Assembly (NCBI GenBank): GCA_944327275.1
Contig: CALVHB010000040.1
Coordinates: 1 to 64,000 of the forward strand
Direction of reading: 5' to 3'
Origin: Candidatus Gastranaerophilales bacterium
GTDB taxonomy: Bacteria > Cyanobacteriota > Vampirovibrionia > Gastranaerophilales > Gastranaerophilaceae
Length of the DNA stretch: 64,000 bases
Each line of letters opens with the position of its first letter. Within the stretch, counting starts at the first letter, position 1. Under the pieces are notes generated by a model. The model was not told the DNA's origin. It was given only the letters and a program-made list of their open reading frames with translations, and made no database searches. This document shows positions 1 to 64,000 of this stretch, in pieces. Made by a program: the position numbers and the translations under genes.

Positions 1-39
1 GTTATAGTACCAAAGGAACAGTGAATTAAGGAGCAATGT

Positions 40-87
40 ATGAAAATTTTTGGTATCTCACAAACATCGGGGGGGGGGCACTTTTAG
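40..87 (+). CDS. 15-codon upstream ORF crossing the G10 tract
   Basis: A Shine-Dalgarno AAGGAG at 28-33 sits 6 bases before the ATG at 40, the best-placed start in this region. Reading from it gives MKIFGISQTSGGGHF and then TAG at 85-87, because the 10-G run puts the reader out of frame with the pilin ORF. With 8 or 11 G the same start would read through into the pilin frame. It could be a leader peptide, a phase-variable N-terminus, or the result of a homopolymer miscall. The alternative ATG at 36 is in the pilin frame but lies only 2 bases from the Shine-Dalgarno site. Confidence 0.35.
   Translation: MKIFGISQTSGGGHF
69..78. repeat. homopolymeric G10 tract
   Basis: Ten consecutive G residues in a strongly AT-rich genome, just after a well-placed start codon and upstream of the prepilin coding region. 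Tracts of this kind are hypermutable by slipped-strand mispairing and act as on/off switches in other bacteria (for example Campylobacter contingency loci). Whether this one switches is inference. No other G run of this length was noticed in the window. Confidence 0.9.
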
Positions 88-143
88 CTTCTTTCATTAG
101 TTATTCTCTTTTCAAAAGCAAGGAAATATTGTATTATAGTGAT

Positions 144-791
144 ATGAAATATCACTTAAAAAAATCCGGTTTTACGTTGGCAGAGGTTTTGGTAACTTTA
201 GGTATAATAGGTGTAGTTGCAGCCCTTACAATGCCTACTATTATAGCAAATTATCAAAAGGAAAAGTTAATATCCAATTTAAAGCGGACATATAGTATAT
301 TGGGTCAAGCTTTAGTTCAATCTCAGTACGAAAACGGTGAAATAAAAAATTGGGATTATGGAACTTCATATACTCCTCAAAGTGTTTCTGTGTTTGCTAA
401 AAGATATGTTCTACCATATCTTAAATATCAGGAAGATGGTATAAAAAGTAATAGGTATTATGTTCGCTTGAATGACGGATCAGGATTTATGATTCTTTTT
501 GACGGTATGAGTACTCAAGGGGAGCCTCCTCATGTAATATATTTTGTAATTACTTATAGTGGCAAAAATTTGACGAGGGCAATGACTGATCCAAGTAGAA
601 ATTATAGTCGTACTGATTTCATATTTACCATAAGACCTTCTGATAATAAATTATCTTTCTTTAAGTGGAGTCCTACTATTGATAATTCAATTTATGGCTG
701 TAATAAGAATATTGACAAAAATCGTAGGTATAACTGTGGCGCATTGATATATGAGGATAGTTGGCAAATAAAAGAGTATTATCCTTGGTAG
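144..791 (+). CDS. type IV pilin-like / pseudopilin protein
   Basis: A 215-residue prepilin-like protein. The N-terminus is a short basic leader (MKYHLKKSG) followed by the prepilin peptidase site G|FTLAE, with Glu at mature position 5, and then a hydrophobic helix rich in V, I and A. In this family the helix packs the pilus or pseudopilus core and the variable C-terminal part is exposed. The remaining ~180 residues match nothing I recognise and contain two late Cys that could pair. The ATG at 144 is chosen because the leader then has normal prepilin length and a TATTAT box at 132-137 would start a leaderless transcript there. A longer in-frame start at 36 exists but puts an odd stretch and the G10 tract in front of the leader. 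Confidence 0.8.
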   Translation: MKYHLKKSGFTLAEVLVTLGIIGVVAALTMPTIIANYQKEKLISNLKRTYSILGQALVQSQYENGEIKNWDYGTSYTPQSVSVFAKRYVLPYLKYQEDGIKSNRYYVRLNDGSGFMILFDGMSTQGEPPHVIYFVITYSGKNLTRAMTDPSRNYSRTDFIFTIRPSDNKLSFFKWSPTIDNSIYGCNKNIDKNRRYNCGALIYEDSWQIKEYYPW

Positions 792-808
792 TTTTAAATA
801 ATTTGATA

Positions 809-849
809 AAAAAAGCGGATATAAAAAATATTTTTTATATCCGCTTTTT
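809..849. terminator. bidirectional intrinsic terminator
   Basis: A long near-perfect hairpin (stem AAAAAGCGGATATAAAAAAT and its complement) flanked by A and T runs. It can end both the pilin gene on the plus strand and the helicase gene on the minus strand. Confidence 0.85.
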
Positions 850-852
850 ATT

Positions 853-3800
853 TTAGTCTTCAATTAATATTCTGTCGAGACAAGCCTTTGGAGAGTATTG
901 CCATTCTCGGAATGTTATCCGTTTTACTTTGTAACCTGAACGTTCAATTATTGCTTGTTTTTTCATTTCAGGAATATGAGATTTAATTTTATCTTCAAGT
1001 CCATCTATTTCTACTACAAACTTATTATCAACGAACAGGTCTGCGCTTAATCCTGCTATTTCAGCGCCTGCAATAACTTTATGATCAAGTGCTCTGATTT
1101 GTTCTGCGACTTCTCTTTCAAGAGAATTTTTATAAATATTTTCGTCAATATCTCCAGAAAGCATTGCTTGTTTTCTGTTTTGGTATTCCTGCATGAACGA
1201 AATATAATTTCTAAAGTGTCCTTCCGGCAATTCTCTAGGGTTCTTGGAAATAAAGTTTATAACTTTATTTCGCCCCCTTGTAATTGCTACGTTAAATAGA
1301 TTTGGTTTCTGCAGAAATATCAAGCTTTGGTTAAAGCTGTTATCTGCAATTGCCCAAGAAATAAGCATTATATCTCTTTCATCGCCTTGGAAGGTGTGAG
1401 CTGTACCGATTTCTATTTGGTGTTTTTTTATCATATAGTCTGATAAGACTTTAGATACAGAAACTTTCAGCTGTTCAACTTGCGCTCTGAACGGTGAAAT
1501 TATTCCGACAGATACAGGATTATCAGGGTTTTGTCTTTCATCTTCTATAATAATTTCATGTAATCTTTTAACAAGTGCTTCAATTTCAGGCAAGTTTCTT
1601 GTTGCATCAAAATCTACTTTTCCATCAAGGACTTCCACCAGTTCAAGAACATTTTCATCTGTTTTATCCTTTCTCATTACACGGATTCTGTCGTTATAAA
1701 ATTCGTGGTTAGAGAAATTAATAATAGGAGGAAGACTTCTGAAGTGCTCATCCAGCATGACTGAATTCATTGAGTAGTAATCTGCAAGATCAAACATGGA
1801 ATTAGTTCTGAATCTCCACATAAGTTGATATTTATCAGGAATTCCATATTGACTTAAGAATGATTGTTCTTTTGCCTTTTCCAAGAATGATAAATGTGGA
1901 AGTTGTTTATCATCTCCGACAATTACTGCACGTTTTGCACGGAATAGGATAGGGAAACAACTTGCTATGTCACATTGTGAAGCTTCATCAATAATAGCAA
2001 CATCAAACATTCCGGGTTTTAAAGGTAAAGAGTCTGATACTGCATAAGTTGTTACGCACCAACAAGGGAATGCTTCAAGAAGTGGTTTAAAATCTTCTTC
2101 TTCCAGAATATTTGTTTGGAGTCTTTTTCTGTTGGTAACTAATGATTTCGCATGAACTTTCAGTCTTCTGCGTTTATTTTCATCACGCAAAAGTCCTTTT
2201 AAAGCTTCTCTTCGTTTATTTTTAAGAATATTTATTGCAAGAGACTTTTGCTTACGTTTCATTGTTCTTATTTGTTCTGATAACATGTGAAGATTGCCAG
2301 TTTTTTGGATATCTGATTCAATTTTTCTCAGAGCCCATTCCATGTTTGCAAAATCAAGTTCTTGTTTTAGTTTGCCTAAATTTTCATATGTTACTTCAAA
2401 ATCTTTTATGTTCAATATTTTTTTCAATTGTCCAAGGCTTGTAAAGTTGGCTATTTTAGAAATAAAACCTACTTTTTCCATATTGCTTTCAAGAATTTTA
2501 ACTATACCGGCAATTATATCAATCTCACTTTTTTTCAGATTTTTTTTAATGAATTCTTTTTTGCCGAGAATTTTTTCTTGTTCTTCTACTTCTAAAAGTT
2601 TATCGTGCCAATTTTTTTCAAGTTTTATAATTGTTTCGGATTTGTTTTCCATATTTTTGAGCATATCAAGATGCTCTTTCATATCTTTTGTATCAACCAA
2701 AAGTATGTCTTCGATGTTTTCGTCTAAATCACTGTTTTGTGAAAGCAGATTATTTAATTCATTGCTCAATTGTCGTTGATAATTCAGGCGTCCTGCGCGC
2801 AAAGCCATATGGCTTGCTCCAAGGTCATTAAGCCTTTCTGCAACAACATCTACTGCCTTATCCATTCTTGAAGCAACAAGAACTGTTTTTCCGTTTGCAA
2901 CTAAATGGGCAACAAGGTTTACTATAGTTTGAGATTTCCCTGTTCCAGGAGGCCCTTGCACTGCAACAAATTTACTGTTATCAATGTTTTTTATAACCTG
3001 TAATTGACTGTCGCTTAAAGATAGTGGTGTGATTGGGTAAAAATCTGTTATTTTGTTTAAATCTTTAAGAGGGACTGATTTTTCCTTACTTTGAGCATAT
3101 TCTTCATTTATAATGCTTAAAGCAGTTTCACGATAAATTCCTGATGGCTTTTCTGCGATTTGTGTCAATTCATGCAACACACCTGCAGTTACTGAAGGTC
3201 TTTTGGTCAAAATAATCGCACTTTGGTATGTTACGGCAACTTTTTCAAGTTTTACTTTTTGTTTTGCCTGTTCAGCTTCTTCCTCTTCTTCAATTATTTC
3301 TTCAAGATTTTCACCATCAATTTTTTCTTTATAAAAATCTTTTGATTTAGAGATATTATCGTCTTCTTTATATTCATTAATATCAGCAGCTATTTCGACT
3401 TCAGGTACTAATGATTTAAGAGTGGTTAAAAATATATCCAATTTTTCTTTTGTAATAGGCAGATCAGGAACTACGTCCAATATTCCCTCAAGTAATAAAT
3501 CTACTTCATCTTCATCGTCATTTTTTCTCATTAATGCAGCAAGCGCACCTGTATTTAATGAAAGAACTTCATCTAGAGGGATGCAGTTTATGTTTACTCC
3601 GTTTCTTTCAAGTTTGCATGGCATATAAAGAAGCGGGGTTAAAAACTCATTCTGTTTTTTTGTTTTAGAACTTTTTCCAACCAAAAACAAGTAGCCGTAT
3701 ATCAGGTATTTGTCCTTTTGTCCCAAATCACTTTGAATCATTAATTCAGTAAGTTTTGGATCACTTCCGTCAAGTGATATATACTCTGCACCGGTTGAAA

Positions 3801-3975
3801 ATAATTGTTCTTCCCCTTTTAGGAAAATCCACTTGTTATCTTTGTCGCCTTTGAGGTTTCTGAATGTAGAACTTTTTACCTCTTCTCTCACACAATCGTG
3901 GAGGTATTGGCTTAATTTTTTTATAAAACTATTGTTAAATGCTGAATTTATTGCACGTGAAGCTTCCTGTAGCAT
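853..3975 (-). CDS. SF1 (Upf1-like) helicase with C-terminal nuclease-like domain
   Basis: A 1040-residue protein. Residues ~1-320 have no motif I recognise and carry an acidic stretch (EEIIEEEEEAEQ). The helicase core follows: Walker A GPPGTGKSQT near 341, Walker B IIDEASQCD near 660, GDDKQLP near 690, the SF1 motif HTFQGDERD near 860 and VAITRGRNK near 895. The last ~100 residues (ADLFVDNKFVVEIDG) look like the PD-(D/E)XK-type endonuclease domain often attached to such helicases (DUF559/MTES_1575-like). The region between Walker A and B is a long charged coiled-coil insert. Such proteins act in DNA or RNA unwinding, repair or defence; the substrate here is unknown. It has its own Shine-Dalgarno (TAGGAG) and stands alone between a terminator and the divergent CCA gene. 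Confidence 0.85.
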   Translation of the reverse strand: MLQEASRAINSAFNNSFIKKLSQYLHDCVREEVKSSTFRNLKGDKDNKWIFLKGEEQLFSTGAEYISLDGSDPKLTELMIQSDLGQKDKYLIYGYLFLVGKSSKTKKQNEFLTPLLYMPCKLERNGVNINCIPLDEVLSLNTGALAALMRKNDDEDEVDLLLEGILDVVPDLPITKEKLDIFLTTLKSLVPEVEIAADINEYKEDDNISKSKDFYKEKIDGENLEEIIEEEEEAEQAKQKVKLEKVAVTYQSAIILTKRPSVTAGVLHELTQIAEKPSGIYRETALSIINEEYAQSKEKSVPLKDLNKITDFYPITPLSLSDSQLQVIKNIDNSKFVAVQGPPGTGKSQTIVNLVAHLVANGKTVLVASRMDKAVDVVAERLNDLGASHMALRAGRLNYQRQLSNELNNLLSQNSDLDENIEDILLVDTKDMKEHLDMLKNMENKSETIIKLEKNWHDKLLEVEEQEKILGKKEFIKKNLKKSEIDIIAGIVKILESNMEKVGFISKIANFTSLGQLKKILNIKDFEVTYENLGKLKQELDFANMEWALRKIESDIQKTGNLHMLSEQIRTMKRKQKSLAINILKNKRREALKGLLRDENKRRRLKVHAKSLVTNRKRLQTNILEEEDFKPLLEAFPCWCVTTYAVSDSLPLKPGMFDVAIIDEASQCDIASCFPILFRAKRAVIVGDDKQLPHLSFLEKAKEQSFLSQYGIPDKYQLMWRFRTNSMFDLADYYSMNSVMLDEHFRSLPPIINFSNHEFYNDRIRVMRKDKTDENVLELVEVLDGKVDFDATRNLPEIEALVKRLHEIIIEDERQNPDNPVSVGIISPFRAQVEQLKVSVSKVLSDYMIKKHQIEIGTAHTFQGDERDIMLISWAIADNSFNQSLIFLQKPNLFNVAITRGRNKVINFISKNPRELPEGHFRNYISFMQEYQNRKQAMLSGDIDENIYKNSLEREVAEQIRALDHKVIAGAEIAGLSADLFVDNKFVVEIDGLEDKIKSHIPEMKKQAIIERSGYKVKRITFREWQYSPKACLDRILIED

Positions 3976-4011
3976 GAATTTACTCCTATTCCATTTTTTA
4001 CTATTTTACGC

Positions 4012-4017
4012 TAAAAT
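4012..4017 (+). promoter_or_regulatory. -10 box of a predicted leaderless transcript (CCA gene)
   Basis: TAAAAT whose expected transcription start (about 4024) is one base before the ATG at 4025. There is no Shine-Dalgarno site and no TGn extension. Confidence 0.4.
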
Positions 4018-4024
4018 GCTTGTA

Positions 4025-5110
4025 ATGGAAATCATCAATATAAATGATACTTCTAACAAATTGTTCTATATAGGCGGTGTTGTCCGTGATGAGCTTTTAG
4101 GGCTCAAGTCTTTTGATGTTGATATTACTTATGTAGGTAATGCAATAGACTACTGCTCGCGTTTTGGAGAAGTAATTCAGGAAAATCCTGATTTTGGGAC
4201 TGTTCGAGTAAATGTTGGTGGCTGTGTTGTTGATTTTGCATCTACAAGAGCTGAGACTTACCCTCATAAAGGACATTTACCTGTTGTCGAAAAAATTGGA
4301 TGTTCCTTGAAAGAAGATGTTATGCGTAGAGATTTTACTATTAATGCTCTTGCAAAATCTGTTTCAACAGGTGAAATCGTTGATTATGTCGGAGGAATTG
4401 AGGATTTGAAAAATAAAAAACTCCGAGTTTTATATGATGAAAGTTTTGTTGATGATCCGACAAGAATAGTTAGGGGGCTCAAGTTTTCTGTACGTTTTGG
4501 GTTTGATTTGGATGAAAAAACAAAATTTTTACAGGATAATTATTTGTCAAATATAAATTATGATATGAGTTATAAACGATTGAAAAAAGAACTTATAGAA
4601 ACTTTTAATCTAAACGTGCAATCCGCTTATGACAAATTTGTTAATGATGGAATATATAAACTTTTGACACCTTTGGATATGGAGTTTCCGAGAGTATGTA
4701 TTGAGGATTTGATAAATGAATATCCCGTAGAATTAGTTTGGCTTGTTTATGTGGCTACTGTCGGAGATTTAAGCCGTTTGCCGTTATCAAAAGTTGAGAA
4801 AAAAATTATTGATGATATTCCTGAAAATGTTTTGAAAACGGATTTTGAACTTTATAAATCTTTTGAAAATGCAAGAATGGAAACAGTATTGTTGTATGCA
4901 ATATTAAAAGATAAAAAAGGTGCTTGTCATTATTTGGATGATTTGAAAAATATTAAAATATCTTTGACTGGTAAAGATTTACAGGATATGGGTTTTGAGC
5001 CATCTCCAAAGTATCAAATAATTTTTGATGAAATTTTAAAACAGAAACTTGCAAATCCTGCTATGACAAAAGATGATGAAATTGAATTTATAAGTCATTT
5101 AGCTTTTTAA
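4025..5110 (+). CDS. cca: CCA tRNA nucleotidyltransferase / poly(A) polymerase family
   Basis: A 361-residue class II nucleotidyltransferase that builds or repairs the 3' CCA end of tRNAs. The head domain shows GG at 17-18, Arg21 and the metal-binding pair Asp31-x-Asp33 (FDVDIT), then RRDFTINAL near residues 100-109 and the DPTRIVRGLKF segment typical of the family. The C-terminal part is helical and no HD domain is visible. Both tRNA genes in this window lack an encoded CCA, so the cell needs this enzyme. The start at 4025 fits a TAAAAT box giving a leaderless mRNA; an in-frame ATG at 4016 is the alternative. The 3' end overlaps the convergent TPR gene by 23 bases. Confidence 0.85.
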   Translation: MEIININDTSNKLFYIGGVVRDELLGLKSFDVDITYVGNAIDYCSRFGEVIQENPDFGTVRVNVGGCVVDFASTRAETYPHKGHLPVVEKIGCSLKEDVMRRDFTINALAKSVSTGEIVDYVGGIEDLKNKKLRVLYDESFVDDPTRIVRGLKFSVRFGFDLDEKTKFLQDNYLSNINYDMSYKRLKKELIETFNLNVQSAYDKFVNDGIYKLLTPLDMEFPRVCIEDLINEYPVELVWLVYVATVGDLSRLPLSKVEKKIIDDIPENVLKTDFELYKSFENARMETVLLYAILKDKKGACHYLDDLKNIKISLTGKDLQDMGFEPSPKYQIIFDEILKQKLANPAMTKDDEIEFISHLAF

Positions 5111-5648
5111 CATTTTCTTTTATGTAATATTTTATTGCCGGAGTAATAAGTAAATCAGGTTCTGACATTGCAAATTCATCAAGAATGATTATTCCCCGCT
5201 TTGTGTTCCCGTTTTCTATGTATAAAAGACCAAGCATAACTTTATTTAATATATTTGAATCATTATTATATTCTTTTATTTTTTCTGGTATTATCCCCAA
5301 TGCTTTGTAACATTTAGCCAAATCTTGATAATATTGGAAGTTTAAGCTAAACTGTTTTATTGCATCTTCATATGGTTGCCTTGCAAGATTCGGGTATCCT
5401 ATTTTCATGTATGCATCCCCGATATTTTTGTAATAAACAGCAGTTGCTTGTGTATTTGGACTTAAACTTATTGCGATTTTGAACTCTTGTATTGCTGCAT
5501 AGTAGCAGTGTTCGTCCATATAACGAAGTCCCATATTATTATGAAGGTATGCATTTTTTGTAGCATCAATAACATATACATCAGGTTTTCTATAACCGGA
5601 TGTTAAAAAGCTCAAAAATATTAATGCTGTTAAAATTATCTTTTTCAT
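5088..5648 (-). CDS. secreted TPR-repeat protein
   Basis: About 186 residues. It opens with a signal peptide (KK followed by a hydrophobic stretch ending FLTSG) and then at least two tetratricopeptide-like helix pairs: NMGLRYMDEHCYYAAIQEF, and YKNIGDAYMKIGYPNLARQP with its continuation. It probably works outside the cytoplasmic membrane as a scaffold; no enzymatic motif is visible. It lies 23 bases behind the metallo-beta-lactamase-fold gene on the same strand, so it is probably cotranscribed. ATG at 5654 is 2 codons upstream and equally possible; neither has a good Shine-Dalgarno. Confidence 0.7.
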   Translation of the reverse strand: MKKIILTALIFLSFLTSGYRKPDVYVIDATKNAYLHNNMGLRYMDEHCYYAAIQEFKIAISLSPNTQATAVYYKNIGDAYMKIGYPNLARQPYEDAIKQFSLNFQYYQDLAKCYKALGIIPEKIKEYNNDSNILNKVMLGLLYIENGNTKRGIIILDEFAMSEPDLLITPAIKYYIKENVKKLNDL

Positions 5649-5671
5649 ATGCATTTTGTTGAAAAATGAAG

Positions 5672-6601
5672 TTATAATTCAATTTCTAAACCTTCATAGG
5701 CAAGAATTATTTCATCTTTCATATCTTTATATTTTTCTTTAATGCTATTTAATTTATTGTCATCATATCCTGGGTCATAATGGAAAAATACTAATTTTTC
5801 TGCACCTGCTTGTTTTTTTGCTTCAACTGCCATCTCAAATGTTGAATGACCATAGCCTTGTTTTGGAACAAAAGGATCAAGGTAATCTGCAGTTGTATAT
5901 TGTGAATCGTGTATTAAAAGATTACATCCGCGAGCAAAACTACTCAATTTTTTGTCGCCACCAGGGTAACTTTCTTTGTCTGTTGCATATACAAGAACTT
6001 TATCTTTATATGATATTTTGTAGACCAAAACTCCTTCTTGTGGGTGTGCATAGGAACGGTAACAAGTTATCAAAACATCATTGTTTTTGACTTTTGTATC
6101 GTTTTCGTTTTCTATTCTTTTAATTATAGGATCTTCTCCGTGTCTCAGTATAATGCCCTCAGTTTCATTAAGGTCTCTGATATTTAAGTTTCCTGCAATA
6201 TCACCTAAATCAAGAGGGAATGATTTCCCAAAAAGTAATTCTGCAAGTTCATCTGAAAGACTTTCATTATAATTCACATTTCCGTACACATTTATTTTTG
6301 AGGATGGAATATGCAGAGGTCTAAAGAAAGTAAAACCTTGTAAATGATCTTGGTGTATATGAGAAATTAGAACAGTTGCACTAATAGGGGTTCTTTCTGA
6401 AGCGGAAATACCTGAGGAGATATACTTACTTAAAAGTTCATTGCCAAGACTTATCAATCCTGTCCCTGCGTCAAGGATTATAAGATGTCCATCTACATTT
6501 ACTTCTACGCAAGAAGTGTTACCCCCGAATTGAAGAAAATCCTTGTTGGCTACAGGATAACTTCCTCTGACTCCTCTAAATTTTACACTAAATTTACTCA
6601 T
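5672..6601 (-). CDS. metallo-beta-lactamase-fold hydrolase
   Basis: A 309-residue cytoplasmic protein of the MBL fold. The zinc-binding signature HIHQDH is at residues 81-86 (HxHxDH), with downstream ligands in YATDKESY and the FFHYDPGYDD segment near the end. The N-terminus (VRGSYP with FGGNTSCVEV) resembles the RNase Z / PhnP / phosphodiesterase-like subfamily that begins with G[VC]RGS, including a cyclic-nucleotide phosphodiesterase branch. The exact substrate cannot be read from sequence. The start has a GAGGAAAG Shine-Dalgarno. It is followed by the TPR gene in the same orientation. Confidence 0.8.
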   Translation of the reverse strand: MSKFSVKFRGVRGSYPVANKDFLQFGGNTSCVEVNVDGHLIILDAGTGLISLGNELLSKYISSGISASERTPISATVLISHIHQDHLQGFTFFRPLHIPSSKINVYGNVNYNESLSDELAELLFGKSFPLDLGDIAGNLNIRDLNETEGIILRHGEDPIIKRIENENDTKVKNNDVLITCYRSYAHPQEGVLVYKISYKDKVLVYATDKESYPGGDKKLSSFARGCNLLIHDSQYTTADYLDPFVPKQGYGHSTFEMAVEAKKQAGAEKLVFFHYDPGYDDNKLNSIKEKYKDMKDEIILAYEGLEIEL

Positions 6602-6634
6602 ACTTTCCTCGTTTCTTTAAGAAGTTTTAGCTTC

Positions 6635-7576
6635 TTATTTTTTTATAGTTATTGTAGCATTTTGGTCACTTGCTTCTCCTGCATAAACATTTGTTCCAAA
6701 TACAAGCATTTTAGCAAGTTTTTGAATATTTTTTAATCCTGTTTCTTTATTTTGAATATCAAAAACGACTTTGTTTCTGTAGTTTGTTACGGTAATTACT
6801 CTGAAAGCGTTTGGATAAGTAACTAAAGAAGGGCAGCTTACATATAATATATTACCCTTTTGAGTTATTTTAGCTCCGTGGTAATGTCCTTGGAAAATTC
6901 CGATTGGATTTTTGTACTTAGCTAAAATATCTTCAACTTTATAAGCATCAAGCAGTCTGTGATTTGGACTTACATAAGGCTCTAAAATAGGAATATGCAT
7001 AAAAATTAAAACTGTGTCCTTTTGAGAATTTTTTAATTCATTATCAAGCCACGCAATTTGTTCATCTCCAAGTCTTCCGTTAGATGTTAATCTGTCTCTT
7101 ATTATAGTATCCAGCACTATAACTTTATATCCTTTTTGTGGAATGAAAGAATAGTATGTTTTTTCAAATTTATAATTTTTGTTGTACTTATTCACTAATT
7201 GCATGTACAAAGACGGATTTAGGTAACCTCCCATCATTGTGTCATGGTTTCCGAAAGCAAAATACCAAGGAGCTTTGATATTTTCTGTATGTGGTAAAAA
7301 GGCACTTAATTCTTTTTCAAAAGCTTTGTCTATAAGGTCTCCTGTAAACATTACAAAAGAAAGATTCGGAATTGCGTTAATTTGTTCAATAGCATCGTCA
7401 AGTAATTTTGGGGATTCCGCAATCATCTTGTATGTTGTGTTGTTTGTTCCTGTATAGTAATGTACATCGCTTACTTGTGCAAATTTTAAACTGGATGTAC
7501 TGCTATAGCATTGTAATCCGAATAACATTGCTGCTGATAGTAGTATAGAAATAGACCAGTTTTTGACTCTTGTCAT
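6635..7576 (-). CDS. exported calcineurin-like metallophosphoesterase
   Basis: 313 residues with a signal peptide (VKNWSISILLSAAMLFGLQC) and the full metallophosphoesterase motif set: DVH at 37-39, GDLID at 79-83, GNHD at 109-112, MHIP and GHYHG in the second half. The family hydrolyses phosphomonoesters or diesters with two bound metals; export suggests a periplasmic substrate. The ATG at 7576 is preferred because AAAGGAAA lies just upstream and the signal peptide then starts normally. A longer reading from 7621 overlaps the preceding TPR gene by ATGA and would add 15 basic residues. It ends the operon starting at 8502. Confidence 0.8.
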   Translation of the reverse strand: MTRVKNWSISILLSAAMLFGLQCYSSTSSLKFAQVSDVHYYTGTNNTTYKMIAESPKLLDDAIEQINAIPNLSFVMFTGDLIDKAFEKELSAFLPHTENIKAPWYFAFGNHDTMMGGYLNPSLYMQLVNKYNKNYKFEKTYYSFIPQKGYKVIVLDTIIRDRLTSNGRLGDEQIAWLDNELKNSQKDTVLIFMHIPILEPYVSPNHRLLDAYKVEDILAKYKNPIGIFQGHYHGAKITQKGNILYVSCPSLVTYPNAFRVITVTNYRNKVVFDIQNKETGLKNIQKLAKMLVFGTNVYAGEASDQNATITIKK

Positions 7577-7617
7577 TGTTGTTTCCTTTTTTATTACTCG
7601 TTTTTTATATCTTCGTG

Positions 7618-8502
7618 TCATTTGTTTTCCAATAATATTTTTATGTGATTGTATGTTTGATTTAATGTTTTATCTTCATTTGACAATATCATTGCCTTAT
7701 CAAGATTCAAAAGAGCATTCGCATAGCTGCATAATGCATAATCGCATAAACCTATGTATTTGTAAACTTCTGAAGTTTGTATATTTTTTGATAATGATAT
7801 AAATTTTTTTCTTGAATCTTCATAGTCCCCTTTGTAGTATAGAATTTTAGCTTCTATAAGACGGTAGGACAAATTATCTTCAATTTTGAGTGCTTTTTTT
7901 ATATCATTTTCAGCCTCTTTTAAATTAGAAAGGTTTAAATTAACTTCAGCTCTCATAGCATACGCTATGTCTGAATTCTTATTGTATGATAAATACTTGT
8001 TAAGATAAGCAAGAGAATTTTGCCAATCTTTTATTGCAGAATAACATTGTGCAAGATTTAAATATGTCTGACTGTAGGAAGGTGTGATACTTTCAGCTTT
8101 TTTGTAATAATTAATTGCGTTTACATAATCACTATTTTCATAATATGTCTCAGCCAGTATAAAATTTGCCCAAAAATCATTTTGGCAAGATGCAAGAGTA
8201 TTTATTTGTTTGTTCTTGTTACCTTGCATTTTGTAGTTTTGGGCTTGTTGGATATTTTTGTTTTTTGAATTCAGGTAAGATTTAGAATTCGGATTGTTTA
8301 TTCTTAGTATTGTATTTTTAAGTTCAATCGCATCATAATTATTTGGCTCAGCTTGAATAACTTTGTCTATATATTCTATAGCTTTTTGATAATCCCCGTA
8401 AGTACAATAATTTGCAGCTATATCCAGATAATCCTCTGTTAGCTCACTTGCATTTGCTGTTAAAAATTGGAAAAACAAAAATAACAAAACCAACTTTTTC
8501 AT
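7618..8502 (-). CDS. secreted TPR-repeat protein
   Basis: A 294-residue protein with a signal peptide (MKKLVLLFLFFQFLTANAS) followed by tandem tetratricopeptide repeats covering most of the chain (for example AANYCTYGDYQKAIEYIDKV, and YLNLAQCYSAIKDWQNSLAY). It probably mediates protein contacts in the periplasm or at the envelope. It is the first gene of a unit with the metallophosphoesterase behind it. No Shine-Dalgarno precedes the ATG; the -10 box at 8509-8514 predicts a leaderless mRNA. Confidence 0.8.
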   Translation of the reverse strand: MKKLVLLFLFFQFLTANASELTEDYLDIAANYCTYGDYQKAIEYIDKVIQAEPNNYDAIELKNTILRINNPNSKSYLNSKNKNIQQAQNYKMQGNKNKQINTLASCQNDFWANFILAETYYENSDYVNAINYYKKAESITPSYSQTYLNLAQCYSAIKDWQNSLAYLNKYLSYNKNSDIAYAMRAEVNLNLSNLKEAENDIKKALKIEDNLSYRLIEAKILYYKGDYEDSRKKFISLSKNIQTSEVYKYIGLCDYALCSYANALLNLDKAMILSNEDKTLNQTYNHIKILLENK

Positions 8503-8508
8503 AACAAA

Positions 8509-8517
8509 ATTATATCA
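8509..8517 (-). promoter_or_regulatory. extended -10, leaderless start of the TPR gene
   Basis: Minus strand TGA-TATAAT followed by exactly six bases and then the ATG. The expected +1 is the A of the start codon at 8502. Confidence 0.6.
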
Positions 8518-8530
8518 TATTTTCATACAA

Positions 8531-9115
8531 ATGTATGAAATATTAAAGTATTATAAATATTGTACCGATATATCTACCATGTTTAAAAATTTTTTTGTAA
8601 ATCCACTTGAGCAAGAGAATAAAAAAAATCTTAATGCACCTTCTTACATAAAAGAAGATGGTACAAAGGTGTATGAAAAAGATATGCCGTTTGGGAGTTT
8701 TGTATATGAAATATGTCCTGATAAGGCCTTTTTGTCTAGAAGGTATGATAAAAAAGGGAATCTTTTGTCAGATTATGCGAGAAGCAAAAATTTTGAAATA
8801 GGACGTATATATGATGAAATGCAGAGATTAGTCTACAAGTTTGATGCTGTATATGATGAAAATAATAAACTTGGGCTTAAAAATGAATACAGTTACTTAT
8901 ATTACGACAATGGAGCAAAAAAAACAGAAACTTTAAAAGTTTTTCCTGCTGAAATAGTCACTGTAACAAATTTTGATGAAAATGGTAAATTTAAAGAGAA
9001 ATACGAAGAAAGAGGATCCGTAAAAACTTGGTTTGATGAATCAGGCAAACCGATAAAACGTCAAATTGACAGAGGATCAGGCGGAATTATAGAGCAAGAT
9101 CTTAGAAATAAGTAA
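8531..9115 (+). CDS. hypothetical protein with MORN/YwqK-like repeats
   Basis: 194 residues, no signal peptide. The body contains repeated short beta units of the type YDKKGNLLSDYA, YDENNKLGLKNEY, FDENGKFKEKY and WFDESGKPIKRQ, which resemble the YwqK/MORN-2 repeat (Y/F-D-x-x-G-K). Members of that repeat family are found in toxin-antitoxin-like and envelope proteins, but the function here is unknown. It is divergent from the TPR gene with only 28 bases between them. An internal ATG at 8579 (MFKNFFVN) is the alternative start; neither has a Shine-Dalgarno site. Confidence 0.6.
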   Translation: MYEILKYYKYCTDISTMFKNFFVNPLEQENKKNLNAPSYIKEDGTKVYEKDMPFGSFVYEICPDKAFLSRRYDKKGNLLSDYARSKNFEIGRIYDEMQRLVYKFDAVYDENNKLGLKNEYSYLYYDNGAKKTETLKVFPAEIVTVTNFDENGKFKEKYEERGSVKTWFDESGKPIKRQIDRGSGGIIEQDLRNK

Positions 9116-9225
9116 TTTGTTTATTTATGTTAAGTTTGTAAAGATAAATTCCATAATTTATTAAAGTTATTTTACTAAAATACCGTATTCCATTATTGTA
9201 CAATGGAAAAAAGGAACTGATTATT

Positions 9226-11193
9226 ATGGGAATGTCAGCAGGACAAGCTAGATTACTAAGTATTACCAGTCGTTTGACTGATAATGAATTGCGCTCTCAA
9301 ATGTTAACAAATACCAAATTGCGTCTTGCAGATAAGTCTTCAGAATTAAGTGATAAATATATGGAGGCTTTAAATTCTCAGCAGTTAGTTTTTTCTAACT
9401 ATAATCCTAATGGAGATAAAACTTCTGAGCTTTTGACTGCGGGTACTATATTTACTTTTTCAGAATTAAAAAATCAATATTCTTTGGTAAATAGTTCAGG
9501 TCAGGTTCTTGTTAGAGCTTCAGATATTAAAAATTATATGAATTCTGCTAATATGACAGAATTTTTAGAAAGCTATGGTGTTCCAAAGGTTGAAAATCCT
9601 GAGTATACAAAAGCATTACAAAACATTTACGGTGCAAATTATGAAAACTTATACAGTGATGTATTAGTAGATGATGGTACTGGTAATATGAGAGATCAGT
9701 GGGATGTTTATTTCTCACAACTAACTGAAGATGATATTGGGTCTTTAGATGATGCGGATACTGACGATATAATTGATATTTTAAATAAAGATCCAATGGC
9801 AATGACTGAGGATGATGCCAATAAAGTTCTTGATACCGTAAAAAATTGGGAAAATTCGGTTGTATCTGACAATAACGGATTGCTGGAAGATTACCAAACA
9901 CTAAAAGGTTCGTCTTTAGGTAATTATATTGATAAATTATTGAACCCTCCTAGTATACCTTTCCCAAATATTGAGGATTATATGGTAACTGAAGGATCTG
10001 ATTTATCTAATAAATTTTCTATAGCTTCAGAATCTTGCTATATTAACGCAATTCAAGGGGATATTCTTGGCTGTTATATCCACGTATTAGCTCACCTTTT
10101 AGATCTTAAATCTTCTGATATAATGGAAAATGGTGATGTTGGTGCAGATTGGGGACAAGAGTATACAACAACTCTAGGTAATGGAACAATAAAGACCAGT
10201 TATCATGAAATAAACGGTTCTGCAATTAATGCAGATGATAGAAGTGATGATATGGCAGAAGTATCAGAATATGTTTGTGCTGATAAAGATGGAGACGGTA
10301 AAGAAGATTTGATGGCTCCTGATTCAGGACTTGATATTACTGAAAAATCAGCTGATGTTGAAAAGTTGTTAAGTAATTACAAAATAGTTAATGATAACAA
10401 TGGCGATGGCGTAGTTGACGTAAATGATGCTGAATTAAAAACATTTAAAGAAAAGATTATTGATTTGTATTATGTAATGCAGCATTTTAATGACCCTGAA
10501 ATGCAAAAATCAGATGGCACTAACTATACTTATGATGAATTGAAAGTTTATCTTGAAAACTTCCAAACTGATATGGAAGGTACTTTGAACAAAGTTAAAG
10601 ATGAGTATTATCAAGATATTGCAAATTGGCAAGAGTCAATGAAGCAATGGTTAGAACAAGTACAAAGTTTGAAAAGCAATTATGTAAATGACGTTAAAAA
10701 TATTCCAGTTAAAGAAATTCCTGATGAAAATGATTCAAAATATTTATGGTACAAAAATCTTTGGTACCGTATGGGTGGAATTGATGAATCAAGTAAGGAT
10801 CCATCTGGTCGTAACTATAAGGAATTAGATGAAAATCTTATAAACAATGCAGAATGGCTTGAATTTGCATTGGAACATGGTATTGTAACTCTTGAACAAG
10901 CTCAATTTGAAGAAAACGGGTCTACAAAATATCCGAATATGGGTATGTATGATTGGGTTTCAATTATTTATACAAACGCTTCTGACATTACATCACAAGA
11001 TGACGAAGCTGCTATAGCACTCGCAGAAGTTAAGTATAAAAAAGATTTGCAGGAACTTCAAAATGAAGACAAAAAACTAGATCAAGATTTGAAAAAACTT
11101 GATACAGAACACTCTGCACTTCAGACTGAATATGAATCCGTTAAAAATGTTATAGAAAAAAACGTAGAACGTTCTTTTAAAGCATTTTCATAA
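9226..11193 (+). CDS. large EF-hand-containing protein, lineage-typical
   Basis: 655 residues from the ATG at 9226, which follows AAGGAACTG. The N-terminal ~60 residues (QARLLSITSRLTDNELRSQM, then repeated helical text) resemble the start of flagellar- or filament-like secreted proteins and recur, from memory, in Gastranaerophilales genomes. Two calcium-loop sequences are visible: D353-KDGDGKED and D390-NNGDGVVDVND, matching EF-hand/dockerin loops. The C-terminal ~50 residues are a charged coiled coil (KKLDQDLKKLDTEHSAL). No signal peptide and no transmembrane segment are seen. The function is not known to me. It ends 3 bases before the convergent threonine synthase gene. Confidence 0.75.
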   Translation: MGMSAGQARLLSITSRLTDNELRSQMLTNTKLRLADKSSELSDKYMEALNSQQLVFSNYNPNGDKTSELLTAGTIFTFSELKNQYSLVNSSGQVLVRASDIKNYMNSANMTEFLESYGVPKVENPEYTKALQNIYGANYENLYSDVLVDDGTGNMRDQWDVYFSQLTEDDIGSLDDADTDDIIDILNKDPMAMTEDDANKVLDTVKNWENSVVSDNNGLLEDYQTLKGSSLGNYIDKLLNPPSIPFPNIEDYMVTEGSDLSNKFSIASESCYINAIQGDILGCYIHVLAHLLDLKSSDIMENGDVGADWGQEYTTTLGNGTIKTSYHEINGSAINADDRSDDMAEVSEYVCADKDGDGKEDLMAPDSGLDITEKSADVEKLLSNYKIVNDNNGDGVVDVNDAELKTFKEKIIDLYYVMQHFNDPEMQKSDGTNYTYDELKVYLENFQTDMEGTLNKVKDEYYQDIANWQESMKQWLEQVQSLKSNYVNDVKNIPVKEIPDENDSKYLWYKNLWYRMGGIDESSKDPSGRNYKELDENLINNAEWLEFALEHGIVTLEQAQFEENGSTKYPNMGMYDWVSIIYTNASDITSQDDEAAIALAEVKYKKDLQELQNEDKKLDQDLKKLDTEHSALQTEYESVKNVIEKNVERSFKAFS

Positions 11194-11196
11194 GTT

Positions 11197-12249
11197 TTAA
11201 ATGTTCATAGCTCTTAGAATTTCATTCATATCTGTAGATGTCTTTTTAACATCTGAATTTGAATATTTAATTGCGTTGTCAGGATCTTTCAGACCGTTTC
11301 CAGTTAATATGCACACAATTTTTGAGCCTTCTTTTATTTGATCTTTTACTTTGATTAGTCCGGCAACGGATGCTGCACTGGCAGGTTCCGCAAGTACTCC
11401 TTCGCAAGATGCGATAAGTTTGTATGCTTTTACGATTTCTTCATCGGTTACACAATTTATCATTCCATTACTTTCATCTCTTGCTGCTTCTGCGTATTTC
11501 CAACTTGCAGGATTACCTATACGGATCGCAGTTGCAAGTGTTTCCGGTTTATATATTCTTTCACCTTTTACGATTGCAGCAGCTCCTTCTGCTTCAAATC
11601 CCATCATTTTTGGTAGGTTTTGAATTTTTCCGATTTGATGAAATTCTTTGTAACCTTTCCAGTATGCGGTTATATTACCAGCGTTTCCAACTGGGATAAA
11701 ATGATAATCAGGGGCTTGTCCCAGGGCATTACAAATTTCAAATGCACCTGTTTTTTGACCTTCAATTCTATATGGGTTTACTGAATTTACAAGGGTTACA
11801 GGGTAGTTTTCGGAAATTTTTCTTACCATTTCCAAGGCTTCATCAAAATTTCCTTTAATTGCAATGATTTCAGCCCCATACATCATTGCTTGAGAAAGTT
11901 TGCCAAGTGCAATGTATCCATCAGGGATAAGTACAAAGGTTCTCATACCGGCTTTTGCACCATAAGCTGCTGCAGATGCAGATGTGTTGCCAGTAGATGC
12001 ACAGATTATAGCTCCAGCTCCGGCTTCTTTAGCTTTTGACACAGCCATTGTCATTCCTCGGTCTTTGAAGCTGCCTGTTGGGTTACAACCTTCAAATTTC
12101 AAATAAATTTCAGCATCAAGCCCAATTTTTTTTGCTAAATTTTCTGCCTTTATTAATGGAGTATTCCCCTCGTTCAGTGTTACAACCGGAGTCGCATCAG
12201 TCACTGGAAGATATTCTCTAAATGTATTAATTAATCCTTGATAGTACAT
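11197..12249 (-). CDS. thrC: threonine synthase
   Basis: A 350-residue PLP enzyme (fold type II) that converts O-phosphohomoserine to threonine. Visible are the PLP-lysine motif GSFKDRGMT with Lys62, the phosphate-binding loop ASTGNTSAS, and [14 protein letters not shown], all typical of the short bacterial ThrC. It is transcribed from its own Shine-Dalgarno (GAGGGAAAG) and lies downstream of the homoserine dehydrogenase gene with one unrelated gene between. Homoserine kinase (thrB) is not in the window. Confidence 0.95.
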
Positions 12250-12304
12250 ACTTTCCCTCTTTTCTTAATGGAAATGTTACTATAAAAAATACAATAAATA
12301 AAGT

Positions 12305-12751
12305 TTAATATCGAATATTAATGTTTTTATCAGAAGAATTTAAAACATTATTTAACTCTCGAGCAACATTTTCTGCTTTATATTCACTATTTGAACTTGC
12401 TGAGAAAAATTGTTGTTTTTGTCCTGATTTTGTAATTGCATAAATATGATATTTACGTATTTCTTTTCTCTTGATTCGTGATTGAGTTCCGGAGCTTGCT
12501 GTTAAATATCTCCATAACCCATAAACATCAACAGAACTTGAAACATAAAATTTTCTTATGGTATCTAAATTTACTCGTTTTTCTTTTATAGTACGTTTGA
12601 ATAGATTTTGTTCAAGTACTCTACATCCTGAATAGGAACATACCAAATTAGATGTTGAGATTTTATAGTTGCAAAATAAAATAACAATTATTGGTAAAAT
12701 TATTATAGCTAATTTGTTGGGAACTGTTATGGTTTGTTTATTTACAGTCAT
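12305..12751 (-). CDS. small single-pass membrane protein, unknown
   Basis: 148 residues with one transmembrane segment near 13-28 (LAIIILPIIVILFC) and a soluble remainder that looks like a small beta domain (LDTIRKFYVSSSVDVYG, then IYAITKSGQKQQFFSASS). The pattern is like a PH-type domain of short membrane proteins, but this is a weak impression. It has a strong Shine-Dalgarno (AAGGGGGAATT) and sits between hom and thrC on the same strand, 27 bases after hom. No function can be named. Confidence 0.65.
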   Translation of the reverse strand: MTVNKQTITVPNKLAIIILPIIVILFCNYKISTSNLVCSYSGCRVLEQNLFKRTIKEKRVNLDTIRKFYVSSSVDVYGLWRYLTASSGTQSRIKRKEIRKYHIYAITKSGQKQQFFSASSNSEYKAENVARELNNVLNSSDKNINIRY

Positions 12752-12778
12752 TTTAATTCCCCCTTTTTTTTATTTTAA

Positions 12779-14047
12779 TTACACCTGAACTCTAATTAGA
12801 CTGTTAACTATATTGTCATCTTGGACAATTTGATTAATTGCATTTTGCATATCTTTTTCTTTTACAAGTTCTGTGATAACTGTGATATCTGCAGTGTTGT
12901 TTTCAGAAACACATCTTTGGACAATACTTGCAAGGCTGATATTATTGTTAGCGCAAATTGTGCCTATTTTACCGATTACCCCTTTGTTATTTTTTGCATT
13001 AATTGAAAGGTAATATTTATTTACTGTTTCGGAAATGTCAATCATTTTAGCTGACGAATTATGTTTACACCTCATCATTGGTAAAATATATTCTGATTTT
13101 CCCAGTTCTGCAGCAATAGCAAGAATATCTCCAACTACAGAGCTTGCTGTCGGAAATTCTCCTGCTCCTGGACCTGAAAGAGTTATACTGCCTATAGGGT
13201 GTCCTTTTAGCATTACTGCATTTGTTACATAGTCAATATGTGCAAGAGTTGATTTTTTTGATACAAGCATAGGATGTACTCTTACATCAATGTTATCATT
13301 TTCATCCATATTTGCAGAAGCGATAAGTTTAATTTTATATCCCAAATCGTTTGCAGCAATCATATCTTCTGTGCGAATTTTAGTAATACCTTCTCTGTAC
13401 ACATTTTCTATATTTATGCGTTTTTGAAAAGTAATAGATGCAAGGGTTGCAATTTTGTATGCAGCATCGTAACCTTCTACATCTCCTGTCGGATCAGCTT
13501 CTGCGTAGCCAAGTTCTTGAGCTTCTTTCAACACATCTGAATATGAAGCTCCTTGTACATCCATTTTAGTAAGAATATAGTTTGTGGTTCCGTTTACAAT
13601 GGCTTCTATGTGAGAAATTTTATTGCCTGCAAGAATTGTCTTGATAGGCATTATTATTGGGATTCCACCTGCAATTGCTGCTTCATATAACACTACTTTG
13701 TTGTTTTCTTCTGCGATTTTGAATAGTTCCTCTCCACGTTTTGCAAGGAGTTCTTTGTTCGCAGTCACAACATGTTTTCCGTTTTTGATAGCTGTAACTA
13801 TTAAATCAAAAGCAGGTTCAAGTCCTCCGACGAGTTCGGCAACAATTTCTATTTCCGGATCATTAACAATCTTATACGGATCGTCCGTAATTATTGAATT
13901 ATCCAAGCCTTCAATATTTCTTTTCTTATTTAAATTTTTAACAGCAATGCTTTTAACTTCAATGTTGTCAAAACTTTTAAGAGTTTTGAATACTCCGGAA
14001 CCAACTGTTCCTAGTCCTATTAATCCGATTTTAATTTTCTTTTCCAT
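12779..14047 (-). CDS. hom: homoserine dehydrogenase
   Basis: A 422-residue enzyme that reduces aspartate semialdehyde to homoserine with NAD(P)H, on the threonine/methionine pathway. Features: Rossmann loop GLGTVG at 11-16, VTANKELLAKRG, the catalytic region GTTNYILTKM and AEADPTGDVEGYDAAYK, and a C-terminal ACT domain (from about 345, YYLSINAKNNKGVIGKIG) that normally gives allosteric control by threonine. The start lacks a Shine-Dalgarno and fits a leaderless transcript (-10 box 14054-14059). It is followed by an unknown membrane protein and thrC. Confidence 0.95.
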   Translation of the reverse strand: MEKKIKIGLIGLGTVGSGVFKTLKSFDNIEVKSIAVKNLNKKRNIEGLDNSIITDDPYKIVNDPEIEIVAELVGGLEPAFDLIVTAIKNGKHVVTANKELLAKRGEELFKIAEENNKVVLYEAAIAGGIPIIMPIKTILAGNKISHIEAIVNGTTNYILTKMDVQGASYSDVLKEAQELGYAEADPTGDVEGYDAAYKIATLASITFQKRINIENVYREGITKIRTEDMIAANDLGYKIKLIASANMDENDNIDVRVHPMLVSKKSTLAHIDYVTNAVMLKGHPIGSITLSGPGAGEFPTASSVVGDILAIAAELGKSEYILPMMRCKHNSSAKMIDISETVNKYYLSINAKNNKGVIGKIGTICANNNISLASIVQRCVSENNTADITVITELVKEKDMQNAINQIVQDDNIVNSLIRVQV

Positions 14048-14053
14048 AGCTTA

Positions 14054-14062
14054 ATATTAACA
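14054..14062 (-). promoter_or_regulatory. extended -10, leaderless start of hom
   Basis: Minus strand TGT-TAATAT, six bases, then ATG at 14047. The predicted +1 equals the A of the start codon. Confidence 0.5.
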
Positions 14063-14085
14063 CCAATTCCTTATTATATAAAACT

Positions 14086-14550
14086 TTACTTATTTCTGAT
14101 TTCTAAATCAGCTGGGAGATGGTTATCGACCTTTTGTTGTAATTTTTTATAGTTATTGTATATTTTCTTCTTCAAATTTGTCGAACTTATCCCGTCTCCA
14201 TAAGGGAAATATACAACATCTACCCCTTTTTCTTTTAGATAATCGTATTTACCAACCCAATCATCTCCAACTACAAATATATCAAAATGTAATTTATCCA
14301 CCTTATCAGTGTGATCCAGAGATTTTTGAGGGATAACTATATCGGGTCCTTTTATTGCTTTCATTAGAGCTATTCTTTCTTCAAATGGGATTATTGGCTG
14401 TGATTTGTAAGAAGCTACTAATTCATCAGTATTTACCCCTACTATAAGTATGTCACCTAAAGCTCTTGCATATTCAATCATTTTTAAATGATTAAAATGT
14501 AACATATCGAAAGTGCCTGATGTATAAACTACTGTTTTATTCCCTATCAT
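14086..14550 (-). CDS. glycerol-3-phosphate-type cytidylyltransferase
   Basis: 154 residues of the TagD/cytidylyltransferase fold. The nucleotide-binding motif GTFDMLHFNH (HxxH at 18-21) is present, with a C-terminal GISST in place of the usual RTxGISTT. These enzymes join CTP to a phosphorylated alcohol (glycerol-3-phosphate, phosphoethanolamine, phosphocholine or a phosphonate). Its start codon overlaps the stop of the class V aminotransferase by 4 bases, and a LicD phosphotransferase is next, so a CDP-activated group destined for a glycan is the likely product. The alcohol cannot be named. Confidence 0.85.
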   Translation of the reverse strand: MIGNKTVVYTSGTFDMLHFNHLKMIEYARALGDILIVGVNTDELVASYKSQPIIPFEERIALMKAIKGPDIVIPQKSLDHTDKVDKLHFDIFVVGDDWVGKYDYLKEKGVDVVYFPYGDGISSTNLKKKIYNNYKKLQQKVDNHLPADLEIRNK

Positions 14551-15632
14551 CTATTCAACTCCTCTAAAGTTTTTGCCATTGCTTGTAAAAATATTTCAAC
14601 TTCCTTTTCTCCAATTGCTCCAAAATTTCCAACTCTGAAGAATTTTGTTTTTAATTCCCCTCCTGATGGTGCAATTTCAACATTATATTTTTCTCTCATA
14701 ATTCTTACGATTTTGGAGGCATCGTAATTTTCACATAGGACTCCTGTTACACAATTTGCAGGCTGCTTGGCAAAAACTTTAAATCCAAGATTTTTTAAGC
14801 CATCTCTAATTAGTTGAGTTATGTGAGAATACCTTTGTCTGTAATTTTCGAGACCTTCAGTTTTAATTTTGTCAAGTCTGAGATCTAGCTGGTTAAGCAG
14901 ACTTACCGGAGGTGTAAATGGGGTTTGGTTTCTTTTCCAATTGGCAATATAATCAAATATATTGAAATAAAATGTTTTTAGATTTGCTTTTTGGGCAAAT
15001 TCAATAGCTTTTTTACTTATAGACATAAAACCTAATCCAGGTGGTATTGCCATTGCTTTTTGTGAACTAGAAATAACAACATCTATTCCCCAATCATCAG
15101 TTTGTATTGGTTCAACAATCAGTCCTGATACTGCATCTACAACAAAAATGGTATTGTCATATTTTTTAATTATTTCCCCAATTGACTTGATATCGGTTAA
15201 TGCTCCACTAGATGTCTCATCCAATGTAGCAAACACTGCTTTGATATTTGAATTTTGTTCAAGTATGGTTTTAACGTCACTAGGGTTTACACTATCTCCA
15301 AATGGTACTTTTAATTCTATTGTTTTAATCCCGTGCAATTGGCAAATTTTACCCCATCTTTCACCAAAAGAGCCTCCGTTGATGTACAAAATTGTGTCAT
15401 CTTTCGATAAGACATTGGTTACTGCAGCTTCCATAGCTCCAGTACCTGATGCCGCAAAAAATACTACGGGGTTCTCTGTTTGGAATATGTATTGTAAATT
15501 CCTAAATATTTTTTTTAATGTTTCAGAATAGTCAGGAGTTCTCATATATACTTGAGGTTCAGCACCTAGAGACAAAATGTCATCTTCTATTTCAGTTGGG
15601 CCTAATACCATTAATAATTTTTTATTTTTCAT
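14547..15632 (-). CDS. class V PLP-dependent aminotransferase
   Basis: 361 residues, fold type I, of the alanine-glyoxylate / 2-aminoethylphosphonate transaminase group. Visible are the N-terminal LGPTEI, AASGTGAMEAA (PLP phosphate binding), VVDAVSG with Asp166 for the pyridine nitrogen, and SSSQKAM with Lys192 forming the Schiff base. It is translationally coupled on both sides: it overlaps LicD by 11 bases and the cytidylyltransferase by 4. It probably makes the amine of an amino-alcohol or amino-phosphonate substituent. No PEP mutase is nearby to prove the phosphonate version. Confidence 0.85.
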   Translation of the reverse strand: MKNKKLLMVLGPTEIEDDILSLGAEPQVYMRTPDYSETLKKIFRNLQYIFQTENPVVFFAASGTGAMEAAVTNVLSKDDTILYINGGSFGERWGKICQLHGIKTIELKVPFGDSVNPSDVKTILEQNSNIKAVFATLDETSSGALTDIKSIGEIIKKYDNTIFVVDAVSGLIVEPIQTDDWGIDVVISSSQKAMAIPPGLGFMSISKKAIEFAQKANLKTFYFNIFDYIANWKRNQTPFTPPVSLLNQLDLRLDKIKTEGLENYRQRYSHITQLIRDGLKNLGFKVFAKQPANCVTGVLCENYDASKIVRIMREKYNVEIAPSGGELKTKFFRVGNFGAIGEKEVEIFLQAMAKTLEELNR

Positions 15633-16584
15633 TATCTACTCCTATAAAATTATCCAAAATTTTACCTGATTCTCCATTAAATCCTTCAGTGTTAGTATGT
15701 CTAGGATAACAATCTTTTTTAGGTAATTCCATATAATTTCCAAATGTTTGGGTTAATACGAAGTCATAATCATTTGGACAAGAAAACTTTATGCCTTCAA
15801 AATCAATTTGTTTTAGAGGGAAAATCTTATCAAAGTCAAAAAAATAGTTGTTGTAATTATGAGGATAATCAATCCCATAGAAAATTGCAGGTTGAGTCTC
15901 TATTTTTGCAATATTGTTTTCTAATATTTTTTCATTTCTGATTTTGATTAATCTTTGTCTCATTTTTTGCGGTTGGTTGATATAAAATGGATAAAGTATT
16001 TTATAATATGGTTTTGCAATAAGTTTTTGTATTTTTTTTGTAATTTTAAGTTTTTCTTCTAAACTAATTTTTTTATAATATGAATCGTATGGAAAAATAT
16101 CTATTGCAATATTCGGAAGTTTTTTATGCAAAATTTTTAAAAAACATTTATTTTTCCCATTATTATCAAATTCTAAATATAAATCTTCGTATTCCGGAAT
16201 TCCATTTTTATAGAGGCTAATGAATTTTTCGTAATCTTCTCTCATCATTCCCAAATCTACATCATCATCCCATGGAATAAATCCTTTATGTCTTACAGCC
16301 CCTAACAAATTCCCAAAATCCAACCAGTATTGCAGATTGTTTTTATCACACAAGTCTTTAAAAATTGTCATCATTTTTAAATTAGCTAGTTGAATTTTTC
16401 TAACAGTGCCAGTCGCTTTTGGGATATCTGTTGCAGAACCTTCCCATTCTATGTATTTAAAACCTTGCTTTTCAATATTTGGTTTAAGGTGTCTTATTTT
16501 TATTCCTAAAAAATATATTATTATTCTATTAGAGCTTTTCGTATCTATAGAAAAAATATATTTTAATTTATTTTTTAATTCCAT
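15622..16584 (-). CDS. LicD-family phosphotransferase
   Basis: 320 residues. The diagnostic LicD block, GNLLGAVRHKGFIPWDDDVD, is at residues 91-110 and is the nucleotidyltransferase-like metal site (WDDDVD). LicD proteins transfer phosphocholine or related phospho-alcohols from CDP to cell-surface glycans. The first ~35 residues carry the IFS(I)...FLGIKI leader motif shared with two genes of the 45-50 kb island. It lies between a GT2 gene and the aminotransferase/cytidylyltransferase pair in one operon. Confidence 0.9.
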   Translation of the reverse strand: MELKNKLKYIFSIDTKSSNRIIIYFLGIKIRHLKPNIEKQGFKYIEWEGSATDIPKATGTVRKIQLANLKMMTIFKDLCDKNNLQYWLDFGNLLGAVRHKGFIPWDDDVDLGMMREDYEKFISLYKNGIPEYEDLYLEFDNNGKNKCFLKILHKKLPNIAIDIFPYDSYYKKISLEEKLKITKKIQKLIAKPYYKILYPFYINQPQKMRQRLIKIRNEKILENNIAKIETQPAIFYGIDYPHNYNNYFFDFDKIFPLKQIDFEGIKFSCPNDYDFVLTQTFGNYMELPKKDCYPRHTNTEGFNGESGKILDNFIGVDNEK

Positions 16585-16603
16585 ATTATTCCCAGTAAAA
16601 TAT

Positions 16604-17473
16604 TTATGTTTTCTTATACTTAAAAATATTTATCTTGCCAAAAAGATAAATATATTCAGTTTCAATACTTTCCCTTATTGTAAATAATGTTTTTCCAAAA
16701 ATTTGGAATCTGTATTTTTCAGCCCTATAAAGACCATCCGGTACATTTATATTTTTTTCTTTAATAAATTGAAGTACTTGTTGACGAGCAAGGATATAGT
16801 GTTCCCCTTGTACTTTATTTATTCCCTTTTTAACGATTGATTTAGGGTTTACAAAATAGTCATAATATGTACCGGGTACTGTTACAAGTTTTTTTGAAAA
16901 ATACAGCGCTCTTGCAGTGAAATCTCTATCTTCATAGTACATTCCGACTATAAATTTGAGATTTATATCTTTTAGTAATTCAGTTCTATAAATTTTATTC
17001 CAGACACATCCTTCTCTATAAGTTCTACAAGCGAGGTATTTATCTTCTGCTTTTTCATACACTTTTTCTTCAGTAATGTTAAGTCTGATTTTTTTATTTT
17101 TAGGATGTTGTCTTATAAAATCTGCTACAGCTATGTCGCAATCATATTTTTTTGCAGCATCATAAAGCTTTTCAAAAAAGTTCAAATCAACCCAGTCATC
17201 AGAATCAACAAAACCGATATATTCGCCTTTTACAACTTCCATACCGGAGTTTCTAGCTGCTGATAACCCGGCGTTTTCTTGATTGATAATAACTATTCTT
17301 GAATCTTTTTTTGCAAATTCTTCCAACAGTTCAAGACTGTTGTCTTTTGATCCATCATTTACACAAATTATTTCGATGTCTTTTAGCGTTTGATTAATGA
17401 GACTATTAAGACATCTTTCTAAAAACTTTGCCGTATTATATACGGGCACTATAACACTAACTTTTATCATCAC
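16604..17473 (-). CDS. family 2 glycosyltransferase
   Basis: 289 residues, GT-A fold. The N-terminus VSVIVPVYNTAKFLERCLNS, then ICVNDGSKDNS, NAGLSAARNSG and the metal-binding FVDSDDW (residues 88-94) are the classic GT2 set. The C-terminal tail (YLFGKINIFKYKK) contains a variant of the FLGIK-type motif found at the N-termini of nearby glycan proteins. It is the first gene of a five-component operon-like run (GT2, LicD, aminotransferase V, cytidylyltransferase). The donor sugar is unknown. A TGC-TATCAT box lies ~30 bases upstream. ATG 17473 or 17470 may be the start. Confidence 0.9.
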   Translation of the reverse strand: MMIKVSVIVPVYNTAKFLERCLNSLINQTLKDIEIICVNDGSKDNSLELLEEFAKKDSRIVIINQENAGLSAARNSGMEVVKGEYIGFVDSDDWVDLNFFEKLYDAAKKYDCDIAVADFIRQHPKNKKIRLNITEEKVYEKAEDKYLACRTYREGCVWNKIYRTELLKDINLKFIVGMYYEDRDFTARALYFSKKLVTVPGTYYDYFVNPKSIVKKGINKVQGEHYILARQQVLQFIKEKNINVPDGLYRAEKYRFQIFGKTLFTIRESIETEYIYLFGKINIFKYKKT

Positions 17474-17530
17474 GTACTCTCTATAACTTCAATTATGATA
17501 GCACAATTGATAAATTATTGCACGTTTTGA

Positions 17531-17812
17531 CTATTGTTTTTTGAATAAATTTTTAATTTGTAATACGATTTTTGCAAAAAATTTAGAAAAAGAAAATTCT
17601 TCTTCAACTAATTCCGGTTCTTTTTCAAAGTTGAAAGTATCAACTTCTGGTTTTTTGGCAAAAATACTTTCATCTAAATATTTTTTTTCTTGTTTTTCTT
17701 CTTTTTCCCCTTGAGCCATGTAACCTAAGTTACCGCCGCCGCCGTCATTTTGCATAGATGCAGCTGCCTTGATTACAGGTTTTGTGCTCAAAACGTTTAC
17801 ATCGAAACTCAT
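17531..17812 (-). CDS. small conserved-looking protein, unknown
   Basis: 93 residues starting SFDVNVLSTKPVIKAA, with a Gly-rich patch (DGGGGNLGYMAQ), an acidic lysine-rich middle and a C-terminal amphipathic helix (FFAKIVLQIKNLFKKQ) that could bind a membrane surface. From memory this N-terminus recurs in Gastranaerophilales small proteins, but no function is known to me. The ATG has an AAAGGAAAAAG Shine-Dalgarno. It stands alone between the GT2 gene and the HD-domain gene. Confidence 0.7.
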   Translation of the reverse strand: MSFDVNVLSTKPVIKAAASMQNDGGGGNLGYMAQGEKEEKQEKKYLDESIFAKKPEVDTFNFEKEPELVEEEFSFSKFFAKIVLQIKNLFKKQ

Positions 17813-17910
17813 GACTTTTTCCTTTATATTTTTCCCTTATATATATAAAGTATTTTTCATAAAGAAATGTTACAAAATCACCATATTTGTAACAAAAAAT
17901 TTACAATATG

Positions 17911-18498
17911 TTAATCCATTATTTTTAAAACGCTTTGGCATTTAAAACCGATTTCAAAAAGATCTCTTTTTCTTATTGCTGCGGATATATTAATTTCAGA
18001 ATTCTTATCTTTTAAAAATAATATCAATTCTGCAATGTTGTCTTTTTTGTTGTAGTTAATTTTAATTTTATCAATCAAATTTTTTTCATTTTTTTCAAGA
18101 CCATCTGCTAATTTTACGATTCCTGCCAATTTTTTAACAAGTTTTCTATCTTTTTTATCAAGAGAGGCATATATTTCATGAGAGTTTTTATCCGGTAATC
18201 CGCCTCGATGGTATCTGCAAATACATCCTACAATCTTTTCTTCTCTTTCATCAAGTCCTTCTATTCCATCATCGATTACAATGTTCATAGAATGTTTGTT
18301 GTGATTTTTCACTTCAATAAAATATCCGATATCGTGTAAAAGAGCACCTGCTTTGAGGTATATTTTTTCTTTTTCTCCCATTTCCTCTAAATTTTTAGAA
18401 GCTTCATCAAAAATTAAAACTGCAAGCCTTTCCACCTCATTTGCATGAGTAGTGTCTTTGCAATATTTGGTAAGCATTTCGTCAACAGTTAATTTCAT
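17911..18498 (-). CDS. HD-domain hydrolase, Ppx/GppA-type
   Basis: 195 residues. The metal-binding HD motif is at residues 55-56 (LLHDIGYF), with His19 and the CRYHRGG segment near residue 100. The architecture matches the HD-like C-terminal domain of Ppx/GppA exopolyphosphatases, here as a stand-alone protein. The activity is presumably phosphohydrolase on a nucleotide or polyphosphate; the substrate is unknown. It is divergent from the GGDEF gene with 66 bases between starts. A TAATAC box at 18505-18510 would start the mRNA at the ATG. Confidence 0.75.
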   Translation of the reverse strand: MKLTVDEMLTKYCKDTTHANEVERLAVLIFDEASKNLEEMGEKEKIYLKAGALLHDIGYFIEVKNHNKHSMNIVIDDGIEGLDEREEKIVGCICRYHRGGLPDKNSHEIYASLDKKDRKLVKKLAGIVKLADGLEKNEKNLIDKIKINYNKKDNIAELILFLKDKNSEINISAAIRKRDLFEIGFKCQSVLKIMD

Positions 18499-18545
18499 AA
18501 TTTTGTATTAAATTTATCAAAAAAATGGATTGTCTGCAATATTTT

Positions 18546-18554
18546 TGCTATGAT
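18546..18554 (+). promoter_or_regulatory. extended -10 of the GGDEF gene
   Basis: TGC-TATGAT. The expected +1 (18561) is 4 bases before the preferred ATG at 18565, leaving no room for a Shine-Dalgarno site. Confidence 0.5.
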
Positions 18555-18564
18555 TAATTTGGTT

Positions 18565-19221
18565 ATGGAGGATGTAAAAATTACAAATACTGACTTTAAT
18601 ATTCCATCAGATGTTTTGGATGAAATACAGTTGAATATTCAAAATATAATTGAGAGTTTTGACATACCTGATTCAAACAAGGTGGATGTAATAAAAAAAA
18701 TTAATTTTATGTATACTCAAACAAAGCAGTTGTCAATTACTGATGCTTTGACTAATCTATACAATCGCAGATATTTTGAAACTTCTTTTGATAGAGAATT
18801 CGCAAGGGCTAAAAGATACAATTCGCCTTTGAGTATTGCAGTAATCGATATTGATTATTTCAAAAAGATTAATGATACTTATGGCCATTCTTGTGGCGAT
18901 TATGTTTTAAAAGAAGTAGGATATTTGTTGATGCAGAATTTCCGGCAGACTGACATAATTTTTAGATATGGCGGGGAGGAATTCGTTGTAATATTAACCG
19001 AGACAGGTTTGAACGAGGCAAAAATTCCTCTTGAGAGATTGAGGAAATTGATTGAAGATAATTTATTTTCTTTTAAACAGAACCAAATAGATGTAACAGT
19101 AAGTATTGGTGTTGCATCAAATTCGGATGTTGCAGAACCTTTAGATATGTTTGATAATGCGGACAAAGCTCTTTATGAGGCAAAGGATGAGGGTAGGAAT
19201 TGTATTAGGTCATTTGGCTAA
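18565..19221 (+). CDS. GGDEF diguanylate cyclase
   Basis: 218 residues. The active-site loop GGEEF is at 136-140 and an allosteric c-di-GMP I-site RQTD sits five residues upstream, so an active, product-inhibited cyclase making c-di-GMP is expected. The N-terminal ~55 residues are helical and have no recognised sensor domain or membrane span. The start at 18565 is chosen because the promoter leaves a 4-base leader; ATG 18550 overlaps the -10 box. It is divergent from the HD hydrolase. Confidence 0.9.
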   Translation: MEDVKITNTDFNIPSDVLDEIQLNIQNIIESFDIPDSNKVDVIKKINFMYTQTKQLSITDALTNLYNRRYFETSFDREFARAKRYNSPLSIAVIDIDYFKKINDTYGHSCGDYVLKEVGYLLMQNFRQTDIIFRYGGEEFVVILTETGLNEAKIPLERLRKLIEDNLFSFKQNQIDVTVSIGVASNSDVAEPLDMFDNADKALYEAKDEGRNCIRSFG

Positions 19222-19255
19222 TAGGATTTTATAATTTTTAAGATAGGATGTGAAT

Positions 19256-19603
19256 ATGATTAAAAATTTATGTAAATTATTTGTATTTATGATTTTACTA
19301 ACAGGGGTTGTTTCTGCAGAAGAATATGAGTCTGTCCATGCTGAGCATATTTTAGTTAAGACTGCTGCTGAAGCGCAACAGATAAAAAAAGCAATTGACG
19401 ATGGTGGAAATTTTGAATATTACGCAAGTGCTTATTCTTTATGTCCATCAGGAAGAAACGGCGGAGATTTGGGGTATTTTAAACGAGGTCAAATGGTAAA
19501 GGAGTTTGAAAAGGCAGCTTTTTCAACTCCTGTGGGAGAAGTATCGAATCCTGTGTACACTCAGTTTGGATGGCATTTGATAAAAGTTTTGGATAAGAAA
19601 TAA
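19256..19603 (+). CDS. exported parvulin-type peptidyl-prolyl isomerase
   Basis: 115 residues: a signal peptide (LCKLFVFMILLTGVVSA) and one PpiC/parvulin domain with the family landmarks HAEHILVKT, FEYYASAYSLCPSG, GGDLGYFKRGQMV and FGWHLIKV. It is predicted to isomerise Xaa-Pro bonds in the periplasm. The length is close to a minimal parvulin, with no SurA-type chaperone region. ATG 19256 follows AGGATG by 5 bases; GTG 19250 is in frame but lies inside that site. It is 35 bases after the GGDEF stop. Confidence 0.9.
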   Translation: MIKNLCKLFVFMILLTGVVSAEEYESVHAEHILVKTAAEAQQIKKAIDDGGNFEYYASAYSLCPSGRNGGDLGYFKRGQMVKEFEKAAFSTPVGEVSNPVYTQFGWHLIKVLDKK

Positions 19604-19628
19604 AAAAGGAGCTAAAAGCTCCTTTTTT
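19602..19628. terminator. bidirectional terminator
   Basis: Stem GGAGCT / AGCTCC with a 3-base loop, flanked by A and T runs. It serves the isomerase gene and the convergent 105-residue gene, whose stop codon lies inside the T run. Confidence 0.8.
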
Positions 19629-19944
19629 ATTTCTGCATTTGTTGTGAATTTTTATTTTTTTCCATATCTGCTTTTAATTTTTTATTTATTACAACTTCTC
19701 CAATAGGTTTGCTATAGTTAGGAACATCTACTGTCATCATTCTTTCCCAACATCCTGGGATATTTGATTTTTCGGAGCAGATACAATTTCTCCAAGTTAC
19801 ACCTGTTTTTTTATCTACTAAAATAGTCATCATATTGCTTCCTGTAACAACTGTATATCTGTTGTTTGCATTTTGTTGAGAAAATTGAATCCACATAGAT
19901 ACAAGTATTACGACACCAAGTGCAATTAAAATATTTTGTTTCAT
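19627..19944 (-). CDS. membrane-anchored small protein, unknown
   Basis: 105 residues from an ATG preceded by GAAAGGATG. One N-terminal transmembrane or signal-anchor segment (ILIALGVVILVSMWI), then a short domain with the phrase ILVDKKTGVTWRNCICSE, which resembles the small one-TM proteins that carry a TGxTWR-type core. Three Cys (CIC and C in PGCWE) could form disulfides outside the membrane. The function is unknown. It converges on the isomerase gene and shares its terminator. Confidence 0.7.
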   Translation of the reverse strand: MKQNILIALGVVILVSMWIQFSQQNANNRYTVVTGSNMMTILVDKKTGVTWRNCICSEKSNIPGCWERMMTVDVPNYSKPIGEVVINKKLKADMEKNKNSQQMQK

Positions 19945-20078
19945 AACATCCTTTCTCTCTTTTTTACAGACAAAATTATACACTTAAAGGTTAGTATTTT
20001 CAAGTTTGGAGTTACTCTAAAGTATAATGAAATACTATTGTACAAGGGTTAAACTGTTCATGTAGAAAGGAATTTGTT

Positions 20079-20429
20079 ATGATATTACTTTTGAGATGGA
20101 TATTTTTTGCCTTGGCAATACTTGTTGTTGCGTGGATAGTACCTGGCATTTTTGTTGAAAATTTTCAAAGTGCAATGCTGGTGACTGTAATAATGGCACT
20201 TATTAACATATTTATAAGACCTTTGATAGTTTTTATAACTTTGCCCATAAATATATTAACCCTTGGAATATTTGGACTTATAGTAAATGCTTTGTTATTC
20301 ATGTTAGCGGGGTATGTTGCTCCGGGATTTTATGTTGACGGCTTCCTTTCAGCTTTTTTAGGGTCGGTAGTTCTTTCTTTCCTCGGTCTTGTTATTAATA
20401 TGATAGCTCCAAATGATAACAAAGATTAG
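20079..20429 (+). CDS. four-helix membrane protein of the phage_holin_4_2 / YvlD family
   Basis: 116 residues, almost entirely four hydrophobic segments with the family words IRPLIVFITLPINILTLGIFGLIVNAL and FLSAFLGS read across short pieces of the sequence. This is the PF04020 type, named after a mycobacteriophage holin but common as a chromosomal membrane protein of unknown function. Nothing phage-like surrounds it. Shine-Dalgarno AAAGGAAT upstream, strong terminator downstream. Confidence 0.8.
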   Translation: MILLLRWIFFALAILVVAWIVPGIFVENFQSAMLVTVIMALINIFIRPLIVFITLPINILTLGIFGLIVNALLFMLAGYVAPGFYVDGFLSAFLGSVVLSFLGLVINMIAPNDNKD

Positions 20430-20459
20430 AAAAAGCCCCTTTTTTAAGGGGCTTTTTTG
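20429..20459. terminator. intrinsic terminator
   Basis: A-run, AGCCCCTT, short T loop, AAGGGGCT, T-run, directly after the stop of the four-helix membrane gene. Its 3' end runs into the next promoter. Confidence 0.85.
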
Positions 20460-20468
20460 TGTTATAAT
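20460..20468 (+). promoter_or_regulatory. extended -10 packed against a terminator
   Basis: TGT-TATAAT. The expected +1 (20475) is 3 bases before the ATG of the alcohol dehydrogenase gene. The -35 region would lie inside the preceding terminator hairpin. Confidence 0.55.
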
Positions 20469-20477
20469 TACTCTGTT

Positions 20478-21512
20478 ATGAAAGCTTTAGTGTGGAAAGA
20501 TATAGGAGAAATTGAACTTGTAGATAGGCCGATGCCTGAATTGTGTTCGGATAAAGACGCCATAATAAAAGTTGTTATGTCTTCTATTTGTACGAGTGAT
20601 TTACACATTATCAAAGGATTTGTTCCAAAAGCTTCAAAGGGAATAGTTTTGGGCCATGAGTTTGTTGGAGAAGTACATAGTGTTGGGAGTGGAGTAAAGA
20701 AATTTGTTCCCGGTGACAGAGTGAGTGCTAACTGTGAAACATTCTGCGGTGAATGTTGGTTTTGCAAACGTGGTTTTGTGAATAACTGTGAAAATGGCGG
20801 TTGGGAAATCGGATGCAGTACTGACGGGTGTCAGGCTGAATATGTTCGAGTCTCTTATGCAGATAGTGTTTTAACAAAATTACCTGAGAGTGTAAGTTTT
20901 GAAAATGCTCTTTTTGTCGGAGATATTTTATCAAGTGGTTATTGGGGCGCAGAACTTTGTGAAATAAAGCATGATGATGTCGTTGCAATAATTGGTGCAG
21001 GACCTGTTGGGTTGTGTTCAATGCTTAGTGCAAAAATGTTTGGACCTTCAAGAATAGTTGCGATTGATACAGATGATTCAAGGCTATCTGTTGCAAAAGA
21101 AAACGGACTTGCAGACATCTTTTTAAACCCTGATAAGTGTGATATTGGTGATGAAGTTAGAAAATTGACTGATGGACGAGGAGCTGATTCTGTTATCGAG
21201 GCTGCAGGGAGCAGCTCAAGTTTTCAAATGGCTTGGGAGATTGCAAGGGCAAATGCTATTGTTGCTGTTGTTGCAATGTATGAAAAAAATCAAGTTTTGC
21301 CTTTGCCTAATATGTATGGTAAAAATTTGACATTTAAAACAGGTGGTGTTGATGCTGCAAAGTGTGAAAAGCTTGTGGAATTGATTTCGCAAAATAAGAT
21401 TAATACAGACTTTTTGATTACTCATAAATTTAGTTTAGAAAATATAAAAGAAGCATATAAGTTATTTGAAAATAAAGACGATAATTGTTTAAAAATTGCA
21501 ATTACTAATTAG
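20478..21512 (+). CDS. zinc-dependent alcohol dehydrogenase family protein
   Basis: 344 residues of the medium-chain dehydrogenase/reductase family. Catalytic zinc ligands Cys38 and His60-Glu61 (GHEFVGEV), and structural zinc ligands Cys90, Cys93, Cys96 and Cys104. The NAD(P) loop IGAGPVGL is near residue 172. This MDR branch includes alcohol, sorbitol and threonine dehydrogenases; the substrate is not readable. The ATG is 3 bases from the predicted transcription start, so the mRNA is essentially leaderless. It is followed by its own terminator and stands alone. Confidence 0.9.
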   Translation: MKALVWKDIGEIELVDRPMPELCSDKDAIIKVVMSSICTSDLHIIKGFVPKASKGIVLGHEFVGEVHSVGSGVKKFVPGDRVSANCETFCGECWFCKRGFVNNCENGGWEIGCSTDGCQAEYVRVSYADSVLTKLPESVSFENALFVGDILSSGYWGAELCEIKHDDVVAIIGAGPVGLCSMLSAKMFGPSRIVAIDTDDSRLSVAKENGLADIFLNPDKCDIGDEVRKLTDGRGADSVIEAAGSSSSFQMAWEIARANAIVAVVAMYEKNQVLPLPNMYGKNLTFKTGGVDAAKCEKLVELISQNKINTDFLITHKFSLENIKEAYKLFENKDDNCLKIAITN

Positions 21513-21540
21513 AAAAAGGGGAGTTTATCTCCCCTGTCTT
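21513..21540. terminator. intrinsic terminator between convergent genes
   Basis: Stem AGGGGAG / CTCCCCT with a short loop, A-run before and T-rich tail after. It serves the alcohol dehydrogenase and probably the convergent esterase gene. Confidence 0.75.
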
Positions 21541-22530
21541 TTAACTTTTGTAGGTGTTTTCGTGAAGTGAATATTTTAGGAATTGACAAAGAAGTTTGAA
21601 ACCAGCCTTTGTAGCTTTACTGTTTCTTAGTCCGTTCAGCATCATAAAATCATGAAAAGTGTTATTTATACGGACACAAGCAGTATCTACTCCGGCTTCA
21701 ATAAGTTTTCTTGCATAAGCTTCTCCTTCATCCCTTAAGACATCATTTTCTGCGGTTATAATTAATGCTGGAGGCAGGTCTTTTAAAGTCTCAATGTCTG
21801 CATTGATTGGAGAAACAAAAATATCTTTTTTTTGTTCTTTATCGGATAAATAAGAATTCCAAAACCATTCCATAGCATCTTTGCTTAGCCAAGGGCCGTT
21901 TTTAAAATCTTTATAAGAATCAGAATCCATCTCTGCGTCTATTACCGGATAAATTAGAGCTTGGAAAGTTATTTTAGGACCTTTTTCAATTTTATTTTTT
22001 ATAGTTATTGCTGAAGCCATGTTACCACCTGCGCTGTCTCCAACAATAGCAATATGATTTGTATCTATTTTGTAGTCACTGCCATTTTCATATAAGTGTT
22101 TTAATACTGCATAAATTTGGTTGATAGCTTCAGGGTATTTAAATTCAGGAGCTCTTGAATAGTTTACAAATGCTACCACGGAATCTGTATTATCAGCGAT
22201 AGTTTTTATTGTCATATCATATGCCTCGGCATCGCCAATTACCCAACCTCCTCCATGGCAATAAAGGATTAATGGCAGTATTTCGTTTGTTTTGTCTTTG
22301 GGTCTTACAAGTCTTACATTTATATCCCCTGAAGTTAGGCTGAATATGTTGATATCCTCTATATTTGCATCAATGGTGGTATAGTATTTTTTTTGAAGAG
22401 TTAGTAGGAAGTTTCTTGCATCATCAGGTTGCATTTCATATATTGGGGTATTAGATGTATTTTTAAGTTCTTCCAAAAACTTTTTGGATACATTATCTAA
22501 ATTAGGTTTTTTAGAATTAGGTTCAGACAT
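21541..22530 (-). CDS. alpha/beta hydrolase (hormone-sensitive lipase family)
   Basis: 329 residues. The oxyanion motif HGGGW (92-96) and nucleophile elbow GDSAGGN with Ser166 identify the HSL-type esterase/lipase family; the acid (ENDVLRDEGE) and His (FHDF) complete the triad in the last third. No signal peptide, so cytoplasmic; the likely substrates are short acyl esters. It has a very strong Shine-Dalgarno (AAAAGGAGGTA) and is a single-gene unit. Confidence 0.9.
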   Translation of the reverse strand: MSEPNSKKPNLDNVSKKFLEELKNTSNTPIYEMQPDDARNFLLTLQKKYYTTIDANIEDINIFSLTSGDINVRLVRPKDKTNEILPLILYCHGGGWVIGDAEAYDMTIKTIADNTDSVVAFVNYSRAPEFKYPEAINQIYAVLKHLYENGSDYKIDTNHIAIVGDSAGGNMASAITIKNKIEKGPKITFQALIYPVIDAEMDSDSYKDFKNGPWLSKDAMEWFWNSYLSDKEQKKDIFVSPINADIETLKDLPPALIITAENDVLRDEGEAYARKLIEAGVDTACVRINNTFHDFMMLNGLRNSKATKAGFKLLCQFLKYSLHENTYKS

Positions 22531-22689
22531 TTTATACCTCCTTTTATCTGAGTATCAGAGATATTTTGAATGTAACGGATTGTTTTATCATTGTCGAAAA
22601 GATTAACTTTTGGGTTTATAAAATAGTCTGAATTATTCACTTATACGGTAATAGTTATTTTTCTAAAGGTATGTAATAAATTGGTTGTT

Positions 22690-23406
22690 ATGAAAAGAAT
22701 TTTAGTTTTATTTTTAATATTTTTAATGGGCTTGCCCGTTAATGCAGAGGGATGCCCTTGTGAAGGAGAACAGGTTTGCGGTCAAGAACATATGTTCTGT
22801 GAAAAGGGAGCTTTGTCAAATCTTGTGACAATAACAAATCTTCGAAATATAATTTGTAAGGGCAATGCTTTTAAGGTAGCTTATTCTTGTAAATTTTGGT
22901 CGGATTGTGCAAAAGCTGGTGATAGAGTAAACTTTGATGTCCCTAATGCAATTTATACTCAAGAAGGAACACTTCTTATTCCTGCTTGTTCAAAAGTAGT
23001 AGCAACAGTAATAAGAATTGAAAAACAAAGAGTTCCAAATAAAAATGCAAGAGTGTATTTAAATTTTGAATGTCTTATATTCCCGGATGGAACTGCATAT
23101 TCTATGTCTGCAAAACCTCTTACTAAAGACGGTGCACTTAAAGAAGGTCCTTGGAATACTGCAGGAAAGTTAACGGCGTATACTTTAGGTCTCGGCATAG
23201 TTGGTGCCGGTACCGGTACAGGTTTTGCATTTATTCCAAATCCTGCGAAACTGGGAGTCGGTTATGCAATAGGTATTCCTGTTGGTACGACAGTTGGTTT
23301 AATAACAGGACTTGTTACTCCAGGTCTAAAATATCATGCTAAGGCTGGAGAAGAAGTTTCAATAATCTTATGTGAAGATTTATCTTTAAAAAAACAGTGT
23401 AATTAA
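22690..23406 (+). CDS. secreted Cys-rich protein with glycine-zipper C-terminus
   Basis: 238 residues. A signal peptide (KRILVLFLIFLMGLPVNA) is followed by a Cys-rich segment (CPCEGEQVCGQEHMFC), a beta-rich middle (RVNFDVPNAIYTQEGTLLIP) somewhat like the beta domains of envelope-spanning proteins, and a Gly-rich hydrophobic region (LGLGIVGAGTGTGFAF, then VGYAIGIPVGTTVGLITG) with GxxxG-type spacing that could insert in a membrane. The function is unknown. The ATG at 22690 gives a proper signal peptide; in-frame TTG at 22681 is less likely. Confidence 0.65.
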   Translation: MKRILVLFLIFLMGLPVNAEGCPCEGEQVCGQEHMFCEKGALSNLVTITNLRNIICKGNAFKVAYSCKFWSDCAKAGDRVNFDVPNAIYTQEGTLLIPACSKVVATVIRIEKQRVPNKNARVYLNFECLIFPDGTAYSMSAKPLTKDGALKEGPWNTAGKLTAYTLGLGIVGAGTGTGFAFIPNPAKLGVGYAIGIPVGTTVGLITGLVTPGLKYHAKAGEEVSIILCEDLSLKKQCN

Positions 23407-23460
23407 AAAATTTTTTTGATGTAGAATAGATTTGTGAAAGATTTTATTTCATAAATCTAT

Positions 23461-23532
23461 AGCGGCATCGTCTAGAGGTTAGGATAGCAGATTCTCATTC
23501 TGTTGACACGGGTTCAATTCCCGTTGCCGCCG
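23461..23532 (+). tRNA. tRNA-Glu (anticodon CTC)
   Basis: A full cloverleaf can be folded: acceptor AGCGGCA with TGCCGCC, D-arm starting GTCT, anticodon stem GCAGA/TCTGT around loop TTCTCAT (anticodon CTC), T-arm ACGGG/CCCGT with loop TTCAATT, discriminator G. CCA is not encoded. Position 1:72 is A-C, a mismatch, instead of the usual pair. Variable loop and D-loop have normal size. A terminator follows directly. Confidence 0.95.
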
Positions 23533-23542
23533 GTAAATTAAA

Positions 23543-23571
23543 AAAAACAGGTATTTATACCTGTTTTTTTG
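23543..23571. terminator. terminator behind tRNA-Glu
   Basis: AAAAACAGGTAT, 2-base loop, ATACCTGTTTTTTT hairpin, 10 bases after the tRNA. It could also serve the convergent cupin gene. Confidence 0.8.
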
Positions 23572-23597
23572 ATTAAAAAAGTTTTTTCTTAGTTCGG

Positions 23598-23903
23598 CTA
23601 TATTTTAATTAGGAAAAATTTACTGTCTTTTAATGCCAATACTTTATGTTCTTTATCTTTTTTAAACATCAGAATTTCTCCTTTATCTAATTTGAATTTT
23701 TCTGCATCAAAATGAAGTTCAATTTCTCCATCAATAACATATACTGCGGCATCTGTCTCAGATGTATGTGTATCAATTATTTCGTTTTCTTGTAATGCTA
23801 TAACAGTTAAATAGTTTTTACCATTTTCCATTAGTACTTTTTTTTCAAATTTGTTGTCTTTGTTACTAATCAAATCTTTAGCTTTTAGAACGTTATAAAA
23901 CAT
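23598..23903 (-). CDS. small single-domain cupin protein
   Basis: 101 residues. A beta-barrel cupin: conserved elements TVIALQENEIIDTHTSETDAAV is read in pieces (the first cupin motif, with His in DTH), and KGEILMFKKDKEHKVLAL (second motif, with His in KEH). Such one-domain cupins bind a metal and can be sensors, epimerases or small-molecule binders; no specific role can be assigned. A strong Shine-Dalgarno (AAAGGAGGG) is present. It is a stand-alone gene between two tRNAs. Confidence 0.8.
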   Translation of the reverse strand: MFYNVLKAKDLISNKDNKFEKKVLMENGKNYLTVIALQENEIIDTHTSETDAAVYVIDGEIELHFDAEKFKLDKGEILMFKKDKEHKVLALKDSKFFLIKI

Positions 23904-24010
23904 ATTTCCCTCCTTTATTTTGTATTTAATCAGGTTTAATAAAATACTTCATCCTCTTTTAGGGTACTTTAATATAGCCAAATCAAGTTATAAAATTCGG
24001 AACAAATAAA

Positions 24011-24049
24011 AAAACAACAAGAAATTCTCTAGAATTTTCTTATTGTTTT
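24011..24049. terminator. hairpin, probable second terminator of tRNA-Arg
   Basis: An inverted repeat AAAACAA(C)AAGAAAATTC-like arm with its complement around TCTAGA, with a U-rich tail on the minus strand. It lies 60 bases beyond the tRNA-Arg gene, behind another terminator hairpin. Confidence 0.5.
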
Positions 24050-24069
24050 GAAATAAGTTATTAAAACTA

Positions 24070-24107
24070 ATAAAAAAAGAGGACTAGGTAAATCCTATCC
24101 TCTTTTT
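24070..24107 (-). terminator. terminator behind tRNA-Arg
   Basis: Stem AGAGGA and TCCTCT with further pairing TAGG/CCTA and flanking A and T runs, starting 4 bases after the tRNA 3' end on the minus strand. Confidence 0.75.
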
Positions 24108-24110
24108 ATT

Positions 24111-24184
<74 letters not shown>

Positions 24185-24472
24185 TTGGATCCAGAGGGCT
24201 TAGACAAGCGTTTGGTTTCGTGGGGTACCTGTATAATCCCTCATACAATCTATGTTAGCACAAACATTTTTCTTTGCAAGATTAATTTGAAAAAATAATA
24301 AATTATTTTAATTTGTGAAGATATGTAAAGATGAAAATATCCTTGAAAGTACTTGATCACAGATAGTTTTAAGGTTTTTATATATTTTAAATTAATTTTT
24401 TTATTAAAGTTTTTATTTCTGTTTTCCGTAAGTGAAAAATGTTAGGTGTGTATTAAAAAAAGGAGAAATTGA
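24185..24472. other. 288-base intergenic region without a recognised gene
   Basis: Between tRNA-Arg and the hendecad-repeat gene. The part next to the tRNA (24185-24255) is less AT-rich and should hold the tRNA promoter (ATTATACA near 24230 on the minus strand is a weak -10 candidate). The rest is very AT-rich. The longest frame found is 11 codons. The next gene has a clear Shine-Dalgarno AAAAGGAGAA at 24461-24470. Confidence 0.6.
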
Positions 24473-25534
24473 ATGGCAGAATTGAACGGCGTGAATGGAG
24501 CATCTTTTAATCAAGGATTTGGACAAGCATCAAATGCAAATACACTTCCAGATCAACCACCAGTAAGTGTTTTCTCTCAATCTACTAATGGCAGAGAAAT
24601 AAGAAACCAACGAGAAGATTTTAATGTTTATGGTAAAGATATTGAAAACTTCTCAAAATTTAAAGGTAATGATAAACATGATGCAATGAGAATGACAAAT
24701 ACGGCTGCTAATGATGTAAAGACAGCTTATATGCAGCTTCAACATGAATTTCCTGATGTGAGTCTTGAGTTCCCTCCAATGCCAGACCCAAAAACTTGCG
24801 GAAAAAAACGTGAAGGGTTCTTCACTTATCAACAGCAACTTGAAGATTGGAAAGATATGGCTTTGACTCAAATTGCTAATCAAAGAGAAACTTGTGTGCA
24901 AGATCAGATTAACGTTGCTAAAAATGAAATAATGCAAAATGATAATAATAACGCAGAATTTAATGCAGGTGTAACTGTTGCTGCTACTGAGATTTTAGCT
25001 GATAAAGTTGATGAAAGAGTTACTCAAGCTGAAGAAAAAATCAATGCTAATACAGATAGACAAGCAAGAAATATTGAAGGAACTGTAAGAAAAGAAGGAA
25101 AATTGACTAGAGCTATGAACGCTTATGAAGAGATGAAAACACGTGATGTTGTCGCTGAAGAAGGCGCATTTACACGTAATACAGTCCGATTTGAAGGAGA
25201 TATTACTCGTGACACTGTTGAAAATGAAGCTCAAGTGACACGTGATACAGTTCGAGATGAAGCTAACGCAACTCGTGCTACTGTACAAAATGAGGGGCAT
25301 GCAACTCGTGAGACAGTAAGAAAAGAAGCAGATAATATTATAGATACACTTGATCCTTTGGGCACAAACAGAGCTGTTAAAGGCGCGCGTGATGCCATTA
25401 GTGATAATAGTGGAGCAATAATTGGCGGAATTGCGGGCACAGTTATGCCAGGTTTAGCAGGTCCTGCTATTAGGCTAGGGCATGAGGCAGATGTGCAAAG
25501 AAGAAATCAGGATGAACCTGATGTCGATAGATAA
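24473..25534 (+). CDS. hendecad-repeat protein, unknown function
   Basis: 353 residues. The N-terminal ~180 are polar with Asn/Gln-rich parts and one PPMPDPKTCGKKREGFF segment. Residues 201-288 are eight tandem 11-residue repeats of consensus [TR]-x-T-V-x-x-E-G/A-x-x plus TR (for example TRDTVENEAQV, TRDTVRDEANA, TRATVQNEGHA). An 11-residue period suggests a right-handed or extended coiled-coil helix. The C-terminus has a short glycine-rich hydrophobic stretch (GAIIGGIAGTVMPGLAGPAI) that could insert in membrane. No signal peptide. The function is not known to me. It is a monocistronic unit ended by a terminator, next to alaS. Confidence 0.7.
   Translation: MAELNGVNGASFNQGFGQASNANTLPDQPPVSVFSQSTNGREIRNQREDFNVYGKDIENFSKFKGNDKHDAMRMTNTAANDVKTAYMQLQHEFPDVSLEFPPMPDPKTCGKKREGFFTYQQQLEDWKDMALTQIANQRETCVQDQINVAKNEIMQNDNNNAEFNAGVTVAATEILADKVDERVTQAEEKINANTDRQARNIEGTVRKEGKLTRAMNAYEEMKTRDVVAEEGAFTRNTVRFEGDITRDTVENEAQVTRDTVRDEANATRATVQNEGHATRETVRKEADNIIDTLDPLGTNRAVKGARDAISDNSGAIIGGIAGTVMPGLAGPAIRLGHEADVQRRNQDEPDVDR
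25073..25336 (+). repeat. eight 33-base coding repeats (hendecads)
   Basis: Degenerate at DNA level but in register at protein level. Units 4-8 are the best conserved (ACN-CGT-start, GTN at codon 5, GAA at codon 8). Units 1 and 2 are more diverged. Confidence 0.85.
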
Positions 25535-25558
25535 TTGATTATAGTAAAATCTCAATAT

Positions 25559-25596
25559 AAAAAGTAAGGAGTCAAATTTAACTCCTTACTTTTTTG
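25559..25596. terminator. intrinsic terminator
   Basis: AAAAAGTAAGGAGT, 8-base loop, ACTCCTTACTTTTTT hairpin, 25 bases after the hendecad gene. Confidence 0.85.
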
Positions 25597-25661
25597 CATG
25601 TGTTTTTTGTTTAAGATATAATTTCCTTATAATAAGGTAAATTGAGAGGAAGTAATTAATT

Positions 25662-28268
25662 ATGCTAACCGGAAATCAAATAAGAAAATTATACTTAGAT
25701 TATTTTAAAGAAAAACATCAACATACAATTGTGGAAAGTTCAAGCCTTGTGCCTGATAACCCTACTGTTTTATTGACAACTGCATGTATGTTACAGTTTT
25801 TACCTATATTTTTAGGAATTGTAAAATCACCTTATGATCCTGCGAGAGCAACATCTTGTCAAAAATGTGCCAGAGCAGGTGGTAAGGATTCAGATATAGA
25901 AAATGTTGGAAGAACTCCTCGCCATCATACTTTTTTTGAAATGTTAGGGAATTTCTCTTTTGGAGACTATTACAAAAAAGAAATTATTCCTTGGGCTTGG
26001 GAATTTGTAACAGAAGTCTTAAAACTCGATAAAGACAGATTGTGGATTACAATTTTTGAGACTGATGATGAAGCTTACGAAATTTGGAGAAGTGTTGGAG
26101 TTCCTGCAGAACGAATTAAACGTAAAGGTAAAAAAGATAATTTCTGGGGGCCTCCTGGAGCTTCTGGTTCTTGCGGACCTTGTTCTGAAATCCACTATGA
26201 TTTAGGTGAGCAATATAAATGTGATGATCCTAATTGTGGAATAGATACTTGTGAATGTGACAGGTGGGTAGAAATATGGAACTTGGTGTTCACTGAATTA
26301 TATCAAGATGAAGAAGGTAATCAGTCTCCTTTGGAAAGCAAAAACGTTGATACCGGTATGGGACTTGAAAGAATTACAATGGTATGTCAAGGAGTTGCTT
26401 CTACTTTTGAAACTGATTTGTTAAAACCGATAATGGACAAAGTTTCTGAAATGAGTGGTGTACCTTACAAAAAATCTGAAAAAACAGATATTTCTTTGAG
26501 AATAATTACAGACCACGCTAGATGTGTGTCATTCTTGATTTCAGATGGTGTAATTCCTGGAAATGAAGGTCGAAGCTATGTATTGAGAATGATTCTAAGA
26601 AGAGCTTTGCGTCATGGTAAAATTCTTGGTATGGATTTGCCATTCCTATACAAACTTGTAGATGTTGTAGTAGAAAATTATGGTGAAGCTTATCCTGATT
26701 TAGTTAAGAATAAAGCTAAAATTATTGATACTATCAAAAAAGAAGAAGAACGTTTTGCAAAGACTCTTGATAGAGGGTATAAAATGCTTGATGAATTTAT
26801 CTCTGAAAAGAAAGATATAGACGGAGAAAGTGCATTCAAGTTATACGATACTTTTGGATTCCCTTTTGAATTAACAAGAGAAATTGCAGAAGAAAACGGG
26901 TTGAAAGTTGATGAGGCCGGATATAAAAAAGCTATGCAGGAACAAAAAGACAGGGCAAAAGCTGCAACTGCAAAAATAAGTGTAACCGGTGATATAAAAT
27001 ATGCAAAGATTGAGAACGAAGTAGGTTCAACAGAATTTGTCGGTTATACTGAAAATGAATGTGATGCTAAAATCCTTGCAACTGTTGAAGGTGAAGGATA
27101 TGTTGATATCGTGTTGGATAAGACTCCGTTCTATGCAGAATGCGGTGGTCAGACCGGTGATAGCGGTTATATTGAAAGTGAAAATCTTAAAGCAGAAGTG
27201 CTTACTACGTTCAAAGTAAATCAACTTTTTGTTCACCGCTCAAATATTGTAAATGGTGATGTCATAATTGGTGATAGCGTCAAGGCAAAAATTGATTCCC
27301 CAAGACGTGAAGAAATAAGATTACATCACACATCTGCTCACTTGCTTCAAGCTGCTTTGATAAAAGTGTTAGGTAATGAAGTTAAACAGGCAGGATCTCA
27401 GGTTGATGAAAACAGAATGCGTTTTGACTTTACTTTCTCAAGAGCAATGACTCCTGATGAGATTGCAAAAACAGAATCAATAATCAATAACTGGGTAGCA
27501 GATGGCTTGAATGTTCACACTGATGTGATGGATATTGAACAAGCGAAACTTACAGGTGCAACTGCTTTGTTTGGTGAAAAATACGATGATGTTGTAAGAG
27601 TAGTATCTATTGGAAATTCTGAATGTATTTCAAAAGAATTTTGTGCAGGTACTCATGCAAGAAATACTCGTGATTTACGCTTGGTCAAGATAATTTCTGA
27701 AGGTGCAATTGCTGCCGGTACAAGACGTATTGAATTAGCTGTTTCAAAGGCTGCGTTTGAATATATGAATGATAAAGTTAAAGAGATGGATAGACTTTCT
27801 CAAATGTTTAAAGTTCATTCGGAAGAAGTTATCGGACGTGTTGAAAAACTTCAAGAGGAAAATCGTGAGTTACAAAAAGAACTGACTCAGGCAAAAGAAG
27901 AAAATGCCAGAGCAAAATTTGCATCTTTCTTATCAAAAGCTGAAGATATTGAGGGTGGAAAACTTTTTGTATCAAAGGTTGAAAACTTTGATGGTAATGC
28001 GATTAAGACTGGTATAGAGTTCATGGCTCAAAAGTTAGGAGACAGTATTATTGTTCTGGCGTCAGAAAGAACTGTTGCAGTAAAAGTTTCTGATAATTTT
28101 GTTAAAAATGGTGTTAATGCAGGTAAAATTGTCGGAGAAATTGCAAGAGCTACCGGAGCAAATGGTGGCGGTCGTCCTAATTTTGCTCAAGGTGGTGTAA
28201 AAGATGCCTCCAAGCTTGATGAAATTTTGACTAAAGTTTCGGATGAATTAAAATCCGTTAAGGTTTAG
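25662..28268 (+). CDS. alaS: alanine--tRNA ligase
   Basis: An 868-residue enzyme (E. coli 876) that charges tRNA-Ala. Class II catalytic core at the N-terminus (GNFSFGDYYKKE, ITDHARCVSFLISDGV, RSYVLRMILRRALRHG), then the editing domain with zinc motif HxxxH at 556-560 (HHTSAH) and CxxxH at about 660-665 (CAGTH), a coiled linker (KEMDRLSQ to AREE-like region) and the C-Ala domain ending with GGGRPNFAQGG. All expected parts are present. Shine-Dalgarno AGAGGAAG upstream; terminator after 28288. Monocistronic. Confidence 0.97.
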   Translation: MLTGNQIRKLYLDYFKEKHQHTIVESSSLVPDNPTVLLTTACMLQFLPIFLGIVKSPYDPARATSCQKCARAGGKDSDIENVGRTPRHHTFFEMLGNFSFGDYYKKEIIPWAWEFVTEVLKLDKDRLWITIFETDDEAYEIWRSVGVPAERIKRKGKKDNFWGPPGASGSCGPCSEIHYDLGEQYKCDDPNCGIDTCECDRWVEIWNLVFTELYQDEEGNQSPLESKNVDTGMGLERITMVCQGVASTFETDLLKPIMDKVSEMSGVPYKKSEKTDISLRIITDHARCVSFLISDGVIPGNEGRSYVLRMILRRALRHGKILGMDLPFLYKLVDVVVENYGEAYPDLVKNKAKIIDTIKKEEERFAKTLDRGYKMLDEFISEKKDIDGESAFKLYDTFGFPFELTREIAEENGLKVDEAGYKKAMQEQKDRAKAATAKISVTGDIKYAKIENEVGSTEFVGYTENECDAKILATVEGEGYVDIVLDKTPFYAECGGQTGDSGYIESENLKAEVLTTFKVNQLFVHRSNIVNGDVIIGDSVKAKIDSPRREEIRLHHTSAHLLQAALIKVLGNEVKQAGSQVDENRMRFDFTFSRAMTPDEIAKTESIINNWVADGLNVHTDVMDIEQAKLTGATALFGEKYDDVVRVVSIGNSECISKEFCAGTHARNTRDLRLVKIISEGAIAAGTRRIELAVSKAAFEYMNDKVKEMDRLSQMFKVHSEEVIGRVEKLQEENRELQKELTQAKEENARAKFASFLSKAEDIEGGKLFVSKVENFDGNAIKTGIEFMAQKLGDSIIVLASERTVAVKVSDNFVKNGVNAGKIVGEIARATGANGGGRPNFAQGGVKDASKLDEILTKVSDELKSVKV

Positions 28269-28287
28269 TGAGTTAGTTAAAATTTGT

Positions 28288-28322
28288 AAAAAACCTGTCA
28301 AAATATTTTTTGACAGGTTTTT
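28288..28322. terminator. intrinsic terminator behind alaS
   Basis: AAAACCTGTCAAAA, short loop, TTTTGACAGGTTTTTT hairpin, 20 bases after the alaS stop. Confidence 0.85.
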
Positions 28323-28343
28323 TAGTGAAAAAGGGGGTATAAA

Positions 28344-28694
28344 ATGCAAATAAATTCTATTCAATCAGATTGCAAGCCAAGTTTTCAGGCAAAAGTTTCT
28401 TCAAAATTTACAGAAGCTGCAAAAAATTATTTTCAAAAAAATCCTGTAAAATTGGAAGCTTTCGAAAAGAAAGTAGATACATATAAGTATTATGGTTTAA
28501 GTGATGTAAATGTATTTCATGAAAGAGTTATACTCAACGGGAAACCTCATTATGCTTTATATGCTGCTAAGGATGGTGCAAAGCCTGAAGAATATGCTCT
28601 ATTGACTGTAAAAGATGCATTTAGAAAAGTTATAGAAAAATTCATGCGTATAAATAAGTATGAATTTAATTTAAAAACTAAGGATATAAAGTAG
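28344..28694 (+). CDS. small soluble protein, lineage-style, unknown
   Basis: 116 residues beginning MQINSIQSDCKPSFQAK, a start pattern (two to three polar strand residues, then PSFxAK) I recall from many Gastranaerophilales proteins, where it may be a targeting or docking tag. The remainder is an alpha/beta domain without recognised motif (YKYYGLSDVNVFHERVIL, LLTVKDAFRKVIEKF). No signal peptide. Shine-Dalgarno AAAAGGGGG. It lies behind the alaS terminator, so it is not cotranscribed with alaS. Confidence 0.7.
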   Translation: MQINSIQSDCKPSFQAKVSSKFTEAAKNYFQKNPVKLEAFEKKVDTYKYYGLSDVNVFHERVILNGKPHYALYAAKDGAKPEEYALLTVKDAFRKVIEKFMRINKYEFNLKTKDIK

Positions 28695-28791
28695 GGTAAC
28701 TTTTACTTAAAAGAATTTATGTCTTGTTTATGCTAAACTTTTTTGGAAAAATATAAGTAGTTACCGGAGTATGTTTCAAAGGAGTTATGAT

Positions 28792-29229
28792 ATGACAGTG
28801 TTAAAAATAGAAAGATTACCTCACAATAAATTTTTACCGGAGTATAAAACAGAGGGTGCTGCGGGCATGGATTTGTGTGCAGCAATTTCGGAACCTATAA
28901 CTTTAAAACCGCTTGAAAGGACTCTTGTTCCTACGGGATTAAAAATTGAGTTGGAACATGGATACGAAGCTCAAGTAAGACCTCGTTCTGGATTGTCTAT
29001 TAAACATGGAATTACTTTAATTAATTGTGTAGGAACAATTGATGAGGATTACAGAGGGGAGGTCTGTGTCCCTGTTGTTAATTTATCAAACGAGACTTAC
29101 ACAATTCAACCGGATGAAAGAATTGCCCAAATGATTATTGCAAGGGTTGAGCAAGCTGAAATTAAGGTTGAGTTAGAATTAACAGATACTGCCAGAGGAG
29201 CAGGAGGTTTTGGCTCAACCGGAAAATAA
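28792..29229 (+). CDS. dut: dUTP diphosphatase (dUTPase)
   Basis: 145 residues of the trimeric dUTPase family, which removes dUTP and supplies dUMP for thymidylate. Motifs in order: GAAGMDLCA (1), [11 protein letters not shown] (2), [11 protein letters not shown] (3), DERIAQMII (4) and the flexible C-terminal [11 protein letters not shown] (5). All five are intact. ATG 28792 follows AAAGGAG by 7 bases; the ATG at 28787 is in a frame that stops after one codon. Terminator downstream. Confidence 0.97.
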
Positions 29230-29245
29230 AATTTCCAAATATATA

Positions 29246-29289
29246 ACAAAAAAAGAACCTGATTAATCAAATAGGTTCTTTTTTTTGTT
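29246..29289. terminator. bidirectional terminator
   Basis: AACAAAAAAAGAACCT ... AGGTTCTTTTTTTTGTT, a long hairpin between dut and the convergent 56-residue gene. Confidence 0.85.
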
Positions 29290-29322
29290 ACATTTTACAC
29301 GAGAAAAAAGAGGAAAATAAAC

Positions 29323-29493
29323 TTATTTTTTATCTTTACCAAAGATAGAAATTTTTGAGAAATCCTTAGTAAAGCTGTAATTTATGTTTTCGTTGAATAT
29401 AGGATTCTGTTCTTCGTTCTTTTGAGCTGGTTTAAAGAACGAAGGATCAACTTGTGGCTTTCCTTTAGGTATATCACTGTTAAAATCGACCAT
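29323..29493 (-). CDS. 56-residue small protein, unknown
   Basis: A short intact frame on the minus strand: starts VDFNSDIPKGKPQVDPSFFK, ends DFSKISIFGKDKK. The start has a proper Shine-Dalgarno (AAAGGGAAATT) and the gene is followed by the shared terminator at 29246-29289, so a free-standing small gene is credible. It has no transmembrane segment or signal. The C-terminal FSKISIFGKDKK tail faintly resembles the tail of the 93-residue protein at 17.5 kb. Function unknown. Confidence 0.6.
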   Translation of the reverse strand: MVDFNSDIPKGKPQVDPSFFKPAQKNEEQNPIFNENINYSFTKDFSKISIFGKDKK

Positions 29494-29574
29494 TTTTAAT
29501 TTCCCTTTGCTTATTTTTTTTAACGTCAGACAATAAAAAAACTTTAGTATTTTTAGTCATTTGTTAAAATATTG

Positions 29575-31803
29575 TTACAGTCTTTTTATCGTAAGTAGCA
29601 TTTCGTTTGGTACATAGAAATTTTTTACTCCAAAGTTAGCATTGATGAATACAAATTCAAGAACTTCATCCTTTGCTATTCCGATATCTTCAAATGGAAT
29701 ACTTATATCTACAAATTTGTCGTAGACAGCTTTTATGTTTTTGGAGTTTTTTATTGCCCAAAGATTATTTGGGATTGCCTCAACGAGTCTTACAAGATTT
29801 ATTTCTCCATCATATATTGAAATTTGAATTTCATTATGGAATTTCTCTTTTGAGATAGGCAGTAGACTTTCTGCTTTTTGAATAATCCTTATCGGAGAAA
29901 GAGTTTGCTTTTTGGATTGATTACGCATGTAAATATACATTTGGTTAACTCTTTTAGCTACTGATGGAATACTTTTGGTATATTCATTTACATAAAATCT
30001 TAAATATAGGTTGTCTTTGTCATATCCAAAGCATATTTTGTCATAGAACTTATCTTCTTTAAGTACAGGTCCGTCAGGAATACTTATACATCCGGCATTA
30101 AGCCAGGAATCATCTTCATTATCTTTTCCGTCAATAACAGGGGTGAATTCTCCTTTAGGATATCTTGACGGTTTTGCAACTACGGAAAGTAATGGTGTAT
30201 CAAGATATTCAGGTGGTTCAAGTCCAAGATATACATAAATATTTTTTAAATGTTCTCTAAATATGTAATCGAAAATATTATCTCTGCCTGAATCATTTGG
30301 TTCTCCATACCACCAGAACCAATCGCTGCCTTCACATATAAATAATTCTTTTCTGGCAGCTTCGATATTCGGATTAAGCGGATTTTCTTTTACATATTTA
30401 GAAAAGTCATCGCGAACTTGTTTTAAGTAAGTCCAAGCAAGATTTTTTAGTGGTTCGTCGATCCAAAGTTTGAAGTTTCTGTTTACCCAAGATCCTGCAC
30501 ATATTCTATTCAAAGGTTTTTGAGTATCTTTTTCAAGGTAATCACTTATTAGTACGGTCTCAAGAGTAGGATCATTTTCAATTAGTTTGTATATTGTCTC
30601 TAAGAATGTTGCACCGTCAGATTTGTAGTTTTCCCAACAATTTTCTCCATCCATGGCTATTGTGAGCAGATGATTTTCATCAGGAGATGATAACAACTTA
30701 CTTTGCGCAACTTTTATTCTGTCGTACAAATCATTTGCTGCATTTTCCGGATCATGATTAGGGTATTCAAATCCGATTAAATTTGGGACTACAGAATCTC
30801 TAAAAATAATATTAATTCCATTTTTATATTTATAAGATTTAAGAAGATGATAAGGGTCTTCCAAGTAGCCTCTGAAATCTCTTACGAACTCAAAATTTAT
30901 AGAGTTAGAAAGAATCCCTTCATCAGAGATTGTCCATTCAATCCCCAAATCTCTAAATAAATCTAATTCTTTTCCGCTTACACATTGCTCTGATGGCCAA
31001 ATACCTTTTGGTCTTTTCCCAAAAAGTTCCTCAATTCTATCAAGAGCATTTTCTGTTTGCATTCTAGCATCCAGTTCCATCTTTAAATTGTCAGGTAAGT
31101 TGCTTTCTGCAGATTTTTTAATCCCTTTAATATCAAGCATAATTGGGATTATTGGATGATAGTAAGGACTTGTTGTAATTTCTATTTTCCCTTTTTTAAG
31201 AAATTTCTTGTAAGTCGGAATAATTTTTCTTATGATATCTCTTTGAATTTCAATAATTTTTATCCTGTCATCCAGCGTATAGTTTTTTCCTTTTTTTATT
31301 AGTTTTTTAAGTACGGGATAACTATTTTTAAACATTGGATCAAACCAAGCTAAATTAAATAGAGCCATTAAATCAGAGTATTCTTGGTCGGAAAAAATGC
31401 TAATATCGTTTTCTTCTCCGGATTGATATTTTTGAAATAATCTGTTGTATTCGTCATTTGCCAAAATCATTGACTGATAATTCGCATCAAAGAAATTGTT
31501 TATTATAAACAATTTGTCATCTTCGTTTAAATCTTCAATGGGGCTTATTGTTAGTCTGGAGTGAATATCATGTAATTCATTTTCACCATAGTCGATAAGA
31601 GCATCCAAAAGTACAGGTACCAAATTGAAATTTAATTTTATACCCTTAAATTTATCTATAATCAATAGCATATCAAGGTAATCTTTTACAGCATGTAATC
31701 TTACCCAAGGCATTAAAAAGTCACCTGTAGGAGTCAGTTGATATACAGGCTGATGCATGTGCCAGTAGAATGCTATAGACAATTTTTTTGTTTGACTCAT
31801 CAT
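29575..31803 (-). CDS. GH57-family glycoside hydrolase / glucanotransferase with C-terminal beta domain
   Basis: 742 residues. Residues 1-~520 are a GH57 catalytic (beta/alpha)7 domain: HMHQP at 15-19, the nucleophile region GIWPSEQ near 268 and AMDGENCWE near 383 with the general acid Asp. GH57 enzymes act on alpha-1,4-glucans (amylase, amylopullulanase or glucanotransferase). Residues ~550-742 form a beta-rich domain (GKDNEDDSWLNAGCISIPDG, YDKDNLYLRFYVNE) that looks like a CBM9/DOMON-type carbohydrate-binding domain. No signal peptide, so cytoplasmic glycogen is the likely substrate. Leaderless promoter at 31810-31815. Confidence 0.9.
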   Translation of the reverse strand: MMSQTKKLSIAFYWHMHQPVYQLTPTGDFLMPWVRLHAVKDYLDMLLIIDKFKGIKLNFNLVPVLLDALIDYGENELHDIHSRLTISPIEDLNEDDKLFIINNFFDANYQSMILANDEYNRLFQKYQSGEENDISIFSDQEYSDLMALFNLAWFDPMFKNSYPVLKKLIKKGKNYTLDDRIKIIEIQRDIIRKIIPTYKKFLKKGKIEITTSPYYHPIIPIMLDIKGIKKSAESNLPDNLKMELDARMQTENALDRIEELFGKRPKGIWPSEQCVSGKELDLFRDLGIEWTISDEGILSNSINFEFVRDFRGYLEDPYHLLKSYKYKNGINIIFRDSVVPNLIGFEYPNHDPENAANDLYDRIKVAQSKLLSSPDENHLLTIAMDGENCWENYKSDGATFLETIYKLIENDPTLETVLISDYLEKDTQKPLNRICAGSWVNRNFKLWIDEPLKNLAWTYLKQVRDDFSKYVKENPLNPNIEAARKELFICEGSDWFWWYGEPNDSGRDNIFDYIFREHLKNIYVYLGLEPPEYLDTPLLSVVAKPSRYPKGEFTPVIDGKDNEDDSWLNAGCISIPDGPVLKEDKFYDKICFGYDKDNLYLRFYVNEYTKSIPSVAKRVNQMYIYMRNQSKKQTLSPIRIIQKAESLLPISKEKFHNEIQISIYDGEINLVRLVEAIPNNLWAIKNSKNIKAVYDKFVDISIPFEDIGIAKDEVLEFVFINANFGVKNFYVPNEMLLTIKRL

Positions 31804-31809
31804 AATAAA

Positions 31810-31818
31810 ATTATACCA
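31810..31818 (-). promoter_or_regulatory. extended -10, leaderless start of the GH57 gene
   Basis: Minus strand TGG-TATAAT, six bases, ATG at 31803. The +1 would be the A of the start codon; no Shine-Dalgarno exists. Confidence 0.65.
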
Positions 31819-31871
31819 GTATGCTATTCTTTAGAATATTATATCATTAAATGGAAAAAAGTGTATAATAA

Positions 31872-31911
31872 TAAAAAGTCCTTAATCAATTTTTTGTTAA
31901 GGACTTTTTAT
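31872..31911. terminator. terminator behind the symporter gene
   Basis: AAAAAGTCCTTAA, loop, TTAAGGACTTTTT hairpin, 20 bases after the symporter stop on the minus strand. Confidence 0.85.
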
Positions 31912-31932
31912 TTACTCATATTTATATAAGCT

Positions 31933-33510
31933 TTATGATAATTTATCTATTTGAGTTATAATTTCATCTTCTTCGGATTTAACTTCTATTGTTTGTGGTT
32001 GCAACCAGTCACGATTAATCCATTTTCCAAGTTGATGTGCTCTGCAGTATTCTGCCAAATCTTTTTTAACTTCTGGAGCCAATATGTACATTGCAATAAT
32101 GTTTGGTAATGACATTGCAATCATCATAGCATCTGTAATATTGATAACTGATGTAACGTTCAATACAGAACCAATAACTATAAATGCACAGTACAAAAAT
32201 TGGAACGTAAGAGTACGTTTTTTACCTTCTCCAAAAAGGAAGTTCCAAGATTTTTGTCCGTAATATGCCCAGCTAATAATTGTTGATAATGCATACAATA
32301 ATACAATACCTGCAAGCAATGTTGGGAAGAAAGGCATAACTGAAGAAATTGCGTCAGATGTCATTTCAATTCCTGAAGTGTGTCCTGCATGAGTTTTATA
32401 TACACCAGTGATAACAATTGCAAAAGCTGTTAAAGTACACATAAATCCAGTCAAGAATGGATCTAATAAAGCAACAAATCCTTGTGATAAAGGTTCATCT
32501 GTTTTTACTGTTGCGTATACAATTGGTGCTGAACCTGTACCTGCTTCGTTAGATTGAACAGAACGTCTCAACCCCATAATCATAGCAACAAACATTCCGC
32601 CATATATTGATTCCGGTTTGAATGCTTCTTTAACAATTACCCAAGCAGCGTGAGGTACTAAATGAATATTACATACGATAACTGCCATAGCTGCAAACAG
32701 GTATACAAATATTTTTAAAGGAACGATTTTCTCTGTTACTTTAACGATATTTTTAATACCGCCAATTACAATCAATCCAACAACTATAGCCATTCCTAAC
32801 CCGATTACCCAGTGGAAATTATGCATAAATCCATTTTCTCCACCGCATACGTTAACAAATTGGTTAGCAGCTTGGTTTATCTGAATCATATTTCCACCAG
32901 TGATACCTCCGCAGATACAAAGTATTGCAAAAATTACTGATAGAGGCTGTCCTAACCATCTTAATTTTTTTCTTGTAAGACCGTGTGCCATATAATGCAT
33001 AGGTCCACCTGATATTGAACCGTCAAGGTTAAATCTTCTATATTTAACAGCTAAAGCTGCTTCTACGAATTTTAATGACATTCCTAAAAGTGCTCCGACA
33101 ATAATCCAAAAAGCAGCTCCAGGACCTCCCATAGAAATAGCAATAGCAACACCTGCGATACTTCCAAGTCCAATTGTTCCTGAAAGAGCAGTCATAAGAG
33201 CCTGAAAAGATGAAACTTCTCCTGAACCGTCGTCAGATTTTTTAGGCTTGAATACTAAATCTATAGCGTGTTTGAATCCCCAAACAGCTATTCCGCGAAG
33301 ATAAAACGTGAAGAATATCCCTGCAAATAATATCCAGAAAATAATAATCGGAACATCCGTACCAAACACATTTATAGGGTGGAAGATAATTCTCGCAACA
33401 GCATCTGATACTGGAGCGATATTCTCATCCATAAAAGTATCAATACTAAAGGCTTGAGCCTGTTGAATGTTAAATAAAAGTGTCAAAAGTACAATTAAAA
33501 TTTTGTTCAT
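31933..33510 (-). CDS. alanine or glycine:sodium (cation) symporter, AGCS family
   Basis: 525 residues with about ten hydrophobic segments after a cleavable-looking N-terminal segment (ILIVLLTLLFNIQQAQA). Diagnostic AGCS text: ALMTALSGTIGLGSIAGVAIAI with GGPGAAFW, then GGPMHYM and GLRRSVQSNEAGTGSAPIVY. The family imports alanine or glycine with Na+ (or H+). The reading frame is complete. It is preceded by a structured 5' leader with its own Shine-Dalgarno (AAAGGA) and followed by a terminator, so it is a regulated single-gene unit. The glycosyltransferase gene lies upstream on the same strand. Confidence 0.93.
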   Translation of the reverse strand: MNKILIVLLTLLFNIQQAQAFSIDTFMDENIAPVSDAVARIIFHPINVFGTDVPIIIFWILFAGIFFTFYLRGIAVWGFKHAIDLVFKPKKSDDGSGEVSSFQALMTALSGTIGLGSIAGVAIAISMGGPGAAFWIIVGALLGMSLKFVEAALAVKYRRFNLDGSISGGPMHYMAHGLTRKKLRWLGQPLSVIFAILCICGGITGGNMIQINQAANQFVNVCGGENGFMHNFHWVIGLGMAIVVGLIVIGGIKNIVKVTEKIVPLKIFVYLFAAMAVIVCNIHLVPHAAWVIVKEAFKPESIYGGMFVAMIMGLRRSVQSNEAGTGSAPIVYATVKTDEPLSQGFVALLDPFLTGFMCTLTAFAIVITGVYKTHAGHTSGIEMTSDAISSVMPFFPTLLAGIVLLYALSTIISWAYYGQKSWNFLFGEGKKRTLTFQFLYCAFIVIGSVLNVTSVINITDAMMIAMSLPNIIAMYILAPEVKKDLAEYCRAHQLGKWINRDWLQPQTIEVKSEEDEIITQIDKLS

Positions 33511-33521
33511 TAATATTTTCC

Positions 33522-33590
33522 TTTCGGGTCATTCCTCGTAGGTTTTTTCTCCGGCTAAATTACAAGGGTAAATCACCAACCCAGATTTTA
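33522..33590 (-). promoter_or_regulatory. structured 5' leader (candidate riboswitch) of the AGCS symporter
   Basis: About 70 bases of unusually GC-rich, foldable leader. Outer stem GGGTT (33582-33578) can pair with GACCC (33530-33526); inside are hairpin GGT-GATTT-ACC and hairpin CCT-ACG-AGG, with the conserved-looking word GCCGGAGAAAAAA between. The 3' arm GACCC is one base from the Shine-Dalgarno AAAGGA, so folding could hide or expose the ribosome site. TTGACA at 33616-33621 and TATAAA near 33586-33591 may be the promoter, placing +1 at the start of the element. It does not match the glycine riboswitch consensus. The class is unassigned. Confidence 0.5.
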
Positions 33591-33625
33591 TACTAGCAGA
33601 AACATGCTCACATGATGTCAAATCT

Positions 33626-34699
33626 TTACAAAATCTTAAAAATTTGTTGCAAATATTCATCTGCACAACGCCTTGATGTAATTTCTTTTATGGTAGTGAA
33701 ACTATTGTACCGTATAGCTTTCAAGGTTTCTTGATTAGTGCTTGAAATCTGTTTTAACAAATTTGCAATATCTTCAACATTTGGTTTTATTAAAAAACCA
33801 TTTTCTCCGTTTTTTATTATTCCTGCAATCCCGTCATTTTCTGTACACACAGTAATACAGCCGTTAGCCATTGCCTCTAAGTATACCATACCAAACGTTT
33901 CACCTACACTAGGTAGGATAAAAATATCACTGTGAGCCATTTTTTCGTAAACTTCTTCAGAAGTAAGGCGTCCTGTGAAATTTACTTTTTTATCAATTTT
34001 TTCCAGAGATTTTTTAATTTTACCATCTCCAATAACAGTTAATTCAATATTTTCAAGGTTTTTGCAAGCCTTTATTAACTTGTCTATGTTTTTTCTCTTT
34101 TTTAAATGTGCACAGGTCAAAACTTTGATTTTGTGAGGATTTATGACCTTATTTTCATCAAAATCTTTTATTATATTTTCATCAATTCCTGATGGTGCGG
34201 TGAAAATTTTTCCTTTTAGATTAGGGAACATTTTTACTAATTTTTTTTCGATAACATAGGATCTGCAAGCTATTGCTTTTGCGTTTTGTATAGCTTTTTC
34301 CATTCTTTTTCTAAAATGAATTTTGTATAATGGATTTCTTAGTACTTCCAAATCAGAATTATGAATTCCTGCAATGAAAGGTTGATCAAGTTTATCTGCA
34401 AGTAAAATTCCTGATGGCATATGAGCAATTACCAAATCATAATGATCGGTTTTAGGTAATTTGTTTTTTACATTAAACCAAAAAGGGGTCCAAAAGTTTA
34501 CGTTATATACTTTGTTATACCAACCGGTTTTGTAAAAAGGTTTCCCTCTCAAAAAAGAGTTAAGTATAAAATTTGGTTTAATAACATCAACTTCAATATC
34601 TGCTTTTTCCCATTCTTTGACAAAGTTCAATAATGTTTTTGGAGTTGTATGTTCATTATCTTTAACAGGATATAAATCAGTAATAAATAGGATTTTCAT
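33626..34699 (-). CDS. family 4 glycosyltransferase
   Basis: 357 residues, GT-B fold. N-terminus ILFITDLYPVKDNEHTTP (acceptor domain) and the C-terminal donor site with VLTCAHLKKRKNIDKLI, VIGDGK, FTGRL and the GT4 signature LPSVGETFGMVYLEAMANG containing the E-x7-E pair. It transfers a nucleotide-activated sugar; which sugar and acceptor are not readable. It is not in an obvious glycan operon here: the next gene is the symporter. Leaderless promoter at 34706-34711. Confidence 0.9.
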   Translation of the reverse strand: MKILFITDLYPVKDNEHTTPKTLLNFVKEWEKADIEVDVIKPNFILNSFLRGKPFYKTGWYNKVYNVNFWTPFWFNVKNKLPKTDHYDLVIAHMPSGILLADKLDQPFIAGIHNSDLEVLRNPLYKIHFRKRMEKAIQNAKAIACRSYVIEKKLVKMFPNLKGKIFTAPSGIDENIIKDFDENKVINPHKIKVLTCAHLKKRKNIDKLIKACKNLENIELTVIGDGKIKKSLEKIDKKVNFTGRLTSEEVYEKMAHSDIFILPSVGETFGMVYLEAMANGCITVCTENDGIAGIIKNGENGFLIKPNVEDIANLLKQISSTNQETLKAIRYNSFTTIKEITSRRCADEYLQQIFKIL

Positions 34700-34705
34700 A
34701 AAAAA

Positions 34706-34714
34706 ATTATAGCA
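34706..34714 (-). promoter_or_regulatory. extended -10, leaderless start of GT4 gene
   Basis: Minus strand TGC-TATAAT, six T, ATG at 34699. The +1 is the A of the start codon. Confidence 0.65.
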
Positions 34715-34786
34715 TAATTACATATTCTATAAAGTACTTGTAAAAAATACTTTTTTTATCTATATTTACAAATAAGGAGATGTTTT

Positions 34787-35278
34787 ATGGTAAAGGATCA
34801 CGGTTATAAATTTTACTTAGATAAAGGGATTTCTGAAACTAATGAGGGAAAATTTGATGAAGCTCTTGAATCTTTGGACAAAGCAATCGTGTTAAATCCA
34901 TATATGCCTTTAGCTTATTTTTCAAAAGGTATTGTATACCATAACCTTAGAAAATTTGAAGAAGCTTATGAAAATTACACAAAAGCTCTAAATCACGATT
35001 CGAAAATGACGGATGCTTACTTTAATCGAGCACAGGCTTTACTTGCTAATGATAATTTAAGCGGGGAGGATTTGAGACTGGCATTGAAAGATTTTGATAA
35101 AGCAATAGAGCTTGATGATAAATTTATTGATGCATACTATTATGCTGCTGTAGTAGAAAAGAAATTGAAAAACTATTCTTCAGCTTTGACATATTTGGAT
35201 AAGGCTATTGAAATAGACCCGAATGCAATACATTCAAAAGCGTTGAAGAAATTGTTACTACAAAAATATATTAAGTGA
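34787..35278 (+). CDS. cytoplasmic TPR-repeat protein
   Basis: 163 residues made of four tetratricopeptide repeats (for example YLDKGISETNEGKFDEALES and YFSKGIVYHNLRKFEEAYEN, ending YYAAVVEKKLKNYSSALTYL). No signal peptide. It presumably acts as a protein-interaction scaffold; the partner is unknown. Shine-Dalgarno AAGGAGATG upstream. The 3' end overlaps the convergent GH3 gene by 21 bases. Confidence 0.8.
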   Translation: MVKDHGYKFYLDKGISETNEGKFDEALESLDKAIVLNPYMPLAYFSKGIVYHNLRKFEEAYENYTKALNHDSKMTDAYFNRAQALLANDNLSGEDLRLALKDFDKAIELDDKFIDAYYYAAVVEKKLKNYSSALTYLDKAIEIDPNAIHSKALKKLLLQKYIK

Positions 35279-36274
35279 TTTTTGTTTTAATTTGATGATT
35301 TTTTTGTAGGAGTTTTCAATATTTTTTCTTAACTCGGTATCATTTTCTGCTTTTTTGGCAATTGTTTCTATTATTTCAATTGTTTCAGGTTTAGAGTCTC
35401 TGTATATAAACATATTTAGTCCGGCACGAATACCAATTTCACAAGCTGATACGCTATTGTTACTTTTTGCTGATTTATTTGGTTTTTGTTTTTGAACAGT
35501 TTGTGTCGCTCCTGCCATAACCATGTCATCTGAAATTATTACTCCTTCAAATCCCAATTTGTTTCTTAAATAAGAAATTGCATTTTTGCTTAGAGATGTT
35601 GGAATTACTTCTTGTTCAAAACAAGTGCAATGAAGGTGTGCTACCATAATCATTTCAATTGTTTTTGCACAGGCTGCAAAAGGTTTTATATGAGTTTTTT
35701 CCATTTCTTCCAAGGAAAGACTGATTTTGGGAAGGGTCAAATGACTATCTGCATTTGCATCGCCATGTCCGGGAAAATGCTTTGCACAAGGTATTATGCC
35801 ATTTTCTCTGTATGTTTGAGAAACTATTTTTTCAGCTTTTATAACATCATCAGGATTATTTGAAAATGCCCGTTCTCCAATAATTGGATTGTTTGGGTTT
35901 GTGTTTACATCAATGCATGGTGCAAAATTTAAATTGATACCATAACTTGATAATTCTGTCGCGATTTCCTTTGTTTGATCTTTTAGGAATTTATCACCTT
36001 TTTCATAAGCAAATTTTGCAGATAAATATTTTTTTCCGTTATGAATATTTTCTGTTCGTTCAACTCTTCCGCCTTCTTGGTCAATTGAAAGAAATGGTGG
36101 GAGAGTCGCTTGCGTTTTAATTTTTTCCGTAAGAGCTCTAAATTGCTGAGGATTTTGTATGTCTCTAGTGAAAAATATTATTCCCCCAAGACCTTTTTTC
36201 AGAGCAGCTTCATAACCATCTCCGTCTGTCCCGAGAATAAACATCTGATATAATTTGTTTTTAATATCGCTCAT
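35258..36274 (-). CDS. GH3 beta-N-acetylhexosaminidase (NagZ-like)
   Basis: 338 residues of glycoside hydrolase family 3. LSIDQEGGRVER, GERAFSNNPDDV, the active-site loop KHFPGHGDANADSH (~163-176, His/Asp of the NagZ type) and the catalytic Asp in VIISDDMVMAGA are visible. NagZ enzymes remove GlcNAc from muropeptides during cell-wall recycling and are cytoplasmic, as here (no signal). The start overlaps the stop of the upstream 194-residue gene by one base, so they are cotranscribed. Confidence 0.9.
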   Translation of the reverse strand: MSDIKNKLYQMFILGTDGDGYEAALKKGLGGIIFFTRDIQNPQQFRALTEKIKTQATLPPFLSIDQEGGRVERTENIHNGKKYLSAKFAYEKGDKFLKDQTKEIATELSSYGINLNFAPCIDVNTNPNNPIIGERAFSNNPDDVIKAEKIVSQTYRENGIIPCAKHFPGHGDANADSHLTLPKISLSLEEMEKTHIKPFAACAKTIEMIMVAHLHCTCFEQEVIPTSLSKNAISYLRNKLGFEGVIISDDMVMAGATQTVQKQKPNKSAKSNNSVSACEIGIRAGLNMFIYRDSKPETIEIIETIAKKAENDTELRKNIENSYKKIIKLKQKSLNIFL

Positions 36275-36858
36275 TAAAACACCTTTGATTCAAGTGAAAA
36301 TAATTCTTTGAATTTGCCATCTTCAACTACTTTTTCTATAGTCTTTAGAATTTCTTCAAGTTCTTCACTGTTTGGAGTTTTGAACGAGTCAGGTATAACT
36401 ATATCATTTGTGGTTTTTGTATCTACAAAACCTTTGTTTACTTCTAGGAATTTTCTATAAGCTGTGAGTATTTTTTCATAATCAATATCAATAGAGAAAT
36501 TCTGCCCCATGTAATATTTTGTATCTTTTTGTAATTGATCAATATATTCTCTTACAAAATCAACTTCTCCAAGAGTTTCTTGTTCAGAATATTCTCCTCC
36601 ATAGCAAAGGTTATTTAAAAGTTGTTTGTTATCTAGTTGTTTGATGTATACAGCCCATAGTATGCATCCGAGATAAAATCCCAAATATGTTTCTAAAAGC
36701 TTTACAATTTTTGGGTAAAACATTTTGAATTGATGCTTCTTTTGTGTGAAATTTCTATACCTGTTAAGTGTACCATATATGTATTCAATATTTGGGACAA
36801 AAGCTGTTATATGTTGTACAAATCCCGGATCAAATTGTGCACCGTCTTCAAAATTCAT
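36274..36858 (-). CDS. hypothetical protein, operonic with the GH3 enzyme
   Basis: 194 residues, largely alpha-helical with no recognised motif, no signal and no clear transmembrane segment (one hydrophobic helix at LLETYLGFYLGCILWAVY may be buried). It shares one base with the GH3 gene, indicating translational coupling, and has a good Shine-Dalgarno (AAAAGGAGAT). Function unknown. Confidence 0.65.
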   Translation of the reverse strand: MNFEDGAQFDPGFVQHITAFVPNIEYIYGTLNRYRNFTQKKHQFKMFYPKIVKLLETYLGFYLGCILWAVYIKQLDNKQLLNNLCYGGEYSEQETLGEVDFVREYIDQLQKDTKYYMGQNFSIDIDYEKILTAYRKFLEVNKGFVDTKTTNDIVIPDSFKTPNSEELEEILKTIEKVVEDGKFKELFSLESKVF

Positions 36859-36891
36859 TTTTTATCTCCTTTTTAAGTATGTAATATCAAA

Positions 36892-38070
36892 TTATTTTTT
36901 GTTGTTTCTTAAAAATTTTTCTTGAAAATCTTTGTCATATTGCAGTCTATAGCCGTTAGAGAAAGCTTTTACAACTGCTTTAGCAAACGTTTTCCTCGTA
37001 CTCCAGTAAGCGGTATGAGCAAAAAGTACAGAACGTTTTGACCATACTCCGGAGTTGTCATATATAAAACCTTTTGGATTATCAATTTGTATATCTGCAA
37101 TTTTTTCCATTTCCTCAATAGTCAAATTCCTTGAGGATGGAAATCCTAAAGGATCTTCTCTGTAATTTACTGTTAAAAAGAACAATCCTTTTTCCATAAT
37201 GTATTTTAGCATAAGCTTATTGTAATAATTTAGTTCATAGTCAGGATCAGCAAGGTCTGAATAAAATAAAACCAGAGGACTTGCAAAATTAACAACACCT
37301 TTGACAGCATTATCAGGTATGCAAGCAGTTTTTGTGGCATCTTTTAGTCTAAGATAATTTTGTTCTAAAGATTCATCATCTATTTCTTTCAATATTAAAT
37401 GACCATTTTCAGAAACTACGCCTATTTGAGCTTTTGATAGAGCTGATATGCAAGTGTTTTTTGAAGGATGAGCTTTAATAAACTTTTTTACATTATCGCT
37501 TACGTCTATTTTTTCAAAAAGGTTTTCTGCATTTATATATGGGAGCTTGTTAAAAAGATATTCATATGTTACGAAAGTTCCTGCAGAATAACCATATAGT
37601 ACAACTTCGTTACCTTTTTCGTGTTCTTCTATGACTTTATTGTTCAATTCATCCAAAATAGGCAGCATATTATGTTGTTTTTGTACCCATATTGCATCAT
37701 GCAAATATGCTGCGAGCATTGATCTTACTTTATAAGCAATGGTTGGGCTTAGTGCTTTGGTGATATCAAGTTGCTCTTTTACAAAATCCAAATCTCTTTG
37801 ACTTTTGTCTCCCCAGAAAAATATTATTGGATTTGGATTAATACAATATTTTTTGTCGGTAGAAAAAACTTGTTTTATCTCTTTATCTTTTTCAAATTTG
37901 TCCTTAAGTACAGGGTGTAATTTGCTGACTCCTTTAATATACCAATTTTTCATTTTTTCATTGTTATTATTTGAGCCGTTAATATAAATAAAACTTACTT
38001 CAGTAGGTTGTGCAAATGTTAAATTTTGCACAAAAATCAAACATAATAAAATCCCAAAAATCTTCTTCAT
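36892..38070 (-). CDS. exported alpha/beta hydrolase-like protein (lipase-type)
   Basis: 392 residues with a signal peptide (KKIFGILLCLIFVQNLTFA). The nucleophile elbow GYSAG is near residue 157-161, after VVLYGYS, in the place expected for a lipase/esterase, and the N-terminal FIYINGSNNNN looks like the oxyanion region. The rest is divergent and the acid/His pair cannot be placed with confidence. A periplasmic or secreted esterase is likely. Leaderless promoter at 38077-38082. Confidence 0.7.
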   Translation of the reverse strand: MKKIFGILLCLIFVQNLTFAQPTEVSFIYINGSNNNNEKMKNWYIKGVSKLHPVLKDKFEKDKEIKQVFSTDKKYCINPNPIIFFWGDKSQRDLDFVKEQLDITKALSPTIAYKVRSMLAAYLHDAIWVQKQHNMLPILDELNNKVIEEHEKGNEVVLYGYSAGTFVTYEYLFNKLPYINAENLFEKIDVSDNVKKFIKAHPSKNTCISALSKAQIGVVSENGHLILKEIDDESLEQNYLRLKDATKTACIPDNAVKGVVNFASPLVLFYSDLADPDYELNYYNKLMLKYIMEKGLFFLTVNYREDPLGFPSSRNLTIEEMEKIADIQIDNPKGFIYDNSGVWSKRSVLFAHTAYWSTRKTFAKAVVKAFSNGYRLQYDKDFQEKFLRNNKK

Positions 38071-38076
38071 GAAAAC

Positions 38077-38085
38077 ATTTTACCA
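38077..38085 (-). promoter_or_regulatory. extended -10, leaderless start of the exported hydrolase
   Basis: Minus strand TGG-TAAAAT, six bases, ATG at 38070, with +1 at the A. Confidence 0.6.
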
Positions 38086-38119
38086 CGAACTTTAATTTTT
38101 GGGATTTTTGTATAAAAAA

Positions 38120-38755
38120 CTAATTATTGTTTGTTAATTTATAAATTCCGGCAGCAGCTGCTCCTGCAAATAGATTTGCTAACACAGTAAAACAAATCAA
38201 TTTACATTGAGCAATACCCATTGCAAGTATTCCCAATGCAACAGCAGGGTTGAATGCTCCGTAACAAGTTCCTGCAGTAGCTATGATTCCTACAAGTACT
38301 ACTGAACCTATAGCAAGACCATAATATGAATTTCCTTTTGTATCCTCAGATGTTGCAGTGTTTAATACAGTGTAGCAAAGTGCAAAAGTAAACAAGAATT
38401 CACAAATTATCATAGGTACTATGCTATATGCAGTTTCGTTTGAATAAGGTGGTATTACTACAAGATATTTAACCAACAGTGCCGCTAAAAAGCCTGAAAT
38501 ACATTGAGTAACTGCATAAGCAAAAAAGTCTTTCCAACTTAGAGCTCCTCTAATTGCAGCTGATAGAGATACTGCAGGATTATAGTGTCCTCCTGAAATA
38601 TGCCCTCCGGCATATATCATTACCATAAGAATAAATCCTATAGCCATTGGAGGAAAACTTATTTGACCGTTTGGAAATAACGAACAGCCTATAGTTAAGA
38701 CAAGAAAAAATGTTCCGATAAATTCGACTAAACATTTTTTTAGTGTTTCTTTCAT
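38120..38755 (-). CDS. aquaporin / MIP-family channel
   Basis: 211 residues, six transmembrane helices and both NPA loops: GGHYNPAVSLS near residue 57 and YGAFNPAVALG near 167. This short form with an NPA pair conducts water or small solutes such as glycerol. The ATG at 38755 follows AAGGGAGAT by 6 bases; an earlier in-frame ATG would add 12 basic residues. Divergent from pgeF. Confidence 0.93.
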   Translation of the reverse strand: MKETLKKCLVEFIGTFFLVLTIGCSLFPNGQISFPPMAIGFILMVMIYAGGHISGGHYNPAVSLSAAIRGALSWKDFFAYAVTQCISGFLAALLVKYLVVIPPYSNETAYSIVPMIICEFLFTFALCYTVLNTATSEDTKGNSYYGLAIGSVVLVGIIATAGTCYGAFNPAVALGILAMGIAQCKLICFTVLANLFAGAAAAGIYKLTNNN

Positions 38756-38840
38756 ATAAATCTCCCTTCTTTTTGTCCTGAATTCTAGCATGTATATTTT
38801 TTTTACGCAATTAATCTTAGTACTAATTTTATCTGTTTTG

Positions 38841-38849
38841 TGATATAAA
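38841..38849 (+). promoter_or_regulatory. extended -10, leaderless start of pgeF
   Basis: TGA-TATAAA with expected +1 at 38856, exactly the A of the ATG. Confidence 0.55.
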
Positions 38850-38855
38850 AATTTT

Positions 38856-39596
38856 ATGTTTTATTTTGAAGAGATTAAAGGCAAAAAAGTTTTAAAAAGT
38901 TCTATACTTACAGGGCTTAATCATTTTTTTACAACAAGAGAAAGTGTAATAAAATCAAAAGAACCTGAATATCAAGACTTAGTTGATGAGAACAAATCCT
39001 TGATATGCGATTATTTTGGAATTAATAAATCAGATTTGATATCCCCGTCACAGACGCATACGTCAAATGTTGAACTTGTCAAACAGAATGTTTCTTCATA
39101 TCCTGATACTGACGGGTTAATTTTGTCTGATAAATCAAAAGCGATATATCTGAATTTTGCAGACTGTACACCGATAATAATATATGATTCAAAAAATAAT
39201 ATTGGTGCGGTATCTCACGCCGGATGGAGGGGAACTGCAGGGAATATTGCGACAAAAACAGTAGAAAAAATGTCTGAAATGTTTGGCTCTGATCCTTCTA
39301 ATTTGAGGGCTGCAATAGGTCCGGCAATATCATTTTGCTGCTATAATGTTGGTGAAGACGTTTATAAACAGCTTATGGTATCTGTAAGAAACCAAGAAAG
39401 ATTGTCTGAAATCCGCCAAGGGAATATATTTGTGGACTTAAAGGGTATAAATAAAAGACAACTTTTAGAAGCAGGTTTAAGAGAAAATAATATTGATGTA
39501 TGCCCTTACTGTACTGTATGTAACAACAGTTTGTTTTTCTCATATCGGAAAGAAAATGGTACAACAAATCGTCACAGTGCAGTTATAAAGTTATAA
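38856..39596 (+). CDS. pgeF: peptidoglycan-editing / purine-processing laccase-domain protein (YfiH)
   Basis: 246 residues of the YfiH/LACC1 family. Metal-ligand motifs SPSQTHTSNVEL, NFADCTPIIIYD and AVSHAGWRGTAGNI, and the C-terminal CPYCTVCNNSLFFSYRKENG are present. E. coli YfiH (PgeF) edits misincorporated serine in peptidoglycan precursors; other members process purine nucleosides. The 3' end overlaps the convergent pabA gene by 14 bases. Confidence 0.9.
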   Translation: MFYFEEIKGKKVLKSSILTGLNHFFTTRESVIKSKEPEYQDLVDENKSLICDYFGINKSDLISPSQTHTSNVELVKQNVSSYPDTDGLILSDKSKAIYLNFADCTPIIIYDSKNNIGAVSHAGWRGTAGNIATKTVEKMSEMFGSDPSNLRAAIGPAISFCCYNVGEDVYKQLMVSVRNQERLSEIRQGNIFVDLKGINKRQLLEAGLRENNIDVCPYCTVCNNSLFFSYRKENGTTNRHSAVIKL

Positions 39597-40140
39597 AATT
39601 ATTGAGTAATTCATGTCCATATTCGCTGAGTATTGCTTCCGGATGGAATTGTACTCCAAATATAGGAAGAGTTTTATGTTCAAGAGCCATAATAACTCCA
39701 TCTTTTGTCTTTGCAGTGACTTTTAATGATTCTGGTAAATTTTTGACCTCCAGAGAATGGTATCTTGTAACATTAAAGCCTTGTTTCATCCCCTTAAATA
39801 ACAGACTATTTTTATCAAAGTATATTTGAGATGTTTTTCCGTGAGTAGGTTTTTTTGATTTTACAACTTTACCGCCGAAAAATTCTGCTATGCATTGGTG
39901 TCCAAGACAAATTCCAAGAATTTTTTTCTTATTATAAAAATTTTTGATTACATCCATTGATATTCCTGAATCTTTTGGATTCCCCGGTCCGGGAGAAATT
40001 ATAATCCCTGAAAAATTTATATTAATAAGCTCATTGATTGTAATTTCGTCGTTTTTATATACCCTTGGCTCAATGCCTAATTCCTGCAGATACTGAACAA
40101 TATTGTATGTAAAAGAGTCATAATTATCTATAAGTATCAT
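39583..40140 (-). CDS. pabA: aminodeoxychorismate synthase, glutaminase subunit
   Basis: 185 residues, class I glutamine amidotransferase: DNYDSFTYN, SPGPGNPKDSG, nucleophile Cys78 in GICLGHQ and the FHPEA(I)LSEYG His-Glu pair. It supplies ammonia to the PabB part of the next gene upstream, which overlaps by 4 bases. It could also serve anthranilate synthase (TrpG), but pairing with the PabB-PabC fusion favours folate synthesis. Confidence 0.92.
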   Translation of the reverse strand: MILIDNYDSFTYNIVQYLQELGIEPRVYKNDEITINELININFSGIIISPGPGNPKDSGISMDVIKNFYNKKKILGICLGHQCIAEFFGGKVVKSKKPTHGKTSQIYFDKNSLLFKGMKQGFNVTRYHSLEVKNLPESLKVTAKTKDGVIMALEHKTLPIFGVQFHPEAILSEYGHELLNNFITL

Positions 40141-41750
40141 AGTTTTACCTCTTTTATTCCTCTTACCGAATTTATACAGAATATTTTTTGAGCATTTTTT
40201 AGATCTGTCTCGTATAAAACTTTTTCTTTAACATTTAAATATTTTCGTAAAATTCCGTTTAAAAGTCCGCAAGATATCGGCGGTGTGTAGAGTTGATTAT
40301 CAATTTGTAAGACTATGTTGCTTCTTGCTCCTTCTGTCAGTTCACCTTTTTTATTAAAGAATATTTCATCAAAAATTTCCCCTTCAGCTATTTTTTGGTA
40401 ACTATCATAAAACCAAGGGCGATAGGTTGTTTTGTGGTACATAAAAGAATTTGTACTGTCGATTTTTATTGGAGAAATTTTTATTTTGTTGCTACTGTTT
40501 TTTTTATTTTCCGGTTTGTATTCCGTTGTAATATTTCCGTTTTTATTAAGCAAAATTCTCATTATTCCATCTTTTTCAGGTTTAATGATAAAGTTGTTGA
40601 ATTTAAATCCAAAGAATTCTGCGGATTTTTTCATTCTTTCTAAATGTTCTTTTAAAAATATCGGGTTTCCATTTTTTACTAAAATAGTTTCTATAATTTT
40701 AAAATCCCCATTTAAAAATTTAGTTTTAGTAATTGTTTCTTCCCATTCATCTTGAGGGTTTGAATCCCAAACTACGGCTCCGCCAACTCTGTATTTAAAA
40801 TGTTTTTCGTTATTTTGTTTTTGCAATATTCTTATAGGTACGCTGAATATTGTCTTTTGAGGAGAGATTAGTCCTATTGCTCCGCAGTATATATTTCTAT
40901 TTCCTTTTTCAATTTTTTCAATAATTTTCATAGTGCTTATTTTAGGAGCGCCTGTGATTGACCCACATGGAAATATTGCTTTGAATATTTCATGCAAGGT
41001 TATGTTATCTTTTAATTCTGCCTCAATTTGCGATGTCATTTGATGAAGAGTTTTGTGTGTTTCGATATCAAATAGTCTGGAGACTTTTACAGAGCCTGTT
41101 TTCGAAATTTTACCTAAATCATTTCTTAGTAAATCTACTATCATGACATTTTCTGCTCTATTTTTTTCATCATTTCGCAAAAATTTTATTAAATTATTAT
41201 CTTCTTCAGGAGTTTTTCCTCTTCTTATAGTACCTTTCATTGGTTTTGTGATTATGTGAGACCCTTCAAGTTCAAAAAACAATTCTGGGGAAAATGAAAG
41301 TACGGTATCATAATCATTTTTTATATAAAAGTTGTATGGTGTTTTTTGGTTTTTAATAAGATGTTCAAATAGTTCAAAATCGTTGCAATTTGCATTAACC
41401 AGAAAATCATAAGTATAATTTACTTCATACGTATTCCCGTATTCAATTTCTTTTTTAATTTTGTTAATAGCGTTTTTGAACTCTTCAAAGCTTATAAGCG
41501 GCGAACATTCAATAGTGCAGTTTCCTGAAAAATTGTTAATGTATTTTTTATATTTTTTGAAAACTTCAAAATATAAAAGCGGGTATTCACAAGATTGTTT
41601 TTCAAAAGCCTCATAGCGAATATAGCCTACTATGTAATATTTAGCTTTCAAACTTTCAATTAGTTCGAAAGCTTGTATAACTTCTTTTGTATTGAATGCT
41701 TTAATTGTTTTTACTGGATTTTTAAAGCATTTATCAGCAAATATTATCAT
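40137..41750 (-). CDS. pabBC: fused aminodeoxychorismate synthase component I / aminodeoxychorismate lyase
   Basis: 537 residues. Residues 1-~375 are chorismate-binding PabB (PMKGTIRRGKTPEEDN, RAENVMIVDLLRNDLGKIS, FPCGSITGAPK, YCGAIGLISPQ). Residues ~380-537 are a class IV PLP lyase of the PabC type (GARSNIVLQID, ISCGLLNGILR). Together with PabA it makes 4-aminobenzoate for folate from chorismate in one complex. The fusion of B and C is known in other bacteria. It overlaps pabA by 4 bases and lies 4 bases after a small secreted-protein gene. Confidence 0.93.
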   Translation of the reverse strand: MIIFADKCFKNPVKTIKAFNTKEVIQAFELIESLKAKYYIVGYIRYEAFEKQSCEYPLLYFEVFKKYKKYINNFSGNCTIECSPLISFEEFKNAINKIKKEIEYGNTYEVNYTYDFLVNANCNDFELFEHLIKNQKTPYNFYIKNDYDTVLSFSPELFFELEGSHIITKPMKGTIRRGKTPEEDNNLIKFLRNDEKNRAENVMIVDLLRNDLGKISKTGSVKVSRLFDIETHKTLHQMTSQIEAELKDNITLHEIFKAIFPCGSITGAPKISTMKIIEKIEKGNRNIYCGAIGLISPQKTIFSVPIRILQKQNNEKHFKYRVGGAVVWDSNPQDEWEETITKTKFLNGDFKIIETILVKNGNPIFLKEHLERMKKSAEFFGFKFNNFIIKPEKDGIMRILLNKNGNITTEYKPENKKNSSNKIKISPIKIDSTNSFMYHKTTYRPWFYDSYQKIAEGEIFDEIFFNKKGELTEGARSNIVLQIDNQLYTPPISCGLLNGILRKYLNVKEKVLYETDLKNAQKIFCINSVRGIKEVKL

Positions 41751-41754
41751 TAAA

Positions 41755-42102
41755 TTAGTAGCCCATAAACATGTTCTGCATTCCGCCTTGCATCATCATC
41801 ATGCTATTTGAACTATCCATATATTGAGGGAATTGTCCATATGTCATAGGTGCTTGTTTATTTGTTTGGGGAGTTACAGAACCCATTTCTTTAACGGATT
41901 TTGGTCCCATCATTTCATCCATTTCTTCTTCTTCAACTATATCTGATGCAGAAAGACTCTTTTTTAATTGCGGATATGCAGGTCTAACTGATTTATTATA
42001 AGTTCCAGAAAAAGTGTAATGTGGTGTTAGGTTAATTTCATCTGCGAAAGTTGGTATCGCGAATACTATTGATATAATTGCCAATGTGAAAACTTTTTTC
42101 AT
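41755..42102 (-). CDS. small exported protein with Met/Gln-rich C-terminus
   Basis: 115 residues. A signal peptide (KKVFTLAIISIVFAIPTFA) precedes a short polar region (PHYTFSGTYNKSVRPAYP), an acidic patch (EEEEMDEMM) and a Met-rich tail (SNSMMMMQGGMQNMFMGY). Low-complexity, no enzymatic motif; it could bind metal through Met. Strong Shine-Dalgarno (GGAGG). It is the first gene before pabBC, but relation to folate is not apparent. Confidence 0.6.
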   Translation of the reverse strand: MKKVFTLAIISIVFAIPTFADEINLTPHYTFSGTYNKSVRPAYPQLKKSLSASDIVEEEEMDEMMGPKSVKEMGSVTPQTNKQAPMTYGQFPQYMDSSNSMMMMQGGMQNMFMGY

Positions 42103-42181
42103 AAATTAACCTCCATAATCCTTAGCAGTATTATAGCAAAAAAACTTTTTTTACAAAAAGGTTTATAAATTCCCTGATTTT

Positions 42182-42190
42182 TGCTATAAT
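42182..42190 (+). promoter_or_regulatory. extended -10 of the glycan island
   Basis: TGC-TATAAT with expected +1 near 42197, leaving a leader of about 27 bases with CGGAG before the first gene at 42224. Confidence 0.5.
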
Positions 42191-42223
42191 TCTAGTAAAT
42201 TATCGGAGTTAAAAGAAATTTTT

Positions 42224-43828
42224 ATGGATTTAAATATTGAAATAAAAGAATCAAAAATATTTGTTTCTTGGTTGGATATGAAGGCTGATTATTACATTCT
42301 TTTTATGAAAAAAGATGATGTGTTTTATGAATGTGCAAAAGTTTATTCAAAAAACTTTGTAAGGCTTTCTCTTCTGCCTTATGGCGAGCATGAATGTTTT
42401 GTACAGGCATTTAAAAATGGAAGATTAATAGCGCAATCAAACAGGCATAAATTTTTATTTGATACTGTTGATGTTGAAGTTTGCCATGAAAATAATGGAA
42501 ATATTAAATTTATGTATAGTCATTGTGATGAAGCTGAAGGATACAGGCTATATAAAAATGAAGCAGGTGTCGGTTTTAACGGGTGTAAAAATTCTGATGC
42601 TGATTATTTAAATTTCAAGTTGGGAGAGGAAAAAGAATTTAAAATTAAACCTTTTGTAAATAAAGATGGCGAAAGAAAGTTTATATCATCATCCCCAGTT
42701 GTTAATGCAGATTCAAATAAATTCGAGTCACTTTCTGTGTATAAGTCATATAATTACAATTTGTTTTTATCTTGGAATTTTAATGAAGATGCCGATGGAT
42801 TTTTGGTATACACAGAAAATTCCGAAGTCCCAATTTTTGAAACAGATGATAATCTAAGGCATTATCTGTCTTTGTACGATTATAAAGGTGCAACAAAGTT
42901 TATAGTAAAAGCTTTTGTGAATACATTAAATGGACGCGTGATTACTGCAGTGTCTGAAAAGGTTTCCTTGAATATAAGAAAATATTCAAAACCTTTGGTT
43001 TCATTAATTATACCTGCATATAATGCGCAAGATTATATTACAAGAAGCATTGATAGTGCCCTTGCATCTGATTTTTCAAATCTTGAAATAATCATAGTAA
43101 ATGATGGTAGTACTGATGATACTCAAAAAATCATTGATTGGTATGACAAAAATTATCCTAACGTGGTATCAATCGTTAAGCAAAACGGTGGTGTTGCAGA
43201 TGCCAGAAATGCAGGGATAAGTGCTGCAAAAGGTGAATTTATTGCATTTATGGATAATGATGATTTGATTCGTCCTAATATGATTTCCAAGCTATATAAT
43301 TCAGCTGTGAAAAATGGTTGCGATGTAGCGATAGCTCCACTTTACAGGATTATTGACGATGGTTATACAACTCATTGTGAATTGCCATTTGTTGAAGATA
43401 TTCCTATAGATATCGATAAATATTTGGATATAATGTATACTCCAGGATATTATAATTGTGCAATATGGAACAAATTATATAAAGCATCGCTTGTAAAAGC
43501 CCATCCTTTGGGTCTTTTGAAGTATGAAGATGTTTCTTGGACACCTTGTATATTATCTTATGCGGAAAAATTTTGCTTTTTAAAGACTCCGCTTTATGAG
43601 TGGGATAGAAAGTCAAGACCTGAAACTTTTGGAGATGTGCTCGCAAAACAGTCTGAGCAGGATCTGTTTGAACATAGAAAACAAGCAATGTTATTTTTCG
43701 TTGAAAAAGGTAACCCTAAAAAATTGGAATTCCTTAAAGAGATTGCAAAGCGTAGATTATTGCGTTATGCAAAAAAATCTTCTAACGACGATTATAAAAA
43801 ATTAATCAAAAAAATTGATAAATATTAG
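42224..43828 (+). CDS. glycosyltransferase family 2 with N-terminal beta-repeat domains
   Basis: 534 residues. The first ~255 contain three similar beta-sandwich-like units (LSWNFNEDADGFLVYTENSE, SWLDMKADYYILFMKKDD, MYSHCDEAEGYRLYKNEA) that look like fibronectin III domains. The GT2 domain begins near 262: VSLIIPAYNAQDYITRS, IIIVNDGSTDDT, VADARNAGISAAKGEF and the metal motif MDNDD near 343, with NCAIWNKLYK later. A GT2 with Fn3 units in front is unusual; the Fn3 part may hold the acceptor or a partner. First gene of the plus-strand island, followed by 99 noncoding bases before the next gene. Confidence 0.85.
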   Translation: MDLNIEIKESKIFVSWLDMKADYYILFMKKDDVFYECAKVYSKNFVRLSLLPYGEHECFVQAFKNGRLIAQSNRHKFLFDTVDVEVCHENNGNIKFMYSHCDEAEGYRLYKNEAGVGFNGCKNSDADYLNFKLGEEKEFKIKPFVNKDGERKFISSSPVVNADSNKFESLSVYKSYNYNLFLSWNFNEDADGFLVYTENSEVPIFETDDNLRHYLSLYDYKGATKFIVKAFVNTLNGRVITAVSEKVSLNIRKYSKPLVSLIIPAYNAQDYITRSIDSALASDFSNLEIIIVNDGSTDDTQKIIDWYDKNYPNVVSIVKQNGGVADARNAGISAAKGEFIAFMDNDDLIRPNMISKLYNSAVKNGCDVAIAPLYRIIDDGYTTHCELPFVEDIPIDIDKYLDIMYTPGYYNCAIWNKLYKASLVKAHPLGLLKYEDVSWTPCILSYAEKFCFLKTPLYEWDRKSRPETFGDVLAKQSEQDLFEHRKQAMLFFVEKGNPKKLEFLKEIAKRRLLRYAKKSSNDDYKKLIKKIDKY

Positions 43829-43927
43829 AATTTATTCAATGTTAAAATAATTAATAAACCAGAGATTACAGACAAACTGTTAAGTTTGTTTATGGTAATA
43901 TGTTTACTTGAGAGTGAGGGTATATAT

Positions 43928-45073
43928 ATGGATAAATTTATTGTTAAAAAGAATGCTGTTGAAGAAAAAATATTTGTAACACAGCCTCTTTTACCTTCTC
44001 TTGATAGTGTAAATCAGCAATTGGAAGAAATATGGGAATCAAAATGGATTACCAATATGGGAACCAAACATAATCTTTTGGCTGAAAAACTTAAAAGTGT
44101 TTTGAAAGTAAAAAATGTATCACTCTTCAATAACGGTACAATTGCATTGTTAACTGCTCTTAAGGCATTGGATTTGCCTTATGGAAGTGAAGTAATAACT
44201 ACTCCTTTTACATTTGCAGCTACTCCTCATTGCATTTTTTGGAATGGTCTGCAACCTGTTTTTTGTGATGTTGAACCTGATACTATGACAATTGATGCTG
44301 ATAAAATTGAAAAACTTATTACTCCAAATACTTCGGCAATAGTTGCAGTACACGTGTATGGATTTCCTTGTGATGTGGAAAAAATTGATAAGATTGCAAA
44401 AAAACATAATTTAAAAGTAATTTATGATGGAGCTCATGTTTTTTCTACAGAAATTAATGGAAAAGGTATTGGAGAGTTTGGTGATATTACGATGTTTTCT
44501 TTCCATGCAACAAAACTTTTCAATACTATTGAAGGTGGTTGTCTGACATACAATGATGATAAGTTATTCAGAAAAATATATAATTTGAGAAATTTTGGTA
44601 TTCAATCTGAAGAGTTGGTCGAGGATGTTGGTATTAACGGAAAAATGAATGAAATTCAGGCAGCTGTTGGGCTTCTTAATTTAGATTTGTTTAAAAAAGA
44701 ACAAGAAAAAAGAGCTGAAGTAAAGGATTTTTATGACAAGCATATTTCAAATATAAAAGGTATAAGCATTCCTAAAATGCCAGAAAACACTACAAATTCT
44801 TATCAATATTATCCTATAGTTATCGGCGATGATTATCCTTTGACTAGAAATGAGCTTTATGAAAAATTCAAGACTATAAACATCATGACAAGAAAATATT
44901 TTTATCCTTTGTGCTCAGATTATGAATGCTATAAGAATCTACCATCATCTTCTAAGGAAAATTTGCCTGTTGCTAATGATGTTAAAAATCGCGTTTTATG
45001 CTTACCATTTTATGGAAGTTTGAGTCGTGATGTTCTAGAGATAATTTGTGAGGTTTTGAATGAGCCTGTTTAA
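43928..45073 (+). CDS. DegT/DnrJ/EryC1 sugar aminotransferase (VioA-like)
   Basis: 381 residues, PLP fold type I. FNNGTIALLTALKALDLP, ITTPFTFAATPHCIFWNG, VHVYGFPCDVEKIDKIA, IYDGAHVF and the PLP-lysine region FSFHATKLFNTIEGG (Lys near 195) match the 4-aminosugar-forming branch, most like VioA (dTDP-4-keto-6-deoxyglucose to dTDP-4-amino-4,6-dideoxyglucose). It heads the block of overlapping genes that runs to 52067. The ATG at 43928 follows GAGGG by about 7 bases. The sugar identity is by family resemblance only. Confidence 0.87.
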   Translation: MDKFIVKKNAVEEKIFVTQPLLPSLDSVNQQLEEIWESKWITNMGTKHNLLAEKLKSVLKVKNVSLFNNGTIALLTALKALDLPYGSEVITTPFTFAATPHCIFWNGLQPVFCDVEPDTMTIDADKIEKLITPNTSAIVAVHVYGFPCDVEKIDKIAKKHNLKVIYDGAHVFSTEINGKGIGEFGDITMFSFHATKLFNTIEGGCLTYNDDKLFRKIYNLRNFGIQSEELVEDVGINGKMNEIQAAVGLLNLDLFKKEQEKRAEVKDFYDKHISNIKGISIPKMPENTTNSYQYYPIVIGDDYPLTRNELYEKFKTINIMTRKYFYPLCSDYECYKNLPSSSKENLPVANDVKNRVLCLPFYGSLSRDVLEIICEVLNEPV

Positions 45074-46235
45074 GTCAATATGTCAGGAAATTTTTTCCAT
45101 TAAAAATAAGGCTGATAGAAAGATTGTAACTTTTTTAGGAATCAAACTTAAGTTTTTGAATAAGAAATATTTGGGTGAGACTCTTAAAGCAGTGAAAATA
45201 CAAGATAGTTATGATTTAACAGAGCTTGAGAATGCAGAAAAGTTAATAGTATTTCTTGTCCCAAGTAAAGGTAAAATATCAGGTGGAATAATGTCTATTT
45301 ATTCGATTTGTGAAATGAGTAGAGAGTTGAATCCTGATAGTTTATGTTTGATTTCCACTCACCCAGGTAAATTAACTTATGCGAGTAATGAAGAATTTGA
45401 AAATTCTGAAAATATATACAGATGGGAGCAAATAGTTAACCATGCAAAAAATGTAAAAGAAATGATTTTGCATATTCCGGAGTATTATGTAAAGTATTTT
45501 TGTATTGATTCAGTCCCAAGTGATATTAGTTTTTTAAAATCAATTGATTCTTTACAAATTAACATAATGAACCAAAACATTGAGTTGATGCCTATGCCTG
45601 TTGAATTGGGGGATATATATAAATTGACAGATAATATTACCCAATCTATTGCTCATGATAAGTATGCAACTCAGGAAATATGCGATAAGTGGAATATGCC
45701 TGCACATCTATTTTCTTGTAATTTACGTTTACGTCCCGATAAGTATTTTTATAAAAACAAAGAGAAAATTATAATGTATTCTCCTGATAAAAATTTGAAT
45801 AAGGTCTTCGTATTAAGTAAATTGCGTGAAAAATTACCTGATTTTGAGTTTATCGAAATTTCAGGCATGAAGTTTGATGAATTCCAAGATGCAGTTGCAA
45901 AAGCTTTTTTAACTGTTACTTTTGGAGAAGGTTTTGATGGATATTTCATAATACCTTCCAAACTTGGGAGTCTTGGAATGGGGGTATATAATGAGAATTT
46001 TTTCCCTGATAAGTCTTGGTTAGATTTAGGTAATGTCTTTAAAAATTATGATGATATGATAGAAAATATTGCGGACAGAATTTTGTATTTGTACGAAAAT
46101 AATGATGAGTATGAAAAGCTTTCGGCAATTAATAGAGAAAAACATGATGAATTGTATAATCCGGATAAGTATAAAGAAAATTTGAGAAGATTTTATATGA
46201 AGGATTATGATTTTGTCCCAAAAAAGGAGAGTTAA
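45060..46235 (+). CDS. glycosyltransferase-like protein of an uncharacterised paired family
   Basis: 391 residues. N-terminal leader motif EIFSIKNKADRKIVTFLGIK, then a GT-B-like body without GT family motifs that I can name. Conserved words shared with the C-terminal half of the 50-52 kb protein: INIMNQNIELMP, HDKYATQEICDKW and the C-terminal TFGEGFDGYF. The latter sits where GT-B enzymes bind the donor. It overlaps the aminotransferase by 14 bases and is followed by a GTG-start gene 3 bases away. Function: probable sugar or phospho-sugar transferase. Confidence 0.65.
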   Translation: MSLFKSICQEIFSIKNKADRKIVTFLGIKLKFLNKKYLGETLKAVKIQDSYDLTELENAEKLIVFLVPSKGKISGGIMSIYSICEMSRELNPDSLCLISTHPGKLTYASNEEFENSENIYRWEQIVNHAKNVKEMILHIPEYYVKYFCIDSVPSDISFLKSIDSLQINIMNQNIELMPMPVELGDIYKLTDNITQSIAHDKYATQEICDKWNMPAHLFSCNLRLRPDKYFYKNKEKIIMYSPDKNLNKVFVLSKLREKLPDFEFIEISGMKFDEFQDAVAKAFLTVTFGEGFDGYFIIPSKLGSLGMGVYNENFFPDKSWLDLGNVFKNYDDMIENIADRILYLYENNDEYEKLSAINREKHDELYNPDKYKENLRRFYMKDYDFVPKKES

Positions 46236-46238
46236 TAA

Positions 46239-46937
46239 GTGAAAATAGGAATAATGCAGCCTTATTTTTTCCCATATTTAGGGTATTGGCAGTTAATAAA
46301 AGTTGTTGATAAATATGTTATTTATGATGATGTTAATTATATAAAAAATGGTTGGATAAATAGAAATTTTATCCTGTTAAATGGACAAAAGCACCTGTTA
46401 ACTTTACCTCTTGATGGAGCTTCTCCTTTTGAATTGATAAATAATACAAAAATTATACAAAATGAGAAAGTTAAATTAAAACTATTAAGAACTTTAAGTA
46501 ACGCATATTCAAAAGCTCCTTTTTATAATGAAATTTATCCGATTGTGGAAGCTACAATAATGCATAAAAGCTTAAATATTTCAGAAGCATTGATTTATTC
46601 AATACGTAATATTGTTGAATATTTGGATTTGGATACAGAAATTATTATATCTTCAGAAATAAAGAAAAAATTGGAACTCAAAGCTCAAGATAAGGTGATT
46701 GATATTGTAAAGTATTTGGAAGGTGATACATATATTAATGCTATTGGTGGACAAGAATTATATAATCGAGATGATTTTAAATCTGATGGTATTGATTTGT
46801 ATTTTTTAAAAATGAATAATATTTCATATCAACAATTAAAAAATGATTTTGTCCCAAATTTATCTATAATAGACGTTTTAATGTTTAATTCCCCAGAAGC
46901 TGTAAGGGAGATGTTAGATGATTATGAGCTCATATAG
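46239..46937 (+). CDS. WbqC-family protein
   Basis: 232 residues with the family start IGIMQPYFFPYLGYWQLI, IYDDVNYIKNGWINRN and LPLDGASPFELINNTKI. WbqC-like proteins (PF08889) are found in O-antigen and capsule clusters, usually near aminosugar genes, and are thought to help attach an acyl or amino-acyl group to a nucleotide sugar; the exact reaction is not settled. GTG start with AAAAGGAG upstream. It overlaps the next gene by 20 bases. Confidence 0.85.
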   Translation: MKIGIMQPYFFPYLGYWQLIKVVDKYVIYDDVNYIKNGWINRNFILLNGQKHLLTLPLDGASPFELINNTKIIQNEKVKLKLLRTLSNAYSKAPFYNEIYPIVEATIMHKSLNISEALIYSIRNIVEYLDLDTEIIISSEIKKKLELKAQDKVIDIVKYLEGDTYINAIGGQELYNRDDFKSDGIDLYFLKMNNISYQQLKNDFVPNLSIIDVLMFNSPEAVREMLDDYELI

Positions 46938-47880
46938 TTGTGATAAAAAAGAAATCGGCGGATATTTTGGATTAGAATTGGGCGGCGAAAATATTTATGA
47001 ATTTAATAAGTCATCTGTTTTACTCAATTCTGCGCGTAGTTGCCTGAGATATGTTATAAGAGCCTTTGGAATAAAAGAAATTTGGATTCCATATTATACA
47101 TGTCCGGTTGTATGGCAGTCTGTACAAAAAGAAGGTTGTAAAATTAAGTTTTATCATATTAACAAAGAATTTTATCCTGAGATAGAATTTGAGGATGATG
47201 CGTATATTTTGTATACAAATTATTTTGGCGTTTGTGGGGAAAATGTAATAAAACTTGTGAAAAAATATAAAAATTTAATAATAGATAATGCTCAAGCTTT
47301 TTATATGCCAAAATTTGGTATTGCTTCATTTAATTCCGTAAGAAAGTTTTTTGGGGTTTCTGATGGTGCAATACTTGAATGTGATAAATTTTTGGATGAA
47401 AAATTTGAGTTTGATGTTTCTTTTGAGCGATTTTCTCATTTGCTAAAAAGAATTGATGTATCTGCTTCTTTTGGTTATGGAGATTTTTGTAAAAATGATG
47501 ATTCTCTTTGCAATGAGCCGATAAAGTATATGTCAAATTTAACAAAAAGTATTTTGGCTTCTGTTGATGTAAATAAGGCAAAACAAAAGAGAATTGAGAA
47601 TTTTAGAATTTTATCTAGTCAGTTAAATAAAAAAAATGAATTGAAATTAGAGCTTGGAGAATATGATGTACCAATGGTGTACCCGCTTTTATTAAAAAAA
47701 GATGGTATAAAGCAGAATTTAATAAAAAACAAAATATATGTTGCAACTTATTGGAATCCTTTGCCAGAGGATTATCAAGAAGGGATATTTCAAAGATATC
47801 TCATTCCTCTACCTATTGATCAAAGGTACAATAAGGCTGATATGGAAAAAATAATTGAGGTGTTGAATGGCAAAGATTAA
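46918..47880 (+). CDS. short DegT-like PLP-fold protein
   Basis: 320 residues. The fold type I aminotransferase outline can be followed: LLNSARSCLRYVIRAFGIKE, IWIPYYTCPVVWQ, NYFGVCGENVIKLVKKY, IIDNAQAFYMP and NSVRKFFGVSDGAILE, with a Lys where the Schiff-base lysine is expected. It is 50-80 residues shorter than DegT proteins and lacks the usual C-terminal domain. It may be a degenerate or specialised aminotransferase that works with WbqC. Translation is coupled with both neighbours (20- and 14-base overlaps). Confidence 0.65.
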   Translation: MIMSSYSCDKKEIGGYFGLELGGENIYEFNKSSVLLNSARSCLRYVIRAFGIKEIWIPYYTCPVVWQSVQKEGCKIKFYHINKEFYPEIEFEDDAYILYTNYFGVCGENVIKLVKKYKNLIIDNAQAFYMPKFGIASFNSVRKFFGVSDGAILECDKFLDEKFEFDVSFERFSHLLKRIDVSASFGYGDFCKNDDSLCNEPIKYMSNLTKSILASVDVNKAKQKRIENFRILSSQLNKKNELKLELGEYDVPMVYPLLLKKDGIKQNLIKNKIYVATYWNPLPEDYQEGIFQRYLIPLPIDQRYNKADMEKIIEVLNGKD

Positions 47881-49141
47881 CGTATTGATTTTCCCGGCTG
47901 GAGAGATAAATTCCATTGAATTACACGATGCTTTGTCTACTTGTGTTAATATCGAACTTTTTGGAGCTTCGTCTATTGACAGGCATGGAGAGTATGTTTT
48001 TAGAAATTATATTTCGAATGTTCCTATGATAAATGCTCCTGATTTTTTTGATAAATTCAATGAGATTATTGAGAAAAATCATATTGATATAATTTTTCCA
48101 ACTCACGATACTGTTGCAATGTTTTTTGCTGACAATAGAGATAAGATAAAAGCTAAAGTTATTGCTGCAGACAAGTTAACTTCTGAAATCTGTAGAGATA
48201 AAGAAAAAACTTATAAAGCTCTTGAAGGTGCTGATTTTTTACCAAAATTGTTTAAAAAAATAGATACTTTCCCTGTGTTTATAAAGCCAAAGGAAGGACA
48301 AGGGGCAGTTGGTGCAAAGTTATTGAAATCTGACAAGGATATTCCGGATATTGATTTAAATGATTATGTTATTTGTGAGTATTTGCCGGGGGAAGAATAT
48401 ACTGTAGATTGTTTTACCACATATAAAGGTGATTTGACGGTAATTTCTCCTCGTTCAAGAAAACGTCTTCTTGCTGGAGTTTGCGTGAGTGGTAAAACTG
48501 AAAAATTATCCGATGATATAAGAAAAATTGCGGAAACAATTAATTCAAAATTGAAATTTAACGGACTTTGGTGGTTCCAAATTAAAAAAGATAATTTAGG
48601 AAAATGGAAATTGCTTGAAATTTCTACTCGTTGTGCAGGTACAATGTGTCTCACAAGAGCTAGAGGTATCAATATACCTTTGTTGAGTGTGTATAACGCT
48701 TTGGGGTATGAGACAAAAGTATCACCTAATGAACAAGATATAATATTGGATAGAACGTTAATTTCCAGATATAAGTTAGATTATGATTATGATACAGTGT
48801 ATTTCGATTTTGATGATACATTGATAATTAATGGGAAAGTGCATCTTCCTGCGATAAGATTTTTATACCAGTGCAGAAATCAAAATAAAAGAGTTGTTTT
48901 ATTAACAAAGCATGAAAATGATATATATGATTCATTGTATAATTTTGCAATTTCTGATAAGCTTTTTTCAAGGATAATCAAGTTGTCTAAAGAAGATGAA
49001 AAAGCAAATTATATAGAAAATTCAAATAGTGCAATTTTTGTGGATAATGCTTATCAAGAAAGAGTAAAAATTAAGGATAAATTTAATATTCCGACATTTG
49101 ATGTAGATGGGTTGGAAGTTTTGATTGATTGGAGAGTGTAG
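47867..49141 (+). CDS. ATP-grasp ligase fused to a HAD-type domain
   Basis: 424 residues. Residues 1-~300 are an ATP-grasp fold: a Rossmann-like pre-domain, then FIKPKEGQGAVGAKLL, YVICEYLPGEEYTVDCF, and LLEISTRCAGTMCLTRARGIN with the metal residues. From ~310 a HAD phosphatase-like domain begins (YFDFDDTLIINGK, the DxDDT nucleophile motif) and ends with FVDNAYQERVKIK. The fusion suggests a ligase that forms an amide or ester on a glycan precursor coupled to removal of a phosphate. The next gene starts immediately after its stop. Confidence 0.75.
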   Translation: MAKINVLIFPAGEINSIELHDALSTCVNIELFGASSIDRHGEYVFRNYISNVPMINAPDFFDKFNEIIEKNHIDIIFPTHDTVAMFFADNRDKIKAKVIAADKLTSEICRDKEKTYKALEGADFLPKLFKKIDTFPVFIKPKEGQGAVGAKLLKSDKDIPDIDLNDYVICEYLPGEEYTVDCFTTYKGDLTVISPRSRKRLLAGVCVSGKTEKLSDDIRKIAETINSKLKFNGLWWFQIKKDNLGKWKLLEISTRCAGTMCLTRARGINIPLLSVYNALGYETKVSPNEQDIILDRTLISRYKLDYDYDTVYFDFDDTLIINGKVHLPAIRFLYQCRNQNKRVVLLTKHENDIYDSLYNFAISDKLFSRIIKLSKEDEKANYIENSNSAIFVDNAYQERVKIKDKFNIPTFDVDGLEVLIDWRV

Positions 49142-49142
49142 T

Positions 49143-50015
49143 TTGGATACAAAAAAATTTTTACAAAATATATTTTCAGTGAGAAATCAAGGCAATTGTA
49201 AGGTCTTTTGTATTTTAGGGAAGAAATTTAAAATTAGCCGTATAATAGATAAGCAAGGTGTTAAATTTCTTGATGGTAAAATATTTAATGCAGAAGCTGG
49301 TATAAAAACAAGGATTATAAATGAATTAAGAGTTGCAATTTCTGCCTCAAGAATTCACAAAGAGACATTTGCTCAATATAAAAATTGTAATGCGGGGAAA
49401 GATGTTGTGTTGGTTGCTTCAGGTCCTTCTTTAAATGATTATATCCCAATTGAGAATACCGTAAATTTAGCGGTTAACAGATCAATATTTTATGATAAAG
49501 TAAAATTTGACTACTTGTTTATGCAGGATTATATTGCGGTCAAATCTTACATTGAAAACTCTATAAATTATAAGAATTCTAATTTAAAAAGATTTTATGG
49601 GATTTTACAACCTGAATTAGTTGATGGTTGGACAATTCCAGAGAGTTTGGCTATAAGACATAACGCATCAAGATATTACGTAAGATCTTCTTGGGATCCT
49701 AATTCTGTTGTTATAGCTGAGAATTTTTCTTATGATATTGAGTCATTACCTTTGATTTGCCACGGCTCTGTAGTTTTTCCTGCAATGCAATTTTTACTAT
49801 ATACAAATCCAAGAAGAATATATTTAGTTGGTTGTGATTGCTCAAATAACGGGTATTTTTCAGGGGGAGGGACAAATTCAGCGCTTGACCCGACTTGGAT
49901 GAAAATACATTGGGAAAAACTTAAAAAATTTGCAGATACGTATTACCCTGAGACAGAAATTATATCAGTAAATCCTGTTGGATTGAAAGGGTTGTTTAAA
50001 GATTTAGTTCAGTAA
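49143..50015 (+). CDS. DUF115/MAF-like glycosyltransferase-associated protein
   Basis: About 290 residues. The N-terminal leader motif (NIFSVRNQGNCKVFCILGKK) matches that of LicD and the 45-kb protein. After it, VVLVASGPSLNDYIP with FDYLFMQDYIAV and LVGCDCSNNGYFSGGG resembles the DUF115 / MAF flagellin-glycosylation or MptE-like fold (GxSL at the N-terminus). A TTG start at 49143 is preferred because GGAG lies 8 bases upstream; TTG 49125 is also in frame. Sugar-transfer or activation role inferred. Confidence 0.6.
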   Translation: MDTKKFLQNIFSVRNQGNCKVFCILGKKFKISRIIDKQGVKFLDGKIFNAEAGIKTRIINELRVAISASRIHKETFAQYKNCNAGKDVVLVASGPSLNDYIPIENTVNLAVNRSIFYDKVKFDYLFMQDYIAVKSYIENSINYKNSNLKRFYGILQPELVDGWTIPESLAIRHNASRYYVRSSWDPNSVVIAENFSYDIESLPLICHGSVVFPAMQFLLYTNPRRIYLVGCDCSNNGYFSGGGTNSALDPTWMKIHWEKLKKFADTYYPETEIISVNPVGLKGLFKDLVQ

Positions 50016-50042
50016 AGTAAAAGGATATTAGGATTTGAATTT

Positions 50043-52067
50043 ATGCGCAGAATATGTTTATTTGCGGGACACAATCATAAAAATGAAATATTAGGTTACT
50101 TTGTTCGTTACATAAAAGAGTTGTCTAAATTTGCTGATATTTATTATATGTCAGATGATAAGTTTGATGGAATTGATTTCAGTAAAATTAAACAATATGT
50201 AAAAGGTGCTTGGGTTTTAGATCATAAAAAGTATGATTTTGGTTCTTATTCTGAACTTGCTAAAAAATATGTTGGTTGGGATGAAATAGAAAAATATGAT
50301 GAACTTATTTTGGCAAATGATTCTTGTATTTGTGTTCAATCATTTGATAAAGTTTTTGAAAAAATGTCAGAGTTTAGTTATGATGCTTGGAGTCTGACTG
50401 CAACTGATGAAAGGAATTTACACAATATATATCCAACTCAGTATTTTATAAATCATAAAGAGCTACATTCTGAATACTTTACGTTAAATTCTAATTTTGT
50501 AGTATTAGGTAAAAATGTTATAAAAGATGAAAATTTCCGAACATTTTTAAATAGCGTAAAAGTTGAAAAGTCCAGAGAAGATGTTTGTATGCATTACGAA
50601 ATGGGACTTACAAGATTTTTAGAAGATGCGAATTATTATATTGGAACTTTCATTGATCGAGTTTATCCTGAGGTTTATATATACAATTACAGAGCATTTT
50701 TACTTTTAAAAGATGGACTTCCTATAATTAAAGCAAAAATATTTACAGGTGATACAGTTTGGATAGCTGACATTAATAATTTTATTGCGATGATTGAAAA
50801 GAATTTCGAACCAAATATAAGAAAATATTTAAACCAGATAGATAAATTTATATTGTTAAAAGAAAAGGTTCGGAATTTTTGCAAGTATCCAAGAAAAAGG
50901 CTTGTAAAAAGATTGCCTTTAGTTAATAAGTTAAAAGTAGCTCATTTAAAACTCAAAACCTATTCTAGAGAAAAGGAATTTAGAGGATTTAAGCCTTCTG
51001 ATATTCCAAATTATAAGACAATTCAGAAGGGGCTAATTGAAAAATATAAAAAAAGTAATAATATAGTTTTATATTTTTCTGTTGCAAGAGATTTAATTGG
51101 AGGAGGACTTCTTTCTATAAACAGGTTTGTTGAGCATTCCAAGATTTTGTCAGAATCTATGGGATTTGATCTGGTTCTTTGTGGAATTCCTTTGTTTAAT
51201 GCTGCAATAAGACATTCTATGTTTAAAGATGCTATTGAGATGGTTGATTTTGAGATGTTATCGAATAGTGTGTCTCCTGATAATTTATTAATAAATATTC
51301 CTGAGGCATTTTTGAAAGAATTTAATGGCAGTTTGTCGCATAAACAAAAATTGTGGTTAAAGGGAATTAAAAATTTACGTATCAATATATTGAACCAAAA
51401 TATAGATTTTATGCCAAGTACGTTTGTATTTAATAAGTTATTTGACTACACAAATAATGTTTCTATTACCTGCGCTCACGCAAAATACTGTACTAAAGAA
51501 CTTGCTGATAAATATTGTTGTCCTGTATATTTATTACCTCCTTTTTTACCTGAATTCCCTCAAAAAACTTTTCACGAAAAAGAAAATATCATAGTAATAT
51601 CTCCTGATAATGATATACCTTCCGATTGTGGAATAAGCAAAGAAAATATATTGCAAAAATTGAGAGAAGGATTACCTGATTTTGAATTAGTAGAGATAAA
51701 TAATATTTCAATAGATGAGTATATTGATTTGATTGCAAAGGCCAAATTTGCTATAACTTTTGGGGAGGGGTATGACGGATATTTTGTTGAACCTTATTTG
51801 ACAGGAAGTGTTTCTTTTGCTGTGTATAATAATGAATTTTTTCCAAAAGAATTTGATGATTGTTCAACAGTTTATCAAAATTGGAATATTTTGTACGAAA
51901 ATATAATTGCAGATATAAAAAATTTAAATTCTAATTCTGAATTATATGAAAGTACTCAGAAAAATGTTAAAAATAAAATTAAAAAGTATACTTCAAACAA
52001 CTTGTCCGCAAAATATCTAAGTGATTTTTATGCGCAAAGACCAACATTCCTTCCAAGTGAACGATAA
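50043..52067 (+). CDS. RgpF-like domain fused to a paralog of the 45-kb glycosyltransferase-like protein
   Basis: 674 residues. Residues 1-~250 match the rhamnan synthesis F family (PF05045): DHKKYDFGSYSELAKKY, LILANDSCICVQSFDK, the aromatic WSLTATDERNLHNI. Residues ~335-674 are homologous to the 391-residue protein at 45 kb: INILNQNIDFMP, HAKYCTKELADKY and TFGEGYDGYFVEPY. A basic coiled segment links them. Such fusions suggest two transferase activities in one polypeptide. Last gene of the island; 27 bases behind the preceding gene. Confidence 0.75.
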   Translation: MRRICLFAGHNHKNEILGYFVRYIKELSKFADIYYMSDDKFDGIDFSKIKQYVKGAWVLDHKKYDFGSYSELAKKYVGWDEIEKYDELILANDSCICVQSFDKVFEKMSEFSYDAWSLTATDERNLHNIYPTQYFINHKELHSEYFTLNSNFVVLGKNVIKDENFRTFLNSVKVEKSREDVCMHYEMGLTRFLEDANYYIGTFIDRVYPEVYIYNYRAFLLLKDGLPIIKAKIFTGDTVWIADINNFIAMIEKNFEPNIRKYLNQIDKFILLKEKVRNFCKYPRKRLVKRLPLVNKLKVAHLKLKTYSREKEFRGFKPSDIPNYKTIQKGLIEKYKKSNNIVLYFSVARDLIGGGLLSINRFVEHSKILSESMGFDLVLCGIPLFNAAIRHSMFKDAIEMVDFEMLSNSVSPDNLLINIPEAFLKEFNGSLSHKQKLWLKGIKNLRINILNQNIDFMPSTFVFNKLFDYTNNVSITCAHAKYCTKELADKYCCPVYLLPPFLPEFPQKTFHEKENIIVISPDNDIPSDCGISKENILQKLREGLPDFELVEINNISIDEYIDLIAKAKFAITFGEGYDGYFVEPYLTGSVSFAVYNNEFFPKEFDDCSTVYQNWNILYENIIADIKNLNSNSELYESTQKNVKNKIKKYTSNNLSAKYLSDFYAQRPTFLPSER

Positions 52068-52131
52068 AAAGTTTTGAGAAAGGATTTATTATAAATTAAT
52101 TTGCTTTATTTCCTATGCTTGTAGTATACTC

Positions 52132-53256
52132 ATGAAGAAATCGGAAGTAAAACAAACAAGGACAACTTTTTTTATCATGAATAATCCCTGTAATTTGAAA
52201 GTAGGAATACCAAGAGCTATTTCATATTATAACAACTACCCTTTTTACTATGGATTTTTCAATCATTTAGGTATTGAGGTTATCTTATCAGACAAAACAA
52301 CTACAAAGATTATTAATCAAGGAGCAAAATACGTTGTATCTGATACATGTTTACCTATAAAGGTTTATGTTGGACATATTATAAATCTTTTAGACAAAGA
52401 ATGTGAATATATTTTTGTTCCGTCAATACAGTCTACGGGCTACAAAATCAATAATTGCAGTAAAATTAGAGGTCTTCCTGAAATCGTAAGGAATGTTATT
52501 GACAGACCTTTTACAATGGTTGAGCCTACTTTGGATAAGACTGAAGGTATCGGACTTTTTGATTTTTGTGTCCAGACAGCCAAATTCTTTAATATATTTG
52601 ATAAAAAATTAATTCGAGAAGCTATGCATGCAGGGTGGGATGTTTATAATAATTTTCACTCTATGACAAATTCCGGAGTGCCTTATAGTATAGCCATTGA
52701 AGCATCGACTACAGGGAAGTCTGCAGGTCGACCTGTAGATATTGTTAAGCCTTTGTCTGTAGCAATAATGGGACACGGTTATAATTTGTTTGATGATAGA
52801 ATATCTTTGAATTTGATTAAAAAACTTGAGAAAATGGATGTGAAAGTATACACATCGTTAGATGTTACTTCCGCAGAAGCAATTTCATCTATTGAGAATT
52901 TAGGAGAAATTCAGTATTGGGCAAATGAACTCGAATTGACTGGTACTGCTGCACATTTTCTTTTGGATAAAAAAGTTGATGGGATTATTGCTCTTTCAGC
53001 TTTTGGGTGCGGTCCTGATTCTTTGATGGTAGATGAAATTGCTTACCATTGTAAGGAACGTAATATGCCACTTATTCATTTAACAATAGATGAACATACC
53101 GGAGAAGCAGGTTTTGTAACAAGAATTGAAGCTTTTGTTGATATGTTAATGAGAAAGAAAAGAGCATTTATTACTAAAAAATCAGATAAATTTATAAGCC
53201 CTGATGATGTAAATGTTTCTGTCCCTCAAGAAATTCCTGTAGGATCGGCTAAGTAG
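52132..53256 (+). CDS. DUF2229 / COG3580-type iron-sulfur protein (2-hydroxyacyl-CoA dehydratase related)
   Basis: 374 residues. KVGIPRAISYYNNYPFYYGF, VVSDTCLPIKVYVGH (cysteine), LSAFGCGPDSLMVDE (cysteine) and the C-terminal DEHTGEAGFVTRIEAFVD are typical of COG3580/DUF2229, related to the HgdB/HgdC [4Fe-4S] dehydratase components and double-cubane cluster proteins. These normally work with an HSP70/actin-fold ATPase that is absent from this window. Its homologue follows at 54.3 kb with a PHP gene between. A downstream ATG at 52177 is possible. Confidence 0.8.
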   Translation: MKKSEVKQTRTTFFIMNNPCNLKVGIPRAISYYNNYPFYYGFFNHLGIEVILSDKTTTKIINQGAKYVVSDTCLPIKVYVGHIINLLDKECEYIFVPSIQSTGYKINNCSKIRGLPEIVRNVIDRPFTMVEPTLDKTEGIGLFDFCVQTAKFFNIFDKKLIREAMHAGWDVYNNFHSMTNSGVPYSIAIEASTTGKSAGRPVDIVKPLSVAIMGHGYNLFDDRISLNLIKKLEKMDVKVYTSLDVTSAEAISSIENLGEIQYWANELELTGTAAHFLLDKKVDGIIALSAFGCGPDSLMVDEIAYHCKERNMPLIHLTIDEHTGEAGFVTRIEAFVDMLMRKKRAFITKKSDKFISPDDVNVSVPQEIPVGSAK

Positions 53257-53259
53257 GTT

Positions 53260-54291
53260 ATGGCAGAAAAATATTCTTATGCGGGAGCTATTCATATTCA
53301 TTCAAAATTTTCTGATGGTACAGGAGATGTTTTTGAGATATCAAAAGCTGCCAAAAATGCCGGACTTAAATGGATTATAATAACAGACCATGATTGTATG
53401 GACATTGAAGAAGGTATTTTTAATGAAGTATATGTGATTAAGGGAGAAGAAATTTCTCCAAAGGTATCAAATCATTATCTTGCTTTTGGAATTAATAATG
53501 TAATCCCTTCTGATATTGCCCCTTGTGATTATATTGATTCCGTTAGAGAAAATGGTGGTTTTGGCTTTGTTGCGCATCCGGATGAATCTGAGAAACGGAA
53601 AAATAGTGCAAGACCAATAAGGTGGGAAGATAAATCTTTAATGCCTGATGGGATTGAAATTTGGAATTGGTTTTCTGATTGGGCTGACCATTATGATGAT
53701 TCGAGTATATTTAGTGTAGCCTATTCTTATATTTTTAGGCATAATCTCGTAAAAGGTCCGAAAAATGAAACTATTCATTGGTGGGATAATCTGAATAACA
53801 AATCTGACAGGGATATAGTTCCTGCAATATGTGGAGTCGATGCTCATGCTCTTAGGATTTCTAAATATATTTTACCTGTAACGGTTTTTCCCTATATTTC
53901 GTCATTTAAAACTTTAACAAATATTTTGTATTTACCTGAGCAACTTCCAATGGATTTTGTTGAGGCGAAAAAATTAATTTTAGATGCAATAAAATCTGGT
54001 AATAACCTAATAATAAACAGACATATTTCTGCAGCTATTCCAGATATTTTTGTTTCAAATAGTTTAGGTGACTTTTATTGTGGAGATACTCTCAAGAAAG
54101 ATGATACTACGTTTTTAAATATAAAAACTATAAAAGGTGCGGAATTTAAAATATTTTTGAATGGTAAAATTTACGATATACCGCCAAAAGAGGGTAATTC
54201 CTACAAACTTGAGAAAGTTGGGAAATATCGGGTGGAAATTTATTTAAAAGGCAGGCCATGGGTTTTCTCAAATCCCATTATTGTATCTTAA
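53260..54291 (+). CDS. PHP-domain metal-dependent phosphoesterase-like protein
   Basis: 343 residues. The first ~210 form a PHP domain: HIHSKFSDGTG (His12, His14), ITDHDCMDIEE, EEISPKVSNHYLAFG, FVAHPDE and CGVDAHALRISK supply the metal ligands. The last ~120 residues are beta-rich (TIKGAEFKIFLNGKIYDIPP) and may be a small C-terminal beta domain. PHP proteins hydrolyse phosphoesters, including nucleotides and sugar phosphates. It begins 3 bases after the COG3580 gene and is 21 bases from the next, so it is part of a single transcript. Confidence 0.8.
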   Translation: MAEKYSYAGAIHIHSKFSDGTGDVFEISKAAKNAGLKWIIITDHDCMDIEEGIFNEVYVIKGEEISPKVSNHYLAFGINNVIPSDIAPCDYIDSVRENGGFGFVAHPDESEKRKNSARPIRWEDKSLMPDGIEIWNWFSDWADHYDDSSIFSVAYSYIFRHNLVKGPKNETIHWWDNLNNKSDRDIVPAICGVDAHALRISKYILPVTVFPYISSFKTLTNILYLPEQLPMDFVEAKKLILDAIKSGNNLIINRHISAAIPDIFVSNSLGDFYCGDTLKKDDTTFLNIKTIKGAEFKIFLNGKIYDIPPKEGNSYKLEKVGKYRVEIYLKGRPWVFSNPIIVS

Positions 54292-54312
54292 GTTTGTGTT
54301 AGTATTGATATT

Positions 54313-55461
54313 ATGAATAATGCAGAGAGATTAGAACTTAATAAAATGGAAAATAAGATTCCTACCAAGGAGCGTATAATCGCTTGGCCAAGAATGGGTA
54401 GAATTGATATACCTTTGAAGGCTCTGTTGGTATCTCTTGGGGCAAAAGTTGTTATTCCTCCCCCAAACAGTAATGAAGCATTGGAACTTGGAGTTAAAAA
54501 CAGCATTGAGGGAATATGTCTTCCATATAAGTTAAATCTTGCTAATTATATAATGGCTCTTGAAAAGGGCGCAAATACTCTAATGATGTTTCAAGCACCT
54601 GGCTCTTGTAGGTTAGGTAATTATACAAAGATGGCTCAAAAAACTCTTAAATCAATGGGATATGAGTTTGATATGGTTATTTTTGATATGTATAAAAGCA
54701 AGATGAAACAAACATTGCAGGCTTTTTGGCATGTAACTCATTGTATTAATCCTTGGCGTTATTACAAAGGATTTAGTCTGGGATTTAATAAGTTTTTTGC
54801 AATAGATACGGCTGAAAGACTTTTATTTTATACAAGACCAAGAGAATTACATAAAGGTGATGCTGAAAAGTGTTATGAAAAATGGTTGAAAATTACTGAT
54901 GAAACAAATTCTGTGATTGGTGCTAAAAGACTAAAGAAACAGATAATAAAAGATTTTAAAAAAATTCCTATAGATAAAGATAAAAAAGTTCCGATTATAT
55001 ATTTGATAGGAGAATTTTTTGTTCTTCTGGATCCTTACACTAACCAAAATATAGAAAAAGAATTGGGTGAAATGGGAGTCGAAGTACAAAGACAAATTAT
55101 GTTTGGAGATTGGCTTGAACACGTTTTAAAACCATCTTTATTTTATCGTAAAGAGTCTCATAGAGAAAGATCTGTACGTTATGCATCTGATTATATGAAA
55201 AGAGCGATCGGTGGTGAGTGTATTGAAACTGTTGGGGATACGGTTTATGCAGCAAAACATGGAGTTGATGGCGTAATTCATATTTCTCCATTTTCATGTA
55301 TGCCTGAAATTGTAGCTCAAAATATATTGCCAAAAGTCGGTAGAAATGAAGATATTCCTATAATGTCATTAGTTCTTGACGAACAGACAGGTAAGGCTGG
55401 ATATATTACAAGAATAGAAGCTTTTGTAGATTTAGTTAAAAGGAAAAAGTTAAAAAAATAA
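54313..55461 (+). CDS. COG3581-type iron-sulfur protein (2-hydroxyacyl-CoA dehydratase related)
   Basis: 382 residues. Cys motifs SIEGICLPYKLNLANY, APGSCRLGNY and SPFSCMPE, plus C-terminal DEQTGKAGYITRIEAFVD, identify it as the partner of the COG3580 protein; the two are paralogous in their C-terminal halves. Conserved Cys residues probably hold a [4Fe-4S] or double-cubane cluster. A TGT-TAGTAT box just upstream (54300-54305) could give a nearly leaderless transcript, but readthrough from the PHP gene is also possible. Terminator-like hairpin at 55480. Confidence 0.8.
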   Translation: MNNAERLELNKMENKIPTKERIIAWPRMGRIDIPLKALLVSLGAKVVIPPPNSNEALELGVKNSIEGICLPYKLNLANYIMALEKGANTLMMFQAPGSCRLGNYTKMAQKTLKSMGYEFDMVIFDMYKSKMKQTLQAFWHVTHCINPWRYYKGFSLGFNKFFAIDTAERLLFYTRPRELHKGDAEKCYEKWLKITDETNSVIGAKRLKKQIIKDFKKIPIDKDKKVPIIYLIGEFFVLLDPYTNQNIEKELGEMGVEVQRQIMFGDWLEHVLKPSLFYRKESHRERSVRYASDYMKRAIGGECIETVGDTVYAAKHGVDGVIHISPFSCMPEIVAQNILPKVGRNEDIPIMSLVLDEQTGKAGYITRIEAFVDLVKRKKLKK

Positions 55462-55479
55462 ATTGTAAAGTTATAATAC

Positions 55480-55506
55480 TTTAATTAGCCAATTGGTTAA
55501 TTTTTC
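55480..55506 (+). terminator. terminator-like hairpin
   Basis: TTAATTAGCC, AATT, GGTTAAT arms followed by a T run, 20 bases after the COG3581 gene. Confidence 0.5.
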
Positions 55507-55583
55507 TTGATATGTATTTGTATTCATGTTAGTTTCATGAGGAGTTAAGTTAAATTAATAAATCTAGGAGTAGGAATTTTAGG

Positions 55584-56639
55584 ATGGTTACAGAATCAAG
55601 AAACAAAATGACTTTTGAACGTTTGAAGTATTATCGTCACTTAGGCGGTGGAGCTTTGGAATGTATAGCGAGTCGTTTATCAAAAACCCCAAAACCTTTG
55701 TGTTTTTCATTAATGGTTACAAGTAAATGTAATTGTGACTGTGATTTTTGTTATTGGAAATCTAAAAAAGGTAATGATGATATGCCGACTGATGAAATTG
55801 TAAGATTGCTTACAGAAGCAGGGCAGATCGGATATATGGACAGTATTTTATGGGGTGGCGAACCTTTATTAAGAGAAGATTTTGCTCAGATATGTAAAGC
55901 TTCTCAAGATGCTGGTTTGTATACAAAAATAGCAACAAATGGTTGGTTTTTGGAAACAAATCCTGATTTTGCAAAATATACAGACTTAATGTTTGTATCA
56001 CTAGATGCTATTGGCAAAGCTCATGATGATATAAGACATATGCCGGGTATTTGTGACAAAGTTATGTCAGGGATTGAGTATCATAAAATACATTCTCCAA
56101 AAATGAGAATTTATGTGTGTTGTACAGTATCTACTCAGACTAATTTTGAACAAATTAAAGAAGTGGCTCAGTACTGTAAAGATGCTGATATTTTACTTTA
56201 CTTTACAGTTAATAAAGCTGCATCAAGACCAGAAGAAGCTCAAAATGTTGTGGAAACAGAACTAGAAAATGAGCAATTGGCTGATATGTTCATAAAAATA
56301 AAAGAATTAAAGAAAAATGGTTATCCAATAAGAAATTCATATTACTTTATGGATTACATTATCAATAAAAAAACATATTATGAGTGTCATTGGCCAAGGA
56401 TAGCTACAGTAATCTATTCAAATGGCGATATGTTGAGATGCTATGATAGAAAGCCTTTTATAAGCGTGAGAAACAGACCGTTAAAAGATGTTATTAAAGA
56501 TCCTTTGTTTATCGAAACCGTAAATAAATGTAAGGACTGTAAACTCGCTTGTGTTGGGAACTATGCACTTGATGCTTCAGGGCTATGGAAGTTGGAATGG
56601 CCTGCAATTAAGTCTTTAATGGAAATTGCAATTACATAG
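55584..56639 (+). CDS. radical SAM protein with C-terminal SPASM-like region
   Basis: 351 residues. The [4Fe-4S]-SAM motif is C49-x3-C53-x2-C56 (KCNCDCDFCYW, with an extra Cys51). The SAM-binding GGEP (WGGEPLLRED) follows. In the C-terminal third Cys residues in YECHWPR, MLRCYDRK and NKCKDCKLACVGNYA suggest a SPASM/Twitch auxiliary cluster. Such enzymes modify peptides or sugars by radical chemistry; no substrate gene is evident. Shine-Dalgarno TAGGAG. It lies between the iron-sulfur cluster and the polysaccharide export gene. Confidence 0.85.
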   Translation: MVTESRNKMTFERLKYYRHLGGGALECIASRLSKTPKPLCFSLMVTSKCNCDCDFCYWKSKKGNDDMPTDEIVRLLTEAGQIGYMDSILWGGEPLLREDFAQICKASQDAGLYTKIATNGWFLETNPDFAKYTDLMFVSLDAIGKAHDDIRHMPGICDKVMSGIEYHKIHSPKMRIYVCCTVSTQTNFEQIKEVAQYCKDADILLYFTVNKAASRPEEAQNVVETELENEQLADMFIKIKELKKNGYPIRNSYYFMDYIINKKTYYECHWPRIATVIYSNGDMLRCYDRKPFISVRNRPLKDVIKDPLFIETVNKCKDCKLACVGNYALDASGLWKLEWPAIKSLMEIAIT

Positions 56640-56683
56640 TAAATTAACTGAGTTGAATTTTATTTTAATAGTAAAGGGATGAT

Positions 56684-59248
56684 ATGAAAAAAATAATTGC
56701 TTCAATACTTGTAGTTACTTTCTGTTCTCAATCAGTATTCTGTGCGACAGTTCAAGGAAGTATTCAGCAACCAAATCAGCAAGGTATGCAAAATTCTAAA
56801 TTGAATACTCAATATAATTCTGGTGCATACACTAATTTGAATTATACAAATACAAACAATTATTCTCAAGGACACAATCAATATGGATATCAAGGTACTT
56901 CTATGAATGAGGAAGTTCGATTAAATCCTAACGCATTTAGTAATAATTATCAGACCGCGCAAGAGATGAACCCTGTTATGGGAGAATTAAGTCCTATTGA
57001 AAAGTTGTTTAATGGCAAAGAAGTTGAAGTCTCAGGAAAAGTTTTGCAACAAGTTGGATATGATTTATTTGGAACAACAACTTCTTCTGTTAACGGCACT
57101 GCCGGTAAATTTGATAATAACTATAAATTAAGTATTGGTGAAAAAGTAAATGTGTATTTGTATGGTGATTCAGTTGATGTAATGGCTATTTCAGGTGCAA
57201 ATCTGCTTAATCCGACTACAAGGACAGAGGTTGACTCAAAAGGATTCTTATTTGTTCAAGGTTTAGGGCTTGTAAAAGCTGAGAACAGAACAATTAGTGA
57301 AGTAGAAAATGAAGTTAACAGGCTGGCAAACCAAAAATATAAAAGTATGAAAGTTAAATTGACTGTTGCTACAGGTCAAGAGTTTTCAGTATTTGTATAC
57401 GGTCAGGTTACAAGACCCGGAAAGATTTTAGTTGGAAATAACTCTTCTGTTTTAGACGCGTTGAATGCTGCAGGAGGGGTAAAAAAGACTGGTACTTTAA
57501 GAAATATAACTTATACTTCAAACGGAAAATCAAAAAATGTTGATGTGTATAAAGCACTGTTTTTAGGTAATGATGAGGGGATAATTCTTCGCCCTAATGA
57601 CAAAATTTTTGTAGGAAAAATTGGGGAAGTTGTTGCTTTGAAAAATGGTGTTACAGTTCCTGGTATATATGAAATTAAATCCGGAGAAGACTTGCAAAAA
57701 GTTGTGTCATATGCAGGAGGTCTTTTACCTGCAACACAAGTGAGTGAGGTAACTTTAATCGGGTACAATGCATCTTCTAAACAAAAAACAGCTGAAAATA
57801 TAGCTTGGAAGGATGCAAAAACTACAAAATTGCACAGTGGAGATTCTGTAGAGTTTAGAGAATTATACAATATGGCAGAAAACGTTGTAACAATTCAAGG
57901 TAATGTAAAACACCCTTCAACATATGCTTATAAAGAAGGGATGCGTTTGTCTGATATTTTGAAAAGTGAAGATGAACTTCTTGAAGAAACTTTCATAAAT
58001 CAAGCAGTTATTCGAAGAATTTCTGGCAAAGATAATACTATAGAAACTATACCTGTGTTTTTGAAAGAATTTTTCGCAGGTATGAATGACCCTGTGTTGC
58101 AACCTAGAGATATAATTAATGTTTATAAAAGTACAAATTCTCAATTTGTAGATGTTTATGGTTGTATAAATATTCCAAAACATTTGACCTATACTGATAA
58201 AATGACATTAAATGATGTCATGACTGATATTCAGTTTTTAGAGTCTGATGTAGATAGTAAGAGTTCAGAGCAGACAAATGAGCCTGAAGTTTCGTACAAA
58301 GGTTCCGTTGAGGAAAATGATGTACAACTTGCAGCAACTACAGCAAATTCAAATAAATTGATTCCTGCAGAAAATGTAGCTGTTGAGATTACAAATTTTG
58401 ATGGAAATACTCAGGTGTACTACTTATATGATATTATGATTAATTCTGATAGAATTAAATCTATTCAGATAATGCCTGACGATAAAATTTTCTTCAGAAC
58501 TTTGCGTGGAAATGAAATTATGAAGACAGTTAAAGTGTCTGGTTTTGTTAAAAAACCAGGAACTTATACTTTCGTTGAAGGCAAAAGATTGGTTGATATG
58601 ATTAATCTTGCAGGAGGTTTGACAAATGAAGCTGATTTGCGCGGTTTAGTTTTCAAAAGAACAAATTTGCAAGGTAAACAAGTTGAGTTGGCTCATAAAA
58701 ACAATGAACGTGACATAAAGTTAATTGAAGGTAGAATGGCAAGTGCATATAAACCTTCTGTAGGTGATCAAGAGTCAAAAATGCAAATGCTTGAAATGTT
58801 GAAAGCTGATGATTTAACTCTAGCTACCAAGTATAATGGTCAGATTGCATTGAATATTAAAAGTAATGATTTGAACAAAGTATCTGAGTTAGATAATATT
58901 GAAGTTCAAGATGGTGATGATATTTATATTCCAAGAACTTCAAATCATGTTAGCGTAATTGGTGAGGTATACAACGAACAGTCATTTGTTTTCAAAAAAG
59001 GTGCAAATGCAAGATATTATATAAAAGAAGTTGGAGGATATACTCCAAATGCAAACAAATTTAGACTGTACAAGGTATCTGTAAACGGTCGTGCTGAAAA
59101 AATCGGAAACAACAGCAATATCGAACCTGGAGATACAATAGTTGTTCCAAGAAGAATTGCAGGTAATGACTGGATTACTCCTGTGTGCGATACTCTTAAA
59201 GGCATAGCATCAATTATTGTTATGGCATTTGCTATTAATAAATGGTAA
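56684..59248 (+). CDS. Wza-like polysaccharide export protein with multiple SLBB domains
   Basis: 854 residues, more than twice the length of Wza. Signal peptide (KKIIASILVVTFCSQSVFCA), an Asn/Gln-rich spacer, Poly_export domain (YKLSIGEKVNVYLYGD near 155-170, SKGFLFVQGLGLVKAE), then several SLBB repeats (SVFVYGQVTRPGKI, VALKNGVTVPGIYEIKSGED, VTIQGNVKHPSTYAYKEG, VSGFVKKPGTYTFVEGKRL, VIGEVYNEQSFVFKKG) and a short C-terminal hydrophobic helix (GIASIIVMAFAINKW). It should form the periplasmic and outer-membrane channel for a polysaccharide. Convergent with the lipid kinase gene, 2 bases apart. Confidence 0.9.
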   Translation: MKKIIASILVVTFCSQSVFCATVQGSIQQPNQQGMQNSKLNTQYNSGAYTNLNYTNTNNYSQGHNQYGYQGTSMNEEVRLNPNAFSNNYQTAQEMNPVMGELSPIEKLFNGKEVEVSGKVLQQVGYDLFGTTTSSVNGTAGKFDNNYKLSIGEKVNVYLYGDSVDVMAISGANLLNPTTRTEVDSKGFLFVQGLGLVKAENRTISEVENEVNRLANQKYKSMKVKLTVATGQEFSVFVYGQVTRPGKILVGNNSSVLDALNAAGGVKKTGTLRNITYTSNGKSKNVDVYKALFLGNDEGIILRPNDKIFVGKIGEVVALKNGVTVPGIYEIKSGEDLQKVVSYAGGLLPATQVSEVTLIGYNASSKQKTAENIAWKDAKTTKLHSGDSVEFRELYNMAENVVTIQGNVKHPSTYAYKEGMRLSDILKSEDELLEETFINQAVIRRISGKDNTIETIPVFLKEFFAGMNDPVLQPRDIINVYKSTNSQFVDVYGCINIPKHLTYTDKMTLNDVMTDIQFLESDVDSKSSEQTNEPEVSYKGSVEENDVQLAATTANSNKLIPAENVAVEITNFDGNTQVYYLYDIMINSDRIKSIQIMPDDKIFFRTLRGNEIMKTVKVSGFVKKPGTYTFVEGKRLVDMINLAGGLTNEADLRGLVFKRTNLQGKQVELAHKNNERDIKLIEGRMASAYKPSVGDQESKMQMLEMLKADDLTLATKYNGQIALNIKSNDLNKVSELDNIEVQDGDDIYIPRTSNHVSVIGEVYNEQSFVFKKGANARYYIKEVGGYTPNANKFRLYKVSVNGRAEKIGNNSNIEPGDTIVVPRRIAGNDWITPVCDTLKGIASIIVMAFAINKW

Positions 59249-59250
59249 TA

Positions 59251-60108
59251 TTAATTGCTGAAAATTTTAATTGATTTAGGGACGATATCTATTTTGATAT
59301 CGTCTTTAAATTTGTGTTTTTCGCCATCTATGTGTCCTGTTAAAATTTCGTTTTTTATGGTTAGTGAATTTGTTTGGAAATACATTGCTTTTGAATTTGA
59401 GTTTTTATAGTTGAAAATTATCCCTAAAAATTCTAAGAAAAATAGAATTGGGTTTTTAACTTTTAAAATAAAAACATCCATTTTAGAGTCGTCAAGTTTG
59501 CAATTTTTAGATATTGAAAAGATGTTTTTATACATATTTCCGGCATTTGCGACTATTATACAAGTTGCTATTATTGAGATTTTTTTATCTTCAAATAAGA
59601 TATTATATTTTTTTTGTTTTAATCTGAGTGCAAATAAAATTCCTGCCATAAAATATGCAAAATATCCAAACTTATTTTTTAACGATTGTGGAGTTTTACA
59701 AATTATATCTGAGTCATAGCCGAGTCCTATTCTTAGTGCTGAATATTTGTCGTTAATTTTTAACATATCAATAGTTTTAATTTTATTATTTTTTATTATC
59801 TCTAAGGCTTTTTCAGTTTTTGTTGGAATGTTTAATTTCGCAGCAAGGAGGTTTGCAGTTCCGCATGGGATTATTCCTAAAACGATTCCCGTATTTGCGA
59901 TATATGGTATAATTTTATTTATAGTTCCGTCTCCGCCAATCGCAAATACAGTGTCAAAATCCTTAAAATTAATCTCATTTAATTCATCTATACTTATGCT
60001 TTTAAATCTGCAGTTAATTTTTAACAAAAATTTGAGAACTGTTTTTTTGTATTTTACAGCTTTTTTTCTTCCGGCATTAGGATTGTTTATAACTAAGACT
60101 TTTTGCAT
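59251..60108 (-). CDS. diacylglycerol kinase-family lipid kinase
   Basis: 285 residues. NNPNAGRKKA, the ATP/lipid loop IGGDGTINKII, and IPCGTANLLAAKL identify the DagK/YegS group that phosphorylates diacylglycerol or sphingolipid-type substrates. Length is normal and the C-terminal beta domain (LDDSKMDVFILKVKN) is present. No Shine-Dalgarno; an AATAAT box with TGT extension would place +1 on the ATG. Confidence 0.9.
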   Translation of the reverse strand: MQKVLVINNPNAGRKKAVKYKKTVLKFLLKINCRFKSISIDELNEINFKDFDTVFAIGGDGTINKIIPYIANTGIVLGIIPCGTANLLAAKLNIPTKTEKALEIIKNNKIKTIDMLKINDKYSALRIGLGYDSDIICKTPQSLKNKFGYFAYFMAGILFALRLKQKKYNILFEDKKISIIATCIIVANAGNMYKNIFSISKNCKLDDSKMDVFILKVKNPILFFLEFLGIIFNYKNSNSKAMYFQTNSLTIKNEILTGHIDGEKHKFKDDIKIDIVPKSIKIFSN

Positions 60109-60114
60109 AAGTCG

Positions 60115-60123
60115 ATTATTACA
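60115..60123 (-). promoter_or_regulatory. extended -10, leaderless start of lipid kinase
   Basis: Minus strand TGT-AATAAT, six bases, ATG at 60108. The hexamer is weaker than the others in this series. Confidence 0.45.
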
Positions 60124-60210
60124 TGTTTAATAAAAGTTAGCAACCTGTCTATAATTTTAGTAATAATTATTATGTTTGGAGTATAATTATCTAATAATAA
60201 GGAGTATGTA

Positions 60211-61728
60211 ATGAGAGTAGAAAAACAATCAACAGTATGGCAATCAAACTCTATGGGAAGATTTGATAAGCTAAAGTTAAAAATTAATGACTTTGCAATA
60301 GATATGTTACTTAACTATTTAGGGCATAATTTTAGTAAAGAAAAATTGATAAATCTTGCAAAGATTTTTGAAAAAATAGCAGGTTCAAAAGGTGGAATAA
60401 ATCACGCGAAAAGAATGCAATGGCTTTTTGAATCTGAGCATCCGCATTTATATTGGTGGAAAAAAATTCTAACAGAACTTGATCCAAATTGTAGAAATAA
60501 GTGGATAAAAAATTTCTTTGTTAACGGATATTATGGAGATAATTTAAGAAAGCGTTCTGAGTTTAATGAAAAGAATGGTTTCTTTCCTCCAACTGTATTG
60601 CTTGCAAGTATAACAAAACGCTGCAATTTTAATTGCAAGGGTTGTTGGGCGCATGAATATGATGTTAAAGAAGATTTGACAAAAGAAAAATGGCGTGAAA
60701 TTTTTACCGAAGCTCGTGATGTTATGGGTATCCATATTATCCCTGTAGTCGGAGGTGAGCCTTTTGCAAGAAAAGAGTTTTTGGAATTAGCAGAAGAATT
60801 TAATGATTGTACATTTATAACTTTTACAAATGGTTCTTTAATTACTGAAAAAACTGTAGAAAAGCTCAAAAAACTTGGTAACGTTCAGCCTATGTTTTCA
60901 CTTGGAGGCTTAAAAGAAAATACAGATGCAATCCGTGGTGAAGGTTGTTTTGATATGGTTATGCAAAAAATGGATATGCTTAAAAAAGCAGGGATATTTT
61001 TTGGAGCAAGTATTACAGCAACAAGTCAAAATTGTGATGAGGTTACATCTGATGAATTCATGAAAATGCTGTCAGACAAAGGAGTTTTGTGGGCATGGTT
61101 TTTCCATTATGTTCCTGTTGGGGATAGTCCAGATGTAAGTATGGTACCAAATGCACAGCAAAGACAAAAAATATTGAAAGCTGTTTATAACGCAAGAAAT
61201 ACATTACCAATGATGACAGTTGATTTCTGGGGTGATGGCCCTGAGATGATGGGATGTATTGCAGGAGGTAGACAATATGTACACGTAAATCCACGAGGAG
61301 ATGTTGAACCTTGTACATTTGTTCATTTAGCTACACATAATTTAAAAGACTGTACTTTGACGGAAGCTCTTGCAGCTCCATTTATGCGTGCAATAAGGGA
61401 TGGTATACCTTATGAAGATGGCAATATGTTGAGACCTTGTATGATTGTAGATAGACCTGAAGTACTTCGTAAGTATTATGAAGAATTTAAGCCTTATGAA
61501 ACTCATGAAAATGCTGCAGCATACTTGACTAATCCTGAAATTACATCAAAGATTGATAAATATTCACAAGATGTTAAAGAAATTCTTGATGAAGACTGGA
61601 GAAATAATCTTTGGATGACAATATTCCCTCTAGAGGGTGAATATTATATTGATAGAGATCATTTTTGCTCAAAGGAGCCTCCTGTAAAAAATAAATGTTC
61701 AGGAAATTGCTCTTGTTGTGGGAAATAA
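60211..61728 (+). CDS. radical SAM protein with Cys-rich tail
   Basis: 505 residues. Radical SAM motif CNFNCKGC (CxxxCxxC, about residues 137-144) and VVGGEPFARKEF. A second Cys set MGCIAGGRQYVH, VEPCTFVH and LRPCMIVD fits a SPASM-like cluster. The protein ends in FCSKEPPVKNKCSGNCSCCGK, a short Cys-rich tail. N-terminal ~120 residues are helical and unrelated to radical SAM. The substrate is unknown; the following gene is a PAP2 phosphatase one base away, suggesting lipid or glycan chemistry. Shine-Dalgarno AAGGAG. Confidence 0.85.
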   Translation: MRVEKQSTVWQSNSMGRFDKLKLKINDFAIDMLLNYLGHNFSKEKLINLAKIFEKIAGSKGGINHAKRMQWLFESEHPHLYWWKKILTELDPNCRNKWIKNFFVNGYYGDNLRKRSEFNEKNGFFPPTVLLASITKRCNFNCKGCWAHEYDVKEDLTKEKWREIFTEARDVMGIHIIPVVGGEPFARKEFLELAEEFNDCTFITFTNGSLITEKTVEKLKKLGNVQPMFSLGGLKENTDAIRGEGCFDMVMQKMDMLKKAGIFFGASITATSQNCDEVTSDEFMKMLSDKGVLWAWFFHYVPVGDSPDVSMVPNAQQRQKILKAVYNARNTLPMMTVDFWGDGPEMMGCIAGGRQYVHVNPRGDVEPCTFVHLATHNLKDCTLTEALAAPFMRAIRDGIPYEDGNMLRPCMIVDRPEVLRKYYEEFKPYETHENAAAYLTNPEITSKIDKYSQDVKEILDEDWRNNLWMTIFPLEGEYYIDRDHFCSKEPPVKNKCSGNCSCCGK

Positions 61729-61729
61729 T

Positions 61730-62347
61730 ATGAAAAAATTATCATTCTTGTTGATACTTTTTATATTATTATCTATTTGTGTACACTTCTATCCTGCTTT
61801 AACTATGTGGGATAGAAGTGTAATATTCTTTGTACAAGATAAATTGTCTTTTATGCCTTTGTGGATTCCTATGCTTCCTGATTGTATTTTATATACAATT
61901 ATGATAATTGTTCCATTATTGTCATTTGGAATCTTTTTTATTAGGAAAAGACTTTACTATGATTTAGTTTTTTTCTGCTCTATTCCCTTGGTAACATTTC
62001 TATTGAATTGTGTTATTAAACCTTGTTTTAGGCGCGAGAGACCTCCTTTATGGATGCAGATTTCAGAAGTTCATCCTGAAAGTTATAGTTATGTTTCAAG
62101 TCATAGTCTTGTAACTATATGTCTTTGGGGCATGGTGATTTGGTATTTAAATAAATATTGTGAAAATCCTGTTTTACGTAATGTTGGATTTTTAATTTCA
62201 GTGTTATGGATATTGTTTGTAGGATTAAGTAGAATTTGGCTTGGAGTACATAACCCTACAGATGTTTTAGGTGCTTATATATTGGGAGGAATACTACTGT
62301 TATTTTATGTTAAAGTTGTTAAAAGTAAATTAATCAAATCAGTCTAG
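61730..62347 (+). CDS. PAP2-family membrane phosphatase
   Basis: 205 residues, five to six transmembrane segments. PAP2 active-site motifs are KPCFRRERPP, then YVSSHS (a variant of PSGH) and SRIWLGVHNPTDVLGA. Members dephosphorylate lipid pyrophosphates such as undecaprenyl diphosphate, which fits the nearby glycan genes. ATG 61730 lies one base after the stop of the radical SAM gene; a GTG at 61718 is in frame but overlaps it. Confidence 0.9.
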   Translation: MKKLSFLLILFILLSICVHFYPALTMWDRSVIFFVQDKLSFMPLWIPMLPDCILYTIMIIVPLLSFGIFFIRKRLYYDLVFFCSIPLVTFLLNCVIKPCFRRERPPLWMQISEVHPESYSYVSSHSLVTICLWGMVIWYLNKYCENPVLRNVGFLISVLWILFVGLSRIWLGVHNPTDVLGAYILGGILLLFYVKVVKSKLIKSV

Positions 62348-62352
62348 TGTTA

Positions 62353-62374
62353 TTCCAAATTTACTGGTTTGGAA
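62353..62374 (+). terminator. terminator-like hairpin
   Basis: TTCCAAA, 8-base loop, TTTGGAA, then TTTT. It lies 6 bases after the PAP2 gene. Confidence 0.4.
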
Positions 62375-62443
62375 ATTTTAGCCAAATAGCTATATTTTAT
62401 TTATTTTTGTTGTATTATATATTAGATATAGTTTGGAGTGATG

Positions 62444-63814
62444 ATGTTTAATAAATTATTATCGAAATCAACATTATTAATGTTCTTATTTGATTTGGCA
62501 GTGTTTGTATTGTCAACTGTATATTGGTATAACCATATGGTTTTATTACCTGACTTTTTAGATTTGACAGTTCTTTTAACCGCTTTGGCAGGTGTAGTTG
62601 TTTTATTTTTAAAAGATAATTATAAAGTAAGAGAGTTTAATAGTACTTTAAAAAATTCGTATTTACTTTTTGAAGGAGTTGTATTTTCTCAAATTCCAGC
62701 AACAGCTTTACTTTTAACTTTTGATCAAGGAGTTGAAGCTTTTGAATTTATATTAATGAATTTATTGACTATTTACGTAGTTTTATTTGTTTATCGAAGA
62801 ATTTTTCATTATTATTTGTTTAACATTAAAAAAATTAAAAATGTCCTAATTATAGGAGCCAATTCAAATGGGAAGCTTATTGCAGATGAGATAGTTGCTA
62901 AAAAAGCTTTGAGGATGAATGTCCTTGGTTTTGTTGATGAAGGTGAAGAAGAAATTATAGAGGATAAAAGTTTTCCAGTTTTCGCTAAAGTGTATGAGTT
63001 GGATGAGATTATAAGAGATAAAAAAGTTGATATTGTCATAATTGCTGTAAAACGAAGAATGGAAGAAGCTTATTTAACTAATATGGTAAATAGTATTCCA
63101 AATAATGTAAAAGTTTATAAAATGCCAGAATTTTACGAGATGGTAACTGGTAAATATTTTGTGGATAGAATGTCTATTAACTGGTTATTTTACGATTACA
63201 TGAACAGTCGTTCTTGTTTATATGACTTTTGCAAACGTGTGTTTGATATTATTGCGGCCCTAATTATTTTGGTAGTTACTTCTCCGATTCTTTTATATAT
63301 CGGCCTAAGGGTAAAAAATATTGATGGTGGAAAGGCAATATTTACACAAAATAGAGTAGGTAAGGATGGAAAGGTTTTTAAAGCATATAAATTAAGGACA
63401 ATGTATTCAAATGATTATGTTCCTTCTGAAGGGAATATAGGGCATACAGAACCGCAAGATGAAGATGAGAGGGTAATTCCTTTCTGTAAATTCGTGAGAA
63501 AAGCGCGCTTTGATGAGATCCCTCAAATGATAAATATATTAAGAGGGGAAATGTCCATAGTTGGTCCTCGTTCAGAGTGGGAAGATTTAGTGAAAATATA
63601 TTCAAAAGAAATTCCTTATTATTCTTGTCGTATGTGGGCAAAGACAGGTTGGACTGGTTGGGCTCAAATAAATCAAGGTCATTGTGTATCATCAGATGAT
63701 GTCTCTGAAAAATTGCAGTATGACTTGTATTATTTGAAACATAGAAATGTATTGTGGGAAATTGGAATTTTAGTAAAAGCTGTATTTTTAGCACTAGGTG
63801 GCAGACATGGATAA
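62444..63814 (+). CDS. undecaprenyl-phosphate sugar phosphotransferase (WcaJ/WbaP type)
   Basis: 456 residues, a polyisoprenyl-phosphate hexose-1-phosphate transferase that starts a polysaccharide chain. N-terminal four hydrophobic segments, then a Rossmann-like domain (VLIIGANSNGKLIADEI), and from ~260 the catalytic bacterial sugar transferase domain: RVFDIIAALIILVVTSPIL, FTQNRVGKDGKVFKAYKLRT and KARFDEIPQMINILRGEMSIVG (read in pieces), PRSEW and GWTGWAQINQG. ATG 62444 follows GGAG by 5 bases; ATG 62441 is too near. It overlaps the next gene by 8 bases. Confidence 0.93.
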   Translation: MFNKLLSKSTLLMFLFDLAVFVLSTVYWYNHMVLLPDFLDLTVLLTALAGVVVLFLKDNYKVREFNSTLKNSYLLFEGVVFSQIPATALLLTFDQGVEAFEFILMNLLTIYVVLFVYRRIFHYYLFNIKKIKNVLIIGANSNGKLIADEIVAKKALRMNVLGFVDEGEEEIIEDKSFPVFAKVYELDEIIRDKKVDIVIIAVKRRMEEAYLTNMVNSIPNNVKVYKMPEFYEMVTGKYFVDRMSINWLFYDYMNSRSCLYDFCKRVFDIIAALIILVVTSPILLYIGLRVKNIDGGKAIFTQNRVGKDGKVFKAYKLRTMYSNDYVPSEGNIGHTEPQDEDERVIPFCKFVRKARFDEIPQMINILRGEMSIVGPRSEWEDLVKIYSKEIPYYSCRMWAKTGWTGWAQINQGHCVSSDDVSEKLQYDLYYLKHRNVLWEIGILVKAVFLALGGRHG

Positions 63815-64000
63815 AAAGAAAATTTTATATTTATCAACTAGATTACCTTTCCCAGTGATAGGTGGTGATAAATTGCGGATGTTCAATATTTTGAAGCAAT
63901 TAAAGAAGCAAGGATATGAAATTACTTTAGTTTCACTTGTCACCGCAGATGATGATTTGGATGCTTGTTATTCAAATAAAGAATTTTTTGATAAGTTAGT
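63807..64000 (+). CDS. glycosyltransferase, 5' part only (window ends)
   Basis: The first ~64 residues are seen. DKKKILYLSTRLPFPVIGGD and NILKQLKKQGYEITLVSLVT are typical of a GT4-type N-terminus. It overlaps the sugar phosphotransferase by 8 bases, so it belongs to the same operon and probably adds the second sugar. The C-terminal catalytic part lies outside the window. Confidence 0.75.
   Translation, partial: MDKKKILYLSTRLPFPVIGGDKLRMFNILKQLKKQGYEITLVSLVTADDDLDACYSNKEFFDKL

Follow-up and report, generated by a model that had tools for sequence, protein, structure and literature searches.

Organization of the locus

The window analyzed here is the whole stretch of 64,000 nucleotides at the start of contig CALVHB010000040.1, from a genome assembly of 1.62 Mb (93% complete) belonging to the Gastranaerophilales, which are non-photosynthetic gut cyanobacteria. 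Open reading frame and Pfam analyses confirmed the linear arrangement proposed in an initial annotation of this DNA, with four genes in series on the forward strand between positions 52132 and 56639, separated by gaps of 3, 21 and 122 nt. These genes encode a DUF2229-containing COG3580 protein (hereafter COG3580-A; 52132-53256), a PHP-domain metallohydrolase (53260-54291), a COG3581 protein (COG3581-A; 54313-55461) and a radical SAM enzyme (55584-56639). Beyond them, profile matches identify an SLBB/Poly_export (Wza-like) polysaccharide export protein (56684-59248, forward strand) and a YegS-type lipid/diacylglycerol kinase (59251-60108, reverse strand), followed on the forward strand by a second radical SAM enzyme of 505 aa detected with Pfam, here termed rSAM2 (60211-61728), and by a PAP2 phosphatase (61718-62347) whose gene overlaps that of rSAM2. 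Glycosyltransferases and a sugar aminotransferase are also encoded near the COG3580-PHP-COG3581 trio, and the gene for a Wzz-like protein lies 12 kb past the rSAM2 gene, outside the window.

The COG3580-A/COG3581-A pair belongs to the BCR/HGD superfamily

In Pfam searches, COG3580-A presents a DUF2229 domain (E 3e-48) followed by the C-terminus of HGD-D, and COG3581-A yields a weak DUF2229 match (8e-9) and an HGD-D match (1.7e-5) just below the gathering cut-off. The match to the HGD-D model is restricted in both proteins to the last ~60 residues. The pairing of DUF2229 (Red1) and HGD-D-like (Red2) halves found in PlsA/Ger ester reductases is present in the window, with a sub-cut-off HGD-D score for COG3581-A. 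Each subunit carries three cluster cysteines (C73, C109 and C293 in COG3580-A; C69, C99 and C329 in COG3581-A) that are invariant or nearly so across proteins of this type (A-type), the core pair described below, the Monoglobus proteins and the fused proteins, and the alignment places all six in common between the window pair and its fused or split relatives. Additional conserved cysteines missing from the core pair occur in the A-type proteins, namely C144 of COG3581-A (57/57 sequences) and C91 and C146 of COG3580-A (about 58/62 and 56/62, respectively).

The structural model of COG3580-A is of moderate quality (pLDDT 71, pTM 0.48). All 19 Foldseek matches at E<=0.001 are members of the BCR/HGD superfamily, the top structural neighbor being DCCP, with 2-hydroxyisocaproyl-CoA dehydratase and benzoyl-CoA reductases also among them. 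By fold, by cysteines and by partner activase, the pair is a member of the BCR/HGD (2-hydroxyacyl-CoA dehydratase) superfamily, which bears out the initial description of two iron-sulfur-type proteins related to these dehydratases and to double-cubane proteins flanking a PHP hydrolase.

Superfamily membership and a standard activase would also suit a conventional 2-hydroxyacyl-CoA dehydratase, or a similar CoA-ester enzyme, lying in an incidental neighborhood. We consider this reading very unlikely, given the confinement of the HGD-D match to the C-terminal end of both subunits and the pair's strict co-inheritance with genes for polysaccharide export across 12 polymorphic genera (see below). 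In addition, genes for a CoA-ligase, CoA-transferase or acyl-CoA dehydrogenase were not noticed in the neighborhoods read.

The pair corresponds to the reductase halves of PlsA/Ger-type enzymes

Proteins in which these halves are fused to activase regions are assigned in the literature to PlsA, which converts a diacyl phospholipid to a vinyl ether at its sn-1 ester (PMC9702350, PMC12838417), and to Ger, which produces alkyl ethers (PMC8788747, PMC11150832). Sequence comparisons with fused and split relatives from Listeria, Fusobacterium, Haliovirga and Monoglobus gave 24-33% identity between COG3580-A and Red1, and 21-33% between COG3581-A and Red2. The fused proteins have the domain order Act1-Act2-Red1-Red2 and span 1484 aa in Listeria, 1449 aa in Haliovirga and 1430-1487 aa in other members of the phylum. 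The COG3581 region is a separate protein in Fusobacterium, and COG3580, COG3581 and the activase are three separate, adjoining genes in Monoglobus (L128). COG3580 and COG3581 are the Red1 and Red2 halves that make up the reductase part of fused ester reductases of the PlsA/Ger type, encoded here as separate genes.

PlsA and Ger carry one or two activation domains fused at the N-terminus; the window pair has none, and its putative activase is encoded separately, on a different contig. In the inferred tree, the split proteins define a clade of their own, apart from the fused Listeria/Fusobacterium clade and with ~25% identity to the fused proteins, so that the identity of substrate or product cannot be transferred from the latter. 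With unfused activation domains and a separate clade, the pair was not filed as PlsA. PlsA homologs lacking the activation domain have been reported as common in Bacillota, with an unclear role (2026 ether-lipid gene study, PMC13274423).

Fused PlsA-like proteins of 1430-1487 aa were also observed in other lineages of the phylum (G016 and G007; loci L129, L130 and L132), with two different ones in G016. A Paraclostridium bifermentans plasmid (L136:3189-7037) encodes a fused relative of 1282 aa that represents a third, divergent type, with a gene for an Fnr-family regulator and an ABC transporter nearby.

A single activase is available in trans

The initial annotation correctly noted that the 64-kb window encodes no HSP70/actin-like ATPase, and accordingly described the cluster as being without its usual activase. 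The activase gene is indeed absent from the window, and a PF01869 search of all contigs revealed one full-length activase of 334 aa elsewhere in the genome (contig C11, 37041-38045), which overturns the broader claim. This protein scores 187 bits against TIGR00241 (cut-off 125) and matches the solved activators of 2-hydroxyglutaryl-CoA dehydratase (HgdC, 1e-36) and 3-methylbenzoyl-CoA reductase. Its cysteines C130 and C169, in CAAGTG and RCGVFAESD motifs, correspond to the bridging [4Fe-4S] cysteines of ASKHA activases. Of the two activase regions in the fused proteins, the C11 activase (L007:7042-8046) matches Act2 better than Act1, and its C-terminal cysteine tail, CxxCxNxC...C (also given as CxCxxCxxxC...C), is common to Act2 and to the Monoglobus activase, possibly as an extra metal site. 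Two weaker PF01869 matches, on contigs C16 and C40, were read as ROK-type sugar kinases and discarded as further activases.

Exactly one activase copy is present in each of the 130 sampled family genomes and in G214. Across 292 phylum genomes, the activase and COG3580 share the same 130 family genomes and one genome of a sister family. Five genomes from a different order of the class lack both, and the small number of remaining carriers are distantly related members of the phylum with fused or fragmentary proteins. With only one activase copy per genome in the family, every COG3580/COG3581 pair there has to rely on that copy, and the A-type pair is very probably energized in trans by the lone C11 activase.

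The window pair is a probable duplicate of a universal core pair

Nearly all family genomes encode a core COG3581 that is 40-45% identical to COG3581-A. The window-type COG3581-A was found in 31 of 146 family genomes, and roughly one genome in five to one in four has the duplicated pair with its inserted PHP gene. The core COG3581 of the source genome lies on contig C18 (12411-13556; L008:7412-8557), directly after gcvPB, which encodes a glycine dehydrogenase subunit; the core gene is also next to gcvPB in another genome (G003, L161). Only one COG3580 copy was found in the source genome, and the core COG3580 may therefore sit in an assembly gap. In a midpoint-rooted tree, A-type COG3580 forms a long branch nested inside the core type with support of 97/91, which points to duplication within the order followed by specialization. 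A split core pair is the universal version in Gastranaerophilales, and the results are consistent with the window pair being a second, duplicated copy.

The PHP hydrolase and the radical SAM enzymes

The protein encoded between the two reductase subunits matches the Pfam PHP model (E 2.5e-6). Its nearest NCBIfam model is that of the CehA/McbA metallohydrolases (NF038032), for which it scores 57 bits, under the cut-off of 80, and we hence describe it as CehA-like without classing it as a CehA/McbA member. The confident structural model (pLDDT 89) comprises a PHP domain and a C-terminal beta sandwich, and the nearest structures are 3e38, a two-domain predicted phosphoesterase, and TM0559. All metal ligands (H12, H14, D19, H44, E64, H72, H106, D194 and H196) are invariant in 59 sequences, and with so complete a metal site an active hydrolase would be expected. 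The PHP protein was present in all 24 overlapping genomes examined, and it evolves faster than the radical SAM enzymes (50-60% identity, compared to 75-97%). A PHP gene in G214 was rejected as evidence of a further trio, as its neighborhood (L158) contains neither COG3580 nor COG3581 and the gene is a separate PHP.

The adjoining radical SAM enzyme (Pfam Radical_SAM, E 1e-11) has the canonical C49-x3-C53-x2-C56 motif and five further C-terminal cysteines (C268, C286, C316, C319 and C323) that are invariant in 15 relatives. Although the Pfam SPASM model gives no match to this protein, these auxiliary-cluster cysteines make a labeling as SPASM-like (or SPASM/twitch-like) reasonable. No relative was found in the plasmid collection at E 1e-20. 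The second enzyme, rSAM2, is extremely conserved (83-97% between species), and relatives with 31-34% identity reside on Escherichia albertii, Klebsiella and Methanosphaera plasmids, where their neighbors are uninformative. A possible kinship of rSAM2 with the membrane-spanning lipid synthase (Mss) was considered; identification as Mss was not adopted, as the profile search returned SkfB first and Tes sixth, and the match to Tes (7TOL) is weak.

The trio is co-inherited with polysaccharide export genes

The COG3580-PHP-COG3581 order is kept in other species wherever the contig is long enough, with the exception of three loci harboring a stand-alone COG3580 (L043, L047 and L072). The radical SAM gene adjoins the trio in 49 loci and is non-adjacent in three (L018, L024 and L029). 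Dozens of other species share this gene order, far beyond what chance would give. The initial annotation had named a lack of co-occurrence of the PHP and radical SAM genes in relatives as one refutation of its proposal, and these genes do co-occur there.

Co-occurrence was assessed in 146 family genomes, and the wider survey covered the phylum of the window and plasmid records. COG3581-A and the adjoining radical SAM enzyme are found in an identical set of 31 genomes. The SLBB exporter and rSAM2 occur in those same 31 and in G309 (83% complete), and the Wzz-like protein in 27 of them and in no other genome of the sample. The corresponding hypergeometric figure, 2e-32, ignores kinship and is unusable as a p-value; 12 genera are polymorphic, comprising genomes with and without the module, and the co-occurrence thus does not reflect one shared ancestry. 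The association holds despite physical separation of the genes, as in G012 and G295 the trio lies on one contig and the radical SAM and exporter genes on another, and rSAM2 is on a different contig in G049, G256, G320, G321 and G340 and >15 kb away in others. The rSAM2, PAP2 and lipid kinase genes are neighbors in 14/14 rSAM2 loci read. Taken together, the co-occurrence defines a shared module, from which a shared substrate does not follow.

The presence of the trio and both radical SAM genes in the same genomes, the ranking of DCCP as top structural neighbor and the extra conserved cysteines of the A-type pair would also fit a general, low-potential double-cubane-like reductase or repair system that has no substrate of its own and feeds electrons to the neighboring radical SAM enzymes. 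Radical SAM enzymes generally function without such a partner, the same genomes already hold the universal core pair, and the PHP enzyme and exporter would be left unexplained, which makes this alternative improbable.

Proposed function of the module

We propose that COG3580-A and COG3581-A form a two-subunit, oxygen-sensitive [4Fe-4S] reductase/dehydratase, a split counterpart of Red1 and Red2 that would share the C11 activase with the universal core pair. ATP hydrolysis by the activase would fire one low-potential electron into the pair, by which the substrate would be converted to a ketyl-type radical and so be reduced or dehydrated. The PHP enzyme may cleave an ester or phosphoester bond, either in this substrate or in the product. 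Along with both radical SAM enzymes, the PAP2 phosphatase, the lipid kinase, the SLBB exporter and the Wzz-like protein, the trio would constitute an accessory module for the synthesis or modification of a surface polysaccharide, with the lipid part of this polysaccharide as the most likely target.

With moderate confidence, the locus as a whole is best explained by a radical reductase that is activated in trans and works for a surface-polysaccharide/lipid module, based on gene content, the lone activase of the right type, the cluster cysteines, the PHP metal ligands, the duplication and the co-inheritance. That the pair serves such a module is probable, and the initial suggestion of a glycan or lipid link, rather than one to a CoA ester, is strengthened by co-inheritance with the exporter, the Wzz-like protein and the PAP2/lipid kinase pair. 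Regarding the substrate, we favor a lipid ester over sugar chemistry, and a CoA ester least, because of the lipid kinase, the PAP2 phosphatase and the lipid chemistry of the nearest characterized relatives; the evidence for lipid is contextual throughout. Lipid-ester reduction as the specific chemistry can only be put forward tentatively, and the PAP2 phosphatase and lipid kinase could instead take part in undecaprenyl recycling, not in glycerolipid metabolism.

The main rival involves a sugar substrate. An activase-driven radical dehydratase or deoxygenase, with the PHP enzyme as phosphatase and the radical SAM enzymes, would make a nucleotide- or lipid-linked sugar of an unusual deoxy or dehydro type that becomes part of the exported polysaccharide. 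Co-inheritance with the SLBB exporter and Wzz-like protein fits this scheme equally, glycosyltransferases and a sugar aminotransferase are encoded nearby, and PHP enzymes are often phosphoesterases. We know of no BCR/HGD superfamily member acting on sugars, which counts against it, as does the association of rSAM2 with PAP2 and the lipid kinase. Furthermore, the nearest characterized architecture works on lipid esters (PMC9702350, PMC12838417, PMC11150832), and we regard the sugar scheme as rather unlikely.

In a further version of the lipid reading, the lipid anchor of the surface polysaccharide would be of the ether or vinyl-ether type. The duplicated split PlsA-like reductase, activated in trans, would form this anchor with the PHP enzyme, and radical SAM lipid chemistry would finish it. 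This version is speculative and unlikely as it stands; if true, it would newly connect capsule export with the anaerobic enzymes of ether-lipid biosynthesis. More broadly, a lipid substrate would bring both non-photosynthetic gut cyanobacteria and the anchoring of surface polysaccharides within the range of ether-type lipid chemistry.

Comparison with known systems

A literature search found no paper on COG3580, COG3581 or DUF2229 together with a PHP domain. The initial proposal of an undescribed system holds in part: the pair itself has known counterparts in the Red1 and Red2 domains of PlsA/Ger-type enzymes, and the module with its PHP enzyme is new. Neither the lack of an activase nor categorical novelty stands. 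For PlsA homologs without activation domain, this lineage offers a clean case, in which a single activase accompanies a universal split pair as well as a duplicated one tied to polysaccharide export, and it provides named genes, a trans-activase for reconstitution and natural genomes with and without the module in 12 genera for comparison.

The fold and activase-driven electron injection link the window pair to (R)-2-hydroxyisocaproyl-CoA dehydratase, benzoyl-CoA reductase and DCCP, from which it differs in genomic setting and in a sequence match confined to the C-terminal ~60 residues. It resembles PlsA and PlsA-PlsR of Clostridium perfringens, Enterococcus and Lactococcus (PMC9702350, PMC12838417) in its DUF2229 and HGD-D-like halves, in the same six cysteines (as seen in Listeria and other fused relatives), in the BadF/BcrA-type activases that serve the reductase halves and in its oxygen-sensitive, anaerobic lineage; in contrast to these systems, it has a single, unlinked activase gene and a PHP gene between the halves, and it falls in a separate clade. 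Compared by description, Ger (Thermotoga maritima Tmari_0479 and Desulfatibacillum; PMC8788747, PMC11150832) offers PlsA-like reductase chemistry on glycerol esters, but it is one fused protein with two activation domains. The closest relatives outside the order are those of the Monoglobus trio, the same three separate proteins with 33%, 33% and 52% identity and an activase bearing the same cysteine-rich tail; there, however, the activase gene adjoins the pair, and the locus has no PHP, radical SAM or exporter gene. The novelty relative to these systems lies in the module, in which a duplicated split PlsA-like reductase, bearing a PHP enzyme, is locked to polysaccharide export. Such co-inheritance points to a new step in making the surface sugar coat or its lipid anchor.
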